Shown in pieces: positions 1 to 64,000 of a stretch of 64,000 bases of DNA. The notes under the pieces were generated by a model that ran no database searches, had not been told where the DNA came from, and saw nothing but the letters and a program-made list of their open reading frames with translations. Within the stretch, counting starts at the first letter, position 1. Every line of letters starts with the position of its first letter. The stretch spans positions 1-64,000 of the forward strand of contig JAFXKX010000001.1 of assembly GCA_017531505.1 (NCBI GenBank), written 5' to 3'. The stretch is from Clostridia bacterium (lineage in GTDB: Bacteria > Bacillota > Clostridia > Christensenellales > Christensenellaceae). The translations under genes and the position numbers were made by a program.

Positions 1-120
1 ATTCTGATCATCATTCTGTTGGTCATCATTGTTCTGATCATCATTATTCTGATCATCATTATTCTGATCATCATTCTGCTGGTCATCATTGTTCTGATCA
101 TCATTATTCTGATCATCATT
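1..120. repeat. 60-bp tandem repeat built from 15-bp units
   Basis: Positions 1-60 and 61-120 are identical except at base 20/80 (t versus c). Each 60-bp unit holds four 15-bp subunits coding for (N/Q)-(N/Q)-D-D-Q. A degenerate third unit follows at 121-160. Every unit is a multiple of three, so expansion or contraction keeps the reading frame. Confidence 0.9.
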
Positions 121-600
121 GTTCTGATCATCATCCTGCTGATCGTCATTGTTCATGTCATCTTCGTTTGCCTTATCAAAAACGATATTTGCTGCATCAA
201 AGTTGTTCATGCCATTATCAGACTCGGGTTCTTTGTTGTTCGGCTTATGAGTACCGTTGCCTTCTTTACCAAGAAGGAGGAAGGTTCCTGTTTCATCAGT
301 GGTTTCGTTTTCGAAACTTACAACGATTCCGCTTTTTGTTACGTTGAAATAGTTATCGGTTGTTCCCATATCGATATCCAGATGGTCGCCCTTCAGGGTT
401 CCTCTGTAGGTTTTCTTTGTTCCGTTTTCCGAAGGAACAGTGATCACAATCACATCACCTTTATTGCCCAGAGAAGATGTACCATGAATTTTTACAGAGG
501 TTTTGCTCTCGGGTGTTGCAAAAGCAGAAGTTACAAACATTGTGATGGTCAAAATAATTACTACGATGGTTGCTGCGATTTTCTTCATTGTATTTGTCAT
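1..600 (-). CDS. Secreted Asp/Asn/Gln-repeat protein (C-terminus cut by window edge)
   Basis: The frame stays open for 200 codons from the ATG at 600 to the left edge, so the C-terminus is missing. The ATG is preceded by a good ribosome binding site (GAAGGGAAG). Residues 1-28 form a signal peptide (Lys-Lys, a long Ile/Val/Leu core, then SAFA before TP). Residues about 30-110 look like a small beta-rich domain of unknown family. From about residue 145 the protein is almost only Asp, Asn and Gln in the pentapeptide DDQNN or DDQQN. No cell-wall anchor can be seen because the end is missing. Function unknown; the acidic tail could bind cations or act as a flexible spacer, which is inference only. 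Confidence 0.8.
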   Translation of the reverse strand, partial: MTNTMKKIAATIVVIILTITMFVTSAFATPESKTSVKIHGTSSLGNKGDVIVITVPSENGTKKTYRGTLKGDHLDIDMGTTDNYFNVTKSGIVVSFENETTDETGTFLLLGKEGNGTHKPNNKEPESDNGMNNFDAANIVFDKANEDDMNNDDQQDDDQNNDDQNNDDQNNDDQQNDDQNNDDQNNDDQNNDDQQNDDQN

Positions 601-667
601 GATTATACTTCCCTTCTGAATTTATTTTTTCCGTTCCGTATTTATAATCGAAATTCATATACCGATC

Positions 668-751
668 TTGTGACTTTAATATAACAAATGCAAGTCACAA
701 ATCCGGTCACACTTATAAATTTTATATACTTTTTTAAAAAAGTTTGTGACT
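668..751. promoter_or_regulatory. Cluster of TTGTGACT-type motifs upstream of the repeat protein
   Basis: Four GTGAC-containing motifs lie in the 5' flank of the secreted repeat protein: TTGTGACTT at 668-676 (plus), AAGTCACAA at 692-700, GGTCACAC at 705-712 (both reverse orientation), and TTGTGACT at 744-751. Alternating orientation in an AT-rich leader suggests sites for a dimeric regulator. No clean -35/-10 pair was found, so this is a weak call. Confidence 0.3.
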
Positions 752-785
752 CTTTTATATTCATTGGCATTTTTATTCAAAAAAA

Positions 786-804
786 GACTTGCATCGTACA
801 AGTC
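786..804 (-). terminator. Possible intrinsic terminator downstream of the tRNA-Ser region
   Basis: The 6-bp stem GACTTG/CAAGTC is followed on the minus strand by a run of T. It is short, and would end read-through from the tRNA genes toward the repeat protein. Confidence 0.4.
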
Positions 805-867
805 ATCGGTATTTTATCGTTTTATTTGACAGTAAGATAAGGAGCTTTTCGGATATTTTCAAAAAAA

Positions 868-894
868 GATGATTTGCAAAAAGTGCAAATCATC
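868..894 (-). terminator. Duplicated tRNA-Ser terminator, copy 2
   Basis: 11-bp stem GATGATTTGCA/TGCAAATCATC with a 5-nt loop, followed on the minus strand by seven T. Its hairpin is the same as the one at 1084-1110. Confidence 0.75.
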
Positions 895-1007
895 GATGCG
901 GAGAAAGAGGGATTTACCCGCTTGCGCTGCTGCGCTCGCGGCGCGCCGTGACGCTCCTCCTGCCACCGGCAGCGCGCTACGGCGGTTCAAATCCGTTGAA
1001 TTCATGT
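895..1007 (-). pseudogene. Decayed tRNA-Ser copy with GC-rich replacement
   Basis: Read on the minus strand this begins with the 5' flank of the tRNA-Ser(GCU) gene (ACATGAATTC) and ends with the same 3' acceptor end (TTTCTCCG). The interior D-arm, anticodon arm and variable arm are replaced by a segment very rich in G and C (about 917-990), and the T-arm is damaged. It cannot fold as a tRNA and lacks CCA. The base composition of the interior is unlike its surroundings, which suggests insertion of a small repeat element into a duplicated tRNA gene (inference). Confidence 0.55.
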
Positions 1008-1020
1008 GTCGAACCAAAAA

Positions 1021-1040
1021 AAGCACCCTGCTGGGTGCTT
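1021..1040 (-). terminator. Intrinsic terminator between tRNA-Ser and its relic
   Basis: Stem AAGCACCC/GGGTGCTT with a 4-nt loop. A T-tract follows on both strands, the longer one on the minus strand, so it mainly stops transcription coming from the tRNA genes. Confidence 0.7.
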
Positions 1041-1083
1041 CTTTTTGGCGGAGAAGTAGGAACACAATATTTTGCAAAAAAAA

Positions 1084-1110
1084 GATGATTTGCAAAAAGT
1101 GCAAATCATC
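1084..1110 (-). terminator. Intrinsic terminator of tRNA-Ser(GCU)
   Basis: 11-bp perfect stem directly after the tRNA CCA end, followed by eight T on the minus strand. Confidence 0.85.
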
Positions 1111-1112
1111 GG

Positions 1113-1204
1113 TGGCGGAGAAAGAGGGATTTGAACCCTCGCTACGATTCTCTCGTACTACTCCCTTAGCAGGGGAGCCCCTTCGGCCTCTTGGGTATTT
1201 CTCC
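1113..1204 (-). tRNA. tRNA-Ser (anticodon GCU)
   Basis: The 92-nt minus-strand sequence starts GGAGAAATACCC, has anticodon loop CUGCUAA inside stem CUCCC/GGGAG, a long class II variable arm, T-arm GAGGGTTCAAATCCCTC and a 7-bp acceptor stem GGAGAAA/TTTCTCC. The discriminator G and CCA are encoded. The long variable arm and GCU anticodon identify a serine tRNA for AGC/AGU codons. Confidence 0.95.
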
Positions 1205-1251
1205 GAATTCATGTTTTATATTTTATTTGGAGATATCCGCCTTTAAAAAAT

Positions 1252-1340
1252 TGGCGGAGAAGGTGGGATTCGAACCCACGGTACCTTGCGGTATCACTGG
1301 TTTTCAAGACCAGCTCCTTAAACCCCTCGGACACCTCTCC
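1252..1340 (-). tRNA. tRNA-Ser (anticodon UGA)
   Basis: The 89-nt minus-strand sequence starts GGAGAGGTGTCC, has the anticodon stem-loop CTGGTCTTGAAAACCAG with UGA, a long variable arm and T-arm GTGGGTTCGAATCCCAC, and ends CTTCTCCGCCA with CCA encoded. It lies 47 bp upstream of tRNA-Ser(GCU) in the same orientation, so the two are probably co-transcribed. Confidence 0.95.
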
Positions 1341-1440
1341 CCGAAATCTAATGCATACCGATTATATCAAAGTAATTTTTGAATGTCAACCTTCGCACAA
1401 GATAATCTTATTTTTTTGCTTTTTCGCGCTTTTATAATGA

Positions 1441-1464
1441 AAGGACCTCATTTATGAGGTCCTT
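1441..1464 (-). terminator. Terminator after gyrA (stem active on both strands)
   Basis: 10-bp stem AAGGACCTCA/TGAGGTCCTT just past the gyrA stop codon. The T-run is stronger on the plus strand than on the minus strand, but position points to gyrA. Confidence 0.6.
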
Positions 1465-1476
1465 TTTTATATTGCT

Positions 1477-3948
1477 TTATGCTTCTTCGGTCGTTTCTTC
1501 CAACTGCTCTTCCTGTTCCTGAGGCAGTTTTGCAATACTTACGACCTGTTCATCCTGACCAAGGCGCATGATGCGTACACCCTGTGCAGATCTGCCAAAT
1601 ACCGAGATACCCCTTGCCTCCATACGGATGATGACGTTGGAGTTGTTGATGATCACGATATCTTCATCTTCCCCTACGGTGACGATGCCGGCCAGATTAC
1701 CCGTCTTTTTGCTGAGATTCATGGTCTTTGCACCCAGACCGCCACGTGCCTGTTCACGGTATTCGTCTGCAGTACTGCGTTTACCGAAACCGTTTTCGGA
1801 GATAACCAATACATGCTGATCATCCCGCAGTACCCCTGCACCGATGACATAGTCACCTTCTCTGAGTTTCATACCGCGTACACCCACTGCCACTCTGCCC
1901 ATGGGGCGTACATCCTTTTCGTGGAATGCAATGGCCATACCCTCGTGAGAGCCGATGATGATCTTGTCTTCACCATGGGTCTTAAGCACGCTTACCAATT
2001 CATCCTCTTCACGCAGCGCGATCGCAATGATACCATTCTGACGAATGTTTGCAAATGCGGCCAATTCCGTCTTTTTGATGATACCTTCCTTGGTGATCAT
2101 GACCAGATTGGAATCTTCGTCCATGCTCTGGATAGGGAATACGGCAGATACCTTCTCGCCGTCATCCAATGCCAGCATATTGACGATTGCCATACCCTTT
2201 GCAGAACGCTCGTATGCCGGGATCTGGTAACACTTTTTGATATATACCTTACCTTTTGTGGTAAAGAACAAAATATTGTTATGGGTCGAACTGGTAAAGA
2301 TATCTTTGACCGCATCTTCCTCTTTGGTAGCAAGACCGGTAATACCTTTGCCGCCGCGCCGCTGTACACGGTAGTTATCGCTGGCAGTACGCTTGATATA
2401 TCCCTGCTGTGTCAGCGTGATGACCATATCCTCTTCCTGGATCAGATCTTCGATATCGATCTCGTCTTCGGCATGACCGATAGCAGTACGTCTTTCATCG
2501 GAATAACGCGCCTTGATATCCTGCAGGTCTTTTTTGATGATGTCATAAACCAGTGCCGGTTCTTCCAGTACCCGTCTGAAATATGCGATCTGTTTGGACA
2601 GTGTATCGTATTCTTCCTGCAATCTGTTTCTTTCCAGACCGGTCAATCTCTGCAGACGCATATCCAGGATCGCCTGCGCCTGTACTTCAGTAAAGGCAAA
2701 TTTTTCGATCAATGCCAGACGTGCAGTTGTACCGTCTTTGGATGCACGGATGGTATGGATGATCTCGTCGATAACATCCAGTGCCTTCAGCAGGCCTTCC
2801 AGAATATGTGCACGTTTAAGCGCCTTCTCCAGATCAAATCTGGTACGGCGTTCAATTACCTCGCGCTGATACTTGATATATTCGGTCAAAACCTCTTTGA
2901 TATTGAGTACGCGGGGTTCGCTGTCCACCAATGCCAGCATAATAATGCCGTAGCTGATCTGCAGCTGTGTATGCTTATACAGCTGATTGAGCACTACAGA
3001 TGCATTGGCACCCTTTTTGAGGTCGATGACCACACGCATACCTGTATGGTCTGATTCGTCGTTGGCATCGGCAATACCGTCAATTTTCTTGTCTCTTGCC
3101 AGTTCACGGATGGTGCCGACCAGCACTTCCTTATTGACCTGATAAGGGATCTCGGTAATGACGATCTTCTGATGATCTTTTTCTACCTCGATCTCAGACT
3201 TTGCACGCAGCACGATCTTGCCGCGGCCGGTGTGATATGCCTGACGGATGCCGGAGTATCCGATGATCTCGCCGCCGGTGGGGAAGTCAGGTCCTTTCAG
3301 ATGCTGCATCAGCTGATCAATGGTAATATCCGGATCATCGATACATGCACAGGTAGCATCCACGACCTCACCCAGATTGTGGGGCGGGATGTTGGTCGCC
3401 ATACCTACCGCAATACCGCCGGAGCCGTTTACCAGCAAATTCGGGAAACGGGAAGGCAGCGTAACGGGCTGCTGCAAGGTTCCGTCAAAGTTCGGGTAAA
3501 AATCTACGGTATCTTTATCGATATCACGGACAAGTTCCATGGCGATCTTGCCCATTCTGGCTTCGGTATAACGCATTGCTGCTGCACCGTCGCCGTCAAC
3601 AGAGCCGAAGTTACCGTGTCCGTCTACCAGCAGATATCTGGTAGAAAAGTCCTGCGCCATACGGACCATACTGTCGTAAATAGCAGAATCACCATGGGGG
3701 TGATATTTACCCAAAACGTCACCGACGATACGCGCACTCTTCTTGTGAGGCTTATCCGGTGTGATGCCCTGCTCGGACATAGAGTAGATAATACGTCTGT
3801 GTACCGGCTTCAGACCGTCCCTTACATCCGGCAAAGCACGGTTGATGATAACCGCCATTGCATAGGAAATAAAGGATTTTTTCATTTCGCCCCCAAGATC
3901 GAGGGGAATGATACGGGATGTATTGTTATTGTTATTTTGTGTTTCCAT
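1477..3948 (-). CDS. gyrA: DNA gyrase subunit A
   Basis: ATP-dependent type II topoisomerase subunit that cuts and rejoins DNA to introduce negative supercoils; works as A2B2 with GyrB. 823 residues, normal for the family. The active-site Tyr is Y127 in RYTEA. The GyrA box QRRGGKG at 529-535 in the C-terminal beta-pinwheel separates it from ParC. The quinolone-resistance region has Ser88 and Asp92 at the positions of E. coli Ser83 and Asp87, the usual sensitive residues. The tail is acidic ([11 protein letters not shown]). It lies 18 bp after gyrB in the same operon and is followed by a terminator. Confidence 0.97.
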
Positions 3949-3966
3949 TCTTGATTGCTCCCGTTA

Positions 3967-5880
3967 TCAGATATCCAGGCTGGCTTTATCTACCATCTTG
4001 GAGTTTTCTTCGATAAAGTTGCGGCGAGGTTCTACTTCTTCGCCCATAAGGATCGTAAACAGTTCATCTGCTTCCATTGCGCTTTCCAGCGTGATCTGCA
4101 TCAGCGTGCGTCCGTTGGGATCCATGGTGGTCTCTTTTAACTGTACGGCATCCATTTCACCCAGACCTTTATAACGCTGAATTTCATACCCCGTACCGGG
4201 ATGTTCTTCCAGATACTTTACACGTTCCTCTTCCGTATACGCATAGAAAATTTCTTTTCCTTTGGAAATACGGTACAAAGGCGGCAATGCTGCATATACA
4301 TGCCCCTGTTCGATGATGGGACGCAGATAGCGATAGAAGAAAGTGAGCAGCAAAATACGGATATGGCTGCCGTCTACGTCTGCATCCGTCATAATGATGA
4401 TCTTGTCGTAACGCAGCTTTGAAATATCAAATTCCGGACCGTAACCGGTACCGAATGCAGTGATCATTGCACGGATTTCTGCGTTATCCAGCGCCTTTTC
4501 CACACGGGTCTTTTCTACATTGAGTATTTTACCGCGCAAAGGCAGGATAGCCTGCGTTTTTCTGTTACGCCCGTTCTTGGCACTGCCGCCTGCAGAGTCA
4601 CCCTCTACAATAAAAATTTCGCGTTCGGACACATCCTTGCTGGTGCAGTCTGCCAATTTGGAAGGCATGGAGAATAAACCGGATTTTTTACGGGTCACAT
4701 CTCTTGCCTTTCTGGCTGCTTCTCTTGCGGAGCGGGCCAGCAGACACTTTTCAATGATCCGTTTTGCTTCTTTGGGATTTTCCTCCAGATATTCGCTCAA
4801 CACCTTGCTCACGATATTATCGGTAAACGTACGCATGGAACTGTTACCCAGTTTTGTCTTGGTCTGTCCTTCAAACTGCGGTTCGGGCAGTTTGACACTG
4901 ATGACCGCTACCAGACCTTCACGTACGTCATCACCGCTCAGATTTTCATCTTTTTCTTTGAGCAAATTGTATTTTTTTGCATAGTTATTGATGGATTTGG
5001 TCAATGCCGCACGGAAGCCCATTTCGTGGGTACCGCCTTCTACGGTATTGATATTGTTTGCAAAGGAGAACGTAGTGGCATCGTATCTGTCGTTATACTG
5101 CATAGCGACTTCTACGATATTCATGTCCTTTTCTCCATACATATAGATGACTTTATCCAGCAGCGTGTTTTTTCCTTTATTCAGGTATTCCACAAAGGAA
5201 ATAATACCGCCTTCATAATAATACTCGTGCTGTTCCTGCGGCTCTTTTCTCTCGTCGGTAATGCTGATGCGAATACCTCTGTTCAAAAATGCCATTTCTC
5301 TGAAACGTCTGCGCAGCGTATCATAATCGAATTCTACAGTTTCGAAGATTTCTGGATCCGGGAAGAACTCGATGGTCGTACCGGTACCGTCGGATTTTGC
5401 AATTTCATATACTTCGCACTGGGGCACACCACGGGAATATTCCTGAGAAACGATACGGCCGTCTCTTTCTACCGTTGCGATCAATTTATGAGACAGTGCA
5501 TTTACAACAGATACACCTACACCATGCAGACCGCCGGATACTTTGTATCCGCCGCCGCCAAACTTACCGCCGGCATGCAGCATGGTCAAAGCAACTTCCA
5601 ACGTAGATTTTCCCGTCTGTTCATTGATACCCGTAGGAATACCGCGTCCGTTATCTTTGATACGGGCACTGCCTTCTTTGGTCAGCGTTACTTCGATACG
5701 GTTACAAAATCCCGCCATCGCTTCGTCAATGGAGTTATCTACGATCTCATATACCAAATGATGCAAGCCGCGTTTGTCTGTAGAACCGATATACATACCC
5801 GGACGCTTACGTACCGGATCCAGACCTTCCAATATCTGAATTTGGCTCTCATCATAAGTGGACGATGTTTTTTCTGCCAT
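3967..5880 (-). CDS. gyrB: DNA gyrase subunit B
   Basis: ATPase subunit of gyrase, 637 residues. Start chosen at the ATG at 5880 ([13 protein letters not shown]) because AGGAGAAG lies just upstream; the open frame extends further but those codons are not family-like. GHKL ATPase motifs are present: [10 protein letters not shown] at 45-54, KDNGRGIP near 75 and GGLHGVG near 116. The C-terminal half has the TOPRIM motifs [10 protein letters not shown] and DADVDGSHI, and [10 protein letters not shown]. Being paired with gyrA beside recF and dnaN argues for gyrB, not parE. A terminator separates it from recF, so it probably has its own promoter. Confidence 0.97.
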
Positions 5881-5998
5881 ACTCTTCTCCTGTCTCCCGC
5901 TCCAAAACCGCAAAAAAACCTGCCTTTGTTTTCCGCAAAACAAGGCAAAGGAATTTGTTTTTTCAGAACGTAAATTTAAAATTTCTTCTTTATTATAT

Positions 5999-6027
5999 AT
6001 TATACCTCAATTTCATGTTTTCTAAAA
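5999..6027 (-). promoter_or_regulatory. Candidate gyrB-gyrA promoter
   Basis: A perfect TATAAT (minus strand, 5999-6004) lies between the recF terminator and gyrB. At 17 bp upstream is TTTTAG, a weak -35. Position after the terminator supports it; the -35 is poor. Confidence 0.4.
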
Positions 6028-6054
6028 GACTTTTCGCTCTTTTTTATATAAAAA

Positions 6055-6073
6055 AACGCCCAAAAAGGGCGTT
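6055..6073 (-). terminator. recF terminator
   Basis: AACGCC/GGCGTT stem followed on the minus strand by a long T-run, 19 bp after the recF stop codon. It separates the dnaA-dnaN-recF group from gyrBA. Confidence 0.8.
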
Positions 6074-6091
6074 AAAATCGTTTTTTTACAG

Positions 6092-7177
6092 TCACTTGAC
6101 TTGTTTTACCTTTGCATGGTCCACCTGATAATATGCGGCTTCCGGGAAGCGCTGCATACCATCGATATCCGTACAGGTAATAAAGACCTGTTTTTTGCTG
6201 ACGATCTCCATCAGGCTCTCTTTCCGGCGTTTATCCAATTCTGAAAATACATCGTCCAGCAGCAGTATCGGGCTTTCCCCCGTCTGCTCTTGCGCAATCT
6301 CCAAAGCTGCCAATTTGATAGCCAGCAGTGCCGTTCGCTGTTGCCCCTGAGATGCATAGATCTTGGAATCTTTCCCATTGATGAAAATTTCCAGATCTTC
6401 ACGATGGGGTCCTACCAGAGAAATTCCTATTTCCCGTTCTCTTTTTGCATTTATCTGCATTTTTTCCAGCAATCCTGTCTGTATATCCTCTGCTTCTGTG
6501 CTGCTCTTATATCGGATTTGTATGCTTTCCGTTACGTTTTGAAGATTCTGATAAAATGCCGCACCGTATTGATTGAGTTTTTCTACAAATACCCTTCTTC
6601 TGCGAATAATGCCGGCACCGTATTGTGCCAGCTGCACATTATACGCTTCTATGACGCCGTCCTTTGCATGCATATCCTTGAGCAGTTTATTTTTGCTTTT
6701 CAGAGCCAACACATAACTTTGTACATCCCGGTAATACCCGCTGCTGATCTTACAAAGTTCCATATCCATCATGCGGCGTCTGAGTGAAGGGGATTCCTTA
6801 ATGATCCTCAGATCCTCCGGTGCAAATACGATGGAATTCATAGCACCCATCAATTCGGATATTTTCTTGATGGGAAGCCCATTGAGTTTTACACTGCGCT
6901 TTGCTTCCCCAAAAATGCCGATCTCAATTTTTCCGCGATGGGAACCGGTACTGTATCCGGCAAAAATGCCGGCAAAGGGCTGGCCTTCGCGGATCAATTT
7001 GCTGTCCTGCGTACCCCGGAAGGATTTGCCGCAGGACAAATAATTGATCGCCTCTATCAGGTTTGTTTTTCCCATGGCATTTCTGCCCACAAATACATTG
7101 ATCCCGTGTGAGAGTTCTGAAAGCTCTAACGATTTAAAATTTCGGAAATCACGCAGTGACAGTCTTTCCAGACGCAT
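6092..7177 (-). CDS. recF: DNA replication and repair protein RecF
   Basis: SMC-like ATPase that binds gaps at stalled forks and helps load RecA with RecO and RecR. 361 residues, family length. Walker A GRNAMGKTN is at 31-39 (RecF typically has GxNxxGKT). The ABC-type signature ASQGQQR and Walker B PILLLDDVFSELD are near the C-terminus. It follows dnaN by 23 bp. The small S4-domain gene yaaA, which lies between dnaN and recF in many Firmicutes, is absent here. Confidence 0.96.
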   Translation of the reverse strand: MRLERLSLRDFRNFKSLELSELSHGINVFVGRNAMGKTNLIEAINYLSCGKSFRGTQDSKLIREGQPFAGIFAGYSTGSHRGKIEIGIFGEAKRSVKLNGLPIKKISELMGAMNSIVFAPEDLRIIKESPSLRRRMMDMELCKISSGYYRDVQSYVLALKSKNKLLKDMHAKDGVIEAYNVQLAQYGAGIIRRRRVFVEKLNQYGAAFYQNLQNVTESIQIRYKSSTEAEDIQTGLLEKMQINAKREREIGISLVGPHREDLEIFINGKDSKIYASQGQQRTALLAIKLAALEIAQEQTGESPILLLDDVFSELDKRRKESLMEIVSKKQVFITCTDIDGMQRFPEAAYYQVDHAKVKQVK

Positions 7178-7200
7178 GGATACAAACCCTTTCTGATGCT

Positions 7201-8310
7201 TTATTCTGCTACATTGACCGGAACGACCAGATACAGGAACTCGTCTCCGGAAACCGGCTTGATGACGCAGGGCTGCAGTCTGCCGGTAAATTCCATATAC
7301 ACTTCTTCGTCTTCCACGACCTTAAATACATCCAGCAGGAATTTTGCATTGAATGCGATACGCAGCATATCTCCCTGCATGTCTACCGGCAATTTATCCT
7401 GCGTCTCACCATATTCGGATTTGGACTGAAGATCGATATAGGAATTTTCAATAGACATACGGATCAGGTTGGAGCTGTCTTCTCTTGCCAATACCATCAT
7501 CAGTTCCAGGCTGCGTTCAAACAAACCGGTGTTGACACGCACACGGGTCTTATACTGCATCGGGATAATGGCACGGTAATTAATAAATTCGCCATCCAGC
7601 AGGCGTGTAAAAATCTCTACGCTTTCGCTGGAAAGATAGCAGGCATTATCATTGAAACAAAGGGTAACATCTCCATCTTCCTCATTCATGATACGGGAAG
7701 CTTCCTTGAGCATTTTGGAAGGAACGACCGCTTTGATTTTAGTCTTGGTGCTGATCGGTGTTACTTTCTTTGCCATACGGATGCCGTCGATACCTACTAC
7801 ACTTAAGGTACCTGCATCGGGATCTGTCTCGATCAGCAGACCGGTGAAAATAGGTCTGTCTTCTGCCGTATATGCGGAAAAGGCAGTTTTATCGATCATT
7901 TCTTTGAAGATCTTCTGCTTGATGGTGATCTTTTTATCCTCTGCTGCATCCATTTCGGGGAATGCGGGGAACTGCTGTGCATCCATCTCTGAAAGAACAG
8001 CACTGGAGTTGGCACCGCTGATACGGATGGAAGCTTCCTCTCTTTCAAAGATCAACTCACCGGAAGGAAATTTATTGACGATATCATACAGGATGCGTGC
8101 AGGGATCGCCGTTTCACCGGGCTGTTCTACCTGTGCATATACCGTCGTTTTCATTGCAGTTGTCATATCAAATGCATCCAGAACCAAAGATTGTTCTACG
8201 GTTTTGATATGGATACATTCCAAAATAGATTTCTGATATTTACCGTATGCGGCACGCATGACGATGTTGATGCCTTTGATAAGTTCTTCCTTATTGCAGA
8301 TAAACTTCAT
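7201..8310 (-). CDS. dnaN: DNA polymerase III beta subunit (sliding clamp)
   Basis: Ring-shaped processivity clamp that tethers polymerase III to DNA. 369 residues with three repeated clamp folds of about 120 residues. The N-terminus MKFICNKEEL and the C-terminal stretch PCVIKPVSGDEFLYLVVPVN (including the usual P-x-x-P/VMP-like clamp end in variant form) match the family. The start is set by AAGGAGCC just upstream of the ATG. The gene lies downstream of dnaA across a 315-bp spacer that holds DnaA boxes. Confidence 0.97.
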   Translation of the reverse strand: MKFICNKEELIKGINIVMRAAYGKYQKSILECIHIKTVEQSLVLDAFDMTTAMKTTVYAQVEQPGETAIPARILYDIVNKFPSGELIFEREEASIRISGANSSAVLSEMDAQQFPAFPEMDAAEDKKITIKQKIFKEMIDKTAFSAYTAEDRPIFTGLLIETDPDAGTLSVVGIDGIRMAKKVTPISTKTKIKAVVPSKMLKEASRIMNEEDGDVTLCFNDNACYLSSESVEIFTRLLDGEFINYRAIIPMQYKTRVRVNTGLFERSLELMMVLAREDSSNLIRMSIENSYIDLQSKSEYGETQDKLPVDMQGDMLRIAFNAKFLLDVFKVVEDEEVYMEFTGRLQPCVIKPVSGDEFLYLVVPVNVAE

Positions 8311-8361
8311 AATTGGCTCCTTCTTGTTTTATGACGATTAAAATATTAATTTGTAGTGGTT

Positions 8362-8390
8362 ATTATAGGGAGTGTTGATAATGTGGATAA
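8362..8390 (-). promoter_or_regulatory. Candidate dnaN promoter overlapping DnaA boxes
   Basis: TATAAT on the minus strand at 8362-8367 with TTATCC at the -35 position, 17 bp away. The -35 lies inside a DnaA box (8382-8390), so DnaA binding could control dnaN. The -35 match is weak. Confidence 0.4.
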
Positions 8391-8623
8391 CTTTGTGTAT
8401 AAGCATGAATAAAGGCTTTTTCAGATGCACATACTGTCAGTTTCGTGTGGATTGCGCATGGATGCGTTGTATAAATTCTGTTTTTTGTTGTGTATAACTT
8501 TTGAAAAGCAAAAAAAGTAAAAGAATAAACGCAATAAAATCTGTAAAAATGCAGGAGTTTTTATACAAATAACTGACAGTTTATGTACAGAAATTCCACA
8601 AAGTTGTCAACAAATGTGGATAA
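8373..8623. other. oriC, dnaA-dnaN side: DnaA boxes
   Basis: In the 315-bp dnaA-dnaN spacer I see DnaA-box sequences in reverse orientation: TGTTGATAA 8373-8381, TGTGGATAA 8382-8390, TGTGTATAA 8394-8402 and 8489-8497, and TGTGGATAA 8615-8623. The stretch 8500-8560 is AT-rich and is a candidate unwinding element. In Bacillus subtilis the unwinding site lies on this side of dnaA (established knowledge); its place here is inferred. Confidence 0.8.
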
Positions 8624-8625
8624 CA

Positions 8626-9999
8626 TCATTCTTTGATCTTTTGAGTGATCTCAGCAATGATATTCTGAAGTTCGGGGTCTTTTTCCATATCTTCGGAAAT
8701 CTTTTTATGTGCATGCAGCACTGTGGTATGGTTGGTAATACCGACACACTCGCCGATCTTCTGATTGGTAAGGTCGGTCAGAGTTTTCAGAAGATACATG
8801 ATAATCTGACGGGGATATGCAATATTGCGGCTCTTTGTCTTCATCATAATGGAATCTTCGGGAATATCGTAATATTCACACACGGTATGAATAACCATTT
8901 TGGGTGTGATCATACGGGAAGAAGGCGCGGTAAAGAAAGATCCCAGTGCGTTGATGGCTACGTTCAGTGTGATGGATGTCAGGCTGCTGTCCAGCTGTGC
9001 ACCTGCAATAACGCGTTTGAGTGCACCTTCCAGGTCACGGATATTGGAAGCTTCCTTGGAAGCAATATAGGTAAATACTTCATCATCGATTTCCAGTGTA
9101 CAACGGGTGAGTTCACGGATATACGGCGCTTTCTTTTTCAAAATAGCAACACGGGTCTCATAATCCGGCAGACCGATATCGGTGGTAAGTCCCCATTTGA
9201 AACGGGAAATCAGACGTTCTTCCAGTTTGGGGATTTCTTCCGGGGGTTTATCCGAGGATATAACGATCTGCTTATTTGCTTCCCGCAATGTATTAAAGGT
9301 ATGGAACAGTTCCTCCTGCGTCTCACGGGCACGGGAGATAAACTGAATGTCGTCGATCAGCAGCGCATCGGCACGACGGAATTTATTCCGGAAATCATCG
9401 GAGTTCTGACTCTGAATGGATTTGATAAATTCGTGGGTAAAGGATTCGGTCGTGATATAGATGATTTTTGCTGAGGGATTATTTTGCAGAATACGGTTGG
9501 CAATGGCATGCATCAAGTGTGTTTTTCCAAGACCGCTGCCGCCATAGATAAACAGCGGGTTATAGGCGATACCCGGATTATTGGCAACGGCAAGAGAAGC
9601 GGCATGGGCCATATTATTGGTTTTGCCGACAACGAATGTATCAAACGTATAGTACGGATTGAGCGCGATATCTCCCTGTACATTTGCCTGTCTGGGGCGG
9701 GAGAGCATACGGCTGTCCAACTCCTGCTGTGTCAGAAAGAATACCTCCATGGCCCGGTCATGCCCATGGGTCTCAAAATAGCAGGATTTCAAAGTCTGAT
9801 GAATCTGTTGTGCAAAACGGATTTCCACCTGTTCTTTGGAATTTTCGTCTTGTACTTTAAAAATATATTGTCCGTTTTCTTCATAAACGGGTTGTAATTT
9901 TTTGATATAGTTATCAAAAGGGATACTGTTGCCGCTGGGACCGTAAATCAGTTCCAGGCGTTTCAGCGCCGCTTCCCAAAGAACAGTAAAGGAATTCAT
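8626..9999 (-). CDS. dnaA: Chromosomal replication initiator DnaA
   Basis: AAA+ initiator that binds DnaA boxes and opens the origin. 457 residues from the ATG at 9999 (MNSFTVLWEA), chosen over an upstream GTG because TAGGAGTAAACTT precedes it. Domain I is residues 1-80. The ATPase has Walker A GGSGLGKT at 153-160 and Walker B LLIDDIQF at 213-220. The C-terminal domain IV carries the DnaA signature NHTTVLHAHKKI. DnaA-box clusters lie both upstream and downstream. Confidence 0.98.
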   Translation of the reverse strand: MNSFTVLWEAALKRLELIYGPSGNSIPFDNYIKKLQPVYEENGQYIFKVQDENSKEQVEIRFAQQIHQTLKSCYFETHGHDRAMEVFFLTQQELDSRMLSRPRQANVQGDIALNPYYTFDTFVVGKTNNMAHAASLAVANNPGIAYNPLFIYGGSGLGKTHLMHAIANRILQNNPSAKIIYITTESFTHEFIKSIQSQNSDDFRNKFRRADALLIDDIQFISRARETQEELFHTFNTLREANKQIVISSDKPPEEIPKLEERLISRFKWGLTTDIGLPDYETRVAILKKKAPYIRELTRCTLEIDDEVFTYIASKEASNIRDLEGALKRVIAGAQLDSSLTSITLNVAINALGSFFTAPSSRMITPKMVIHTVCEYYDIPEDSIMMKTKSRNIAYPRQIIMYLLKTLTDLTNQKIGECVGITNHTTVLHAHKKISEDMEKDPELQNIIAEITQKIKE

Positions 10000-10053
10000 A
10001 AGTTTACTCCTAAAAAACCGATAATTAACCATTGTAAGAATAGTTTGGATATT

Positions 10054-10082
10054 ATTATATCATAAAGAAAAAAATCATTGAA
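10054..10082 (-). promoter_or_regulatory. Candidate dnaA promoter
   Basis: On the minus strand TTCAAT (10077-10082), a 17-bp spacer and a perfect TATAAT (10054-10059), about 55 bp before the dnaA start. The -35 is weak. Confidence 0.45.
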
Positions 10083-10135
10083 GAGAAAGAATCGAATATT
10101 GCGAAGGAATATATAAGACTATATATATAGTAAGG

Positions 10136-10296
10136 TTATCCACAAAAATAAGAAAACTATCCACAAAGTGTGGATAACGATGATTTTTTGAAAAATCCCT
10201 TATATAAGGTCTAACGCAGATATTTATCAACATTTGCACTAAAAGTTATCCACAATTGTTGATAACTATTTTAAAATATATACATTCTGTTGATAA
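10136..10296. other. oriC: oriC, upstream of dnaA: DnaA-box cluster
   Basis: The spacer between dnaA and rpmH (10000-10559) holds at least seven DnaA boxes: TTATCCACA 10136-10144, CTATCCACA 10157-10165, TGTGGATAA 10169-10177, TTATCAACA 10224-10232, TTATCCACA 10246-10254, TGTTGATAA 10257-10265 and TGTTGATAA 10288-10296. Gene direction flips here: dnaA to gyrA run left, rpmH onward runs right, as expected at a bidirectional origin. The rest of the spacer is AT-rich and holds the dnaA and rpmH promoters. Confidence 0.9.
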
Positions 10297-10389
10297 CTTT
10301 TTTTCACGAATTTTTATAAAATTTATCGAAAGTTTGTGCGGATATTTTTCAGCGCTGATCAAAATAGGCATATCAGGGTGAAGAAACCG

Positions 10390-10417
10390 TTGAAAAAGCT
10401 GAAAATTGCGGTATAAT
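10390..10417 (+). promoter_or_regulatory. Candidate upstream rpmH promoter
   Basis: TTGAAA (10390-10395), a 16-bp spacer and a perfect TATAAT (10412-10417), upstream of a stronger promoter for the same gene. Confidence 0.5.
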
Positions 10418-10450
10418 ATAGCATTGACGATATATGGATTTGATTTTGTG

Positions 10451-10479
10451 TTGACATCAAAAATGTTTTTCTATATAAT
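10451..10479 (+). promoter_or_regulatory. rpmH promoter
   Basis: Perfect consensus: TTGACA (10451-10456), a 17-bp spacer and TATAAT (10474-10479), 80 bp before rpmH. It likely drives rpmH-rnpA-yidD-yidC-jag. Confidence 0.85.
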
Positions 10480-10559
10480 ATAGTCGTCTTTTTATCGAAA
10501 AAAAGTGGCTCACGCACTTTAAGATAAACAACAATTCACATTTTTGCGAGGTAATGATA

Positions 10560-10694
10560 ATGAAGAGAACTTTCCAGCCCAAAAAACGTCATCGCAGCAA
10601 AGTGCATGGCTTCCGTAAGCGCATGAAGACCCTTAACGGCCGTAACGTGCTCAAGCGCAGACGCAACAAAGGCAGAAAAAAACTGACAGCTTAG
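10560..10694 (+). CDS. rpmH: 50S ribosomal protein L34
   Basis: Very basic 44-residue ribosomal protein, normal L34 length. It starts [20 protein letters not shown], continues [20 protein letters not shown] and ends KLTA. It is too short for ordinary gene lists but is certain from sequence and from its conserved place beside rnpA next to the origin. GAGGTAATGATA before the ATG serves as the ribosome binding site. Strong consensus promoter upstream. Confidence 0.98.
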
Positions 10695-10707
10695 TCTTAG
10701 TAGCTTG

Positions 10708-10737
10708 CAGGGCTGTATTTTTATAGGTACAGCCCTG
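10708..10737 (+). terminator. rpmH-rnpA intercistronic terminator or attenuator
   Basis: 10-bp stem CAGGGCTGTA/TACAGCCCTG with a 10-nt loop followed by TGCTTTTAA. The T-run is short, so partial termination that lowers rnpA relative to rpmH is likely. Confidence 0.55.
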
Positions 10738-10759
10738 TGCTTTTAATACGGGACGTATT

Positions 10760-11158
10760 GTGGAAGCAACAAGATTCGATAACACAAGAAAAAAACTTGT
10801 AACACTGAAAAAAAATAAAGAATTTACCTTTTTGTATCACAGGGGCAAATCCTGTTCTACCAAACTGATGGTACTGATTTATTTCAAAAACCGATACGGC
10901 GGTATGCGGAGTGGTTTTTCTGTCAGCAAAAAGGTGGGCAAAGCAGTGGTGCGCAATAAGGTGCGCCGGCGTCTGAAAGAATCAATGCGTGCTTTGCTAC
11001 AGGAAAACACGAGCCATGTTCATGCAAATATGATTTTTGTTGCAAGAACGCCGATCGTGCAGGCTTCCTATAGTCAAATAAAAAAGGATATGAAATATCT
11101 CATGAAAAAGGCAGGGCTTTTTGAGACGGAAACTGCCGATCAGGGTGAAACAAAGTGA
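10760..11158 (+). CDS. rnpA: Ribonuclease P protein component
   Basis: Basic protein subunit of RNase P, which trims the 5' leader of pre-tRNAs. 132 residues. The conserved core is visible: [16 protein letters not shown], then [20 protein letters not shown] and [10 protein letters not shown]; the RNR-type basic motif K-V-G-K-A-V-x-R-N-K-V-R-R binds RNA. The stop codon overlaps the yidD start (ATGA), indicating translational coupling. Confidence 0.96.
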
Positions 11159-11364
11159 AACGGATTATACTGTTTCTGATCCGTGTCTATCGGGAAGGAA
11201 TTTCACCGTATTTTCCCGGAAAGTGCAGATATACCCCCACTTGTTCGCAATACGCATACGAAGCCGTGAGCAAATACGGTGCGTTGAAGGGAAGCTGGCT
11301 GGCAATCAAACGGATTTGCAGATGCCATCCTTTTCATAAAGGTGGGTATGATCCTGTTCCATAA
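11155..11364 (+). CDS. yidD: Membrane protein insertion efficiency factor YidD
   Basis: 69-residue protein of the YidD family, thought to assist YidC-dependent membrane insertion. It shows the family core [20 protein letters not shown] with the two conserved Cys, then [23 protein letters not shown] with further Cys and the typical [13 protein letters not shown] end. Overlaps rnpA by 4 bp and precedes yidC by 20 bp, the conserved order. Confidence 0.96.
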
Positions 11365-11384
11365 CATGAGAATTTGGAGGATAT

Positions 11385-12326
11385 ATGGGTTTTTTGAATG
11401 ATAACTTTATCGCCGATTTCTTTTTATTGGCGGTTCAATGGCTCTATCAGTTTTTGCAGGAGTACTCGCTGACAATCATTATTGTCGCATTGTTTGTAAG
11501 ATTGCTGACACTGCCTATGGATATAAAGCAGCGTGCCAACAGCAAAAAGATGGTGAAGATCGCTCCGGAAGTGGAAAGCCTGAAAAAGCGCTATGCCAAT
11601 AATCCGGATCAGATCAATATCCGTGTCAATAAATTGTACAAGGAACGCGGTATCAACCCTATGGCAGGCTGCCTGCCTATGATCCTGCAGATGGTGTTCC
11701 TGTTTGCTTTCTATGGCGCCCTGCAGAAGATCGCTACCAAAGAAACGATGTCTATCGTGCTGCGCGCAGCAGAAGACGGTGCTGCAAATGTACAGCTGAC
11801 CAAGTGGCTGTGGGTCAACAACCTGTGGCAGCCCGACTCCGGTATGGCAGGGGTTATGCCCAGTGCTGCAGAGTTCCTTTCGTTCCTGCAGAGCAATACC
11901 AATACCATCACACCTCAGACTATGGGGATCCTGCAGAGCAAAGGCCTTGTTCTGTTCAGTGAGGGCATCATGAGCGTCAATGAAGCGTCTTATAATGCTC
12001 TGACCGCAGGTATTATTTCCGCAAACGGTCTGACCGGTATGAATAACGGCTGGTTCATTTTGCCCGTACTTTCCGGCGGCAGTATGTTCCTGCAGCAGAT
12101 GATTTCCACAAAGCTGAATCCCAATCCTTCTATGGATCAGCAGATGGGTATGATGAAGATCATTTACCCGATCATCTCCTTTGTGATCTGTCTGAGCAGT
12201 AATACCATGTTTGCAATTTACTGGACCTTCACCAGTTTGTACAGCATTCTGGTAGATATGATCTTTAACATGATCTACCGGGCAAAGGAAAAGAAACAGA
12301 AGGCTGCTGTGCAAACGGCGCAGTGA
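11385..12326 (+). CDS. yidC: Membrane protein insertase YidC/OxaI
   Basis: Inserts membrane proteins alone or with SecYEG. 313 residues. TM segments are visible near 12-45 (FLLAVQWLYQFL and SLTIIIVALFVRLLTLP), 90-115, 220-240 and 265-295. The conserved cytoplasmic loop KYANNPDQINIRVNKLYKE lies between TM1 and TM2, and the Arg in ALFVRLLTLP is the hydrophilic-groove Arg. There is no clear lipobox. A basic Lys-rich tail (RAKEKKQK) helps ribosome contact. Confidence 0.95.
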   Translation: MGFLNDNFIADFFLLAVQWLYQFLQEYSLTIIIVALFVRLLTLPMDIKQRANSKKMVKIAPEVESLKKRYANNPDQINIRVNKLYKERGINPMAGCLPMILQMVFLFAFYGALQKIATKETMSIVLRAAEDGAANVQLTKWLWVNNLWQPDSGMAGVMPSAAEFLSFLQSNTNTITPQTMGILQSKGLVLFSEGIMSVNEASYNALTAGIISANGLTGMNNGWFILPVLSGGSMFLQQMISTKLNPNPSMDQQMGMMKIIYPIISFVICLSSNTMFAIYWTFTSLYSILVDMIFNMIYRAKEKKQKAAVQTAQ

Positions 12327-12347
12327 CACACAGAAAGGAAAAGATTC

Positions 12348-12995
12348 ATGACGAATACGGCATGTGATAAAGCCCTCGAAGCAAAGGGCAAAACCGTAGA
12401 AGAAGCGATTTTTAACGGCCTTGAACTGATGGGTCTGGGGATCGATCAGGTACATGTAGATATCCTTCAGGAAGCAAAAGGTTTCCTGGGTCTCGGCAAA
12501 TCTGTTACTGTACGGTTGACGAAGAAATCCAACGGTGCAGATAAGGCAGAGGAATTTTTGGATGGCTTGTTTGCAAAGATGGGCCTTACAGCCCGCGCTC
12601 ATGCGGAAGAAACAGAAGACAGCATCAATATCAATATTGATGGAGATTCTACCGGTGTGCTGATCGGCCGCCGCGGTGAGACGCTGGACAGTATCCAGTA
12701 TCTGACCAGCCTGGTGATCAATAAAGATACCGAAGGCTACAAGCGTATTTTCATCGACACTGAAAACTACCGCAAGAAGAGAGAAGAAACGCTGGTAAAT
12801 CTGGCAAACCGCATTGCCGGCAAGGTAGCAAAGACCGGCCGCCGTGTGGTATTGGAGCCTATGAATCCTTATGAGCGCCGGATCCTGCACGCTACACTGC
12901 ACGATCATCCGTCGGTCAGCACGGTATCTGAAGGTGAAGAGCCTTACAGACGCGTTATCATCAAAAAGAAGCGCAGCGGAAACAACAATAAATAA
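12348..12995 (+). CDS. jag: RNA-binding protein Jag/KhpB (Jag_N, KH, R3H)
   Basis: 215 residues. Residues 1-55 are a Jag_N domain (KTVEEAIFNGLELMGLGIDQVHVD). The middle is a KH domain with GVLIGRRGETLDSIQYLTSL. The C-terminal R3H domain has RIAGKVAKTGRRVVLEPMNP then RRILHATLHDHPSVSTVSEG. Proteins of this type bind many mRNAs and affect cell elongation with KhpA (known for streptococci). Follows yidC by 21 bp, the conserved arrangement. Confidence 0.95.
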   Translation: MTNTACDKALEAKGKTVEEAIFNGLELMGLGIDQVHVDILQEAKGFLGLGKSVTVRLTKKSNGADKAEEFLDGLFAKMGLTARAHAEETEDSININIDGDSTGVLIGRRGETLDSIQYLTSLVINKDTEGYKRIFIDTENYRKKREETLVNLANRIAGKVAKTGRRVVLEPMNPYERRILHATLHDHPSVSTVSEGEEPYRRVIIKKKRSGNNNK

Positions 12996-13002
12996 GTAAA
13001 GG

Positions 13003-13030
13003 AAAAAGGGCTGAAATAATGCCCTTTTTT
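13003..13030 (+). terminator. Terminator between jag and mnmE
   Basis: Stem AAAAAGGGC/GCCCTTTTT with a 9-nt loop and T-run, ending only about 12 bp before the mnmE start codon. There is no room for a promoter between, so it may act as an attenuator of mnmE-mnmG-rsmG. Confidence 0.65.
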
Positions 13031-13041
13031 GGAATCTAAAA

Positions 13042-14418
13042 ATGATTGGTCAGAATGATACCATTTGTGCACAGGCAACGGCAGCGGGAAACGGCGGTAT
13101 CGCCATTCTCCGTATCAGCGGACCGCGTGCATTGGAAATCGCCGGACAGGTGTTTTTCACAAAAAAACAGAGAAAAACCTTCAAGCCTCGCTATATGTAT
13201 CTGGGTGAAGTGCGCAGTCAGGATACCTTGATCGACGGTGCACTTGGTGTGTATTTCAAAGCACCGCATTCCTATACGGGAGAAGATGTATTTGAATTGC
13301 ACTGTCATGGCGGCGTGATGGCAGCAAAGCAGACATTGGAGTTGCTTATGCAGCACGGTGCGCGTCCCGCACAACCGGGCGAATTCACAAAGCGTGCCTT
13401 TTTACACGGAAAAATGGATATTTCCGCAGCGGAAGCGGTGGCCGATCAGATCGGTGCATTGTCGGAAAAGGGTGCACAAATGGCAGCACGGCAAATGCAG
13501 GGCGAGTTGGCCAACAGCATTTTGGATATGCAGCGTACGCTGACGGATATTTTGGCGGAAATGGAAGCAGGGATCGAATACCCTGAGGATGATCTGGAAT
13601 TGCAGATCGCAGGGGACGCATTGCCGCAGCTGCACGCATTGTATGCACGGATCGCAGCGCTGCACGGCAGTTTCCGTCAGGGAAAACTGATCAGGGAAGG
13701 GATCCGCGTGGCTCTGGCAGGACGCCCGAATGTCGGAAAATCTTCGCTGCTCAATGCCATTTTCGGAGAAGACCGCGCCATTGTCAGCAATATCCCGGGA
13801 ACGACCCGCGATGTAATTTCCGAACACTATATGCTGAACTCTTTGCCAATCATGTTTCTGGATACGGCGGGCGTACGTGATACAAGAGATGTGATAGAAC
13901 GTATCGGTGTGGAGCGTACCCATCAGGCAATCGACAGTGCTGCGGTGGTGGTACTGGTTTTGGATAGTTCCGAGAGTCTGCAGCAGGAAGACGAGCAGGT
14001 ATATGCCTATGCAAAGCAGACAGGTGCACCTGTTCTTATTGCACTCAATAAGGCGGATCTGCAAGTAAAACTGACAAAGGAACAGGTAGAGAAAAACTTT
14101 GACGCGCCGGTGATCGAGATCGCAGCATTGCACAGAACCGGTATCGATCTGTTACTGGAAACATTGTATCAGATGGCGGTAGGTGATCAGGGGCTGCAGG
14201 AAGGCATGGTTATCACCAACAGCCGTCATGCGTTTTCTCTGCAATGTGCGCTGCAGTCGCTGCAGGACGGTATTGCAGCGTTGGAAGCAGGCATCGATCT
14301 GGATTGCGCGTCTATCGATCTGCACGACGCATGGCGGTACTTGGGAGAGATTACGGGGCAGACCCTGGATGAACAGATAATCGATCGGATTTTTGAGAAG
14401 TTCTGTCTCGGAAAATGA
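13042..14418 (+). CDS. mnmE: tRNA uridine-5-carboxymethylaminomethyl(34) synthesis GTPase MnmE
   Basis: GTPase that with MnmG builds the cmnm5 group on wobble uridine 34 of certain tRNAs. 458 residues. The N-terminal formyl-THF-binding domain includes NDTICAQATA and GEFTKRAFLHGKMD. The G domain has Walker A GRPNVGKSS at 227-235, the GTTRD switch near 253, DTAG at 274-277 and NKAD further on. It ends with the conserved FCLGK, whose Cys is needed for activity. Next gene is its partner mnmG, 21 bp away. Confidence 0.97.
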   Translation: MIGQNDTICAQATAAGNGGIAILRISGPRALEIAGQVFFTKKQRKTFKPRYMYLGEVRSQDTLIDGALGVYFKAPHSYTGEDVFELHCHGGVMAAKQTLELLMQHGARPAQPGEFTKRAFLHGKMDISAAEAVADQIGALSEKGAQMAARQMQGELANSILDMQRTLTDILAEMEAGIEYPEDDLELQIAGDALPQLHALYARIAALHGSFRQGKLIREGIRVALAGRPNVGKSSLLNAIFGEDRAIVSNIPGTTRDVISEHYMLNSLPIMFLDTAGVRDTRDVIERIGVERTHQAIDSAAVVVLVLDSSESLQQEDEQVYAYAKQTGAPVLIALNKADLQVKLTKEQVEKNFDAPVIEIAALHRTGIDLLLETLYQMAVGDQGLQEGMVITNSRHAFSLQCALQSLQDGIAALEAGIDLDCASIDLHDAWRYLGEITGQTLDEQIIDRIFEKFCLGK

Positions 14419-14439
14419 TCGGTAACAGAGGAAATGTTT

Positions 14440-16308
14440 ATGAATTATTATGATGGCGGAAAATATGATGTGATCGTGGTCGGCGGTGGCCATGCGGGTA
14501 TAGAGGCTGCATTGGCCGGTGCCCGTATGGGAAAGAAGACTTTGCTCATGACACTCAATCCGGACAGTATCGGTCTGATGCCCTGCAACCCGTCTATCGG
14601 CGGTACGGCAAAAGGTCATCTGGTAAGAGAAATCGATGCATTGGGCGGACAGATGGGTCTGGCGATCGACGCAACATTTATACAGATCAAAATGCTGAAT
14701 ACCGGTAAAGGTCCGGCAGTACATTCTTTGCGTGCACAGGCAGATAAGAAACAGTACCAGACATATATGAAGCAGGTATTGGAAAATACCGATCTGCTGG
14801 AAGTACGGATGGGTGAAGTGACGGACCTGTGTGTGGAAAACGGCAAAGTGACTGCAGTATATACGGCGTGCGGTGCAAAACTGCATTGCGGTGCAGTGGT
14901 ATTGGCGACCGGTGTTTACCTGAAGGGTAAAGTGATCATTGGCGAGTTTTCGCAGGAAAGCGGCCCGGCAGGTTTGATGGGCGCCAATCATTTGAGTGGT
15001 GCCATGACCAGACTGGGTATGGAACTGCAGCGGTTCAAGACGGGTACACCTGCCCGTGTAGATGCCCGCAGCCTGGACTTTTCCAAGATGACTCCTCAGT
15101 ACGGTGATGAGCGCATCATCCCCTTCTCTTTTATGAGCGGAAAGATCGAGCGTGAGCAGGTGCCGTGCTATTTGACATACACCAATGAAAAGACCCACGC
15201 CATCATTCGTGAGAACATCCATAGAAGCCCGTTGTTCAGCGGACAGATCAAAGGCACAGGCCCCAGATATTGTCCCTCGATTGAAGATAAAGTGGTAAAA
15301 TTCCCGGATCGTGAACGCCATCAGCTGTTTATCGAGCCGGAAGGTCTGTCTACACGGGAAATGTATGTACAGGGTATGTCGTCCAGCTTGCCGGAAGAGG
15401 TACAGATCGCTTTTTACCGCACCATTCCCGGTATGGAGAATGTACGGTTTACAAGAACTGCCTACGCGATCGAATATGACTGTATCGATCCGCTGCAACT
15501 GAAACTGAATCTGGAGTACAAGCATATTGGCGGTCTGTTCTTTGCAGGGCAGATCAATGGTTCCTCCGGTTATGAGGAAGCGGGTGCACAGGGTATCATT
15601 GCAGGTATCAACGCAGTACGTTACCTCCAGCAGGAACCACCCATGATACTGGGCAGAGATCAGGCATACGCAGGCGTATTGGTAGATGATCTGGTCACAA
15701 AGGGAACCAGAGAACCTTATCGTATGATGACATCCCGTGCGGAATACCGCCTCTTGCTGCGTCAGGATAATGCCGATGCCCGTCTTTGCCGGATCGGCAG
15801 AGAGATGGGTTTGGTCGATGATGCCCGTTATGATCGCTTTATGTATAAAATGGACGCCATCAGACGCTTTAAGGAACGGCTGGAGCAAACACCTGCAAAA
15901 GCACATATGTCCCGGGCACTGACGGGGACAGACCCCAGCGGTCCTCAGAAACTGGCTGATATTCTCAAACGGCCGGGCGTAAAGGCAGCAGATGTCCTGC
16001 CCTATATCGGCGTGGAAGAATTACCGGATGAAGAGATCCTGGACAGCCTGGAGACAGAGGTAAAGTACGAAGGGTATATCGATAAGCAGGTACGGCAGGT
16101 AGAACAGTTCCGCAGCCTGGAAAACCGTCGCCTCCCTCAGGGGTTTGATTATCACAGCATCAGCGGTCTGCGTATCGAAGCACGTATGAAGCTGCAGGCG
16201 GCACAACCCGAGAATATCGGACAGGCAGCCCGTATCTCCGGCGTATCTCCGGCAGATATCTCTGTCTTGTTGGTTTATTTTGAAAAAGACGCTGCAACCA
16301 AAGCGTAA
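14440..16308 (+). CDS. mnmG: tRNA uridine-5-carboxymethylaminomethyl(34) synthesis enzyme MnmG
   Basis: FAD enzyme, partner of MnmE. 622 residues. I chose the ATG at 14440, not the one at 14434, because AGAGGA then has a 7-nt gap. FAD-binding [12 protein letters not shown] is at 13-24, and the family motif [20 protein letters not shown] follows near 50. GTPARVD and the second nucleotide region [12 protein letters not shown] are present, and the C-terminal helical domain ends in the [16 protein letters not shown]-type motif. Between mnmE and rsmG as in most Firmicutes. Confidence 0.97.
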
Positions 16309-16320
16309 GAGAGGATCGTT

Positions 16321-17010
16321 ATGGAATTATATACTTGTCTGACAGCGCAGGGCATAGCGCCGGATGCTGCGAGAAAAATGGAAGAATATGGTAACGCCGT
16401 AGCAGAAGCCAATGAAAAGTTTAATCTGACGCGTATTCTTTCCCCTGAAGACATGGCAAAGAGCCATTTTGTAGACTCGATCGATGCGGCAAGAAAGGGA
16501 TATTTTGCAGAGGCAAAAACAGTCATTGACATCGGTACCGGTGCCGGATTCCCCGGGGTACCGTTGGCGATCTATCTGCCCCAAGTGCAAGTTACCGTAA
16601 TGGATTCTTCTGAGAAGAAAACAAACTTTATTCGTGAGAGTTGTGAAAAACTGAATATACCGGTGCAGGTCGTATGCGGACGCAGCGAAGAACTGGCAAG
16701 GGAACCTCAATATTTCCAAAAGTTTGATATTGCCGTTGCGCGTGCGGTGGCGCGACTGAATGTATTGCTGGAACTGGTGGCACCTTATGTAAAGATGGGC
16801 GGACACTTTTTGGCGTACAAAGGCAGCAGCGCATTGGAAGAAGTGGAAGAAGCGCAGAGTGCAGCAGAAAAACTGGGTATGGAACTGGTGGAAGTGGTTT
16901 CTGCCGGCCCCGAGGATACCAGGCATATGTTGGCAGTCTATCGCCGCGTGAAAGATACGCCTGCAAAATTGCCGAGAAAATACGGTAAGATTAAAAAGAA
17001 TCCGCTTTGA
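16321..17010 (+). CDS. rsmG: 16S rRNA (guanine-N7) methyltransferase RsmG
   Basis: SAM-dependent methyltransferase that modifies G527 (E. coli numbering) of 16S rRNA; loss gives low-level streptomycin resistance in other bacteria. 229 residues. The SAM-binding motif DIGTGAGFPG is at 70-79, after NLTRILSPEDMAKSHFVDS. VARAVARLNVLLEL and the C-terminal basic KLPRKYGKIKKNPL are typical. 12 bp after mnmG; followed by a terminator. Confidence 0.97.
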   Translation: MELYTCLTAQGIAPDAARKMEEYGNAVAEANEKFNLTRILSPEDMAKSHFVDSIDAARKGYFAEAKTVIDIGTGAGFPGVPLAIYLPQVQVTVMDSSEKKTNFIRESCEKLNIPVQVVCGRSEELAREPQYFQKFDIAVARAVARLNVLLELVAPYVKMGGHFLAYKGSSALEEVEEAQSAAEKLGMELVEVVSAGPEDTRHMLAVYRRVKDTPAKLPRKYGKIKKNPL

Positions 17011-17034
17011 TATGCATATATGGGAAAACAGACA

Positions 17035-17061
17035 ACACAGTCGACGATCGGTCGGCTGTGT
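17035..17061 (+). terminator. rsmG terminator
   Basis: 11-bp stem ACACAGTCGAC/GTCGGCTGTGT (two G-T pairs) with a 5-nt loop followed by TTTTGTTT. Confidence 0.8.
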
Positions 17062-17067
17062 TTTTGT

Positions 17068-17448
17068 TTACGGCGAAAGTGCAGCCAGCAAGTCGCAAAA
17101 CTGTTGCTGTGTCGGCGCCTGCTGCGGGGCATATAACATACAGCAGCCATATAGCCACTCGAGCGTCCGGCGCCGGGCGGGACCGGGTAATGCCGTAAAC
17201 ATAGTAAGCAAAAAAGGGAATACAGGGGTATCTGTCGTATCCTCCGGAAACAGTGCGGAAATCAGCTGAAAGAAATCAAGACGATAAAATTCACAAAGTT
17301 TATACAGCGATAGGATGTTGGGCACAGATCTTCCGTGCTCATAATTGCCGATGGTACTGCGGCGCACTCCCAATCTCTGAGCGGCCTGCTCTTGCGTGAG
17401 ACCTGCGTGCTGCCGCGCCCGGCGAAGAAGCGTATGTAAAGTCTGCAT
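17068..17448 (-). CDS. XRE-family DNA-binding regulator
   Basis: 126 residues. Residues about 5-58 form an HTH_3/XRE domain: LLRRARQHAGLTQEQAAQRL, then GVRRSTIGNYEHGRSVPNIL. The remaining part (DFFQLISALFPEDT..., Cys-rich WLYGCCMLYAP) has no recognised motif. The start has a near-ideal AAAGGAGGT. It is convergent with rsmG and divergent from the noc-like gene with a 282-bp gap, so it may regulate itself or the partition genes; no target is proven. Confidence 0.85.
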   Translation of the reverse strand: MQTLHTLLRRARQHAGLTQEQAAQRLGVRRSTIGNYEHGRSVPNILSLYKLCEFYRLDFFQLISALFPEDTTDTPVFPFLLTMFTALPGPARRRTLEWLYGCCMLYAPQQAPTQQQFCDLLAALSP

Positions 17449-17482
17449 ATGGTACCTCCTTTGGATAAGTCGAGTTTATCAC

Positions 17483-17559
17483 ACATTTCTTTGTTTTTTG
17501 TAAAGACGACAAATCTTTGCACATTTCGTATGTAAAAGACAATTTTTTATACATTTCAT
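17483..17559. promoter_or_regulatory. Repeated ACATTTC motif between XRE gene and noc
   Basis: ACATTTC occurs at 17483-17489, 17521-17527 and 17551-17557, the last two within longer similar blocks beginning AAAGAC (17503 and 17535). Direct repeats beside an XRE gene are candidate operator sites. Elsewhere in this 282-bp spacer I see only AT-rich sequence and no strong promoter. Confidence 0.3.
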
Positions 17560-17730
17560 CGATTGACGAAGGGATGACTTTGCCTCAGAATAATGGCAGA
17601 ACATATCGAAAAATGCTTTTATATACGACTTTTGCCGAATAAGTACTGCTTTTGAAAGTCGTGCAGGAAATATTTCCGCAAAAGAGAATTTTAAGCGTAT
17701 AAAACTTTACAAAAGAAGGATGGAACATCT

Positions 17731-18558
17731 ATGGAACAGATCGTAATAAAACAACCGCCGGCACAGGAATATACACAGACGGCTTATGAGTTGGTGCCCA
17801 TTGCCCGGATATATCCCAATCCTTATCAACCGCGGAAATATTTCTCGGAACAAAGCATTCGGGAATTATCTGACTCTATCCGTCAGATCGGATTGCTGCA
17901 ACCCATCAATGTACGGCGCTGCAGCGACGGTAAGTACGAACTAATAGCAGGAGAACGCCGGCTGCGTGCATGTAAGGCGGCTGGATACAGTTATATCAAG
18001 GCGCTGGTGAGCGGCACATTGACGGATGAAGAACTTGCTACCATTGCCATGATAGAAAATTTGCAGCGGGAAAATCTTCATTTCTTTGAAGAGGCTGAAG
18101 GGTACCAAAGTTTATTGCGGGAGCACGGGCTGACACAGGAGGAACTGGCACGGCGGCTGAGCAAGAATCAGTCGACCATTGCCGACAAACTGCGGATCCT
18201 CAAACTTTCCAGAGTGGTGAAGGAGAAAATATTGACTGCGGGATTATCCGAACGGCATGCGCGGGCACTGCTGAGGCTGCATAATGAACGTGCGCAGCTG
18301 GCACTGATCGAGAAGATTTTACAGGAAGGACTATCGGTGAAAGCGACAGAAGAGTTGGTAGAAAAAGAGTTGAAGCAACTTTACGGGGAAGAGAAAAACA
18401 GACAGGCCGCAAGTTTCCGCTTGCGCTGCAGTAATACATTATACCTGAATACGCTGCGCCGGACATTGGACAAAATCGAACTGCTGGGTGTAAGAACAGA
18501 ACTGAATTATACGGATCTGGGCGATAAACTTGAGGTTGTGATACAAATACATAAATAA
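17731..18558 (+). CDS. noc: ParB-family nucleoid occlusion protein (Noc-like)
   Basis: 275 residues. The N-terminal ParB domain has PNPYQPRKYFSEQSIRELSD, the CTPase motif ELIAGERRLRACK, and IENLQRENLHFFEEAEGY. The central HTH is LTQEELARRLSKNQSTIADK. The C-terminus (LRRTLDKIELLGVRTELNYT ... VVIQIHK) resembles Noc, not ParB. Noc of Bacillus blocks division over the nucleoid; it needs a short N-terminal amphipathic helix to reach the membrane, and no such FSRFFGLG-like segment is present here. Followed at once by a perfect parS and a terminator. Confidence 0.85.
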   Translation: MEQIVIKQPPAQEYTQTAYELVPIARIYPNPYQPRKYFSEQSIRELSDSIRQIGLLQPINVRRCSDGKYELIAGERRLRACKAAGYSYIKALVSGTLTDEELATIAMIENLQRENLHFFEEAEGYQSLLREHGLTQEELARRLSKNQSTIADKLRILKLSRVVKEKILTAGLSERHARALLRLHNERAQLALIEKILQEGLSVKATEELVEKELKQLYGEEKNRQAASFRLRCSNTLYLNTLRRTLDKIELLGVRTELNYTDLGDKLEVVIQIHK

Positions 18559-18560
18559 AA

Positions 18561-18576
18561 TGTTTCACGTGAAACA
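18561..18576. promoter_or_regulatory. parS: parS site 1
   Basis: TGTTTCACGTGAAACA, a perfect 16-bp palindrome and canonical ParB-binding parS, between noc and parA. Confidence 0.95.
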
Positions 18577-18597
18577 AAGACGCCCAGGAGGCGTCTT
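18577..18597 (+). terminator. noc terminator
   Basis: 8-bp stem AAGACGCC/GGCGTCTT with short loop followed by TTCTTTTG; directly abuts parS. Confidence 0.75.
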
Positions 18598-18661
18598 TTC
18601 TTTTGTTTAACAGTTGAAAAAGCGTATGGAACTTGCTACAATGGATAAGCGGAGGTGCAAT

Positions 18662-19426
18662 ATGGGCAAAATAATCGTAGTTGCAAATCAGAAAGGCGGC
18701 GTGGGAAAGACAACGACATCTGTCAATCTGTCGGCTTGCCTTGCACAGCTTGGAAAGCGTACACTGCTGATCGATGCTGACCCTCAGGGAAACGCCACCA
18801 GCGGTGTGGGTATCGATAAACCGAAACTGGAAAATTCAATATATGATGTAATGATCAATAACCTGCCGGCAGAGCAGGCGATCATTTCCACGGCTGTGGA
18901 GGGACTGGATCTGCTGCCGTCCAATATCGATCTTGCAGGTGCAGAGATCGAGATGGTATCCATGATTGCGCGGGAAACGATCCTGGCACGGTCGCTGCGA
19001 TCTGTGCGGGATAAATACGATTTCATTCTGATTGATGCACCGCCGTCTTTAGGGTTGATCACACTGAATGCATTTGCCGCTGCCGATCAGGTGCTGATCC
19101 CCATTCAGTGCGAATTTTATGCGCTGGAGGGGTTGTCTCAGCTGATCAAAACCATCAGCCTGATCAAAAAGCATATCAATAAACATCTGGAGATAGAGGG
19201 CGTTGTGCTGACGATGTATGACGGCCGTACAAACCTTTCTATTCAGGTTGCGGAAGAAGTAAAGCGTTTCTTCCCGGAGAAAGTACATGGAGCGGTGATC
19301 CCGCGCAATGTAAGACTCGGTGAAGCGCCCAGTCACGGTATGCCCATCACGGTGTATGATCCGCGCTGTGCAGGTGCGGAAGCATATATGGATCTGGCAC
19401 GGGAAGTTATAGGTTCGGAGGAGTAA
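18662..19426 (+). CDS. parA: Chromosome partitioning ATPase ParA (Soj)
   Basis: Deviant-Walker ATPase that works with ParB-parS in origin segregation and modulates DnaA. 254 residues from the ATG at 18662, chosen because GGAGGTGCAAT precedes it; the frame extends 16 codons upstream but lacks family similarity. Walker A KGGVGKTTT is at 11-19. FILIDAPPSLGLIT holds the second catalytic region, and IPRNVRLGEAPSHGMPI is typical near the C-terminus. 1 bp before parB. Confidence 0.97.
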   Translation: MGKIIVVANQKGGVGKTTTSVNLSACLAQLGKRTLLIDADPQGNATSGVGIDKPKLENSIYDVMINNLPAEQAIISTAVEGLDLLPSNIDLAGAEIEMVSMIARETILARSLRSVRDKYDFILIDAPPSLGLITLNAFAAADQVLIPIQCEFYALEGLSQLIKTISLIKKHINKHLEIEGVVLTMYDGRTNLSIQVAEEVKRFFPEKVHGAVIPRNVRLGEAPSHGMPITVYDPRCAGAEAYMDLAREVIGSEE

Positions 19427-19427
19427 T

Positions 19428-20282
19428 ATGGCAAAAAAAGCAGCATTGGGAAAGGGTCTTGGTGCCCTCATTGATATCCGCGAGGAGATCGTGGAAGAAC
19501 AGAAGAAACCCGCTGATGAAATATCTATCAATCTGATTGATATCAACAAAGAACAGCCGCGTAAACACTTTGATGAAGACAAGCTGCGGGAACTCTCGGA
19601 ATCTATTGCACAACACGGCATTATTCAGCCCTTGGTATTGAAACCGACCGACAATGGCAGATACATTATCATTGCCGGTGAGCGCAGATACCGTGCCGCC
19701 CGCATGGCAGGTCTCAAGCAGGTTCCTGCTGTAATCAAGGAAGTGAACGATCAGCAGCTGCTGCAGTTGGCGTTGATCGAAAATATTCAGCGTGAAGATC
19801 TGAATGCGGTAGAAGAAGCGGAAGCGATCCGTGAACTGGTAGAGAGATATTCTCTGAATCAGGAGGAAGCGGCAGCAATCCTCGGCCGATCCAGAAGTGC
19901 GGTGGCAAACAGCCTGAGATTGCTTGCACTTTCCGAAACGATGCAGAAGTATATTATTGACGGCAAACTGTCTGCAGGGCACGCGCGTGCACTGATGGGC
20001 ATCAAGGACAAAGTGCTGCAGGAAAAAGCGGCGCTGCACGTCATCGAACAGCAGTTCTCCGTACGCGATACCGAGCAGTATGTCAAAAAACTGATCACTC
20101 CGAAAAAGCCTGCAGCAAAGAAAATCAATCTGGAATTTGAAGCGGCTGAAAGAGAATTGGGCGAAGCGCTGGAGACAAAAGTACAGCTCAAGGGCAATGT
20201 AAAGCGCGGACGTATCGTGATCGAATACTTCTCCAAAGAACAGTTGTATGCATTGTACGATTTCCTGAAACAAGAAAAATAA
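19428..20282 (+). CDS. parB: Chromosome partitioning protein ParB (Spo0J)
   Basis: CTP-dependent DNA clamp that loads at parS and spreads. 284 residues. It opens AKKAALGKGLGALI, the ParA-activating N-terminus. NKEQPRKHFDEDKLRELSES, then IIAGERRYRAARMAG (CTP-binding) and IENIQREDLNAVEEAEAI follow, with HTH SLNQEEAAAILGRSRSAVAN. The end VKRGRIVIEYFSKEQLYALY is the ParB dimerisation domain, which distinguishes it from the noc-like paralogue 0.9 kb upstream. Confidence 0.97.
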   Translation: MAKKAALGKGLGALIDIREEIVEEQKKPADEISINLIDINKEQPRKHFDEDKLRELSESIAQHGIIQPLVLKPTDNGRYIIIAGERRYRAARMAGLKQVPAVIKEVNDQQLLQLALIENIQREDLNAVEEAEAIRELVERYSLNQEEAAAILGRSRSAVANSLRLLALSETMQKYIIDGKLSAGHARALMGIKDKVLQEKAALHVIEQQFSVRDTEQYVKKLITPKKPAAKKINLEFEAAERELGEALETKVQLKGNVKRGRIVIEYFSKEQLYALYDFLKQEK

Positions 20283-20305
20283 AAGAAAGCCAAATGGCTT
20301 TCTTT
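20282..20305 (+). terminator. parB terminator
   Basis: 10-bp stem AAAGAAAGCC/GGCTTTCTTT with a 4-nt loop followed by more T. Confidence 0.75.
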
Positions 20306-20322
20306 TTGATTATGACGCAAAA

Positions 20323-20353
20323 AAAGCGCGGTTCCTTTTGTGGACCGCGCTTT
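20323..20353 (-). terminator. cvpA terminator
   Basis: Stem AAAGCGCGGTTCC/GGACCGCGCTTT with a 7-base loop; on the minus strand it is followed by seven T. Ends the DUF5711-cvpA operon. Confidence 0.8.
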
Positions 20354-20354
20354 G

Positions 20355-20370
20355 TGTTTCACGTGAAACG
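20355..20370. promoter_or_regulatory. parS: parS site 2
   Basis: TGTTTCACGTGAAACG matches the parS palindrome at 15 of 16 positions, in the gap between convergent parB and cvpA, 1.8 kb from parS site 1. Confidence 0.9.
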
Positions 20371-20373
20371 GTG

Positions 20374-21075
20374 TTATATGATGCCGGATATGAACGGCAG
20401 TAATATATTGCCCGAATAGAATATAGTCGACGAAGCAGACATATTGAGCATATCTGCGATAGAGGAGGGGAACAATGCCATGATGACCGGGATGAACATA
20501 AACAGAATGTGCATGGTAAAGAATCCGCGGATCAATGTCACGGCACCGCCGCAAGTAAATTCGAATTTCTTGAGCTGAGGCAGCGTACCGGAATAACTGT
20601 ATGCATTGGAGAGCAGCGTGAACAGACACTTGAGCAGCAGAAACACCAGAATGAATGCAACAATGTTCAGTACCAGACAGAAGATACTCATGTTGAAATA
20701 TTCGCCAACTGTTTCCAGACCCATATCTGCAAAAGCCTGCTTCTTCATATTGGCTTCGATCGCACGGCTGAAGAAAGAGGGGAGATGGGCATTATCCATA
20801 ATTGCACCGATCTGGTCTTTGGAAAGTGAGGATACAAGCATACGGGCTGCTTCATAATCGTTTACACGTTCCGCACCCTCTACATAAAATTGCAGAGAAG
20901 AAATGAATTCAGAGGAAAACAACTTCTTCGCAACGATCGGGTAACCGATAAAAGCACCGATCCAGGAGAGGAAGAAACCGCCCAGATTGAGCAGGGAAGG
21001 AAGGAACCCGCGGTAGAGACCGCTCAAAAAGTAAAAGGCAAGCAAGCCGATTACCAGTATGTCCATAATATGCAT
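20374..21075 (-). CDS. CvpA family membrane protein
   Basis: 233 residues. The CvpA/colicin V production family is a group of small membrane proteins; in Firmicutes the role is poorly known. Hydrophobic segments occur at about 5-25 (ILVIGLLAFYFLSGLYRGF), 28-48, 130-155 (FCLVLNIVAFILVFLLLKCL) and 180-205 (LIRGFFTMHILFMFIPVIMA). The LYRGF...LLNLGGFFLSWIGA N-terminus is typical. A GGAGG site precedes the start. It lies 13 bp after the DUF5711-like gene. Confidence 0.8.
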   Translation of the reverse strand: MHIMDILVIGLLAFYFLSGLYRGFLPSLLNLGGFFLSWIGAFIGYPIVAKKLFSSEFISSLQFYVEGAERVNDYEAARMLVSSLSKDQIGAIMDNAHLPSFFSRAIEANMKKQAFADMGLETVGEYFNMSIFCLVLNIVAFILVFLLLKCLFTLLSNAYSYSGTLPQLKKFEFTCGGAVTLIRGFFTMHILFMFIPVIMALFPSSIADMLNMSASSTIFYSGNILLPFISGII

Positions 21076-21088
21076 AGGAAAGCCTCCG

Positions 21089-22219
21089 TTAGTTCAAAGT
21101 AAACAGATGAGCAGCATCTTCTGTATGAAGAAGTACCAATCCATCGTGTAATTTGGCAAAATCTGTAATTTCAAAATCCAGTTCGATGTTCTTTACAAAG
21201 TTGCCACTATAGTCATATAAGTATATCACATCTTTTGCAAAGCAATAAACATTTTTTTCTGAAAGTGCCACGTGCTCGATACCCGAGGGGAGCAGCACCA
21301 AAGTGTCAAGCCCGCCGGTAGAGAGCAATCGCAATGTAGAGGAATTGCCGGATGTGTCGGTGGAAGGGATGTATGCCATGATCAGATCTTCCCCGGAGAT
21401 CAGGTCGTCGGCAGGACGGCTGCCGTAGATCATCTTTTCAAAGAAGATCTCGCCGAACGTGTCGTAGGCAATGAAGGAGGAAGTGGTATTGACATAAACA
21501 TTGGATCCCAAAAACTTCACATTGCTGACCAATTGCCCGTAAACTTCATATAAGCCGGTCAGTTTCTGCTGGGCAGGCATGGAAGTCATGATACGGCAGA
21601 TCGGTTCCGCGCCGGAGGTATCCAGCGTCAGGTACCACAGATTGTCGGATTCTCCGAAGAAGCCGAAATCCAGCAGCGAAGCGGTCGCGATCTCGATACG
21701 GTCCAGCTCGACGCCGGCGTTGTCAAAGATGCGCAGATAGGTAGCCTTATTCTCGGGGAGCGAGCACTGGATCGCAACGGTATTGCGGCCGCAAGTGACC
21801 TGCTCGATGGTGAAATCCGAACCGGGAATATTGAATAGAGGATTCTTGTTGTTGTCGAGAACGGTAGCGGTAGTGTCGTTATACAGACAGATGATCTGCT
21901 CGCCCGCCTGCAAATGCATTTTGCCCGACGAATATTTGGAGGTCCAGAGTGTTTTGCCGGAAGTATTGATGGCATGCAAAGTGGATCCTTCCAGATAATA
22001 AATAGTGCTGCCGTCTGCGGTAGAGATCTCTGCCGTTTCGGTAATATCCAGCTTTGTCATTTCGTTATCTTTGCGGAAAATGCCGGTGAACAGTATCATA
22101 TACAGCAAAATCAGTACTGCCAGTAATACGGCACCGCCGATCCACAATAATTTTGGATCTGCCGTGACCGTGGGGCCGGCTCTGCGTACACTGCGGCGTT
22201 TACGTATTTGACGTCTCAT
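21089..22219 (-). CDS. Membrane-anchored beta-propeller protein, DUF5711-like
   Basis: 376 residues. The N-terminus is basic (MRRQIRKRRSVRR), followed by one TM segment at about 25-47 (LLWIGGAVLLAVLILLYMILF). The long outer part has repeated short motifs such as LHAINTSGKTLWTSKYSSG and YLYDYSGNFVKNIELD, as in beta-propellers. I recall proteins of this build named DUF5711 in Clostridia and often beside cvpA. No catalytic residues are recognised. First gene of an operon with cvpA. Upstream is a long palindrome. Confidence 0.65.
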   Translation of the reverse strand: MRRQIRKRRSVRRAGPTVTADPKLLWIGGAVLLAVLILLYMILFTGIFRKDNEMTKLDITETAEISTADGSTIYYLEGSTLHAINTSGKTLWTSKYSSGKMHLQAGEQIICLYNDTTATVLDNNKNPLFNIPGSDFTIEQVTCGRNTVAIQCSLPENKATYLRIFDNAGVELDRIEIATASLLDFGFFGESDNLWYLTLDTSGAEPICRIMTSMPAQQKLTGLYEVYGQLVSNVKFLGSNVYVNTTSSFIAYDTFGEIFFEKMIYGSRPADDLISGEDLIMAYIPSTDTSGNSSTLRLLSTGGLDTLVLLPSGIEHVALSEKNVYCFAKDVIYLYDYSGNFVKNIELDFEITDFAKLHDGLVLLHTEDAAHLFTLN

Positions 22220-22241
22220 GAAAGCCCCTCTGTTTCTTAAT

Positions 22242-22273
22242 GATAAAGTAAGGCATACTTGCCTAAGTTTATC
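22242..22273. promoter_or_regulatory. 32-bp imperfect palindrome upstream of the DUF5711-like gene
   Basis: Arms GATAAAGTAAGGCA and TGCCTAAGTTTATC are reverse complements except at two positions, separated by 4 bases (TACT). It ends 22 bp before the start codon, so it could be an operator or an RNA hairpin that covers the leader. Confidence 0.45.
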
Positions 22274-22385
22274 TTATCATATTGTGTGGGAAAATGCGAG
22301 CATCTCGGGAATACTTTCGGCAATATCATAAAATTTTACATATAGGAGCAGGCGCGGAATACAGGGAGTTTACACAAAAATATGC

Positions 22386-22391
22386 TATAAT
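22386..22391 (+). promoter_or_regulatory. Candidate extended -10 promoter of the CCA-adding enzyme
   Basis: TATAAT preceded by TGC (TGCTATAAT, an extended -10) 25 bp before the start codon. No good -35 is present, as expected for extended -10 promoters. Confidence 0.5.
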
Positions 22392-22415
22392 AGTATATAA
22401 AGAGAGGTGAATCCC

Positions 22416-23816
22416 ATGTGCAGGACAGAATTGAATCTTTCCCCCGCCCATGAAACGATCATACAGACACTATGTGTCATATTCAAAAAGGCAGGGAAAC
22501 CGGCGTATCTGGTAGGCGGTTATGTGCGGAATCTCTTGATGGGACTGCCGCCGGCAGATCTGGATATTGCATCCCCCCTGCTGCCCGAGCAGCTGAAGGA
22601 GGCTGCACAGGCGGTGGGTATCGGCAACGCGAAAATCGTCAATCCCCGTCTGGGTACCGTGTTGCTGGAGATCGGCGGCGAAAAGATAGAACACACTACC
22701 TTCCGTAAAGAAAGTTATGCGCCGGGCGGCGGACACCAGCCTGAGTCTGTTACCATCGGTGTCAGTCTGCAGGAAGACGCATTGCGCAGAGATTTTGCGG
22801 TGAATGCACTGTATATGGATATTTTCAGTCGGGAGATACTGGATCCGACGGGACGCGGGCTGGAGGACATCCGGCTGCGCAGACTCAGATCTGCCCGGCC
22901 TTGTGCCGAAGAAATGATCCGTGATGATGCGCTGCGTCTGCTGCGTATGATCCGTTTTTCCTGTCAGCTGGATCTGCGGATCGACAAAGAATTGTTTCAG
23001 GCAGCCCGGCGTTACAGTGATCAGATCACGGTAGTATCCAAAGAACGTATCTATACGGAAATGAACAAAATACTATTGTCGGATACGGCATATGCCCTTC
23101 CGCACAAATGGCACCCGGTACGCAGGGGCATTTTGCTGCTGGAACTGGTGGGGATCCTTACCCGTCTGGTGCCGGAGTTTGAAGGGTACCGCACCACAGG
23201 GCAGTGCAAATACCACAAATACCATGTGTTTGTGCATACGGCGTGCACGGCGGCCCATACACCGCCGGATTTGACTTTGCGGTGGGCAGCACTGTTCCAC
23301 GATGTGGGCAAGATGCCGATGTGGAAACAGAATGGCCGCATGCTTGGACATGACAGACTGGGTGAGCAGATCACACTGCAGCGCATGCAGCAGATGGGGG
23401 CGGATAAAAAGACGACCCGCGATGCTGCGGAACTGGTACGGGAACACATGTATGACTTGGACGGACGTACCCGTGAAAGCAAACTGCGCAGAAAGATACA
23501 GAAGATGGGCTATACACAGTTTGCCCGTCTGATACAACTGCGTGAGGCGGATTTCCTTGGCTGCGGATATGAGCAGCTGCCGGTAGAAACGGCTGAAAAA
23601 TTCCGCGCGCTGATGACAAGGATGCAGCAGGAAAAAGTCCCCATGAACATTGCAGAACTGGCGATTGACGGCAGCGATCTGATACAGGCCTACGGTCTGC
23701 ATGGAAAGGCGATCGGGGAAGTGCTGCAGGCACTGCTGCAGGAATGTCTGATCAAACCTTCGCAAAATACAAGAGAACGGCTGCTCAGGATGGCAGGGCG
23801 CTACATACGCCCTTGA
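22416..23816 (+). CDS. cca: CCA tRNA nucleotidyltransferase with HD domain
   Basis: Adds or repairs the 3' CCA of tRNAs. 466 residues from the ATG at 22416 (GAGAGGTGA site upstream; a GTG three codons earlier lies inside that site). Class II nucleotidyltransferase motifs: LVGGYVRNLLMG at about 34-45, metal-binding DLD in PPADLDIAS, and RRDFAVNALYMD. RDDALRLLRMIRFSCQLDL is the next conserved region. The C-terminal half has an HD phosphohydrolase motif, HDVGKMP. The tRNAs in this window encode CCA, so a repair role is likely. Confidence 0.93.
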   Translation: MCRTELNLSPAHETIIQTLCVIFKKAGKPAYLVGGYVRNLLMGLPPADLDIASPLLPEQLKEAAQAVGIGNAKIVNPRLGTVLLEIGGEKIEHTTFRKESYAPGGGHQPESVTIGVSLQEDALRRDFAVNALYMDIFSREILDPTGRGLEDIRLRRLRSARPCAEEMIRDDALRLLRMIRFSCQLDLRIDKELFQAARRYSDQITVVSKERIYTEMNKILLSDTAYALPHKWHPVRRGILLLELVGILTRLVPEFEGYRTTGQCKYHKYHVFVHTACTAAHTPPDLTLRWAALFHDVGKMPMWKQNGRMLGHDRLGEQITLQRMQQMGADKKTTRDAAELVREHMYDLDGRTRESKLRRKIQKMGYTQFARLIQLREADFLGCGYEQLPVETAEKFRALMTRMQQEKVPMNIAELAIDGSDLIQAYGLHGKAIGEVLQALLQECLIKPSQNTRERLLRMAGRYIRP

Positions 23817-23871
23817 ATTTATGGGCGTCGGATAGTATCATAGAACTATACAAAAGAAAGGCGGCAGTTTT

Positions 23872-24753
23872 ATGGAAAAAGAAAAAGCAAGTATCCGAAG
23901 AGCAACCGGTAAATATGTGTCGGTAGCCTTTTCCACCGTGCTGCAAAGTCCGGAAGGCAAGCAGAAGACTGTGCGCATCAAGACCAGGATCCACTATCGG
24001 GAAAAGGGCGAGGGCCCCGTATTGCTGTTGCTGCACGATGCCGGGCAATCCTCTGAAACATTCCGTCAGATATCTTCGGCGTTGGCGGCGGAGTATCGGG
24101 TGATCACGCCCGATCTGCCGGGCCATGGGTACTCCGGATGTCCGGATATGGATTATACAACAGAAGATTTCTCACTGTTTATCGAGGCGTTTTTGAAAGC
24201 AATGCACATTGGCGAGGCGAGCATCGTTGCCTATGGTCAAAGTGCGGCATATGCCATTGACTATTGCAGCTATAACCGCGACAGTGTGCGGAGGCTGGTA
24301 TTGATCAGTCCCGGCAGTCTGCGGATGCAGGATTTTGGCTCGGCCCGCTATCTGGGCAGCTTTTTCGGCAAATGGATCGTACGCAGATATCAGAACCCTG
24401 TATATATGCGTAAACAGATAGAAAAAGCGTTTTTTGATAAAACAGCGCTGCAGGAGCAGGATGTCCGCGCCTATTGTAAGCCGTATACCCGTACGGAAGT
24501 ACAGGAGTGTGTGCAGATGACGGTGGCGAATTTTGAGGATAATAAGGTCGCCGGTCAGCTGGGTGCGTTGGAACTGCCGATTTTGTTTATGCGCGGCGGT
24601 GAAGATGTGCTGAGTGATACCGAAGCGGCGGAACACTATATGCAGGCGGCAACGCAGCCCTATGAAATGGTCATCCGCAACTGCGGTGCGTGGATCCAGT
24701 TGGAAAAGCCGGGCAGTGTCAGTGCCGGTATCCTTCGTTTTCTGCAAGGATAA
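23872..24753 (+). CDS. Alpha/beta hydrolase-fold protein, probably catalytically altered
   Basis: 293 residues. The fold is clear: LLLLHDAGQSSETFRQIS, then VITPDLPGHGYSG and the nucleophile elbow YGQSAAYA with Ser124, then LPILFMRGGEDVLSD with acid Asp245. Where the family has the catalytic His (usually CGHW), this protein has CGAW with Ala273. The oxyanion motif HG is HD (55-56), and the elbow is GQSAA, not GxSxG. The usual triad is therefore incomplete; it may be a binding protein, or use another His. Sits between cca and the DnaD gene with tight spacing. Confidence 0.8.
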   Translation: MEKEKASIRRATGKYVSVAFSTVLQSPEGKQKTVRIKTRIHYREKGEGPVLLLLHDAGQSSETFRQISSALAAEYRVITPDLPGHGYSGCPDMDYTTEDFSLFIEAFLKAMHIGEASIVAYGQSAAYAIDYCSYNRDSVRRLVLISPGSLRMQDFGSARYLGSFFGKWIVRRYQNPVYMRKQIEKAFFDKTALQEQDVRAYCKPYTRTEVQECVQMTVANFEDNKVAGQLGALELPILFMRGGEDVLSDTEAAEHYMQAATQPYEMVIRNCGAWIQLEKPGSVSAGILRFLQG

Positions 24754-24765
24754 GAGGGGTGTCGG

Positions 24766-26196
24766 ATGAAGTTTGAAAAGCAAATGCTGGAGATGCTGGT
24801 CGCCCCCAGAAGTGCGGTAGAAGCACTGCTGTACGGGGAGACAGATGCGCTCCGGCTGTATTTATACGGTCTGCTCAACGAGCAGGCAGAGCCCGCCCAG
24901 ATATGCCGGGAGTTGGGTATGGACCAGGCGTGTCTGATGCACGCGCTGGATGTGCTGCGGAATATGGGATTGTACTACACCCAAGGAGAGACAGGGGAGA
25001 TCGTTTACGTGCTGCCCGAGCAAACGGCTTCGCAGGAAGCGCAGCAAGAGATCTATCGGGATGTCTCCTTTAATAATCTGCTGCAGTCTCTGTTTGCAGA
25101 CAGAGAACTGCGCTATGAAGACTATAAGATATTTTACGAACTGATGGATGTATACGGACTGCCGTCGCAGGTATTGCTGATGCTGGCAGAGTATTGTATC
25201 AGTTCGGGCAGTGCCGGCAATAAGATCAGCATGAGTTATATCCGCAAGGTAGGACGCAGTTGGGCGAAAGAAGGGATAGACAGCATTGCGGCGGCACAGC
25301 ACAAGATCGATGCCGTTCAGCGCAACTCTCACGAATTGCGCGAATTGCTGGCGTCACTCAATATACTGCGCAGACCTACTGAGCAGGAATTCCAATTATA
25401 CGAAAAATGGACCAACGAATGGGGCTTCTCTTTTGGCGCGATCCGTGCGGCAATGACTGCCACGACGGGGGCACAATACCCGACACTCAAGTACTTGGAT
25501 GGCGTTCTCAAAAATCTGGCGCAGCAGGGACGGTTTTCCGCATCTGATGTGCAGGCGTATTTTGCGCTGCAGGAGAAACTGGATGACCAGATCAAGGAAG
25601 TGCTCCATGCCTTGTCTTATGCACGGCTGACCGTCTCGGCAGAGCAGCGCACCCGCTATATGCAGTTTGTACAGATGGGCTTTTCGCAGGAAGCGATATT
25701 GCTGGCTTGTGCACAGGCGGCGGGGCGGAACGGTGCCGGGCTTGACTATGTGGAACGGTTGCTGACAGATTGGCATGAGAAGAATCTGCATACCGGTACG
25801 GAGATCCGCGCCTATCTGGATGGGCTGCGGGCAAAGCAGGCCAAGGTGCGCAGGATGCTGGATGCCGCCGGTTACAAGAAGCGGGTCAGCAGCGGTGACA
25901 TGGCACTGTATGATAAATTTTCCGAAGAATACGGCTTCGCCGATGAGGTGATCCTGTTTGCTGCAGGCTGTGCGATCGGGGCATCTTCCCCGCTGCGGGC
26001 GATGGATACTATGCTGCGCCGCTGGCATGGTGCAGGTGTGCACAACCTTGAACAGGCAAAGGCGGCCAATGCTCAGTTTGCCGCACGCGGAAAACGGGCA
26101 AACAATTACAGTGATATCGATGAACGCAGATATACCGATGATGATTTGAAAAATCAGATTCCGGATCCCACGCTGCAGTTCATGCAACAGGATTAA
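24766..26196 (+). CDS. DnaD-domain replication/primosome protein with four repeats
   Basis: 476 residues. Residues 20-85 look like a winged-helix N-domain (QICRELGMDQACLMHALDVL). Four DnaB_2/DnaD-like units then follow: about 121-178 (YELMDVYGLPSQVLLML), 208-268 (YEKWTNEWGFSFGAIRAAM), 294-352 (YMQFVQMGFSQEAILLACAQ) and 378-440 (YDKFSEEYGFADEVILFAAG), each with the downstream W/Y and G pattern. DnaD and DnaB of Bacillus help load the replicative helicase. The helicase loader gene follows 12 bp later. No transfer signs. Confidence 0.87.
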   Translation: MKFEKQMLEMLVAPRSAVEALLYGETDALRLYLYGLLNEQAEPAQICRELGMDQACLMHALDVLRNMGLYYTQGETGEIVYVLPEQTASQEAQQEIYRDVSFNNLLQSLFADRELRYEDYKIFYELMDVYGLPSQVLLMLAEYCISSGSAGNKISMSYIRKVGRSWAKEGIDSIAAAQHKIDAVQRNSHELRELLASLNILRRPTEQEFQLYEKWTNEWGFSFGAIRAAMTATTGAQYPTLKYLDGVLKNLAQQGRFSASDVQAYFALQEKLDDQIKEVLHALSYARLTVSAEQRTRYMQFVQMGFSQEAILLACAQAAGRNGAGLDYVERLLTDWHEKNLHTGTEIRAYLDGLRAKQAKVRRMLDAAGYKKRVSSGDMALYDKFSEEYGFADEVILFAAGCAIGASSPLRAMDTMLRRWHGAGVHNLEQAKAANAQFAARGKRANNYSDIDERRYTDDDLKNQIPDPTLQFMQQD

Positions 26197-26208
26197 GGGG
26201 GATAACGC

Positions 26209-27147
26209 ATGGCAAATTTAGCAGATCTGCTCGCCAGAAACGACAGCCTGAAAAACCGGCAGGAAGCACGGGAACAGGCATGGCGGCAGCAATTATACGC
26301 GATGCATCCTGTCATTGAACAACTGGAGGCGCGAAAACGCACTTTGTTGGTAGATCAACTGCAGGAGATCCTCAGACAGCCTTCACAGAAAGATGCGATC
26401 AAAGCACGTGTCTCTGAACAAGTGCAGGAGATCGAAGTGCAGCTGATGGACTATAAGCAGCAGCACGGTATCCGCGAATATGTGCGGGATGAAATATGTC
26501 CTCTCTGCGGCGGCAGCGGATATGTGCAGGGCGTACTGTGTACCTGTATCCGCGAACAGGCTTATGTGGAAGTGCTGGGCAGTCAGGATTTTTTGGTGAT
26601 GCCGGGCAGCTTTGCAGAGTATAACGATGCTATCTTTGGCAATAACGATGTACAGCGGCAGCGTACCCGCGGCATCCGTTTGTTTTTGCAGGACTATGCC
26701 AAGAAATATCCCCATAGCGATAAGAAGCAGATGCTGATGACAGGGCAGGCAGGATTGGGCAAAAGTTTTCTGCTGCATGCACTGTTAAAAGAATTGTATC
26801 AGAAAGAGCAGGATATCTGCTGTATTTCAGCAGGCCGTCTATTTGATTACTTCCATCAGCACAGACTGGGCGAAGGGTATGCTATCGATTTGATATACGA
26901 GGCAAAGATCCTTGCGATCGATGATTTGGGCAGCGAACCCATGACGGCCAATGTCACACGGGAATATTTTTTCGAATTGCTGTGTAGACGCGCGGAAAAC
27001 GGGTTATATACCATAATGGTGACAAACCATAGCGATCTTGCATTGAAGGAGCGTTATACCGAACGTACGTATTCCCGTATGGTCAGTGTAAAAGACAGCC
27101 ATGTACTGCGCTTTGAGGGCGATGATCTGCGGCTGAGTCTGACATAA
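26209..27147 (+). CDS. dnaC: DnaC/DnaI-type helicase loader ATPase
   Basis: AAA+ protein that loads the replicative helicase. 312 residues. A zinc-finger-like cluster is present at Cys97, Cys100, Cys111 and Cys113 (CPLCGGSGYV...CTC). Walker A GQAGLGKS is at 179-186, Walker B ILAIDDLGSEP follows, and VTNHSD is the sensor region. Residues 1-90 are helical and charged, probably the helicase-binding part. It pairs with the DnaD-like gene just upstream. Whether it should be named dnaC or dnaI is a convention matter. Confidence 0.9.
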   Translation: MANLADLLARNDSLKNRQEAREQAWRQQLYAMHPVIEQLEARKRTLLVDQLQEILRQPSQKDAIKARVSEQVQEIEVQLMDYKQQHGIREYVRDEICPLCGGSGYVQGVLCTCIREQAYVEVLGSQDFLVMPGSFAEYNDAIFGNNDVQRQRTRGIRLFLQDYAKKYPHSDKKQMLMTGQAGLGKSFLLHALLKELYQKEQDICCISAGRLFDYFHQHRLGEGYAIDLIYEAKILAIDDLGSEPMTANVTREYFFELLCRRAENGLYTIMVTNHSDLALKERYTERTYSRMVSVKDSHVLRFEGDDLRLSLT

Positions 27148-27211
27148 AAGGGAGAAATACCCTTGTTAGCGGTAATATAAAATACATCAAACATTTGAAA
27201 GGAACTTATAT

Positions 27212-27673
27212 ATGGCGATCGAATATTTCCATATCAGTGAAAGCGACCATGATATGCTGGAGCAGATCATGGATCTGGAGCAGGAGATCCATCAGGAAAG
27301 AGGATCCGGGCTGAATTACTTTGAAACACACGCATTCGTACGCTATGGCAGAGTATATGCCGCAGTAGAATATGACGAGATCCTGGGCTGTGCACACTTC
27401 CTGCGTGATTTCAACAATCCCGGCAAGTGCTTCCTCTACGAGATCATCGTACGCCCCTCCGAGGCAGGCAAGCACATCGGCGAATCTCTGCTGCTCAGCG
27501 CATTTGCAGATCTGAAAGACAGCGGACTGCGCATGGTAGAGGTATGTGTACATCCTTCCAACTATAAGGCACTCAAGATTTATCGTGAGGCATTGGGCTT
27601 TACCGTCATCAATGCACAGGATGAAAACACTTACGACGATGTGGATTTCCTCATTCTGAGAAAAGCGCTGTAA
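27212..27673 (+). CDS. GNAT family N-acetyltransferase
   Basis: 153 residues. The C-terminal half has the GNAT acetyl-CoA signature: FLYEIIVRPSEAGKHIGESL, where V-R-P-x-x-x-G-K/H-I-G is the pyrophosphate-binding loop, followed by VEVCVHPSNYKALKIYREAL. A middle region (LGCAHFLRDFNNPGKCFLYE) gives the core strands. No substrate can be told from sequence. Possibly a protein or small-molecule acetylase, e.g. RimI-like, but the neighbours give no clear hint. Followed by a strong terminator. Confidence 0.85.
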   Translation: MAIEYFHISESDHDMLEQIMDLEQEIHQERGSGLNYFETHAFVRYGRVYAAVEYDEILGCAHFLRDFNNPGKCFLYEIIVRPSEAGKHIGESLLLSAFADLKDSGLRMVEVCVHPSNYKALKIYREALGFTVINAQDENTYDDVDFLILRKAL

Positions 27674-27681
27674 CGCAAGAT

Positions 27682-27714
27682 AAAAACGCACCGGTATATG
27701 CCGGTGCGTTTTTT
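27682..27714 (+). terminator. GNAT-gene terminator (copy A1)
   Basis: 8-bp GC stem CGCACCGG/CCGGTGCG with loop TATATG, flanked by A and T tracts. A 32-bp core of this element recurs exactly at 29164-29195. Confidence 0.9.
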
Positions 27715-27955
27715 GTTGCAGAAAAACAACCTGCAAGCATTATGCGCGGAATGTTTGCCCGGTATACAAAATGCAGTAAAAAAATTTTTTTGTATGCAAA
27801 AAACGGACTTTTGATCGGGATATATTTTTGAAAAATGCAAAAGATATGCGTGTTTTTCGGGGTGCGAACAGAGGGACGGACGTATTTCTTTGATAGAAAA
27901 TGCAGGAATCAAAAATGCCGCATTCAAAATTATTCTAAAAAAAGGAAATAAATAG

Positions 27956-27984
27956 TTGACACGGCAAGGTAAAGTGTGTATTAT
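27956..27984 (+). promoter_or_regulatory. Promoter of the sugar-binding lipoprotein
   Basis: TTGACA (27956-27961), a 17-bp spacer and TATTAT (27979-27984). The stretch from 27715 to here holds no gene; it is AT-rich with one weak hairpin (ATACAAAA/TTTTGTAT near 27764). Confidence 0.8.
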
Positions 27985-28051
27985 CGTGAACAAGAAGAAA
28001 GAGGGATAGGTTTTGCCACGAAAGAAACCGTTTCCCAGAAAGGAAATCTTT

Positions 28052-29125
28052 ATGAAAAAGTTTTTTGCAATGGTGCTTGCCCTGCTGATGGTTGTGACTA
28101 TGGTTGTCAGCTGCGGCAAAAAGGAAGAGGAACAGTCTTCTGTTATCGGAAGCTCTGTGGTGTCTGAAGCAGGTTCATCTGCGGAGGAAAGTGCCGGTTA
28201 TGACGCGTACAATATTGCCAATATTTACGGTTCTATCACCGGTGACTATTGGGGCATTGTATACAATGGCTGTACTACAGCGCTGGAGGAACTGGAAGCT
28301 GCCTATGGGGTTACCGGATACTGTGTGGCTCCGGCAAACAGTGAACCCACTGCGCAGATGGATCTGATTGAAGCGGCAGTGATCAAAGGCGTAGACGGTA
28401 TCGTACTTTCCAATGTAAATGCAGACAGTATCGGTACATTTGTAGATGACTACTTCAATGAAGACAACTGGACGCCTATCATCCTGATCGACAGATCCAT
28501 GAATTCGACTTCGGATGTTGTAGTCAGCAAACTGATGTCTCCCACCTATGAAATGGGCCAGAAAGCCGGCGAGATCGCAATCGAAGCGATGGATGGCAAA
28601 GGCACTTATTGCTGTCTGGGTATTTCTCCGGAAAATGAAAACTGGGTAGCACGCTCCAAGGGCGCAAAGGATTATATTACCGAAAATGCACCGGATATGG
28701 TAAGCGTAAATGATGACCATGCATTCTGGATGGAAACAGTACTGGAAGATCAGAGATTGCAGTATATCTCCGACGTCATTACCTCCAATCCCGGACCTTT
28801 GGTATTTGTATGTGCAACAGAAGGATATACCAATAACGCAGTTGCTATGATTAACGAGGTTTCTGAGGAACGCAGAAAAGAAATCTCTGTAGTCGGTTTC
28901 GACTTCTCCAAGACCGGCATGTCTTTGCTGGAAGCAGGGTATCTGTACGGTTCTGTTGGTCAGAATCCGTATCTGATGGGCTACAATGCAGTATATGCAA
29001 TGTGTGACTATCTGAGAGACGGCGAGATCGAGATGGATCAGATCGTTCCTTACTGTGTAGTAAAGCAGGATAATCTGGAATCTCCGGAAGTTCAGGAATA
29101 TCTGGCTTCTATGAAGATCGCCTGA
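28052..29125 (+). CDS. Sugar-binding lipoprotein of ABC transport (Peripla_BP_4/RbsB-like)
   Basis: 357 residues from the ATG at 28052 (AAAGGAAATC upstream). Signal peptide with lipobox VVSC, lipidated Cys21, followed by a Ser/Glu-rich linker (22-45). The rest is a type I periplasmic-binding fold: YGSITGDYWGIVYNGCTTAL, AAVIKGVDGIVLSNVNADSI, YFNEDNWTPIILIDRS and GFDFSKTGMSLLEAGYLYGS. By family it binds a monosaccharide or related ligand. No permease or ATPase lies beside it, so it is an orphan receptor in this window or uses a distant transporter. Flanked by identical terminators. Confidence 0.85.
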   Translation: MKKFFAMVLALLMVVTMVVSCGKKEEEQSSVIGSSVVSEAGSSAEESAGYDAYNIANIYGSITGDYWGIVYNGCTTALEELEAAYGVTGYCVAPANSEPTAQMDLIEAAVIKGVDGIVLSNVNADSIGTFVDDYFNEDNWTPIILIDRSMNSTSDVVVSKLMSPTYEMGQKAGEIAIEAMDGKGTYCCLGISPENENWVARSKGAKDYITENAPDMVSVNDDHAFWMETVLEDQRLQYISDVITSNPGPLVFVCATEGYTNNAVAMINEVSEERRKEISVVGFDFSKTGMSLLEAGYLYGSVGQNPYLMGYNAVYAMCDYLRDGEIEMDQIVPYCVVKQDNLESPEVQEYLASMKIA

Positions 29126-29163
29126 TCAGGACAACGATCAAATCGTGTCGTTCACGTAAAATA

Positions 29164-29195
29164 AAAAACGCACCGGTATATGCCGGTGCGTTTTT
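29164..29195. terminator. Terminator (copy A2), shared by lipoprotein gene and nrdG
   Basis: Contains the same 32-bp core as 27682-27714. A and T tracts on both sides make it usable in both directions; it ends the lipoprotein gene (plus) and nrdG (minus). Confidence 0.9.
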
Positions 29196-29198
29196 CTT

Positions 29199-29729
29199 TT
29201 AGTCAAATAATTTTTTGGGCCCGCCCCAACGGGGGGAGTTTTGGATAATGGCCTTTTTTGCCTGCAGAGAAGCGGCAACGTCGATAATACGCTGATTGCG
29301 CGAACCGCGGAAGGGGATCGCCAGACTGCGTTCTGCCAGAATAAAAGGGCCGTCGATAAGCGTATCTGCCAATGCCAGCAATTGCGTCATGGTGCCGCCT
29401 TGCTCCAGTATCTGCTCAAAGGTATAGCCGGAATAGATCGCCAGTTCCAATCCTGCATCGCGGATCATGACGGCCAGCGGGATCAGCGCCTCTGCCTGCA
29501 GCATCGGTTCGCCGCCCGAGAAAGTCACGCCTTTGAGCAAAGGATTTTGCCGGATCTGTGCAAACAACGCCTCTGCAGTAACAAGGGTGCCGCCTTCCAG
29601 GGGCCAGGATTGGGGATTGTGACAGCCCGGGCAATGATGCAGGCATCCCTGCACAAATACCGTGGCGCGGATGCCGGGCCCGTCGGTGATAGAATCGTTG
29701 ACAAAGCCGGCCAGACGGATATCAGACAT
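29199..29729 (-). CDS. nrdG: Anaerobic ribonucleotide reductase activating protein
   Basis: Radical SAM enzyme that installs the glycyl radical on NrdD. 176 residues from the ATG at 29729 (MSDIRLAGFVNDS), which overlaps the nrdD stop by 8 bp; the longer frame upstream lies inside nrdD. The 4Fe-4S motif is CLHHCPGCHNP (Cx3Cx2C) near residue 29. SGGEPML is the SAM-binding GGE motif. ITDGPGIRATVFVQGC is the usual N-terminus. Translationally coupled to nrdD. Confidence 0.95.
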   Translation of the reverse strand: MSDIRLAGFVNDSITDGPGIRATVFVQGCLHHCPGCHNPQSWPLEGGTLVTAEALFAQIRQNPLLKGVTFSGGEPMLQAEALIPLAVMIRDAGLELAIYSGYTFEQILEQGGTMTQLLALADTLIDGPFILAERSLAIPFRGSRNQRIIDVAASLQAKKAIIQNSPRWGGPKKLFD

Positions 29730-32046
29730 GATGCTTGACTCTGTCGCGCTCTTCCGCACGTTTTGCATCGTTGAAACGGTCCAGCGTACCTACCAGATAA
29801 CCGGTGATACGACGGATGCGCTCGATGGGTGCGCTGCCGTCTTCTTTGCGGCCGCAGCCGGGGCATTCGTCATTGATGATGCCGGTATAACCGCAAACAG
29901 GGTCTCTGTCTACGGGGTGGTTGACAGAACCATAGCCGATGCCGGCTTCCTTCATGGCGCGGATGACAGATTCGAATGCGTCCACATTGTTGGCGGTATC
30001 ACCGTCCAGCTCTACATAAGAGATGTGACCTGCATTGGTCAGCGCGTGATACGGTGCTTCCAAAGAGATTTTGTCAAATGCGGAAATGTTGTGATATACC
30101 GGTACATGGAAACTGTTGGTGTAGTATTCGCGGTCGGTAACGCCGGGGATCACGCCGTACTTCTTCTTATCCATACGCACAAATCTGCCGGACAGGCCTT
30201 CTGCCGGGGTAGCCAGCAAAGAGAAGTTGAGCTGTTTTTCTTCGCTCAACTGATCCAGATAATGGCGCATGAAACTGATGATCTCAAGGCCCAGATTCTG
30301 TGCTTCTTCAGATTCGCCGTGATGTTTGCCGGTCAGTGCGACCAGTGTTTCAGCCAGACCGATAAAGCCGATGGACAAAGTGCCGTGGCGCAGTACGTCG
30401 TCCAGAGACTGATTGTCGTCCAGATCGTCGGAATTGATCCATACACCCTGACCCATCAGGAAGGGATAGTTCTTCTTTCTCTTTGCACACTGGATCGCAA
30501 AACGGTCGAGCAGCTGATCTACGACCAGTTCCATTTTGCGCTGCAGTTCATCAAAGAACCATTCCAGATTGCCGTTGCTGCGGATAGCGATACGGGGCAG
30601 GTTGATAGAGGTAAAGCTCAGGTTGCCTCTGCCGAAGCTGATCTCCTTTTCGGGATCGTAGGTGTTGCCCATAACGCGGGTACGGCAGCCCATATAAGAG
30701 ATCTCTGTCTCGGGATGACCGGGTTTATAATACTGCAGGTTGAAGGGGGCATCGATGAAGGAGAAGTTGGGGAACAATCTCTTGGCAGATACTTCACACG
30801 CCAAACGGAACAGGTCATAGTTGGGATCACCGGGGTTGAAGTTGATGCCTTCTTTTACACGGAAAATATGGATGGGGAAGATGGCGGTCTCGCCATGGCC
30901 CAAACCTTCGTAACATGCCTTGAGTACGCTGTGGATGACCATGCGGCCCTCGGGAGAGGTATCGGTACCGTAGTTGATGGAAGAGAAGGGAGTCTGTGCA
31001 CCGGCACGGCTGTGCATGGTGTTGAGATTATGGATGAGTGCTTCCATTGCCTGCTCGGTAGCGCGCTTGGTCTCGGCTTTTGCATGGGAAACGGCAAAAT
31101 TACGCAGCCACAGCAGGGTTTCGGTATCCAGCTTGTCAGCCAGCAATTCTGCTTCCAATGCGTCGTATGCTTCGCAGCCTGCCAGACAGGGGTATACACC
31201 GGGGTGTTCTTTTTCGATATCTGCGATCATTGTGCGCATCTGCTTTTCGGTGATGCCTGCTTCGGGTGCACGGAATTCAGATGCCTTTGCAAAGTTGGCG
31301 GCATACAGACGCTTGAAGGTTTTTGCAACACCGATAGCCAGACCGTAGTCAAAGTTGGGGATACTCTGGCCGCCGTGCTGGTCGTTCTGATTGGACTGGA
31401 TAGCGATACAGGCCAATGCAGAATAGCTGGCGATATCGTTGGGCTCACGCAGGAAACCGTGACCGGTGGAGAAGCCGTCCTTAAACAACTTTACGATATC
31501 GATCTGACAGCAGGTAGTGGTCAGCGTATAGAAATCCAGGTCATGGATATGGATGTCGCCCTCGGAGTGCGCGCGGCTCTGCTCGGGAGACAGGATGTTT
31601 TTGATATAGTAATCCTTTGCACCTTCGGAACCATACTTGAGCATGGAACCCATTGCGGTGTTGCCGTCGATATTGGCGTTGTCGCGCTTCATATCGCTGT
31701 CTTCGGCGTCGGCAAAGGTGATCTCGTCATACGCACGCATCAGCTTGGTGCTGCGTTCTCTGACGCGGGTACGCTCTGCACGGTACAAAATGTATTTCTT
31801 GGCGATCAAGGGATAGCCGTTTTCCATCAACACGGTTTCAACGATATCCTGAATATCCTCTACACCGGGCTCACCGCCGGCGAAACGCTCGATCAGTTTC
31901 TGCTCGGCCTTCTGTGCAAGGCGCAGAGACTCCTGCTCGGAAGTTTTTCTGCCGCTGGCCTCCATAGCCTTCTGAATGGCTACCCGGATCTTGGTGATGT
32001 CATACGGTACAAGACGTCCGTCACGTTTGCGGATGGCTTTGAACAT
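29722..32046 (-). CDS. nrdD: Anaerobic (class III) ribonucleoside-triphosphate reductase
   Basis: Makes dNTPs without oxygen using a glycyl radical and formate. 774 residues. Residues 1-95 are an ATP-cone (MFKAIRKRDGRLVPYDITKI) for allosteric control. The core includes GDIHIHDLDFYT and NLSFTSINLPRIA. The radical Gly is Gly749 in RRITGYLVG. The zinc site near the end shows Cys718, Cys728 and Cys731; a fourth Cys is not obvious. Strong promoter and NrdR-like box upstream. Confidence 0.96.
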   Translation of the reverse strand: MFKAIRKRDGRLVPYDITKIRVAIQKAMEASGRKTSEQESLRLAQKAEQKLIERFAGGEPGVEDIQDIVETVLMENGYPLIAKKYILYRAERTRVRERSTKLMRAYDEITFADAEDSDMKRDNANIDGNTAMGSMLKYGSEGAKDYYIKNILSPEQSRAHSEGDIHIHDLDFYTLTTTCCQIDIVKLFKDGFSTGHGFLREPNDIASYSALACIAIQSNQNDQHGGQSIPNFDYGLAIGVAKTFKRLYAANFAKASEFRAPEAGITEKQMRTMIADIEKEHPGVYPCLAGCEAYDALEAELLADKLDTETLLWLRNFAVSHAKAETKRATEQAMEALIHNLNTMHSRAGAQTPFSSINYGTDTSPEGRMVIHSVLKACYEGLGHGETAIFPIHIFRVKEGINFNPGDPNYDLFRLACEVSAKRLFPNFSFIDAPFNLQYYKPGHPETEISYMGCRTRVMGNTYDPEKEISFGRGNLSFTSINLPRIAIRSNGNLEWFFDELQRKMELVVDQLLDRFAIQCAKRKKNYPFLMGQGVWINSDDLDDNQSLDDVLRHGTLSIGFIGLAETLVALTGKHHGESEEAQNLGLEIISFMRHYLDQLSEEKQLNFSLLATPAEGLSGRFVRMDKKKYGVIPGVTDREYYTNSFHVPVYHNISAFDKISLEAPYHALTNAGHISYVELDGDTANNVDAFESVIRAMKEAGIGYGSVNHPVDRDPVCGYTGIINDECPGCGRKEDGSAPIERIRRITGYLVGTLDRFNDAKRAEERDRVKHHV

Positions 32047-32108
32047 AGAATTTTCTCCTCTTATATCTGCTCTTTGGCGATGGGATATGGTGTTTGATTC
32101 CGATAAAA

Positions 32109-32135
32109 AAGCACTGCCTGTAAAAGGCTGTGCTT
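32109..32135 (-). terminator. Terminator-like hairpin in the nrdD leader
   Basis: Stem AAGCACTGCC/GGCTGTGCTT (one mismatch, 7-nt loop) followed by TTTTTT on the minus strand. It lies between the nrdD promoter and the start codon, so it may be an attenuator, or simply the end of the upstream ABC operon. Confidence 0.6.
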
Positions 32136-32153
32136 CTTTGCTTTTGTATATTA

Positions 32154-32182
32154 ATGATAAGGGATAATCGGGCGGATGTCAA
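32154..32182 (-). promoter_or_regulatory. nrdD promoter
   Basis: On the minus strand TTGACA (32177-32182), a 17-bp spacer and TATCAT (32154-32159), about 110 bp before nrdD. Confidence 0.8.
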
Positions 32183-32202
32183 TGTAAATGCGACAAATAT
32201 CT

Positions 32203-32218
32203 ACACAAAATATAGTAT
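32203..32218. promoter_or_regulatory. NrdR-like box
   Basis: ACACAAAATATAGTAT matches the NrdR-box pattern acaCwAtATaTwGtgt at 14 of 16 positions, 20 bp upstream of the nrdD -35. A weaker match abuts it at 32219-32234. NrdR is the ATP/dATP-sensing repressor of ribonucleotide reductase genes. Confidence 0.6.
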
Positions 32219-32247
32219 ATCCAAAATATGGGATGCGCTATCGATTG

Positions 32248-32835
32248 TTATTCGACAGGATACATCGATTTGCCGGGCAAGTGCACGCAAATGGCCTTTA
32301 CTGCCGCTGCCTCCGCAGGATCGTGGCTGGTAAACAGGCATAATTTGCCCGCGGTATGGGTCAGTACTATGTTGTAAAGAGATGCTTTTGCATCGGTATC
32401 CAATCCGGTAAATGCCTCGTCAAACAGATAAAAGTCTCCGTCGGCGGCAAGGGCGCGGGCGATAGCGGCGCATCGGCGCATTCCGCCGGAGAGGGCTGTC
32501 GGCAGGGCATCGGCAAACCCGTCCAGCCCAACGGCTTTTATCCAAAAATCAGCATCCTTTCGCCGGCATACAAGGGCGATGTTTTGGCGGACGGTAGACC
32601 AGGGCAGCAGGCGGTCTTCCTGAAATACATAGGCGCATTTTCCCATGCCGCCGGATATGCGGCCGGCATCAGGGTTGGTCAAGCCGCATGCCAAACGCAG
32701 CAGGGTAGTTTTACCGCAGCCGGAAGGCCCCATCAGACAGTACCGTTCCCCTTCCCGGAAGGTATAGGAGAAGTTTTCAAGCACGGGCAAGCCGTCGAAG
32801 GATTTGCTGACGTGTAAGAATGTCAGATCAGCCAT
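32248..32835 (-). CDS. ABC transporter ATP-binding protein, NitT/TauT type
   Basis: 195 residues, short for the family. Walker A GPSGCGKTT near 36-44, Q-loop FQEDRLLPWSTV, signature LSGGMRRCAAIARAL and Walker B FYLFDEAFTGLD, then H-loop TSHDPAEA. The LPW after the Q-loop and the LSGGM signature are typical of the nitrate/sulfonate/taurine/HMP group. The ATG at 32835 shares one base with the permease stop (TGATG), so translation is coupled. Substrate not determined. Confidence 0.9.
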   Translation of the reverse strand: MADLTFLHVSKSFDGLPVLENFSYTFREGERYCLMGPSGCGKTTLLRLACGLTNPDAGRISGGMGKCAYVFQEDRLLPWSTVRQNIALVCRRKDADFWIKAVGLDGFADALPTALSGGMRRCAAIARALAADGDFYLFDEAFTGLDTDAKASLYNIVLTHTAGKLCLFTSHDPAEAAAVKAICVHLPGKSMYPVE

Positions 32836-33572
32836 CAAAGCACCTCCTTTTTGGCGGGCACCAGCTTACGGATACATTGTTCCAGCAAGATGCTCAGCAA
32901 TATGACCACCAAAGTCCAGGCAAACAGATCGGTTGTTTCCAGATAGATCTTGGCATCGTAGAGAGAAGCACCGATAGAAAAATCGGGATGACAGAGTACC
33001 TCTGCCGCTACGCCGGATTTCCATGCCAGTCCCAATGCCGTTACGGCAGCAGAGGCGATATACGGGCGCAGCGAGGGCAGATAGATGTGCCGCAGCATAG
33101 CAGTGTGACTGAGCCCAAAGGTGTGTCCCATTTCCAGCAGCGCGGTATCTGTCTGAAGATATCCGTCACGGATATTCTGCCAGGAGATGCTGAGTACCAT
33201 CAGCATGCTGATGAGTACGGGGACCAGCTCGGTATGCAGCCACAACAATACCAATATGATAAAAGAACTGACCGGCGTGGCGCGTACGATATACAGCAGC
33301 GGCTGCAGGATACCGGCGATCACCTGCCAACGGGCGGTGGCGATGCCCAGTACAAATCCGAGGATCATACCCAACAGATATCCTGCCAAAATACGCAGCA
33401 GACTGGCACCTACAGATGCCCAGAATGCCCCGTCTGTACACAAGGTGACCAATCGCCCGGCAACAGCCACAGGATCGGGCAGCAGCAGTGTCTGCCCGAC
33501 CAGCATACCGGCAATCTGCCATATACCGATCCATAATGCTCCGATCAGGAAACAGCGCAATAGTTTACGCAT
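32835..33572 (-). CDS. ABC transporter permease, NitT/TauT type
   Basis: 245 residues from the ATG at 33572 (GAGAGG five bases upstream); the longer open frame upstream has no family similarity. Six or so TM segments: ALWIGIWQIAGMLVG, LLRILAGYLLGMILGFVLGI, SSFIILVLLWLHTELVPVLI, ALGLAWKSGVAAEVL and FAWTLVVILLSILLEQCI. The coupling EAA-like loop is HIYLPSLRPYIASAAVTALG. Paired with the ATPase and the lipoprotein upstream. Confidence 0.9.
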   Translation of the reverse strand: MRKLLRCFLIGALWIGIWQIAGMLVGQTLLLPDPVAVAGRLVTLCTDGAFWASVGASLLRILAGYLLGMILGFVLGIATARWQVIAGILQPLLYIVRATPVSSFIILVLLWLHTELVPVLISMLMVLSISWQNIRDGYLQTDTALLEMGHTFGLSHTAMLRHIYLPSLRPYIASAAVTALGLAWKSGVAAEVLCHPDFSIGASLYDAKIYLETTDLFAWTLVVILLSILLEQCIRKLVPAKKEVL

Positions 33573-33613
33573 AAAAACCTCTCTATATAAAATACAGCCG
33601 ACCACACAAAAAG

Positions 33614-33636
33614 GGGCGTACATCAACGGTACGCCC
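33614..33636 (-). terminator. Intercistronic terminator between substrate-binding protein and permease
   Basis: 8-bp perfect stem GGGCGTAC/GTACGCCC, then CTTTTTGTG on the minus strand, 6 bp after the lipoprotein stop. Probably partial, leaving more mRNA for the binding protein than for the membrane parts. Confidence 0.7.
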
Positions 33637-33642
33637 GGCAAG

Positions 33643-34668
33643 TTACGGAATATAGTAGAAGCTGTCATCCGGCAGAGTGCCGCCCACTGCGGCGGGATTT
33701 GCTTCGTAAAGGATCTCGAGGAAAGGCTTGAGCGCGTCGCGCATGGTGGCGCCGCTGATATAAGCCACGCCGCAGGAAGGCAATGCTTCTTCGGCCAATT
33801 CGGCATTGGCCATGATGCCGTATTTTGCAACAAGGGCGGCGGTCTCTTCGGTATGGATAGATACATAACTGATGGAATTCAGGTATTCCTGCAGGAAGAG
33901 ATCCACGGCATCTTTATTCTGCTCGACAAAATCTTTGCGGGCAACGACGCATCCCATGACCATAGCTGCATTACTGTCGGTGGCTTCCCATGCATCGCCT
34001 ACATTGACGCAGATGATGAGGTCTTCCAGCTTGTCCTGCGCGACGGTGACAAAGGGCTGCGGTAGCAGCGCAATAGTTTCCTTGCCGGCAGCCAGCTGAG
34101 AGAGTACTTCGCTGTGCTCGGAATAATATTGGATGGTCACTTTATCGGTGAGACCGTTGGCCTCCAGGATGTATTTGAGTACATACTCGGGGGTGGAACC
34201 CTGTCCGGCCATGGCAATGGTCTTTCCGGCCAGCCCGGCGAGGGTCAGTTGTTCTTCCTCGGTCTGTACAATATACAGATTGCTCAGGGTATTGAGTGCC
34301 AGTACCTGAATGTTGCCATTTGTCTTTGCGTACAGGGTGGCGGCCAGATTGGCGGGAATGGCAGCAATATCTGCCTGGCCGGAGGTCAGCTTGCCCACGA
34401 TATCTGCCGGGGCGGTGGTCAGAGAGAAGGTGTAGTTGCCTTTGGCGGTACCGTTGTCAGATGCATCCATCAACTGTACCAGACCCATGCCGGTAGGGCC
34501 GGAAATAGCATATACACGGACGGGATCCTCTGTGGCGGCGCCCTGATGGGGGAGACCTGCATCAGAAACCACCTGCGCAGGGGCGGCGGCTTCACCGCAG
34601 CCAAACAGACTCATACACAATATCAGCAATGCACAGAGCAATGCAGTTTTTTTCATAATATATTTCAT
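33643..34668 (-). CDS. ABC transporter substrate-binding lipoprotein, NitT/TauT type
   Basis: 341 residues from the ATG at 34668. Signal peptide with lipobox LFGC (Cys24). The mature part is a type II binding fold: VRVYAISGPTGMGLVQLM, TSGQADIAAIPANLAATLYA, VLALNTLSNLYIVQ, GKTIAMAGQGSTPEYVLKYI and LLPQPFVTVAQ, as in NMT1/SsuA-like proteins that bind small organic anions or thiamine precursors. The start is not certain: AGGAG lies 12 bp before the ATG. First gene of a three-gene importer operon. Confidence 0.85.
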   Translation of the reverse strand: MKYIMKKTALLCALLILCMSLFGCGEAAAPAQVVSDAGLPHQGAATEDPVRVYAISGPTGMGLVQLMDASDNGTAKGNYTFSLTTAPADIVGKLTSGQADIAAIPANLAATLYAKTNGNIQVLALNTLSNLYIVQTEEEQLTLAGLAGKTIAMAGQGSTPEYVLKYILEANGLTDKVTIQYYSEHSEVLSQLAAGKETIALLPQPFVTVAQDKLEDLIICVNVGDAWEATDSNAAMVMGCVVARKDFVEQNKDAVDLFLQEYLNSISYVSIHTEETAALVAKYGIMANAELAEEALPSCGVAYISGATMRDALKPFLEILYEANPAAVGGTLPDDSFYYIP

Positions 34669-34696
34669 AGGAAAAATACACTCCTTTTCTCGAATT

Positions 34697-34725
34697 ATTG
34701 TAACCAAGACCTATGGGAAAGTCAA
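34697..34725 (-). promoter_or_regulatory. Promoter of the ABC importer operon
   Basis: On the minus strand TTGACT (34720-34725), a 17-bp spacer and TACAAT (34697-34702), 29 bp before the start codon. Confidence 0.75.
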
Positions 34726-34736
34726 GGAAGCGGGAG

Positions 34737-34765
34737 TTGCGGCTATCCGCAAAAACGGGTATACT
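34737..34765 (+). promoter_or_regulatory. Promoter of the beta-propeller protein
   Basis: TTGCGG (34737-34742), a 17-bp spacer and TATACT (34760-34765). It is divergent from the ABC importer promoter only 12 bp away. Confidence 0.55.
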
Positions 34766-34809
34766 GTAAGCAAGTACCCGTCGTATATGACGGTCAAGAG
34801 GTAGTATTT

Positions 34810-36453
34810 GTGAAAACCAGCAGATTATTTCGTATGTTTATGATGGCGCTGGGGATGGTCGTTATGGCCATTTTGCGCCCGTTCCGTAAGTTTACAAAAT
34901 TAAAGCAGTATACAACGTCCGCGCCGGCAGATGATGCGTTGCCCCATGCGGTAGAGGCTACCCGCCCCGAAGCCCATGGCATTGTGGCGGAATTGGAAGT
35001 GGATGGTCAGCCTGCGGCGCAGTATCGGCGTGCGGCGGATGTTCATGTAGATCCGGATGCATCCTATGCAGCGCATGAGGGTATCGTTACCTTCCGTGGT
35101 GATCACCTGCGCAGTGGTGCGGCATACGGCAATGCACAGCTTCCGCAAAAGCAGCTGGAGGTCAAGTGGACGGCAACTACCGGCAAACTGGCAAAAGGCT
35201 ATGGCAAAGGCTTTTGGACAGGCAGTGGCTGGACAGGTCAGCCGCTGATCATCCGCTGGACGCAGGATCAGAAACAATACATGGATATGTATGAGGAAAA
35301 GAAGCACAAGGAAGATCTTACCGAGGTCATTTATTCTACCATGGATGGCAATGTCTATTTCCTCGATCTGGAGGACGGTACCGCTACTCGTGATATGTTG
35401 AAGGTAGGTCTGCCCTTCAAAGGCGCGGGCGCAGTACATCCGTCTTTGCCGATTTTGCATCTGGGCCCCGGCGACTCGGGCGCAGGAGAGGGTGAATACG
35501 CGCGGGCATATCTGTATAGTCTGCAGGATAGCAGCAAACTGTTGGAATACGGCGGCGAAGATCCTTTCTCCATCCGCAGCTTCTGTGGATTTGACAGTGC
35601 GCCGTTGTTCTTTGATGACTATATTTTCGAACCGTCGGAAAACGGTATCATCTATACCTTCAAACTCAATGCCAAGCAGGATGCGCAGGGTAAGATCAGC
35701 ATCGATCCCTCGGAATTTGTCAAACTGCGGTACAAGACCGCCCGCTCCAGCGAGGAGGCATATTGGCTGGGTATGGAGGACAGCCCGGTCATGTGGAAAA
35801 ATTATCTGTATATTGCAGATAACGGCGGCACCATGCTGTGCGTAGATGTCAATACCATGCAGGTGGTATGGACGCAGGATGTGGTGGACGATACCAACGG
35901 TTCTGCCGTCTTTTCTATGGAAGACGGTCATCCGTATCTGTATATCGGTACTTCGCTGCACTGGTCTCCCAGCAAACGCTTAAGACTGGGTGATTGCCCC
36001 ATCTTCAAGCTGGATGCCATCACCGGCGAATATGTATGGATCCGTTCCTACTTCTGCAACACCATTGCAGGCATCTCCGGCGGAGTGCAGGCTACCCCCG
36101 TGTTGGGCAAGGGCGATATTGCAGATCTGGTGGTATTCCCGGTGGCACGTACGCCCAGTGTACGAAACGGTATTGTGGTCGCGCTGGATAAAAAGACCGG
36201 TAAAGAGGTATGGCGCTATGGTCTGAAGGCCTATGCGTGGAGTTCTCCGGTGGCAGTGTACGACAGCGAAGGAAAGGCGTATCTGCTGCAGGGCGATTCC
36301 GCAGGCACGCTGCATCTGCTGGACGGGCGCACCGGCAAACTGCTGCACAAGATCGAACTGGGTGCCAATATCGAGGCCAGCCCGGCGATCTTTGGCGATA
36401 CGCTGGTGGTAGGCACCCGTGGACAGAAGATATACGGTATCTCGCTGAAATAA
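34810..36453 (+). CDS. Membrane-anchored PQQ-like beta-propeller protein
   Basis: 547 residues from a GTG at 34810, which has AGAGGTAG upstream; the frame is open much further but overlaps the divergent gene. TM segment at about 7-24 (MFMMALGMVVMAILR). The outer domain has a conserved FRGDHLRSGAAYG start, and blades with repeats such as GNVYFLDLEDGTATRDM, TMLCVDVNTMQVVWTQ, GIVVALDKKTGKEVWRYG and GTLHLLDGRTGKLLHKIE. These are PQQ/BamB-like repeats, but no PQQ-enzyme active site is recognised. Role unknown; perhaps an envelope scaffold or sensor. Confidence 0.75.
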   Translation: MKTSRLFRMFMMALGMVVMAILRPFRKFTKLKQYTTSAPADDALPHAVEATRPEAHGIVAELEVDGQPAAQYRRAADVHVDPDASYAAHEGIVTFRGDHLRSGAAYGNAQLPQKQLEVKWTATTGKLAKGYGKGFWTGSGWTGQPLIIRWTQDQKQYMDMYEEKKHKEDLTEVIYSTMDGNVYFLDLEDGTATRDMLKVGLPFKGAGAVHPSLPILHLGPGDSGAGEGEYARAYLYSLQDSSKLLEYGGEDPFSIRSFCGFDSAPLFFDDYIFEPSENGIIYTFKLNAKQDAQGKISIDPSEFVKLRYKTARSSEEAYWLGMEDSPVMWKNYLYIADNGGTMLCVDVNTMQVVWTQDVVDDTNGSAVFSMEDGHPYLYIGTSLHWSPSKRLRLGDCPIFKLDAITGEYVWIRSYFCNTIAGISGGVQATPVLGKGDIADLVVFPVARTPSVRNGIVVALDKKTGKEVWRYGLKAYAWSSPVAVYDSEGKAYLLQGDSAGTLHLLDGRTGKLLHKIELGANIEASPAIFGDTLVVGTRGQKIYGISLK

Positions 36454-36468
36454 TCGAACGCATAGAAA

Positions 36469-36490
36469 AAGCACCCTTTGGAGGGTGCTT
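36469..36490. terminator. Bidirectional terminator between propeller gene and eda
   Basis: 9-bp stem AAGCACCCT/AGGGTGCTT with A and T tracts on both sides; serves the plus-strand propeller gene and the minus-strand aldolase gene. Confidence 0.85.
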
Positions 36491-36505
36491 TTTTGATAGT
36501 TGTGA

Positions 36506-37468
36506 TTACGCACGTACAAAGTGGATGGCAAATCCGCTAAATTCCTGCTGCAGATAAAATACCCGCAGCCCCTGATCGTCATATTCATAACTATCGGGAT
36601 TGGCTGGCAAGCCCCGCTGCGCCAGATGATAAATGGCACGATGGATGTCGCGGCAATAAAAAGCGATGTGCCCCTTGCTGCCGCGGAAGGTGAACTTGAT
36701 GACTTCCATATGCGGACCGACAAAGGTGGATTTGGGATTGTCTGCCGGGGCAGCACCCAATAATGTGGAGAACAGGGCAGCTACCTGTGCAGCCTCTGTC
36801 TCGTCGGCATTATTGATGCCCAGATGCGCAAAACGCAGATCCAGCATGGCGTTTACCGCTTTGCGGCACAACGCAGTGATCCCTGCATAGTCGCCTTGGG
36901 CAAGCAGATCTTTGGGGACCATCCAACTGCCTCCGCAGGCCAATACATTGGGCAATGCCAGATAGTCGGCCACATTTTGTGCAGAGATACCGCCGGTGGG
37001 TACAAAGCGGACGCCGGGGTAGGGACCGCGCAATGCCTTCAGCATGGCGATACCGCCTGCGGCAGCGGCAGGGAAGAATTTCAGAGTGTCCAGCCCCAAT
37101 GCAAGGGCAGATTCGATTTCGGTTGGGGTCGTTACGCCGGGCAAAACGGGCAGTTCATGGGCCTGACACCAACGGACGACCTCGGGGTTCAGCCCGGGGC
37201 TGACGATATAGCGGGCACCTGCCTCCATAGCCTGCCGGGCCATGGCCACAGAAGTGACGGTGCCTGCACCTACCAGCAGCTCGGGAACTTCTTTGCTGAT
37301 ACGGGCGATGCTTTGCGCGGCGGCGTCGGTACGGAAGGTGATTTCGGCCGTGGCAATACCGCCTGCCAGCAATGCACGGGCAGTGGGTACAGCCTGTGCG
37401 GCGTCTTCCAGTACTACTACAGGGATAATGCCGATACGGGATAATGTTTCGGTGACAGACAGGATCAT
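36506..37468 (-). CDS. eda: KDPG/KHG aldolase fused to a VOC-like domain
   Basis: 320 residues; the aldolase alone is usually about 210. Residues 1-207: class I aldolase with GIIPVVVLEDA, AEITFRTDAA (Glu43, Arg46), VGAGTVTS and the Schiff-base Lys130 in TLKFFPA, then VPTGGISAQNV. It cleaves 2-dehydro-3-deoxy-6-phosphogluconate to pyruvate and glyceraldehyde 3-phosphate. Residues 211-320 (LRFAHLGINNADETEAAQVA ... GFAIHFVRA) form a glyoxalase/VOC-like beta-alpha-beta module whose role is unknown. Overlaps kdgK by 4 bp. Confidence 0.9.
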   Translation of the reverse strand: MILSVTETLSRIGIIPVVVLEDAAQAVPTARALLAGGIATAEITFRTDAAAQSIARISKEVPELLVGAGTVTSVAMARQAMEAGARYIVSPGLNPEVVRWCQAHELPVLPGVTTPTEIESALALGLDTLKFFPAAAAGGIAMLKALRGPYPGVRFVPTGGISAQNVADYLALPNVLACGGSWMVPKDLLAQGDYAGITALCRKAVNAMLDLRFAHLGINNADETEAAQVAALFSTLLGAAPADNPKSTFVGPHMEVIKFTFRGSKGHIAFYCRDIHRAIYHLAQRGLPANPDSYEYDDQGLRVFYLQQEFSGFAIHFVRA

Positions 37469-38424
37469 ACGGTTACCTCCTCGTGCGTGCGGAAGAAGTC
37501 TTCCAGTTGTTCGCGGGTGGGCAATCCTTCGTTATCGCCCAATACGGTGATCTGTCTGGCGCCGCAGGCATTGCCGCGGCGGATCGCTTCGGGGAGAGAC
37601 AGACCTTCCAACAGACCGCTCAAAGTACCTGCTGCAAAGCCGTCGCCGGCACCGACGGTATCCAGCACTTCTACACGATACCCGGGTACCTGCCCCCGTT
37701 CATGGGCGTTCTGATACAGGGCACCTTTGCTGCCGATCTTCATAATGACGGTTTTGGCACCAAGGCCGCAATAATAATCCAGAATCTCCTGATGATCGGT
37801 CAGACCGGTCAGCGACTGTGCCTCGGCTACGCCGGGGAAGAATAAGTCACATCCTGCTGCAAAGGCATGGATGAAATCGCGCATTGCTTCGCGGCCGGGC
37901 CACAGCTGCGGGCGCAGATTGGGGTCAAAAGAAACCAAAATGCCCTGCTGCAAAGCGCGTTCTTTGAGGCGCAGCGCAGCGGCACGGGTGTTGTCGGATA
38001 AAGCGGGCAGGATGCCGGTCATATGGATGGCGTCATACCCGTCGAGATCGATGGCATCGATATCTGCAGGGCTCAGGGTAGAGGCTGCAGAACCTGCGCG
38101 CATATAGTAGATCTCAGGATCGCCGGAGGTGACCTTTTCCTTAAATACCAGTCCGGTACGGTGGGTATCCGAACGGGAAATGTCATGGGTGCTGATATGC
38201 ATTTGTTCCAGCTGATGGACGATCATGCTGCCAAAAGGATCGTTGCCTACTTTGGTAACATACGCGGCCTGATGGCCGAGGCGGGTCAGACCGATGGCGA
38301 CGTTCAGTTCTGCACCGGCAATGCCCGTGCTGTAATTATCTGCACAATGCAGCGGCACATCGGCGCAATTGGAGCGGAATAAGCACATGGGCTCGCCAAC
38401 CAGCAAAATACGGCAGGATTTCAT
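37465..38424 (-). CDS. kdgK: 2-dehydro-3-deoxygluconokinase (PfkB family)
   Basis: Phosphorylates 2-keto-3-deoxygluconate to KDPG. 319 residues. PfkB motifs: substrate region GIAGAELNVAIGLTRLGH near 35-52, and the C-terminal DTVGAGDGFAAG with catalytic Asp. FDPNLRPQLW is typical of KDG kinases. Pairing with eda (4-bp overlap) gives the two last steps of uronate/pectin-sugar use. A palindromic candidate operator overlaps the transcription start. Confidence 0.9.
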   Translation of the reverse strand: MKSCRILLVGEPMCLFRSNCADVPLHCADNYSTGIAGAELNVAIGLTRLGHQAAYVTKVGNDPFGSMIVHQLEQMHISTHDISRSDTHRTGLVFKEKVTSGDPEIYYMRAGSAASTLSPADIDAIDLDGYDAIHMTGILPALSDNTRAAALRLKERALQQGILVSFDPNLRPQLWPGREAMRDFIHAFAAGCDLFFPGVAEAQSLTGLTDHQEILDYYCGLGAKTVIMKIGSKGALYQNAHERGQVPGYRVEVLDTVGAGDGFAAGTLSGLLEGLSLPEAIRRGNACGARQITVLGDNEGLPTREQLEDFFRTHEEVTV

Positions 38425-38443
38425 AAACGGAATACTCCTTTAT

Positions 38444-38467
38444 TCCAGATTCTCTGGATTTATTATA
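38444..38467 (-). promoter_or_regulatory. kdgK-eda promoter with palindromic operator
   Basis: TATAAT on the minus strand at 38462-38467, preceded by TGC (extended -10). Overlapping the expected start is the palindrome TCCAGA-TTC-TCTGGA (38444-38458), a likely repressor site. Confidence 0.6.
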
Positions 38468-38601
38468 GCATGAGCGGCAGACAAAGGGCAGTATTTTATC
38501 GCAAGTGTATCCGGATAAATAAATACGCAGGAATGTTAATAATTTGTTTATCGGCGTAGCCATTGTAAAGCGGCGCTGTATAGCGTAAAATAAGGACTAC
38601 C

Positions 38602-39984
38602 ATGATTGAGAAAATTGTAGAAACGACCATCGATCGGCAGAGGCTGATCGAATGCGGACAAAATATCGGTATCGGCGTCAGTGGCGGCGCGGATTCTATG
38701 GTATTGCTGGAAGTGCTGTATCGATTGCAGCAGCGGCGCAGCTGCAGCTTCCGGCTTTTTGTGCTGCATTTCGAACACGGTATCCGTGGAGAAGAGTCGG
38801 TGGCAGATATGCAGTTTGTGCGTCAGTACTGTGCAGAGCGGGGGATCCCTTGTATTTTCGAGCAGAGAGATGTGCCTGCGTATGCTGCGCAGCACGGTCT
38901 CAATCTGGAGGACGCCGCCCGCAGGCTCCGATATGACTTTTTTGCCCGCTGCCGTCGGCAGCATGGGCTGGAAGCGGTGGCAGTGGCGCACCATATGGAT
39001 GATCTGGCAGAGACCTTCCTGCTGCATCTGATACGCGGCAGCGGCAGCGAAGGATTAAGTGCCTTGCCTTATCGCAGAAGCGGCGGGATCATCCGCCCTA
39101 TGCTGGATGTTACGCGGGCACAGATCGAAGAATACGCAAATGCACAGGGGATCCCATATCAGCAGGACAGCACCAATGCTGACCTCAGCAACAGCCGCAA
39201 CTATATCCGCGCAGAATTGCTGCCCCGTATGCGTAAACTCAACCCTGAGGCAAACAACGCGATCATGCGGGCAGGTCGTATTATTGCGGAAGAACAGCAA
39301 CTGCTGCAGCGCTATACATTGCAGGAATACGGCGCCGTCGCAAAAGAAAGCGAGGGGCGGGTAAGTCTGCGCATATCCGGTCTGCAGTTATTGGAGCCTG
39401 CTATGCTGCGGCGGGTACTGCGTACGGCCATTGCGCGCTGTGCCGGTACATTGCAGGATATCGACAGTACAGTCATCGGTCGGCTGGAGGAATTGGTGCA
39501 GCGGGGAGAAACAGGGCGCGTTTTTGCCGTTCCGGATGTTTTTTTTGCACAGACCAGTTATGATTTGTTGATTATTGACGCAAAAATGTATACAATAAAT
39601 AAGATTGGACAAGTATCGGTCTCGGAAGGTGTTGCCGATCTGCCCAATGGCGGCAGTTTTTGTATCCGTCCGGCAGAGTATCCGTCGATGCTTCCTCAAA
39701 AAGAGGCGCTGTGCCAATATATCGATGCGGAGAAACTGCCCGGGGGCTGTGTTGTGCGTACCCGTGAGGCGGGGGATGTATTCCGTCCGCTGGGGATGCA
39801 GGGTTCTCAGAAACTCAAAGACTGGTTTATCGACCACAAAATACCCCGTGAGCAGAGGGAACAACAACTGCTGTTATGCTGCGGGCAGGAAGTGCTGTGG
39901 ATCATAGGATGCGCGTTGAGTGAACAACTTCGATTGGACCCGCATACCCGACAGGTGTATGCGATACAATATATTATGCCTTAG
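38602..39984 (+). CDS. tilS: tRNA(Ile)-lysidine synthase
   Basis: ATP-dependent ligase that converts C34 of tRNA-Ile(CAU) to lysidine, so that it reads AUA. 460 residues. The PP-loop SGGADSM is at 27-33. FEHGIRGEESVADMQFV, then EDAARRLRYDFF and HHMDDLAETFLLHLIRGSGS are the conserved catalytic stretch, with RPMLDV next. The C-terminal domain includes GDVFRPLGMQGSQKLKDWFI, typical of full-length TilS. Followed by hpt and ftsH, the common Firmicute order. Confidence 0.96.
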   Translation: MIEKIVETTIDRQRLIECGQNIGIGVSGGADSMVLLEVLYRLQQRRSCSFRLFVLHFEHGIRGEESVADMQFVRQYCAERGIPCIFEQRDVPAYAAQHGLNLEDAARRLRYDFFARCRRQHGLEAVAVAHHMDDLAETFLLHLIRGSGSEGLSALPYRRSGGIIRPMLDVTRAQIEEYANAQGIPYQQDSTNADLSNSRNYIRAELLPRMRKLNPEANNAIMRAGRIIAEEQQLLQRYTLQEYGAVAKESEGRVSLRISGLQLLEPAMLRRVLRTAIARCAGTLQDIDSTVIGRLEELVQRGETGRVFAVPDVFFAQTSYDLLIIDAKMYTINKIGQVSVSEGVADLPNGGSFCIRPAEYPSMLPQKEALCQYIDAEKLPGGCVVRTREAGDVFRPLGMQGSQKLKDWFIDHKIPREQREQQLLLCCGQEVLWIIGCALSEQLRLDPHTRQVYAIQYIMP

Positions 39985-40003
39985 ACAGAAGGGGCAAGAA
40001 GAG

Positions 40004-40555
40004 ATGAAAAAGAGATTTACAGAAGATATTGAAAAGGTGTTATTGACTGAGTCGCAGATCGCCGCCCGCGTAAAAGGGTTGGCAGAACAGTTGATGCAAG
40101 ACTACGAAGACAAAGACCTGCTAATGGTAGGTGTGCTGACAGGCGCAACACCTTTCTATACTGCACTGGTCATGGAAATGGATTTGCCTTTGGAGATGCA
40201 CTTTATTCGGGCATCCAGTTATGGGGCCGGCACAGAAAGCTCCGGCAAAGTAGAACTGCGTTATGATCTGGAAGTAGATCTGCAGGGCAGAGATGTAGTG
40301 ATCGTGGAAGATATTATCGATTCGGGCAATACGCTGAGTGCATTGAAAGCGTTGTTCCTGCAGCGCGGTGCAAACAGTGTGGCTTGCTGCTGCCTGCTGG
40401 ATAAGAAAGAACGCAGAACGGCAGACATCGAGGCAGATTATGTAGGATTCGAAGTGCCGGATGAGTTTTTGGTAGGGTATGGGCTGGATTATGCCGGCAA
40501 ATACCGCAATCTCAAGTATGTCGGCACATTACGGCCGGAAGTATATAGCAATTGA
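40004..40555 (+). CDS. hpt: Hypoxanthine phosphoribosyltransferase
   Basis: Purine salvage enzyme making IMP or GMP from hypoxanthine or guanine and PRPP. 183 residues from the ATG at 40004 (AGAAGGGGCAAGAAG upstream). The PRPP loop VVIVEDIIDSGNTL is at 98-111. LTGATPFYTALVMEMDLPLE and FIRASSYGAGTESSGKVEL are conserved. PDEFLVGYGLDYAGKYRNLK is the typical C-terminal base-binding part. 19 bp after tilS, 17 bp before ftsH. Confidence 0.96.
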   Translation: MKKRFTEDIEKVLLTESQIAARVKGLAEQLMQDYEDKDLLMVGVLTGATPFYTALVMEMDLPLEMHFIRASSYGAGTESSGKVELRYDLEVDLQGRDVVIVEDIIDSGNTLSALKALFLQRGANSVACCCLLDKKERRTADIEADYVGFEVPDEFLVGYGLDYAGKYRNLKYVGTLRPEVYSN

Positions 40556-40572
40556 CAGGAGGATCGTCAGGA

Positions 40573-42444
40573 TTGAAAAAGTTTATGCGCGGACCGCTGA
40601 TCTATCTGCTGCTTATCGTAGCAATCTTTTTTGTGGCGCAGTCAGTGGTCAATACCGATAATCAAAAGGATGCAGTGCTGGGGTATACCGAGTTTCTGCA
40701 GAAAGTAAGCAACGGGGAGATCACCGATATCACCATTGTGGGCTATGAAGCAGTTGCCCTCAAAGAAGGTTCTTCCATCAAGGAAGATGCATTCCCTAAA
40801 AAGTATGACTATTATGTATATCTGCCCTCTTATTATCAGGTGGATGTAGACCTGAAGGCGGCGCTGGGTGTAGCAAACCTGGCAGAGAGCAAAGTAGAGA
40901 TCGTATACGAACCGATAGAGGATAACTCCTTCCTGCTGGATTTCGTATTGCCGTATCTGGTACCCATTCTGCTGATGGGCTTCCTGTGGTTTATGATGTA
41001 CCGTCAGACCCAGGGCGGCGGCAAAGCGATGAACTATGGCAAGAGCCGTGCAAAGATGACCATGGGACAGAATGTCAACAAGACATTTGCTGATGTGGCA
41101 GGTGCCGATGAAGAAAAGGCAGAACTGGAAGAGATCGTACAGTTCCTGAAAGATCCCAAACAGTTTACAAAAATGGGTGCACGTATCCCCAAGGGTGTAC
41201 TGTTGGTGGGTCCTCCCGGCTGCGGTAAAACACTGCTGGCAAAAGCGGTGGCAGGTGAGGCGAAAATCCCCTTCTTCAGCATCACCGGCTCTGACTTTGT
41301 AGAAATGTTTGTCGGTATGGGTGCAGCCCGTGTAAGAGATCTGTTTGATAATGCCAAGAAGAACTCCCCCTGTATCATCTTTATTGATGAGATCGACGCA
41401 GTGGGCCGTCAGAGAGGCGCAGGTCTGGGCGGCGGTCATGACGAACGCGAGCAGACGCTCAACCAGCTGCTGGTAGAGATGGATGGCTTTATCGTGAACG
41501 AAGGCATCATTGTGTTGGCAGCAACCAACCGTGTGGATATTCTTGACCCTGCATTGCTGCGCGCAGGTCGTTTCGACCGTCAGATCGTGGTCAATGTACC
41601 GGATGTCAAGGGCAGAGAAGATATTCTGAAAGTGCACGCAAAGGGCAAGCCCCTTGGCAGTGATGTAGACCTGAAGGTCATTGCGAAACGCACCCCCGGT
41701 TTCTCTGGCGCAGATCTGGAGAATGTACTGAACGAAGCAGCGATTCTGGCAGCCCGTTTCCGCAAGAATGCGATCACCATGGCAGAGGTGGAAGAAGCGA
41801 TCACCCGTGTTATCGCAGGCCCCGAAAAGAAGAGCCGTGTCATCACCGAGAAAGACAAGATGGTCACCGCGTATCATGAAGTCGGTCATGCGATCTGTGC
41901 CAAGGTACTGCCCAACTGTGATGAAGTACACGAGATCTCCATCATTCCCCGCGGCATGGCAGCAGGCTATACCATGACGCTGCCCAATGAAAACGAAAAT
42001 CATTACTTTAAATCCAAGATGGTAGACGAAATGACCATGATGCTGGGCGGCAGAGCAGCTGAAGCACTGGTATTGGGCGATATCACCACCGGTGCAAGCA
42101 ACGATATTGAACGTGCTACCAATATGGCAAAGGCAATGATCGTCAAATACGGTATGAATGAGCAGATCGGTCCGGTATTCCACGGAAACAATCAGGAAGT
42201 ATTCCTGGGCAAAGAGATCGTGCAGTCCAAGTCCTGCAGCGAAGAGGTTTCCGCACAGATCGATGCAGAACTCAAAAAGCAGTTGACTGCCTGCATGGAT
42301 AAGGCAACCGAAATACTGCGTGAAAACATGAGCAAACTGCACAGCATCTCCAAGGCGCTGATGGAAAAGGAAAAATTGACCGGTGAAGAATTTGAGGAGC
42401 TGTTTAATGCCCCCGATATGTTCACTATATCTGAGGAACAATGA
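40573..42444 (+). CDS. ftsH: ATP-dependent zinc metalloprotease FtsH
   Basis: Membrane-bound AAA+ protease that degrades misfolded or short-lived membrane and soluble proteins. About 623 residues with a TTG start at 40573, chosen because GGAGGATC lies 10 bp upstream; an ATG four codons later is the alternative. TM1 at 8-24, TM2 at about 118-142. Walker A GPPGCGKT near 214-221, Walker [12 protein letters not shown], second region of homology RPGRFDRQ-like ([13 protein letters not shown]), and zinc motif HEVGH at 435-439. Confidence 0.96.
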
Positions 42445-42449
42445 TCGTA

Positions 42450-42476
42450 AGAGCAGAAGTGAGTCACTTCTGCTCT
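42450..42476 (+). terminator. ftsH terminator
   Basis: 13-bp perfect stem AGAGCAGAAGTGA/TCACTTCTGCTCT with a 1-nt centre (so a few pairs open), followed by TTTTTT. Confidence 0.85.
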
Positions 42477-42541
42477 TTTTTATAAAAGTTGATTGGACCC
42501 CTTTGTTTCAGGGTACATAAAAAGAAGGGAGGATTTGTACA

Positions 42542-43378
42542 ATGATCGATTTACATATGCATTCGACTGCATCCGATGGTACAGACAGCCCTGCTGCGCT
42601 GATAGCGGCATGCAAAGAACGGGGGATCGCCCATGCGGTCCTGACCGACCACGATACCATTGCCGGGGTTTCGGAATTTTTGACAGAGGCGGAGAAAGCC
42701 GGTATTACAGCGGTGACCGGGATCGAGTTTTCTGCAGCGTATGACGGAGAACTGCATATCCTGGTATACGGTGCGGATATCCAAAACAGGGAATACCGCG
42801 ATATGATAGAGCAGATGCAAAATTCCCGCAAAAACCGGATCCATGCAATGACGCAAAAATTGATGGATGGCGGATACGCCATTTCCCATGAAGCGGTGGC
42901 GCGTTTTGCGGCAGGCGGCGTTCCCGGCAGACCGCACATTGCACAGGCGCTGGTAGAGGCGGGGTATGCCGAGGATATTACGCAGGCCTTTGGCCGATAT
43001 CTGAACGCCGGCTGCCCGGGATTTGTAGAACGGTTTAAACTGACGCAGGAGCAGATATTGGCAATGGCAAAGAAAGCGGGCGGGATTGCAGTATTGGCGC
43101 ACCCAAAACTGATCTTTCATCCGGATATCGAGGGCCTGGTTGCGCAGTTAAGCGCCCTTGGTCTGCAGGGGTTGGAAGCCTTTTATCCGGAACACAGCAA
43201 TGAAGAATGTGATTATTTCTGCAAACTTGCGCAGCAATATGGGTTGTTTGTCACACAGGGAAGTGACCATCATGGCGGTATGCGCAGTACCACCTGGCTG
43301 GGAAAAGAGCAGCGAGGGCAAGAGCATCCGCTGCTGCAGGCCGGTGTACGAACGATATTCGAAAAAAGCCGCGGATAA
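42542..43378 (+). CDS. PHP-domain phosphoesterase
   Basis: 278 residues. Polymerase and histidinol phosphatase fold with metal ligands HMHST (5-9), TDHDT near 38, GIEFSA, GGVPGRPHIAQ, VLAHPKL and GSDHHGG near 241. This pattern matches the YciV/RNase AM-like branch, which removes phosphates or nucleotides from the 5' end of small nucleic acids in other bacteria; the substrate here is inferred. AAGGGAGGA precedes the start. No operon partner: terminator before, promoter after. Confidence 0.87.
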   Translation: MIDLHMHSTASDGTDSPAALIAACKERGIAHAVLTDHDTIAGVSEFLTEAEKAGITAVTGIEFSAAYDGELHILVYGADIQNREYRDMIEQMQNSRKNRIHAMTQKLMDGGYAISHEAVARFAAGGVPGRPHIAQALVEAGYAEDITQAFGRYLNAGCPGFVERFKLTQEQILAMAKKAGGIAVLAHPKLIFHPDIEGLVAQLSALGLQGLEAFYPEHSNEECDYFCKLAQQYGLFVTQGSDHHGGMRSTTWLGKEQRGQEHPLLQAGVRTIFEKSRG

Positions 43379-43390
43379 CAGTTGTTTTTG

Positions 43391-43419
43391 TTGATAGTTG
43401 GATGACTCTGTGATATGAT
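43391..43419 (+). promoter_or_regulatory. prs promoter
   Basis: TTGATA (43391-43396), a 17-bp spacer and TATGAT (43414-43419), 45 bp before prs. Confidence 0.7.
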
Positions 43420-43464
43420 ATACTTACTAAAGTTTTGATACCAAACCTATGGGAGATATGAAAC

Positions 43465-44454
43465 ATGCATAGCGAACAAGGAAATGTTAAGATTTTTGCC
43501 GGAAAAAGCGGACACAGTTTTGCAAAGAAAATGTGTAATTATCTGGGCGCCGAAATGGGCAACTCCGAGGTAATCCATTTTTCCGACGGTAATATTTTTG
43601 TACGAATTAAGGAAACTGTAAGAAACAGTGATGTATACCTCGTCCAGCCGATCGGCATGGACCCCAATAATGAACTGGTAGAGATCCTCTTCTGGATCGA
43701 CGCATTCAAGCGCGCAAGCGCAAGCTCTGTTACCGTAATCGTGCCTTACTTCGGCTACGCAAAGGGCGACAAGAAGGATGAACCTCGTGTATCCATCCGT
43801 GCAAGAGTATGCGCAGACTGTATCGAAGTAGCAGGCGCAGACAGATTCATCACCATGGACCTGCATGCTCCTCAGATCCAGGGCTTCTTCCGTATTCCGT
43901 CGGATCACCTCTATTCTCTGCCGCTGCTGTGCGAGAGCGTAAAGAACTATGTAAACGTAGACAATCTGGTCGTTGTATCTCCTGATGCAGGTTTTGCAAA
44001 GACTGCCAGAAAATATGCCGACTATCTGGGTACCCCCGTTGCGATCGGCGACAAGACCCGTGTTGCACACGATGAAAATGCAAAGATCCTCGAGCTCATC
44101 GGCGATGTAGAGGGTAAGGAATGCCTTATCGTAGATGACTTCAGCATCTCCGGCGGTACGCTGATCGATATCGCAAATGTGCTCAAGGCAAAGGGCGCAA
44201 CCAAGATCATTGCTTGTCTGGGACACAACATCCTGCGTGAATCCGGCATAAAGCGTATCGAAGAAAGCCCCATTGAACTGGTTATTTCTACCGATACCGT
44301 AGAAAACCCCTTCGTGGCAGAATCTCCCAAGATGATCACTGTTTCTGCAGCACCGTTGTTCGCAGAAGCGGTATCCCGTATCCATGACAGAGTATCTGTC
44401 AGCCCCTTGTTTGAAAAGGTACCGGCAAAGGTATTGGCAGATTCCGAAAAGTAA
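43465..44454 (+). CDS. prs: Ribose-phosphate pyrophosphokinase
   Basis: Makes PRPP from ribose 5-phosphate and ATP for nucleotide, His and Trp synthesis. 329 residues. FSDGNIFVRIKETVRNSDVY is the ATP/flexible-loop region, PYFGYAKGDKKDEPRVSIRA the next conserved block, and AGADRFITMDLHAPQIQGFF follows. The PRPP loop reads IVDDFSISGGT near 221-231, a variant of the usual VDDxxDTxGT. That variant and the EPRVSIRARVCADCIE stretch suggest a subfamily different from B. subtilis Prs, though the function call is firm. Start fixed by GGGAGAT; the nearby upstream ATG frame stops at once. Confidence 0.93.
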   Translation: MHSEQGNVKIFAGKSGHSFAKKMCNYLGAEMGNSEVIHFSDGNIFVRIKETVRNSDVYLVQPIGMDPNNELVEILFWIDAFKRASASSVTVIVPYFGYAKGDKKDEPRVSIRARVCADCIEVAGADRFITMDLHAPQIQGFFRIPSDHLYSLPLLCESVKNYVNVDNLVVVSPDAGFAKTARKYADYLGTPVAIGDKTRVAHDENAKILELIGDVEGKECLIVDDFSISGGTLIDIANVLKAKGATKIIACLGHNILRESGIKRIEESPIELVISTDTVENPFVAESPKMITVSAAPLFAEAVSRIHDRVSVSPLFEKVPAKVLADSEK

Positions 44455-44465
44455 GCGTAATAACA

Positions 44466-44495
44466 AAAAGCAGCAGTCGTATGACTGCTGCTTTT
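44466..44495 (+). terminator. prs terminator
   Basis: 9-bp stem GCAGCAGTC/GACTGCTGC with flanking A and T tracts. Confidence 0.85.
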
Positions 44496-44522
44496 TTATT
44501 GTCTGAAATGATGCATAAAAAA

Positions 44523-44546
44523 CGGTGCAGACAAATGCCTGCACCG
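44523..44546 (-). terminator. Terminator of the SIS gene triplet
   Basis: 8-bp stem CGGTGCAG/CTGCACCG followed on the minus strand by TTTTTTAT, 11 bp after the last SIS gene. Confidence 0.85.
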
Positions 44547-44557
44547 CTGTGATTTGA

Positions 44558-45202
44558 TTATTCGAGGTTGTTGTGATAGAAGCCGATATCTTCAGCCTTG
44601 GCACCGATTTTCTGCATAACGACCTGTTTGATAACTTCATTCAGTGCGAAGGAAGATTCATAGTAGCCGGTTACGCCATCGTAAGCCATCTGTTCTCTCT
44701 GTTCGGGAGTCAGACCCCAGTCAACACGCTGACCATGAGTTTTTTCTCTGGAAGCGGGCTTGGGAGGACGGAAGTTGTTCTTCTGCAGTCTGGGAACGGT
44801 AACGTTGATGTCAGCGATCTCGCCGATGTTGGAATTGTCGGGAGCATTGCCGGAGATCAGGGCGACCGTAGCACCCATCGCTTTTGCCTGCTGGGCAATG
44901 ATGGTGATGGTCTTGGTGTTACCGGAACCGGAGTTGATCAGCAGAATATCACCTGCCTGAATGGAACGGGTGGAGTTATCACCTACGCAATAAACGATCA
45001 TACCGATCTGAGACATATCCATGCCCAGGATGCGGACAACGTTACCGGCACGGCCCCAGCCTGCGGTAAAGATGTTATGACCGCTCTTATGAGCGTTTGC
45101 GATTGCCTCTGCGATCGCTTCGATCTGCGCGGGATCTACCATTTTCAATGTCTCGGCAATATTGTTGCCTGCACATTCCAGCAATTTATTAATATCTAAC
45201 AT
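44558..45202 (-). CDS. SIS-domain sugar-phosphate isomerase, HxlB-like (copy 1)
   Basis: 214 residues. SIS fold with TAGWGRAGNVVRILGMDMSQ at 46-65 and SGSGNTKT at 91-98. The C-terminus YESSFALNEVIKQVVMQKIG ends in FYHNNLE, like the HxNLE end I recall for Bacillus HxlB (6-phospho-3-hexuloisomerase). HxlB usually has SGSGET; here Glu is Asn. An extra positively charged insert (about 135-160) with NNFRPP precedes DWGLTPEQREQM. No hxlA synthase is in the window. Third of three tandem paralogues; AAAGGAG lies 11 bp before the start. Confidence 0.8.
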   Translation of the reverse strand: MLDINKLLECAGNNIAETLKMVDPAQIEAIAEAIANAHKSGHNIFTAGWGRAGNVVRILGMDMSQIGMIVYCVGDNSTRSIQAGDILLINSGSGNTKTITIIAQQAKAMGATVALISGNAPDNSNIGEIADINVTVPRLQKNNFRPPKPASREKTHGQRVDWGLTPEQREQMAYDGVTGYYESSFALNEVIKQVVMQKIGAKAEDIGFYHNNLE

Positions 45203-45251
45203 ACGCTTTGTACTCCTTTCTGATATTTAACAACGAATTCGAAAAGGTTGA

Positions 45252-45899
45252 TTATTCGAGGTTGTTGTGGAAGAACATAGGATCTTCTTCACGAGCACCG
45301 ATCTTGGGCATTACGATCTTTCTGATAACTTCGTTCAGAGCGAAAGCGGATTCATAGTAACCGGTTACATTGTCATAACCCATCTGGATTCTCTGTTCCT
45401 GAGTCAGACCCCAGTCAACACGCTCGCCCAGACCCTTGTTCTTGGAGTTGGGGTTTACGGGAGGACGGAAATCGTTCTTCTTCAGTCTGGGAACGGTAAC
45501 GTTGATGTCAGCGATCTTGCCGATGATGGATGCATCGGGAGCATTGCCGGAGATCAGAGCAACAGTAGCGCCCTGTTCTTTAGCCTGTTCAGCCAGAACA
45601 GCGATGGTCTTGGTGTTGCCGGAACCGGAGTTGATCAGCAGGATGTCACCGGGGTGAATGGAAGGAGTGCCGTTGTCGCCTACGCAGTAAACGAGCATAC
45701 CGATCTGAGACATGTTCATGCCCAGGATACGGATAACGTTACCGGCACGGCCCCAGCCTGCGGTGTAGATACGATGACCGTTGTTGTGAGCCTCTGCGAT
45801 AGCAGATGCGATTGCCTCGATCTGATCGGGGTCAACCATGTTCAGAGTCTCTGCGATATTGTTACCGGCACAAGCCAGCATTTTTTTGATATCAAACAT
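45252..45899 (-). CDS. SIS-domain sugar-phosphate isomerase, HxlB-like (copy 2)
   Basis: 215 residues, very similar to copy 1 along the whole length (for example both have AGNNIAETL, AGWGRAGNV, VYCVGDN and NVTVPRL). Motifs: SGSGNTKT, FRPPVNPNSK insert, RVDWGLTQEQR and end FFHNNLE. It is most likely a recent duplicate of copy 1. The active-site region VGDNGTPSI replaces the VGE(I/T)xTP seen in HxlB. 49 bp from copy 1 and 19 bp from copy 3 in one operon with individual AAAGGAG sites. Confidence 0.8.
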   Translation of the reverse strand: MFDIKKMLACAGNNIAETLNMVDPDQIEAIASAIAEAHNNGHRIYTAGWGRAGNVIRILGMNMSQIGMLVYCVGDNGTPSIHPGDILLINSGSGNTKTIAVLAEQAKEQGATVALISGNAPDASIIGKIADINVTVPRLKKNDFRPPVNPNSKNKGLGERVDWGLTQEQRIQMGYDNVTGYYESAFALNEVIRKIVMPKIGAREEDPMFFHNNLE

Positions 45900-45918
45900 G
45901 TGTGTACTCTCCTTTTAA

Positions 45919-46560
45919 TTATTCAAGGCTGTTGTGGTAGTAGTGAACTGCTTCGAAGGTCTCGCCGATTTCTTCCATTACTCTGTGCTGGATGATTTCG
46001 TTGAGGACGAAAGCTGCCTGATAAGTGAGCTCCATCTGTTCGAGGGTGATAGCTTCTCTCTCTTCGGGAGTCAGATCATAGGTCTCACGAGTACCAGCGG
46101 TGCTCTTGAACTTGGGATCTCTCGGAGGTCTCTTGGTAGCCATGATCTTGTTCATGGGAGTTTCGATGCGCGGGATAACTACGTTGTAGTCAGCGATTTC
46201 ACCGATGATAGAGTTAGCATTGGTGGAGATCAGACCAACGGTTGCGCCGAAGTCCTTAGCTTCCTTAGCGATGATAGAGATAGTCTTGGTGTTGCCGGAA
46301 CCGGACATAACCAGCAGAATGTCATCGGGCTGGATGGAGGGAGTATTGTTGTCGCCTACGCGGAAAACAACTTTACCGATCTGAGACATATCCATACCCA
46401 GAATGCCTGCTACGTTACCTGCACGGCCCCAACCGGAAACGAAAACGCGGTTAGCTTTTGCGATTGCTTTTGCCAGGGCGTCTACCTGAGCAGGGTCTAC
46501 TTTGGACAGAACCTCTGCAACATGGTTGCCGGCCTGAATCAGAATTTGTTTGGTATCCAT
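45919..46560 (-). CDS. SIS-domain sugar-phosphate isomerase, HxlB-like (copy 3, divergent)
   Basis: 213 residues from the ATG at 46560 (AAAGGAG with a 7-nt gap; an ATG two codons earlier is too close). It shares GWGRAGNVAGILGMDMSQIG, VGDNNTPSI, SGSGNTKT and the end YYHNSLE with the others but lacks the helix insertion before RVFVSGW and has a different charged middle (MATKRPPRDPKFKSTAGTRE), so it is the older branch. First gene of the triplet operon, with its own promoter and a palindrome at the start site. Confidence 0.8.
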   Translation of the reverse strand: MDTKQILIQAGNHVAEVLSKVDPAQVDALAKAIAKANRVFVSGWGRAGNVAGILGMDMSQIGKVVFRVGDNNTPSIQPDDILLVMSGSGNTKTISIIAKEAKDFGATVGLISTNANSIIGEIADYNVVIPRIETPMNKIMATKRPPRDPKFKSTAGTRETYDLTPEEREAITLEQMELTYQAAFVLNEIIQHRVMEEIGETFEAVHYYHNSLE

Positions 46561-46587
46561 ATTCATTCTCCTTTTTAATCTTGGTAA

Positions 46588-46634
46588 AAGGTTACCTTAT
46601 TGTATAGTATAAATCAAAAATTTCCACGATGCAA
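46588..46634 (-). promoter_or_regulatory. Promoter and candidate operator of the SIS triplet
   Basis: On the minus strand TTGCAT (46629-46634), a 17-bp spacer and TATACT (46606-46611). The palindrome AAGGT-T-ACCTT (46588-46598) lies at the expected transcription start, a typical repressor position. Confidence 0.65.
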
Positions 46635-46651
46635 GAAAAAGGATATTATTG

Positions 46652-47428
46652 TCACGGGATCATTGTGACGCCGCCCTCTGCCATGATGGTTTGACCGGTA
46701 ATATGGCGGGAATCTTCGCTTGCAAGGAATACGGCAACAGGTGCGATATCTTCGTATGCATCGCCGATACGGCCGATGATGGTGGGATTAAAGCCCAGCT
46801 TCATGGGATCGCGCTCGCCCTCAGGCATCTTTTCCAGCTGCTCATAATAAAAGTCGGTGATAGCACCGGGGTTGATGGTGTTGACGTTGATATTGTATTT
46901 GCCCCATTCACGTGCGGCAGTACGTGCCATGGCACGGGTCGCTTCCTTGATGGCACCGTAAGCGGTCATGCCAAACTGACCTTCTACGCCGGCACCGGAG
47001 CCTACGCAAATGACTTTGCCGTGACCGCTCTTTTTGAGCCACGGGAAGCATAGACGCATCATGTGGAAACTGCTCATCAGACCGCTCTGATAGAACATAT
47101 CAAAGTCTTCCTGTGTGTGATCCTCAAAATGTTTATGACCGCAGGTGGTGGCCATGGCATTGTTGTATAAAATATCGATACCGCCAAACTTCTCTGCAGT
47201 GGCAGCAACAAATGCCTCCATCTGGTCGATTTTGGTGACGTCGCATACAAAACTCAGCACTTCGGCACCTGCTTCGCGACAAAGACGCTCTGTCTCGGCC
47301 AAGCGATCGAGACTGCGGGCACAAATAGCCAGATTTGCGCCTTCCTCTGCATACTTGATGGCGATCTGTTTGCCAAGGCCCCGGCCGGCGCCGGTAACGA
47401 TAGCGGTCCTACCCTCTAATTTTCCCAT
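46652..47428 (-). CDS. SDR-family oxidoreductase
   Basis: 258 residues, classical short-chain dehydrogenase/reductase. NAD(P)-binding TGAGRGLG is at 12-19, YNNAMA near 88 (NNAG variant), Ser144, Tyr157 and Lys161 form the catalytic set (YGAIK). NPGAITDFY is after the active site and ITGQTIMAEGGVT is the usual end. Substrate not known; it lies upstream of the SIS triplet on the same strand, 85 bp away, but the triplet has its own promoter. Might act on a sugar or polyol linked to the SIS substrates (inference). Confidence 0.88.
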   Translation of the reverse strand: MGKLEGRTAIVTGAGRGLGKQIAIKYAEEGANLAICARSLDRLAETERLCREAGAEVLSFVCDVTKIDQMEAFVAATAEKFGGIDILYNNAMATTCGHKHFEDHTQEDFDMFYQSGLMSSFHMMRLCFPWLKKSGHGKVICVGSGAGVEGQFGMTAYGAIKEATRAMARTAAREWGKYNINVNTINPGAITDFYYEQLEKMPEGERDPMKLGFNPTIIGRIGDAYEDIAPVAVFLASEDSRHITGQTIMAEGGVTMIP

Positions 47429-47478
47429 AAATCGCTCCTTTCTTACGGAACAAACCTTACGGTATGCCGTATATTTCC

Positions 47479-47507
47479 ATGGTAATACTTCTGCAAAAAA
47501 GTGTCAA
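47479..47507 (-). promoter_or_regulatory. SDR gene promoter
   Basis: On the minus strand TTGACA (47502-47507), a 17-bp spacer and TACCAT (47479-47484). Back to back with the ilvE promoter. Confidence 0.5.
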
Positions 47508-47521
47508 TTCTTTGGAAGGTA

Positions 47522-47550
47522 TTGAATTCCCAAACGGGCTAATATATAAT
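47522..47550 (+). promoter_or_regulatory. ilvE promoter
   Basis: TTGAAT (47522-47527), a 17-bp spacer and a perfect TATAAT (47545-47550), 77 bp before ilvE. The leader is too short for a T-box. Confidence 0.75.
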
Positions 47551-47626
47551 AAATGAAACATCCACTTGTATTTTTATGCGCTGCAAGGCGTAAAATTTTC
47601 AGATAAGGAATTACGGAGGCATATCA

Positions 47627-48694
47627 ATGGATATCAAGTTTGAAAAACGCGCTGAATTGAAACAGAAGCCGGATGAAAAGAATCTGGGCTTTGGCAAATA
47701 CTATACCGACCATATGTTCATGATGGACTATGATGAAGGCCAGGGTTGGCACGATGCCTGCATCGTACCCTACGGCCCCATCCCCATGGAGCCCACCTGT
47801 GTTACCCTGCACTATGCGCAGGAGACCTTCGAGGGTATGAAGGCTTACCGTACCGCAGAGGGTAAGATCCAGCTGTTCCGCCCGGAGATGAACGCAAGAA
47901 GAATGATCAACTCCAACGCGCGTCTGTGCATGCCCGCATTCCCCGAAGATATGTTTATCGAGGCAGTAAAGGCAATTGTTAAGGTAGATGCGGATTGGGT
48001 ACCTTCCGAACCCGAAACCTCTCTGTACATCCGCCCCTTCATGTTTGCTACCGAAGGCGCATTGGGCGCACATGCATCCAGCTCTTATAAATTTGTGATC
48101 GTACTGAGCCCCAGCGGTGCATATTATAAAGAAGGCGTAAACCCCGTACGCATCCTCATCGAAGATGAACTGGTACGTGCAGTCAAGGGTGGTACCGGCT
48201 TTGCAAAGTGCGGCGGCAACTATGCATCCTCTCTGCTGGCTCAGAAAAAGGCTGCAGAACAGGGCTGTGCACAGGTACTGTGGCTGGATGGCGTAGAAAG
48301 AAAGTATGTAGAAGAAGTCGGCACCATGAACGTTATGTTCAAGATCGCCGGTGAGATCTACACCGCAGCCATCGATGGCTCTGTATTGCCCGGTGTTACC
48401 AGAGACTCTATCATCCACATCCTGAGAGACTGGGGTTATACCGTAAACGAAGGCAAACTGTCTGTAGACGATCTGATGAAGGCAGGCCATGACGGCACTC
48501 TGGAAGAGGCATTCGGTACCGGTACTGCGGCAGTTATTTCTCCTATCGGCGAATTCCTGTATAAGGATGACTCCGTACGCATCAACGACTTCAAGACCGG
48601 TGAACTCACCCAGAAACTGTACGATTATCTGACCGGCATCCAGTGGGGCAGAGAAGAAGATAAGTACAACTGGACCACCACCATTGATGCCTAA
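47627..48694 (+). CDS. ilvE: Branched-chain amino acid aminotransferase
   Basis: PLP enzyme interconverting Leu/Ile/Val and their 2-oxo acids with glutamate. 355 residues, the long (BCAT type II-like) class. LHYAQETFEGMKAYR is near 61-75, FRPEMNARRMINSNARLCMP follows, and the PLP Lys is Lys194 in GFAKCGGNYA. EVGTMNVMF, LPGVTRDSI and the FGTGTAAVISPIG loop are all present. TACGGAGG precedes the start. Followed by a strong terminator; no other ilv genes nearby. Confidence 0.95.
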   Translation: MDIKFEKRAELKQKPDEKNLGFGKYYTDHMFMMDYDEGQGWHDACIVPYGPIPMEPTCVTLHYAQETFEGMKAYRTAEGKIQLFRPEMNARRMINSNARLCMPAFPEDMFIEAVKAIVKVDADWVPSEPETSLYIRPFMFATEGALGAHASSSYKFVIVLSPSGAYYKEGVNPVRILIEDELVRAVKGGTGFAKCGGNYASSLLAQKKAAEQGCAQVLWLDGVERKYVEEVGTMNVMFKIAGEIYTAAIDGSVLPGVTRDSIIHILRDWGYTVNEGKLSVDDLMKAGHDGTLEEAFGTGTAAVISPIGEFLYKDDSVRINDFKTGELTQKLYDYLTGIQWGREEDKYNWTTTIDA

Positions 48695-48717
48695 CCGATC
48701 TACAACAAGCAATATGC

Positions 48718-48747
48718 AAAAGCGGCAGAAATTCTGCCGCTTTTTTT
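48718..48747 (+). terminator. ilvE terminator (copy B1)
   Basis: 12-bp stem AAAAGCGGCAGA/TCTGCCGCTTTT with loop AATT, then T-run. A 29-nt core recurs exactly at 51037-51065. Confidence 0.9.
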
Positions 48748-48802
48748 ATTGAGTTGTGTAGAATTCTGGAAATTGCATTCGTCTATATCAATGAAGAGAT
48801 GG

Positions 48803-48808
48803 TATACT
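48803..48808 (+). promoter_or_regulatory. Candidate extended -10 promoter of the ECF sigma gene
   Basis: TATACT with a preceding TGG (TGGTATACT) 24 bp before the sigma factor start; no clear -35. Might be self-regulated. Confidence 0.45.
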
Positions 48809-48831
48809 ATTGGTAACAGGAGAGGGATAGT

Positions 48832-49350
48832 ATGTCTGATTCGATAGAAAGTTTGTTGGATATATACAGAATACAATATACGCATTTTTTAAGGAAGGCA
48901 GTCCGTTTTTTGGGAAACTATGAAGATGCCCAAGAGGTGATGCAGGATGTTGCGGTAAGACTGAGCGAAGGGCGGATGCGACCGATGGATGTCCGCAATC
49001 CTCAGGCTTTGCTCAACACGATGGTGCGCAACCGCTGCATTGATATGTATCGCAGGCAACTACGCCGTGCAGAACAGCCGCTGGATACAGAACTGCGGCA
49101 ATGGGCCGCAGATCAAACAACGGAGGACTCTGTACAAGCGATAGAATACCGGGAACTCATGAGAAAACTGCTGGAGGGGTATCCACAGGCGTTAAGGCAG
49201 GCATTTTGTATGCATACGCTGGAAGGGTATACTGTGCCGGAAATCGCAAAACAACTGGGAGTTTCGCCAAAGGCATTGGCACAACGGCTGCGCAGAATGC
49301 GATTACGATTGCAAAAACGGTATCAGGCGATGACTGCAATGTGGAAATAA
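48832..49350 (+). CDS. ECF-type RNA polymerase sigma factor
   Basis: 172 residues. Region 2 covers about 10-80: HFLRKAVRFLGNYEDAQEVMQDVAVRL contains the DAxxxxQD-like core element, then NPQALLNTMVRNRCIDMYRR for -10 contact. Region 4 at 110-165 has LRQAFCMHTLEGYTVPEIAK and QLGVSPKALAQRLRRMRLRL (HTH). No anti-sigma with a zinc motif is nearby; instead the next gene, 13 bp on, codes for a large membrane protein that may take that role (inference). Confidence 0.88.
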   Translation: MSDSIESLLDIYRIQYTHFLRKAVRFLGNYEDAQEVMQDVAVRLSEGRMRPMDVRNPQALLNTMVRNRCIDMYRRQLRRAEQPLDTELRQWAADQTTEDSVQAIEYRELMRKLLEGYPQALRQAFCMHTLEGYTVPEIAKQLGVSPKALAQRLRRMRLRLQKRYQAMTAMWK

Positions 49351-49363
49351 AGGGGGTATACCT

Positions 49364-51031
49364 ATGAAAGAAAGAAAAGTTTGTTTCAAAAAAGGAAATC
49401 TTTCGATTTTTCTTCTGCTGATAATCGTAGTATTTGTGATTGGAGGCAGTATCTCTTTAGTAGAAACAGCTTCGTATGCCTTGATGCAGAAAAATGCAGA
49501 GGTATACGGTGATTTTCATGGGATCATATTTGCAATTTCCGAAAGAGCGATGGAAACCGTTGAACAGAGTCCTTATGTGACAGACCATGCATATATTTAT
49601 AGTTATGGAATATATGAACTCCCCGAAAGCCAAGTTGAGATTTCTTTAGGTGCCTATGATGAGAAAGCATGGGAAATGTCTCATATCCAATTGGTCGAAG
49701 GAAGAATGCCGCAATCTGCAGAGGAAATCGTGCTGGAAGAGCGATGGAAGACCGATATGGGCTGGAAGACCGGCGATACCGTCACGATAGATACAGGGGA
49801 AGAAGAAAAGCAATTTACAATTTGTGGGTGGATCAATAATTATCGTCTGCTGTGGGCAAGATCTCAGCCGGGTGTATTAAACAAACAGTTGCCTACAGGT
49901 TTATTGGGTAAGGATGCATTGCCGCTGAAAATGAGACATGTAATGCTGGACTTCGTGAGGACCAACAGGACAGACAGCAGTGAGAATATCTTTCATTCGT
50001 TAACGTTTTCGCTGGAGGTAGATCGGTATTTATCACAAGCGAGTTATTACAATAGCGCGGTATACACGAATGGTGGAGGCAGCCGTTTCTATGAATTCCG
50101 TATGACGACGATGGCGGTACTGGTCATTGCTTCCCTGGTGGCGATCTATGGGGTACTTATGCGGCGGATCCGGGAATATCGGCTGCAAGATATTCCGGCA
50201 AAGCAGTTGCTGTTGAGTGTGGGCGGCGCAATATTTGGCGGCGCATTGACAGGACTGTTGATGCATCAGTTGTTGAGCCCATTCTGCAAGGCATTGCTCG
50301 GGTATGAAATCCCTCTGTTTGGAAGCTGGTGGATCGCATTGGTGCTGGCAGTATGCAGCTTTGGGCTGACGATACTGGAGTATCGCCGTCAGCAGAGCAG
50401 AAAAATGCTGACAGAACTGTTGGGGCGGCACATACCCAAAGATGCAAAGACATTGGGTGAATCCCGTTGGCGGCGGAGCCGGCGCACCACGCTGGCGGTA
50501 TGTGCGGTAGTGGCTTTTCTGGCTATGCTGCTGAGCGGACAGACGCTGCATCTGGAAGTAAATGATTACGGGTTGAACTGGGAGGCTCCGGTCGTCACAG
50601 CCGGTGAATTCCCCGAGATCCCGCGATTTGATAGCAATATGCATTATGGCTTGGGCGATGAGATCATGATCATCCTGCAGGTGCTCAGGGTGGTGACCTT
50701 CTTGTTTGCGGCGATCCTGAGTATGATCGGTGTATATCATATCTATATGGAATATGTGCATCAGGATGCCCATGCATTCCGCGCATTGTGCGACAGGTCG
50801 GCATCTTTGCGGATGTTGAGAAAGGAACTTCTGCGATTCTTGCTGTTGAGTACCGTATGTGCGGTCGTATTGTGCAGGATCATGGTGGCGCTGACTTCCG
50901 GCGGCGGGATCCCGCACTTTATGCAGGAACTGCTATATGCGCTGCCCGGTATTGCCGTGGCATTTGTGATAGGGGCAGGATTCCTGATGTGGACAGCGCA
51001 CAGAGCAAACAAATACATCTGGAAAGAATAA
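49364..51031 (+). CDS. FtsX-like multi-pass membrane protein, partner of the ECF sigma factor
   Basis: 555 residues. TM1 at about 14-34 (LSIFLLLIIVVFVIGGSISL), then a 210-residue outer domain with MacB/FtsX-like features (VEGRMPQSAEEIVLEE, WKTGDTVTI, FTICGWI). TM segments follow near 248-268, 285-305, 322-340, 373-390, 437-460, 488-510 and 525-545. Looks like an ABC-type FtsX/MacB permease, but there is no ATPase gene beside it. The cytoplasmic loop is basic (EYRRQQSRK, ESRWRRSRRT). With a 13-bp gap to the sigma gene they are co-expressed. Confidence 0.65.
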   Translation: MKERKVCFKKGNLSIFLLLIIVVFVIGGSISLVETASYALMQKNAEVYGDFHGIIFAISERAMETVEQSPYVTDHAYIYSYGIYELPESQVEISLGAYDEKAWEMSHIQLVEGRMPQSAEEIVLEERWKTDMGWKTGDTVTIDTGEEEKQFTICGWINNYRLLWARSQPGVLNKQLPTGLLGKDALPLKMRHVMLDFVRTNRTDSSENIFHSLTFSLEVDRYLSQASYYNSAVYTNGGGSRFYEFRMTTMAVLVIASLVAIYGVLMRRIREYRLQDIPAKQLLLSVGGAIFGGALTGLLMHQLLSPFCKALLGYEIPLFGSWWIALVLAVCSFGLTILEYRRQQSRKMLTELLGRHIPKDAKTLGESRWRRSRRTTLAVCAVVAFLAMLLSGQTLHLEVNDYGLNWEAPVVTAGEFPEIPRFDSNMHYGLGDEIMIILQVLRVVTFLFAAILSMIGVYHIYMEYVHQDAHAFRALCDRSASLRMLRKELLRFLLLSTVCAVVLCRIMVALTSGGGIPHFMQELLYALPGIAVAFVIGAGFLMWTAHRANKYIWKE

Positions 51032-51036
51032 ATAGT

Positions 51037-51066
51037 AAAAGCGGCAGAAATTCTGCCGCTTTTTTG
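51037..51066 (+). terminator. Terminator of the sigma/FtsX-like cassette (copy B2)
   Basis: Same 29-nt hairpin and T-tract as 48718-48747, 6 bp after the membrane protein stop. Confidence 0.9.
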
Positions 51067-51153
51067 TATCCTTCGGCAGGAAAAAGGTGTTGAATACAGA
51101 ATTTTTATGTAGGTAAATTTGTATTTTCCATTATAAGAAGAGAGGTATTGTAT

Positions 51154-52107
51154 ATGTTGGATATCGTATCCATGGGCGAAGCCGTAATCGACTTTTCCAT
51201 GTGCGGCACAGGCCCCAATGGGAACCCTGCTTATGAAATGAACCCCGGTGGTGCACCGGCAAATTGTGTAGTAGCCAGCGCGCAGCTGGGCGCAAAAAAC
51301 GGATTTATCTCTATGGTAGGCGATGATCCCTTTGGTCATCATATCGCCAAGGCGCTGGAAGGACACGGCATCACTGCCCGCGGTCTGCGCTATACCAAAG
51401 AGGGCGTTACCCGTCTGGCATTTGTCAGCATCGACGAGACCGGCGACCGCAGCTTTTACTTTGTACCCGGCAGACACGCCGAGCGTTTGATCAAGCCCGA
51501 GGAAGTACCGCTGGATATGATTGACGAGGCAAAGATACTGCATATCTCCTGCGTATATGATAAAGGCGATCCCGGCTATGATGCAGTAGATTTTGCACTG
51601 GATTATGCACAGAAAAACGGCAAACTCATTTCTTGTGACCCCAACTATCGCCCGGGCAGATGGGATCCCGCTTCCGGTTATGCCCGCGAGTATTATCGCG
51701 AGATACTCTCCCGCTGCCATCTGATCAAAGTTTCTGAAGAAGAGATGAGTATCGTTACCGGTGTGGCAGAAGACCAGGTAGAAGAAGGCGCAAAGCTGCT
51801 GATGGAACTGGGTGTAGAAAAGAAAGCGGTATTTGTAACCTTGGGTTCCAAAGGTGCTTACTATATCACCCCCGAAGAGCAGGGCTATGTCCCCGGCTTT
51901 AAGGTAGACGCGGTAGATACTACCGGCTGCGGTGACTCGTTTATGGGCTCTATGCATTACTTCATGTGCTACGAGCCGGATATGCCGATGGCAGAAAAGG
52001 TACGTCGGGCAAATGCAGTAGGTGCATTGTGTGCATTGAAGCATGGTGCATTTGATGCGATGCCCACTCCCGAAGAGCTAGAAGCATTCCTGGCAGAACA
52101 GGCATAA
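51154..52107 (+). CDS. PfkB-family sugar kinase, probably fructokinase
   Basis: 317 residues from the ATG at 51154 (AGAGAGG eight bases upstream; a TTG two codons before is less likely). N-terminal MGEAVIDFS and MNPGGAPANCVVASAQLGAK are the substrate and lid regions; FVSIDETGDRSFYF follows, and the C-terminal anion hole/catalytic motif is DTTGCGDSFMGS with GCGD in place of the usual GAGD. The GGAPANVA-like region is common in fructokinases. Not in an operon: a terminator on each side. Confidence 0.85.
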   Translation: MLDIVSMGEAVIDFSMCGTGPNGNPAYEMNPGGAPANCVVASAQLGAKNGFISMVGDDPFGHHIAKALEGHGITARGLRYTKEGVTRLAFVSIDETGDRSFYFVPGRHAERLIKPEEVPLDMIDEAKILHISCVYDKGDPGYDAVDFALDYAQKNGKLISCDPNYRPGRWDPASGYAREYYREILSRCHLIKVSEEEMSIVTGVAEDQVEEGAKLLMELGVEKKAVFVTLGSKGAYYITPEEQGYVPGFKVDAVDTTGCGDSFMGSMHYFMCYEPDMPMAEKVRRANAVGALCALKHGAFDAMPTPEELEAFLAEQA

Positions 52108-52122
52108 GTCCATAAAATATAA

Positions 52123-52150
52123 AAAGACCTCCCAAGCAAGGGAGGTCTTT
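52123..52150. terminator. Bidirectional terminator between sugar kinase and GtrA genes
   Basis: 11-bp stem AAAGACCTCCC/GGGAGGTCTTT; used by the plus-strand kinase and the minus-strand gtrA-like gene. Confidence 0.85.
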
Positions 52151-52163
52151 TGTTGTGCGCAGG

Positions 52164-52568
52164 TTATTCCTGCTCTTTTTTGCCGGTATCCAGAGAGCTG
52201 CCAAATACGACATAGCGCTGGAACAAAAACTCGGTAATAAAGTTGAGCAGCATATTGAGGATGGTGACGACATATTCATTCCAACCGATGGATACCAGCC
52301 AGTTGCCCAGCCAGGTAGACAAAGGGGTAAAGAACAGATAGTACACAAATACCTTTGCCATAGCGGCGGGTACATTGGCAGCGGACTGGAAGGTGAACTT
52401 ACGGTTGAAGGTAAAGTTCCATACGACAGACAGCACCAAAGAGATCAGGTAGCATGGCCAATAAGACCAGTTGGTCACTTCGTTGAGCAGAGCAAAGCTG
52501 CCCATCTGGATGACGCCGGCACTAATAGAGAACAAAGTAAATTTTAAAACACGAATAAATTCAGACAA
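52164..52568 (-). CDS. GtrA-like membrane protein
   Basis: 134 residues with a probable TTG start at 52568, set by AAAGGAG nine bases before; the nearby ATG is out of frame. Four TM segments: FTLFSISAGVIQMGSFALLN (9-28), WPCYLISLVLSVVWNFTFNR (37-56), MAKVFVYYLFFTPLSTWLG (70-88) and YVVTILNMLLNFITEFLFQR (99-118). The NFTFNRKFTF and EFLFQRYVVF ends of TM pairs are the GtrA hallmark. The family is thought to flip lipid-linked sugars for cell-wall glycosylation. No glycosyltransferase lies beside it. Confidence 0.85.
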   Translation of the reverse strand: MSEFIRVLKFTLFSISAGVIQMGSFALLNEVTNWSYWPCYLISLVLSVVWNFTFNRKFTFQSAANVPAAMAKVFVYYLFFTPLSTWLGNWLVSIGWNEYVVTILNMLLNFITEFLFQRYVVFGSSLDTGKKEQE

Positions 52569-52599
52569 TTCCCATATCTCCTTTCTTGAGATTATCTAC

Positions 52600-52629
52600 A
52601 GTATAATATATGGGTCTTGGTGAACGCAA
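52600..52629 (-). promoter_or_regulatory. gtrA-like gene promoter
   Basis: On the minus strand TTGCGT (52624-52629), an 18-bp spacer and TATACT (52600-52605), immediately downstream of the nitroreductase terminator. Confidence 0.5.
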
Positions 52630-52632
52630 TAA

Positions 52633-52659
52633 AAAAGGCCTTCCTAGAGAAGGCCTTTT
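52633..52659 (-). terminator. Nitroreductase terminator
   Basis: 11-bp stem AAAAGGCCTTC/GAAGGCCTTTT followed by T on the minus strand. Confidence 0.85.
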
Positions 52660-52667
52660 TCATAAAT

Positions 52668-53231
52668 TCACTTTACATCGATGATATGCGCCATATCGTA
52701 TTCGTGAGGATCTTTATCCATCGCACGATGACCGATGGCTACGCCGATGCCGTATTCCAGCCCTGCGGGGAAGCAGGTCTTTTCGCGCAGCGCCTCGCTG
52801 CCTTCACCGGTAAATGCCATGGCAGGCATCCCCAGAATAACGGAATCCAGCCCCATAGACTTGGCGGCCAGTGCCAGCGTCTGTGCAGCGATGCCGGCAT
52901 CTACCTTATAGTAAGTGCCGTCTGCGGGGATAGCCACGATGACCAGCAGCGGTGCATCGTAGAGTACTTTATAGTTGCGGCCTGCGATGCGGTCAATGGT
53001 CGCTTGATCACCGCTTGCCAGCAGTTTGTCTACCACCGCTTTTTCGATATCCGCCAGTACGTCGGGGTTGGTGATAAACAGATGGCGCTGTGCCTGTGCA
53101 TTGACTGCCGTGGGCGAAGCCAGTACAGCCAGTTTCAATGCCTCCAATTGCTCGCAGGTGAGGGGGGTATCTGCATATGCGCGGATGCTGGAACGCTTTG
53201 CAATGGTATCCAATACGGGGTTGTTCAACAT
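52668..53231 (-). CDS. Nitroreductase-family flavoprotein
   Basis: 187 residues. Starts NPVLDTIAKRSSIRAYADTP, the FMN-binding Arg-Ser-x-Arg region, then ALKLAVLASPTAVNAQ. The middle IAAQTLALAAKSMGLDSVIL and end VAIGHRAMDKDPHEYDMAHI fit small NAD(P)H-dependent nitro/flavin reductases. Natural substrate not known. 35 bp after a Gfo/Idh/MocA dehydrogenase in the same direction, so probably one transcript. Confidence 0.9.
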   Translation of the reverse strand: MLNNPVLDTIAKRSSIRAYADTPLTCEQLEALKLAVLASPTAVNAQAQRHLFITNPDVLADIEKAVVDKLLASGDQATIDRIAGRNYKVLYDAPLLVIVAIPADGTYYKVDAGIAAQTLALAAKSMGLDSVILGMPAMAFTGEGSEALREKTCFPAGLEYGIGVAIGHRAMDKDPHEYDMAHIIDVK

Positions 53232-53266
53232 AATTTCTTTTTCCTTTCTATATACGATCTGTTTGC

Positions 53267-54259
53267 TCAGACGATATCGTCGTTGGGGAAGTGCATTCCC
53301 ATGATCTCTCTGGCACGGTCCATGACTTTGAAAGAAGTGAGGGAGCGGGCATTGAAGGGGGCTTCACTGCCGTCTGCCTTTTGGATCATCTCGATAAATG
53401 CCTGTACTTCATAGGCAAGGTCTTTGCGGAAGGGGATATCTTCCAGCGGTAATTCCTCTGTGGTACCGTCTCGGTAGGTGATGGATACTTTCATAGGAGC
53501 GCTCATACCCTGAATGGTCATATATCCTTCCTCACCCTGGATCTCACAATGGTTTGCGGAAGGAGCAACTTTGCCGTAGAACATGGTGACCAGCATCGTC
53601 TCGTAAGAAGCGGTGATCATACCGACACCGTCCAACCCGTTATGCAGCTTGATGGCAGCGGCGGTGATATCCTGCGGCATACCAAACAATCCGGTCATAA
53701 AGTTCATAGTATATACGCCCAGATCCATCAGCGCACCGTTGGCAAGTTCAGGCACAAAGGCATTTTCGATGATGCCCTGCTTGAAGTTATCGTATCTTCT
53801 GGAGTAGGAGCAGCTGGACAGGATGGCTCTGCGAAGGGTGCCCAACTTGGGCAAAGCCTCGCGGATGCGGGCATAGTTGGGGTTAAATGCAGTACGCACG
53901 GCCTCCAGCAGCACAACATTGTTTTCTTTGGCGACCTCCATCATCTGTTCCCATTCACGGGCATTGGCCGCGCCGGATTTTTCGACCAGCACATGCTTGC
54001 CTGCGCGCATCATCTGGATGGCGTACTCTTTATGAGAATAGTTGGGTGTGGCGATATATACGGCATCTACCTCGGGGCAGGCAGCTACGGATTCCAAATC
54101 GGTAAACCACAAGGGGGCACCCCACTGCTCTGCATATTCGCGGGCGCGCTCTTCGCGGCGGGAGTGTACCGCCATCAGTTTGAAATCAGGGCAGGACCGT
54201 GCCGCGCCCAATACATAGTCGGTGATAAAATTGGTGCCGATGACAGCAAAACGTACCAT
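53267..54259 (-). CDS. Gfo/Idh/MocA-family oxidoreductase
   Basis: 330 residues from the ATG at 54259 (AAAGGAAG upstream; the frame extends but crosses the promoter). Rossmann N-domain: MVRFAVIGTNFITDYVLGAA, then DAVYIATPNYSHKEYAIQMM and the EKSGAANA motif, with catalytic-type Lys in VLVEKSG. The C-terminal domain includes GALMDLGVYTMNFMTGLFG. Acts on a sugar, polyol or similar compound by family; no closer call. Divergent from mnmA with facing promoters. Confidence 0.88.
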   Translation of the reverse strand: MVRFAVIGTNFITDYVLGAARSCPDFKLMAVHSRREERAREYAEQWGAPLWFTDLESVAACPEVDAVYIATPNYSHKEYAIQMMRAGKHVLVEKSGAANAREWEQMMEVAKENNVVLLEAVRTAFNPNYARIREALPKLGTLRRAILSSCSYSRRYDNFKQGIIENAFVPELANGALMDLGVYTMNFMTGLFGMPQDITAAAIKLHNGLDGVGMITASYETMLVTMFYGKVAPSANHCEIQGEEGYMTIQGMSAPMKVSITYRDGTTEELPLEDIPFRKDLAYEVQAFIEMIQKADGSEAPFNARSLTSFKVMDRAREIMGMHFPNDDIV

Positions 54260-54296
54260 AATGAACTTCCTTTCTGTAAGGGAAATCTTTACTTTC

Positions 54297-54325
54297 AGTA
54301 TACGGAAAAAGGGCGTCATAGTCAA
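54297..54325 (-). promoter_or_regulatory. Promoter of the Gfo/Idh/MocA gene
   Basis: On the minus strand TTGACT (54320-54325), a 17-bp spacer and TATACT (54297-54302). Confidence 0.75.
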
Positions 54326-54342
54326 TAAAACAGGCTTTTTTA

Positions 54343-54371
54343 TTGACTTGCCACGCCGATTGGGATATTCT
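54343..54371 (+). promoter_or_regulatory. mnmA operon promoter
   Basis: TTGACT (54343-54348), a 17-bp spacer and TATTCT (54366-54371), 23 bp before mnmA; divergent from the promoter at 54297-54325. Confidence 0.75.
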
Positions 54372-54393
54372 ATCATAGACGAGGTGTTGTATT

Positions 54394-55467
54394 ATGTGCA
54401 AAGGTAAAATTGCAATTGGAATTTCCGGCGGCGTAGATTCCGCCGTCAGTGCATATCTGCTGAAAAAGCAGGGTTATGATGTTATGGCTGTCTTCATGAA
54501 AAACTGGAATGAAGAAGACGAAAACGGCATCTGTACAGCCGATCAGGATTTTGAAGATGTCCGCAGAATTTGCGACCATCTGGATATCCCGTATTATTCG
54601 GTCAATTTTGCAAGAGAGTATTGGGATCGGGTATTCTCTATCTTTTTGGATGAATATAAGGCGGGTCGTACGCCCAACCCCGATGTACTGTGCAATAAAG
54701 AGATCAAATTCAAGGCCTTTCTGGATTTCTGTATGGATATGGGTGCCGATCAGATCGCGACGGGGCATTACTGCCGCGTCAATAAAATGTTTGGCACAAG
54801 ACTGATCAAAGGGCGCGACGAACGCAAAGATCAGTCCTATTTCCTGTGCACCCTCAATGCCCATCAGCTGGAGAAGGTAGAGTTCCCCGTAGGCGGCTAT
54901 ACCAAGGAATATGTGCGCCAGATCGCAAGAGATGCAGGCATCCCCGTGGCAGACAAAAAGAATTCCACAGGTATCTGCTTTATCGGCGAACGCAACTTCC
55001 GCAAATTCCTGCAAGGGTATTTGCCGGCGCAGCCGGGCCAGATGCGCACTACCTCCGGTGAGTATATCGGTCAGCATCAGGGCCTGATGTACTATACGCT
55101 GGGACAGCGGCGCGGACTGAATATCGGCGGACGCGGGACGGGCGAAAGCTGGTTTGTTGTAGATAAAGATCTGAAAAATAACATATTATATGTGGAACAG
55201 GGTGCAGACAGCCCGAAGCTGTATTCCAAAGTATGTGTATGCAGCGATTTCAGTTTTGTAAACCCATTGGATATTAAGGAATTTGACTGTACTGCCAAGT
55301 TCCGCTACCGTCAGCCGGATCAGAAAGTACACGTATATGTAGAGGGCGATCAGGTGCTTATCGAGTCTTATGAGAAGCAGCGCGCCATTACCCCCGGCCA
55401 GTATGCGGTATTGTACAGCGGAGATGAGTGTCTTGGCGGTGGTCCCGTTAACACCATTTTGGAGTGA
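54394..55467 (+). CDS. mnmA: tRNA-specific 2-thiouridylase MnmA
   Basis: Adds sulfur to U34 of Lys, Glu and Gln tRNAs using a persulfide and ATP. 357 residues. PP-loop SGGVDSAVS is at 11-19; catalytic Cys in NPDVLCNKEIKF and the second Cys in STGICFIGER; QDQSYFL-type motif KDQSYFLCTL. GQRRGLNIGG and the C-terminal beta domain up to GGGPVNTILE fit the family. First gene of mnmA-glmU-pth-mfd-prsA. Confidence 0.96.
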   Translation: MCKGKIAIGISGGVDSAVSAYLLKKQGYDVMAVFMKNWNEEDENGICTADQDFEDVRRICDHLDIPYYSVNFAREYWDRVFSIFLDEYKAGRTPNPDVLCNKEIKFKAFLDFCMDMGADQIATGHYCRVNKMFGTRLIKGRDERKDQSYFLCTLNAHQLEKVEFPVGGYTKEYVRQIARDAGIPVADKKNSTGICFIGERNFRKFLQGYLPAQPGQMRTTSGEYIGQHQGLMYYTLGQRRGLNIGGRGTGESWFVVDKDLKNNILYVEQGADSPKLYSKVCVCSDFSFVNPLDIKEFDCTAKFRYRQPDQKVHVYVEGDQVLIESYEKQRAITPGQYAVLYSGDECLGGGPVNTILE

Positions 55468-55478
55468 GGAGCATGAGT

Positions 55479-56861
55479 ATGAAAGATATCAATATGAAAG
55501 TTGTCATCATGGCTGCAGGGGAAGGCACCCGTATGCGTTCCGCATTGCCCAAGGTATTGCATCAGGCAGCAGGCAGAACACTGGTAGAATGGGTGGCTGA
55601 GGCAGCAGCAGCCGTTACCGATAAACCTGTATTGGTATATGGCAACGGCGGTGACGCGATCCTCGAAAAATTCAAAGACAGATTTGAGTATGCACTGCAG
55701 GCACAGCGCCTGGGGACCGGGCATGCGGTGATGGCAGCAGCAGAGCACATCAAAGGCAGCGATTATACCATCGTACTGGCTGGCGATATGCCCCTTGTGC
55801 GGCCCGAGACCATCCGCAGATTGGCAGACGAAGCACTGGCAGCAGATTGCGACTGTATGTTGCTGACTGCTTCTCCCGAAAAGACACCTGCATACGGACG
55901 TATCGTACGTGATGAGGCAGGGCGGATCTGCCGCATCGTGGAAGATAAAGATGCGACGCCCGCACAGAAATTGATCAAGGAACTGAATATTTCCTTCTAT
56001 TGCTTCAAGACTCCGGCATTGCTGGAGGCATTGGCGCAGCTCAAGCCGGAAAATGCACAGCATGAATATTATCTGACAGATTGTATTCAGGTGCTGTATG
56101 ATGCGGGCAAAGAGGTCCGCAGTATCGATATCGGTGATATGCGTGAATGCATGGGCGTCAATACCCGTGTGCAGCTGGCAGAGGCAGAGGCGGCACTGCG
56201 TGCACGCATCAACGAAAAACTGATGCTCGCCGGCGTCAGCATGATCGATCCGGCGAATACCTATATCGGCGCGGAGGTAGAAGTGGGTCAGGATACCCTC
56301 ATTTATCCCGGCGTTATACTGGAAGGCAAGACCCGCATCGGACAGGGATGTATCCTGTATCAGGGCAGCCGCATTTGTGACAGTATCATCGGAGACAATA
56401 CCACGGTGGAAAACTCGGTATTGCTGCAGAGCGAATTGGGCAGCCATACACAGGTAGGTCCCAATGCATATCTGCGCCCGGGCTCCAAAGTGGGCAGCTA
56501 TTGCCGTATCGGTGACTTTGTAGAGACCAAAAACGCAGAGATCGGTGATGGCACCAAAGTATCGCATCTGACCTATGTGGGCGATGCGCGTCTGGGCGAA
56601 GACATCAACATTGGCTGTGGCGTAGTATTTGTCAATTACGACGGCCAGCAGAAGAATATCACCACCGTAGGTGACGGTGCGTTTATCGGCTGTAATACCA
56701 ACCTGATCTCTCCGGTCAATGTGGCGGATGGTGCATATATTGCTGCAGGTACTACGGTTACCAGAGATGTACCGGCAGAGGCGCTGGTTATCGGCCGTTC
56801 CCGCCAGATGGTCAAAGAAGGCTGGGCAAAAGGGCGCTATCATATCAAACGTAAGAAATAA
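55479..56861 (+). CDS. glmU: Bifunctional N-acetylglucosamine-1-phosphate uridyltransferase / glucosamine-1-phosphate acetyltransferase
   Basis: Makes UDP-GlcNAc for peptidoglycan. 460 residues from the ATG at 55479, with GAGGAG seven bases upstream (ATGs at 55473 and 55494 are alternatives). The N-terminal uridyltransferase has MAAGEGTRMRSALPKVLH, LGTGHAV and LAGDMPLV. The C-terminal left-handed beta-helix of hexapeptide repeats runs from about 250, with RPGSKVGSYCRIGDFVETKN and NYDGQQKNITTVGDGAFIGC. 11 bp after mnmA. Confidence 0.95.
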   Translation: MKDINMKVVIMAAGEGTRMRSALPKVLHQAAGRTLVEWVAEAAAAVTDKPVLVYGNGGDAILEKFKDRFEYALQAQRLGTGHAVMAAAEHIKGSDYTIVLAGDMPLVRPETIRRLADEALAADCDCMLLTASPEKTPAYGRIVRDEAGRICRIVEDKDATPAQKLIKELNISFYCFKTPALLEALAQLKPENAQHEYYLTDCIQVLYDAGKEVRSIDIGDMRECMGVNTRVQLAEAEAALRARINEKLMLAGVSMIDPANTYIGAEVEVGQDTLIYPGVILEGKTRIGQGCILYQGSRICDSIIGDNTTVENSVLLQSELGSHTQVGPNAYLRPGSKVGSYCRIGDFVETKNAEIGDGTKVSHLTYVGDARLGEDINIGCGVVFVNYDGQQKNITTVGDGAFIGCNTNLISPVNVADGAYIAAGTTVTRDVPAEALVIGRSRQMVKEGWAKGRYHIKRKK

Positions 56862-56873
56862 GGAGATACGGCT

Positions 56874-57437
56874 ATGTATCTGATCGCAGGGCTGGGCAAT
56901 CCCGGTCTGAAATACAGGAAAACGCCGCACAATGCCGGATTTATGGCAGTGGATGCATTGGCGCATCAGCACAAACTGCGTTTTGTAAAAAGCAAGTTTG
57001 ACGCGCAGGAGGCAGAGCTGCGGCTGGGCGGGGAAAAGGTGCTGATATTAAAGCCTCAGACCTATATGAACCTCAGCGGCAAGAGCATTGCAGCAGCGGC
57101 GAAGTATTATAATATCCCGTCTGAAAATATTATTGTGATCTACGATGACAAGGATCTGGCACTGGGCAAACTGCGTATCCGCGCAAAGGGCAGTGCAGGC
57201 AGTCATAACGGCATGAAATCCATCATCGAGTGTCTGGGTACCAAGAATTTTGCCCGCGTACGCTTTGGCATTGGCAAACCCCCGGAGGGGATGCGGCTGA
57301 TGGACTACGTATTGCACAAGATCGATCGGCAGGAAAAGGCCGCTTATGAGCAGGCTGCGGAAGACAGTGCTATGGCAGCGCAGGAGATCATTGTCAACGG
57401 ATTGGAATCGGCACAACAGAAATACAGCTCGAAATAA
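56874..57437 (+). CDS. pth: Peptidyl-tRNA hydrolase
   Basis: Frees tRNA from drop-off peptidyl-tRNA. 187 residues. GLGNPGLKYRKTPHNAGFMA is at 6-25 and carries Asn and the catalytic His in HNAGF. LILKPQTYMNLSGKS and IIVIYDDKDLALGKLRIRAK follow, and GSAGSHNGMKSII is the second conserved loop. Good AAGGAGA before the start. 12 bp after glmU and 18 bp before mfd. Confidence 0.97.
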   Translation: MYLIAGLGNPGLKYRKTPHNAGFMAVDALAHQHKLRFVKSKFDAQEAELRLGGEKVLILKPQTYMNLSGKSIAAAAKYYNIPSENIIVIYDDKDLALGKLRIRAKGSAGSHNGMKSIIECLGTKNFARVRFGIGKPPEGMRLMDYVLHKIDRQEKAAYEQAAEDSAMAAQEIIVNGLESAQQKYSSK

Positions 57438-57455
57438 CCGGGCAGGAGCGGAGCG

Positions 57456-60400
57456 ATGGAACACTTTCTTGAATTGGTAGCACAGCTGCCTGAATTACAG
57501 GAACTTTTTACAAGCGTGCAGGGCGAAAGATCCTGCTCGCTTGTTCGTGTTGCCCAAGAATTGCGCCAGCATATCCTGCATCTGCTGTACGAGAAAACCG
57601 GCAGAGATATTTTGTATGTACTGCCCAGCGAGTATCATGCCCGTCGGGCTTATGATAACTATATTTATCCCGAGCATATCCTGCTGCCCAATGCACAGGC
57701 AGAGATGCGTCCTGTGGAGGCACAGAGCTCGGAGGCACGCCATGGTCGTGTGCAGGCGCTGGATCGCCTGCGCAGCAAGGGCGGGGTGGTATTTTTATCA
57801 CCCGCGGCACTTTTATTCAAAATGCGTCCGCCCAAGACCTTTTATGGACAATATCTGACCATAAAAGAGGGCGATATCACATCGCCGCAGGCATTGCTGC
57901 GCAGCCTGACAGCGGCGGGGTATGAGTACGCTCCGCTGATCGAAGGCGTCGGTCAGGTATCCGGCCGCGGTGAAATGGCAGAAGTATATGCGCCCGGGTT
58001 TGCACACCCGCTGCGCATTACATTTTTTGACGATGAGATCGAAAGCATCCGTACTTTCGATGTGGATTCCCAGCGTTCTTTTGGTGCAGGGCTGCAGACG
58101 GTGGAAATTCCGCCGGCCCATGAATTTTCCATGGAACAGGACGAAAGCGAACAACTGCAGAATTATCTTTGCGGGATAACCACCACAAAGCTGGAGAGCC
58201 TGCGGGAATCGTATCTGTTCTCGCTGCGGGAAACCGGAAGCTTTTCCAATATTGAGGCATATATGGATGTGTTGCAGGATAAATGCAGCATTCTGGACTA
58301 TGCAAAAAAGCCGATCCTGATTTTTGACGGATGTTCGGCGATCATGGGAGAACAGACTACCCGTGAGCAGAGTATGCAGGCGATGTTTGCCGAGATATTG
58401 GCGGATGACGCGGCGTTTGGCTGTGAAGTGCTGCACCTGTGGCAGGCGCAGGAGTTTTTAGAGAAATATACCGGTTGTATGCTGGATCTGGAAGGATTGC
58501 AGCCGCATACGTTATTTGCCAAGGCACATAAACTGGATTTTCATACCCGCTCTACCGTAGGGTTTGCAGGCAATGCAGATCTGCTGGCCGAAGCGATCCG
58601 CATGCGTATACAGGGCGGATATCGGGTGTATCTTTGTGCAGGCGGCCGACAGACCAGCATCAGTGGTGCACTGCAGGAAAGAGACATTCTGGTGCCTCTT
58701 GGTGCAAAACTGAAGGCACCCGGTGTCAGTATGCTACCCTTGTCCATCAGTGAAGGCTTTGAGGCGGAAAGCGTAAAGGCGGTATTCTTTTCGGAAGAGG
58801 ATATTCTTGGCAAACGTACCCGCAAGAGCAGCAGTGCAAAGCGCAGAACCAAAGAGATAGGATTGCTGGCGGATTTGCACGCGGGGGACATTGTTGTACA
58901 CGAGATCCACGGCAAAGGCAAATATATGGGACTCAAGACCATGGAAGTTGCCGGTGTCAGTGCGGATTATATGGAGATCGAGTACCGCGACGGAGATCGT
59001 CTGTTTATCCCTACGGCACAGATCGGCCGCATCGATAAATATATCGGTCCGGATGAGGAGGAGACCCGTCTCTCCAAACTGGGCGGAAGAGAATGGGAAA
59101 ACACCAAGACCAAGGCGCGGGCTTCTGTAAAACAGTTGGCGGAAAATCTGGTGGATATTTACCGCGAGCGCAGTCAGGCGGCGGGCTATCAGTTCTCGGA
59201 AGATACCGTATGGCAGCGCCAGTTTGAAGATAACTTTGGCTATATCGAGACACCCGGTCAGCTGGAGTGTATTGCGCAGGTCAAGCAGGATATGGAGAGC
59301 ACCAAAATTATGGACCGGCTGGTCATGGGCGACGTTGGCTACGGTAAGACCGAGGTTGCCATGCGCGCTTGCTTTAAGGCGGTCATGGATTCCAAGCAGG
59401 TAGCTCTGTTGGTGCCCACCACGCTGCTGGCAAGACAGCATTATAAAAACTTTGTGGAACGGTTCTCGGGATTCCCCATTCGTATCGAGCAGTTGTCCCG
59501 TTACACAAAAAAGCCCAAGACGGTGCTGGAAAACCTGATCTCGGGCAAGACAGATATCGTCATCGGCACTCACAAATTGCTGGGTAAAAACGTAAAGTTC
59601 AAAAATCTGGGATTGCTGGTCATCGATGAAGAGCAGCGCTTTGGGGTGTCCCATAAAGAACGTATAAAAGATATGAAGCGTGAGATCGATGTACTGACGC
59701 TGACGGCAACGCCTATCCCCCGTACGCTGGAGATGGCGCTGACCGGTATCCGCGACATGAGTACCATTGACACGCCGCCGGAAATCCGCAAGGAAGTGCA
59801 GGCGTATGTAGCCCCCTTTGACTGGGGTCTGGTACGGGATGCGATCCTGAAGGAACTCAACCGCGGCGGGCAGGTATTCTTTGTTTGCCGGCGTATCAGC
59901 GAAATGGAAAGTCTGGCGGCGGGGATACAAAAGGCAGTGCCCGAGGCACGGATCATCTCTGCTCATGGTCGTATGACCGAGGCGGAATCCGAAGCGGTCA
60001 TGAATGCATTTGTAGAGAGAGAATATGATGTGCTGCTATGCACCACCATCATTGAATCGGGCATAGACATTCCCACGGTCAATACCATTATCGTGTACGA
60101 GGCGGATAAATTCGGGCTGGCACAGTTGTATCAATTGCGCGGCCGTATCGGGCGGTCCAATTTGCGCGGATATGCATATTTTACCCATTTATCCGGAGAC
60201 AATATCAATCCCATTGCGGCGAAGCGTCTGGAGGCGATCCGCGAGTTTACCCAGCTGGGCAGCGGTATGAAGATCGCTATGAGAGATCTGCAGATCCGCG
60301 GAGCAGGCAACATCCTTGGTGCAGAGCAGAGCGGACATATGTCTAATGTAGGCTATAATCTGTATATCAAGATGGTCCGCGAAGAAGTGCTGCAGACAAT

Positions 60401-60881
60401 GGGTAAGCCAGTCGTGCCCGAAATAGAGACAACGGTGGAAATGGGGGAAGACGCATTTATCCCCGATGCATATATCGAGGACGAAGGTCTGAAACTGGAT
60501 ATGTACCGAAAGGTGGCCGAAGCAGATACTCTGAAGAAGGCGAAGGCGGTACAGGAAGAGTTTATCGACCGGTTTGGCCCGATACCGCGTCCTGCAGCAA
60601 ACCTGTTGGGGGCATCGGTTATCCGTGGGTACGGCACCCGTGCAGGGCTGCTCAGTATCGTACGTGTCCGCGATACAGTACAGATGAAATTTGCCGAACA
60701 CATCCAGCCGGATGTGAATATGCTGCTGGCTGCCATCAAAAGTGAACGAGGCAGAGCGGAGTTGCGCAAGGCAGAGCATCCGTATATCGTCTATGGATTG
60801 AAAAAAGGCGGTTCCTATACAGAAATGTTACAATTCATGGAGAAAATAAGGCATTGCATAACGAAGGGCAATCAAGTATAA
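57456..60881 (+). CDS. mfd: Transcription-repair coupling factor Mfd
   Basis: DNA translocase that pushes stalled RNA polymerase off and recruits UvrA. 1141 residues, normal size. The N-terminal UvrB-homology part includes AEMRPVEAQ and PKTFYGQYLTIKEGD. The RNA polymerase-interacting domain begins around LHAGDIVVHEIHGKGKYMGL. The RecG-like motor has Walker A GDVGYGKTEVA near 625-635, DEEQ near 724, TATPIPRTLEMAL and QLRGRIGRS. The C-terminal D7 domain follows. Confidence 0.97.
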   Translation: MEHFLELVAQLPELQELFTSVQGERSCSLVRVAQELRQHILHLLYEKTGRDILYVLPSEYHARRAYDNYIYPEHILLPNAQAEMRPVEAQSSEARHGRVQALDRLRSKGGVVFLSPAALLFKMRPPKTFYGQYLTIKEGDITSPQALLRSLTAAGYEYAPLIEGVGQVSGRGEMAEVYAPGFAHPLRITFFDDEIESIRTFDVDSQRSFGAGLQTVEIPPAHEFSMEQDESEQLQNYLCGITTTKLESLRESYLFSLRETGSFSNIEAYMDVLQDKCSILDYAKKPILIFDGCSAIMGEQTTREQSMQAMFAEILADDAAFGCEVLHLWQAQEFLEKYTGCMLDLEGLQPHTLFAKAHKLDFHTRSTVGFAGNADLLAEAIRMRIQGGYRVYLCAGGRQTSISGALQERDILVPLGAKLKAPGVSMLPLSISEGFEAESVKAVFFSEEDILGKRTRKSSSAKRRTKEIGLLADLHAGDIVVHEIHGKGKYMGLKTMEVAGVSADYMEIEYRDGDRLFIPTAQIGRIDKYIGPDEEETRLSKLGGREWENTKTKARASVKQLAENLVDIYRERSQAAGYQFSEDTVWQRQFEDNFGYIETPGQLECIAQVKQDMESTKIMDRLVMGDVGYGKTEVAMRACFKAVMDSKQVALLVPTTLLARQHYKNFVERFSGFPIRIEQLSRYTKKPKTVLENLISGKTDIVIGTHKLLGKNVKFKNLGLLVIDEEQRFGVSHKERIKDMKREIDVLTLTATPIPRTLEMALTGIRDMSTIDTPPEIRKEVQAYVAPFDWGLVRDAILKELNRGGQVFFVCRRISEMESLAAGIQKAVPEARIISAHGRMTEAESEAVMNAFVEREYDVLLCTTIIESGIDIPTVNTIIVYEADKFGLAQLYQLRGRIGRSNLRGYAYFTHLSGDNINPIAAKRLEAIREFTQLGSGMKIAMRDLQIRGAGNILGAEQSGHMSNVGYNLYIKMVREEVLQTMGKPVVPEIETTVEMGEDAFIPDAYIEDEGLKLDMYRKVAEADTLKKAKAVQEEFIDRFGPIPRPAANLLGASVIRGYGTRAGLLSIVRVRDTVQMKFAEHIQPDVNMLLAAIKSERGRAELRKAEHPYIVYGLKKGGSYTEMLQFMEKIRHCITKGNQV

Positions 60882-60917
60882 TAATAATGTTTTACTGATA
60901 TCCGTAAGGAGAGAATA

Positions 60918-62141
60918 ATGTTGAAGAAACTTATGATGGTTGTACTGGCTGCATTACTGGTATTTGGCTGTACTTCCTGTAAACTGACAGTCAGCGATGA
61001 ACAAAAAGATCTGGAACAGGTTGTTGCTATCGTCAACGGTGTAGAGATCACCAAGGGCGAGGTCATGGCTGCATATAACACCTATCGCTACTACTATAAT
61101 CTGACTGATGAAAATCAGAATACAGAAGCGTATATCGATACCCGGAATTCTTTGCTGGAAAATGTTTATGCAACGCTGATCGAGTATCATCTGATTTTGC
61201 AGTATGCCGGTGAATACACCTCTGTAGAACTGACCGATGACATGAAAAAAGCCATCGAGGAAGAGAAGCAGGGGATCATCGATGCAATTGAGAGTGGCGC
61301 AGATACGATTGTAGAAGAACTGCTTCATCACGACCCCGATCTGGACCGTGAATTCGTAAAAGAGAGCCGTATTGCAGAGCGTCTGGCATACAGAGGCATC
61401 ACCACCGGTGAGTATCAGATGACCAGAGAATATGAGAGCATCATCAGTTCTGTGCGCGAAGCGCTGGCAGCAGAGTATGAACCCTCCGATAAAGCGATCG
61501 AAGAGTACTATGAGACCTATGTCAGCACACAGCAGACGTATCTGGAAGGTGACCTCAGCTACTATGATTACTATGCGTCCGAATCTTTGAACCTGTATAT
61601 GCCTGCAGGCTTCCGTTATGTAAAGAACCTGCTGATCGCGATCCCCGAAGATAAGTTCAACGAGATCAACGAACTGCGTATTGCAGGTAAGGATGAAGAA
61701 GCAGATGCCCTGCGTGATGCAGAATTGGAAAAACTGCAGGAACGGGCAGGCATGGTATACGAAAAACTGCAGAATGGTGCAAACTATGAGGAAATGCTGG
61801 CACAGTACGGCGAGGACCCCGGTATGAAAGAGGGCGCAGCCAATGCCGAGACCGGTTACCGTCTGTATGCAGGTACCTCCACATTGGAACCGAACTTCCT
61901 GGCAGGTGCATTGGCACTTCAGAAGCCCGGCGATATTTCCAAACCCATTGGCTCTGACTACGGTTATTACATCATCAAATTCGAGAGCGAATCCGAAGCA
62001 CACGCATATCCGCTGGAAGAAGTGTGGGATGGTATCCGCGATGTACTGATCGCTCAGAGATCCAGCGAGTACTACGAAGAAATGTATGAAAACTGGAAGC
62101 GTCAGGCAGAAATCGTTGAATTCAAAGAAAATCTTTATTAA
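60918..62141 (+). CDS. PrsA/SurA-like peptidyl-prolyl isomerase lipoprotein
   Basis: Extracytoplasmic foldase, 407 residues. Lipoprotein signal with lipobox VFGC (Cys18; Cys21 is a second candidate). Residues 30-200 are a SurA_N-like helical chaperone part (VVAIVNGVEITKGEVMAAYN). A parvulin (PPIC) domain lies at about 230-360: FRYVKNLLIAIPEDK, LAQYGEDPGMKEG, LQKPGDISKPIGSDYGYYII. The usual parvulin His pair is not obvious, so isomerase activity is uncertain. Last gene of the mnmA operon, 36 bp after mfd; the same order is common in Clostridia. Confidence 0.88.
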   Translation: MLKKLMMVVLAALLVFGCTSCKLTVSDEQKDLEQVVAIVNGVEITKGEVMAAYNTYRYYYNLTDENQNTEAYIDTRNSLLENVYATLIEYHLILQYAGEYTSVELTDDMKKAIEEEKQGIIDAIESGADTIVEELLHHDPDLDREFVKESRIAERLAYRGITTGEYQMTREYESIISSVREALAAEYEPSDKAIEEYYETYVSTQQTYLEGDLSYYDYYASESLNLYMPAGFRYVKNLLIAIPEDKFNEINELRIAGKDEEADALRDAELEKLQERAGMVYEKLQNGANYEEMLAQYGEDPGMKEGAANAETGYRLYAGTSTLEPNFLAGALALQKPGDISKPIGSDYGYYIIKFESESEAHAYPLEEVWDGIRDVLIAQRSSEYYEEMYENWKRQAEIVEFKENLY

Positions 62142-62150
62142 GAGAAACAA

Positions 62151-62176
62151 AAAGAGCAGGTGTATACCTGCTCTTT
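62151..62176 (+). terminator. prsA-like gene terminator
   Basis: 11-bp stem AAAGAGCAGGT/ACCTGCTCTTT followed by T; ends the mnmA operon. Confidence 0.8.
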
Positions 62177-62194
62177 TCTGTATATGAAAAAGAA

Positions 62195-62220
62195 AAAGAG
62201 ATGCCTCGGCATCTCTTTTT
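62195..62220 (-). terminator. Acyl-CoA synthetase terminator
   Basis: Stem AAAGAGATGCC/GGCATCTCTTT with a very short loop, then T-run on the minus strand, right after the stop codon. Confidence 0.8.
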
Positions 62221-62223
62221 TGG

Positions 62224-63996
62224 TTATGCGGTTTCGATCGCGGAGGCTTTTTGCAGTCCCAATTTTTTGATGGCGTCTTCGCGCATTTTGTATTTGAGGA
62301 TCTTGCCGGCGACATTCATGGGGAATGCTTCCACAAAGTCTACATACTTAGGCACTTTGTGGCGAGCCATATTGGCGTTGATATAGTCCCTCATCTCTTT
62401 TTCGGTCATAGTCTGGCCTTCTTTGAGGATGATGCAAGCCATGATCTCTTCGCCATAGCGCTCATCGGGTACGCCAATGACCTGCACATCCTGTACCTTG
62501 GGATGAGTATAGATGAATTCCTCGATCTCTTTGGGATAGATATTTTCGCCGCCGCGGATGATCATATCTTTGAGACGACCGGTAATACGGTAGTTTCCTT
62601 CGGGGGTCTTGCATGCCAGGTCGCCGGTATGCAGCCATCCGTCTTTATCGATGGCGGCTTCGGTGGCGCGGGGCATCTTGTAGTAGCCCTTCATGATGTT
62701 GTAGCCGCGGGCCACGAATTCGCCGATCTCGCCTACGGGCAGTTCTTCGTTGGTCTCGGGGTCTACGATGCGGCACTCGATCTCGGGCAATGCACTGCCT
62801 ACAGTAGCAACGCGGGTCTCCAGAGAATCATCGGTACTGCTCATGGTACAGCCGGGAGATGCCTCGGTCTGACCGTATACGATGGTGATCTCTTTCATAT
62901 TCATTTTGTTGACTACATCCTGCATGACCTTGATGGGGCAGGGGCTGCCGGCCATGATGCCGGTGCGCATATGAGAGAAATCTGTCTTTTCGAAGTCTTC
63001 ATGCTGCAGCATACCGATAAACATAGTGGGTACGCCGTGGAAGCAGGTGATACGTTCGTTGGTGATGCAGGCCAGAGCGGGCTTGGGGGAATAATAGGGC
63101 AGCGGCAGCAATGTTCCGCCGTGGGTCATGGTGGCAGTCATGGCCAAAACCATACCAAAGCAATGGAACATGGGTACCTGCAGCATCATACGGTCTGCGG
63201 TAGACAGATCCATACGGTCGCCGATGCACTTGCCGTTATTGACGATGTTGTAATGGGTGAGCATAACGCCCTTGGGGAAGCCGGTGGTGCCGGAAGTGTA
63301 CTGCATATTGCAGACATCATGCACATCGACGGCCGCAGCCATGCGATAGATCTGCTCCATAGGTATACGGCCTGCTCTTGCAACGGCTTCTTCCCAGGTG
63401 AGACAACCTTTCTGACGGAAGCCAATGGTGATGACGTTGCGCAGGAACGGCAAACGGCGGCAGTGGAGCGGCTCACCGGGGCGAGTAGTCTCCAACTCGG
63501 GACACAGTTCGGCAACGATGGCAGAATAATTGGAATCCCGGTATCCGTCGATCATGATCAGTGTGTGTGTATCAGACTGGCGCAACAGGTATTCGGCTTC
63601 TGCGATCTTGTAGGCGGTATTGACGGTGACAAGTACTGCCCCCAGCTTGGTGGTGGCCCAGAATGCGATATACCATTGGGGCAGGTTGGTGGCCCATACG
63701 GCGACATGGTCGCCGGCCTTGACGCCGAGAGAAACCAGTGCGCGGGCAAAGGTATCTACGTCGTCGCGGAACTCGCTGTAGGTACGGGTATAGTCCATCG
63801 TGGTATATTTGAAAGCCAGCTGATCGGGGAACTCCTCTACCATCTTGTCCAGTACTTCAGAGAAAGTCTTACTGATCAATGCTTCTTTCTTCCATACAAA
63901 TTTACCGGTGCCGGTCTTGTTGCTGTACAGATGGTCGCGCATACGGGAAGGACGCTCAAAGCGGCTCATGATGCTGACAAAATGGGCGAAGATCAC
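62224..63996 (-). CDS. AMP-binding acyl-CoA synthetase (FadD-like), 5' end uncertain
   Basis: At least 590 residues; a GTG at 63996 opens the frame but no ribosome binding site is clear and the frame continues to the edge, so the true start may lie outside. ANL-family motifs: YTSGTTGFPKGVMLTHYNIV (P-loop), GSALPEIECRIVD, YGQTEASPGCT, then DGWLHTGDLA and YRITGRLKDMIIRGGENIYP, and the C-terminal catalytic Lys in NVAGKILKYKMR. Activates a medium/long-chain fatty or other carboxylic acid with ATP and CoA. No beta-oxidation genes are near. Confidence 0.9.
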   Translation of the reverse strand: MIFAHFVSIMSRFERPSRMRDHLYSNKTGTGKFVWKKEALISKTFSEVLDKMVEEFPDQLAFKYTTMDYTRTYSEFRDDVDTFARALVSLGVKAGDHVAVWATNLPQWYIAFWATTKLGAVLVTVNTAYKIAEAEYLLRQSDTHTLIMIDGYRDSNYSAIVAELCPELETTRPGEPLHCRRLPFLRNVITIGFRQKGCLTWEEAVARAGRIPMEQIYRMAAAVDVHDVCNMQYTSGTTGFPKGVMLTHYNIVNNGKCIGDRMDLSTADRMMLQVPMFHCFGMVLAMTATMTHGGTLLPLPYYSPKPALACITNERITCFHGVPTMFIGMLQHEDFEKTDFSHMRTGIMAGSPCPIKVMQDVVNKMNMKEITIVYGQTEASPGCTMSSTDDSLETRVATVGSALPEIECRIVDPETNEELPVGEIGEFVARGYNIMKGYYKMPRATEAAIDKDGWLHTGDLACKTPEGNYRITGRLKDMIIRGGENIYPKEIEEFIYTHPKVQDVQVIGVPDERYGEEIMACIILKEGQTMTEKEMRDYINANMARHKVPKYVDFVEAFPMNVAGKILKYKMREDAIKKLGLQKASAIETA

Positions 63997-64000
63997 TTCC

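Follow-up and report, generated by a model that had tools for sequence, protein, structure and literature searches.

Three consecutive genes for SIS-fold proteins lie in the window, the 64,000-nucleotide stretch of Clostridia DNA analysed here, and the locus raises the question of whether they encode 6-phospho-3-hexuloisomerase (HxlB) or isomerases with another substrate. The window comes from an assembly (G000) of 1.1 Mb that is 80.5% complete. A sequence-only reading of the window had described three tandem genes of about 214 codons each, and open reading frames of 214, 215 and 215 residues are indeed present on the minus strand between 44558 and 46566 (Table 1). The three genes are real, full length and under purifying selection (pN/pS of 0.04-0.36 across the SIS genes and about 0.06-0.20 for SIS3). 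The gene order on the minus strand is SDR, SIS3, SIS2, SIS1, with gaps of 85, 19 and 49 nt. The promoter-like site upstream of the SDR gene is a candidate operon start and the strong terminator-like hairpin after SIS1 a candidate operon end; the stretch from SDR to SIS1 is therefore likely to be one operon, with the SDR gene probably co-transcribed with the SIS genes in G000. Codon bias is strong in the SIS genes (Nc of 33-39, compared with 40-43 for ftsH and prs), with SIS2 the most strongly biased of the 14 window genes measured (Nc 33.4), which suggests strong expression.

Table 1. Features of the SIS locus and its surroundings (window coordinates unless a locus is named).
Feature	Position	Strand	Description
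SIS3	45919..46566	-	215 aa; first SIS gene of the operon; HxlB-like phosphosugar isomerase, GWGRAGN clade
SIS2	45252..45899	-	215 aa; second SIS gene, 19 nt after SIS3
SIS1	44558..45202	-	214 aa; third SIS gene; extra SIS2-type copy
SDR-family oxidoreductase	46652..47428	-	upstream of SIS3; adh_short_C2, E 7e-50
Promoter-like site upstream of SDR	47479..47507	-	TTGACA-17-TACCAT, 10/12 matches; consensus match only
Terminator-like hairpin after SIS1	44521..44548	-	12-pair stem then T run; consensus match only
Ribose-phosphate pyrophosphokinase (prs)	43465..44454	+	convergent neighbour, outside the operon; named by sequence recognition
Gfo/Idh/MocA-like dehydrogenase	53267..54376	-	also L040:3952-4935, L041:7878-9119, L039:1-983

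All three proteins carry the GWGRAGN and SGSGNTKT motifs and end in HNNLE, HNNLE and HNSLE, as the earlier reading had it. Its description of copies 1 and 2 as near duplicates is too strong, with 76% identity between the two (and 56% between copies 1 and 3). The best NCBIfam model for each protein is HxlB (TIGR03127; E values of 8e-31 for SIS1, 5e-30 for SIS2 and 7e-34 for SIS3), and the HxlB-like assignment is confirmed by matches far beyond chance; models other than those for HxlB reach only 1e-9 or weaker, against 1e-30 to 1e-34. However, the TIGR03127 scores of 107, 105 and 117 bits (range 104.7-117.2) fall 43-55 bits under the curated cut-off of 160 bits, which places the proteins outside the curated HxlB family. 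The gathering cut-off of the SIS domain superfamily (PF01380; 25 bits) is passed with 25.5, 30.2 and 45.1 bits.

The AlphaFold2 model of SIS3 (31 sequences; pLDDT of 90.7) has HxlB/YckF as its nearest solved structure (1m3s; Z of 24.5, r.m.s.d. of 1.8 over 174 residues), and the top structural matches are YckF, AF1796, 9lj9 and MJ1247 (Z of 24.5-22); other SIS proteins match from a Z of 20.5 down. By family searches, tree and predicted structure alike, SIS1-3 are nearest to HxlB, yet they lie outside the curated family. With HxlB (PHI; YckF 1m3s, MJ1247 1jeo, AF1796 1vim) they share the SIS fold over the whole length (Z of 22-24.5), the GR and SGSG-T phosphate loop and the C-terminal H-x-N-L-E; they differ in lacking an HxlA neighbour and in roughly 30 extra residues ahead of the last long helix, as well as in the residues described below. 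The PHI half of the bifunctional HPS-PHI protein (NF041755; 9lj9) has the same fold and phosphate loop (Z of 22.3), but SIS1-3 have no fused or adjacent HPS domain and score 85-102 bits against a cut-off of 500. The arabinose-5-phosphate isomerases KdsD/GutQ share the SIS fold with SIS3 (2xhz; Z of 19.5), although the sequence match is weak (kpsF, E of 5e-4, for SIS3 only); the best TIGR00393 (kpsF) score is 19.7 bits against a cut-off of 203.7, and no CBS domain is matched in SIS1-3. The sedoheptulose-7-phosphate isomerase GmhA has the fold as well (Z of about 17-19), and here SIS1-3 reach 16.6-21.2 bits against the TIGR00441 cut-off of 209.45.

A MAFFT alignment was used to compare the GWGRAGN clade (39 proteins) with 14 HxlB-type references. 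The references have an invariant Arg (AMR) and His (MH) and a nearly invariant Glu (SLFE). In SIS1-3 and nearly all of the clade the Arg is replaced by Asp or Asn, the His by Gln (with one His) and the Glu by Tyr, the register at this last column being uncertain because the Tyr aligned there is followed by Glu in SIS1 and SIS2 and by Gln in SIS3, in every species compared. The GR, the SGSG-T loop and the terminal H-x-N-x-E are retained, and in alignment the last of these places its His opposite the SHP His of Escherichia coli KdsD, a catalytic residue in that enzyme. Since the titles and abstracts of the open-access literature yielded no roles for the HxlB active-site residues, it is from their invariance that we infer the Arg, His and Glu to be catalytic. 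The replacements for which a new function had originally been proposed are two others, SGSGET to SGSGNT and VGE to VGD(N); both are present in all three copies but say little about function, as ordinary HxlB varies at both sites. The structure entry of MJ1247 names it HxlB (PHI) in its title, and this protein has SGSGRT; VGD is present in one protein that scores above the HxlB cut-off, L069, as well as in L072-L075, so that neither change is diagnostic. As judged from the alignment, the Arg, His and Glu replacements are the stronger evidence of changed chemistry, and their presence throughout the clade supports the proposal that these are HxlB-like but diverged proteins, probably with a different specificity. 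The Asp at the Arg position was considered as a GmhA-like catalytic acid and ruled out, as Asp and Asn alternate among the SIS2 orthologues.

Loss of the conserved Glu and His could instead mean that catalysis has been lost. The proteins would then be sugar-phosphate sensors or regulatory subunits, resembling the SIS domains of RpiR/MurR regulators and DiaA; a phosphate loop kept while Arg, His and Glu are lost would suit this role, and after the HxlB enzymes the structural matches include MurR/RpiR-type regulators, NanR and DiaA. We regard it as very improbable, however: no DNA-binding domain was found in SIS1-3, the codon bias (Nc of 33-39) suggests strong expression, the terminal His is conserved and the HxlB enzymes fit the fold better (Z of 22-24.5 against 20.5 or less).

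The locus was then compared across seven genomes of the genus (G000, containing the window, to G006), each representing a species. SIS3 is followed directly by SIS2 in all seven, with orthologues that are 82-92% identical for SIS3 and 71-81% for SIS2, while SIS1 is found only in the window's species. SIS1 branches within the SIS2 clade, though support is modest (80/81), and its dS to SIS2 is 0.61, compared with 0.97 or more to any other species. The conserved unit is SIS3-SIS2, a two-gene operon that would form the functional core and to which a third copy has been added in the window's species; a conserved triplet, as had been suggested, is not what the genomes show. Within the pair, the Glu or Gln that follows the aligned Tyr appears as a consistent difference between the partners. 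The pair is intact despite changes in its surroundings: prs and ilvE flank it in G000, G002 and G003 (with prs synteny kept in G002 and G003), prs lies about 5 kb away in G001, and none of the compared window neighbours is found beside it in G005 or G006. Because SIS3 and SIS2 are kept together in every species, a heteromeric or cooperating enzyme stays plausible; conserved adjacency suggests co-expression, not necessarily a complex.

The proposed link to the SDR gene fares less well. An orthologue adjoins the SIS genes in only two of the seven species (G000 and G002, 90% identical), is unlinked in two (G005 and G006, 85-86% identical) and was not found at an E value of 1e-40 in three (G001, G003 and G004). 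This distribution rules out the SDR as a general partner enzyme. In four of the seven species a gene recognised from its sequence as a Gfo/Idh/MocA-like dehydrogenase is found no more than about 8 kb from the pair (Table 1); in G004 it lies directly upstream of SIS3. In G001 a 1059-aa protein with a TIR-type-like start (AFISYRHKPLDRTAAEMIQ) is encoded between the SIS pair and prs (L041:12620-15799).

In the tree, the 39 proteins with the GRAGN motif form one clade with 100/100 support on a branch of 1.07, apart from the references and from a second group of genes (cluster C, below), and every member belongs to the window's genus. SIS1-3 are therefore not nested inside ordinary HxlB, the placement that would have spoken against the sequence-only reading; the HxlA-like genes that this refutation also called for do occur in other parts of the genome (below). 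Cluster C splits into two groups, one of them near the references; several reference branches are long, which leaves the branching order among the references unsure. An initial tree with KdsD and GmhA as outgroups had branches of 4.5-4.7 that attached implausibly, and the tree was rebuilt without them.

The clade is part of a wider expansion, confined to this genus, of an enzyme that is normally present in a single copy. This genus of uncultured Clostridia holds 10-14 HxlB-like genes per genome together with three or four HxlA-like genes; the counts of HxlB-like reading frames are 14 (one broken) in G001, 13 in G002, 10 in G003, 11 in G004, 13 in each of G005 and G006, and five in the incomplete G000. 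They are arranged as the SIS3-SIS2 pair (pair A), cluster B (two to four in tandem), cluster C (five in tandem) and singles. G000, an 80% complete assembly, yielded neither cluster B nor cluster C, and the sequence that carries them may be missing from it. Cluster C is orthologous gene by gene in six species, and each of its genes has its own pattern at the HxlB-conserved positions (L035:6805-9725, L043:5715-8624, L046:4949-7985). A PfkB-type kinase gene comes after cluster B in G001, G003 and G004 (L044:4266-7857, L078, L081), with an inositol-monophosphatase-like gene also present in G001 and G004. PfkB-type kinases beside both clusters, and a ManA-like gene beside cluster C in G005 and G006 (named by sequence recognition), hint at sugar catabolism. 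A pseudogene related to the window's SIS group is present in G001 (C9:49205-49855, L048), broken by one TGA and one TAG.

Comparable numbers were not seen in relatives. In evenly drawn samples, HxlB-like matches occur in 10 of 290 other genomes of the class (E of 1e-25, at most two each) and in 26 of 397 other genomes of the phylum (at most three intact), so that none of nearly 690 sampled genomes has more than three intact copies; sister genera in the family have zero to two. A motif scan of GTDB genomes, which needs exact matches and could miss a diverged relative, found GWGRAGN nowhere outside the window's genus: the five assemblies matched (a goat omasum MAG, RGIG2794; RUG12779; and three other MAGs) all have its cluster layouts. 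Six pattern matches in viral contigs included no relative, and a viral origin was rejected. With 10-14 of the genes in a genome of only 1.4-2 Mb given over to a single enzyme family, of which sampled relatives have zero to three, these bacteria are under unusual metabolic pressure. No paper on SIS paralogue expansion, or on the system in gut genomes, was found among the titles and abstracts of the open-access literature.

The clusters clearly arose by tandem duplication, and the paralogues vary at active-site-like positions, with the five-gene cluster the most variable. Together with the single unpaired members (L029, L030, L042), this would fit a set of separate homomeric isomerases, each with its own sugar phosphate, in which the tandem arrangement would be a product of duplication and diversification, and being co-transcribed would say nothing about structure. 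Such an arrangement is possible, if somewhat unlikely, given that SIS3 and SIS2 are never apart in seven genomes.

The absence of a hexulose-phosphate synthase, which the first reading had noted, holds for the vicinity of the SIS genes but not for the genome. Four HxlA-like genes are present in G000: a tandem triplet (C7:57479-59597) and a lone gene (C11:8085). They score 134-195 bits for TIGR03128 (cut-off 200) and are not adjacent to the SIS genes; the other species of the genus have three or four, and no HxlA-like gene was found beside any SIS cluster in the genus genomes. The nearest solved structures to the one HxlA-like protein tested are the hexulose-phosphate synthases 3ajx and 3f4w. 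Eight HxlA-like paralogues all have Asp8, Glu30, the D-x-K-x-x-D motif and His134, which correspond to residues known from the active site of the HPS/KGPDC family. Only two of the 290 other class genomes have any HxlA-like match at an E value of 1e-25.

These genes bear on whether SIS1-3 might after all be ordinary HxlB that fixes or detoxifies formaldehyde together with the HxlA-like enzymes from other loci of the genome. In favour are the best family match, which is HxlB, the complete catalytic motif of the HxlA-like genes in the same genome and the presence of one or two HxlB-like copies in some sister genera. The scores are nevertheless under the HxlB cut-off, three HxlB-conserved residues are replaced throughout the clade, one reaction does not need 10-14 copies and linkage to the HxlA-like genes is lacking, all of which make this role improbable. 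If annotated by similarity, many of the proteins will be named '6-phospho-3-hexuloisomerase', a doubtful basis on which to attribute formaldehyde fixation to the genus.

The reading that we favour, at close to an even chance, is that SIS1-3 are lineage-specific, perhaps heteromeric phosphosugar isomerases, with SIS3-SIS2 as the core, and that their substrate is not hexulose-6-phosphate. Repeated duplication enlarged this HxlB-related clade. Its members are most likely active isomerases that would assemble as HxlB does, probably as tetramers, and SIS3 and SIS2, as two co-expressed subunit types, probably belong to the same or cooperating complexes. The sugar phosphate would be bound through the conserved SGSG-T loop and the conserved C-terminal His would be used; the substrate may be something that the co-expanded HxlA-like enzymes produce, or a precursor for them. 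A bolder version, which we consider unlikely, would make each tandem array (pair A and clusters B and C) one hetero-oligomeric isomerase with a composite active site and, with the three or four HxlA-like aldolases/decarboxylases, a previously unknown sugar-phosphate pathway seen so far in one genus of uncultured gut Clostridia. The genus has multiplied both halves of the ribulose monophosphate module, with conserved residues altered in the isomerase half. This points to sugar-phosphate or one-carbon chemistry, in anaerobes of gut and rumen, that is still undescribed, and the genus may itself carry out such sugar-phosphate reactions.

The reverse ribulose monophosphate route as the only source of ribose-5-phosphate was rejected, as a transketolase-type gene is present in all seven genomes and a ribulose-phosphate 3-epimerase in six. 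In most species the HxlA-like tandem arrays share a conserved neighbourhood that includes polA- and ftsZ-like genes; arrays of three (L031:7480-9598, G000) and four (L089:6343-9025, G005) have the D-x-K-x-x-D motif intact in every copy. In G001 an HxlA-like reading frame of 390 aa (L094:7788-8960, corresponding to C11:107787-108959) continues in frame with an N-terminal acetyltransferase-like stretch, either a fusion or a misplaced start.
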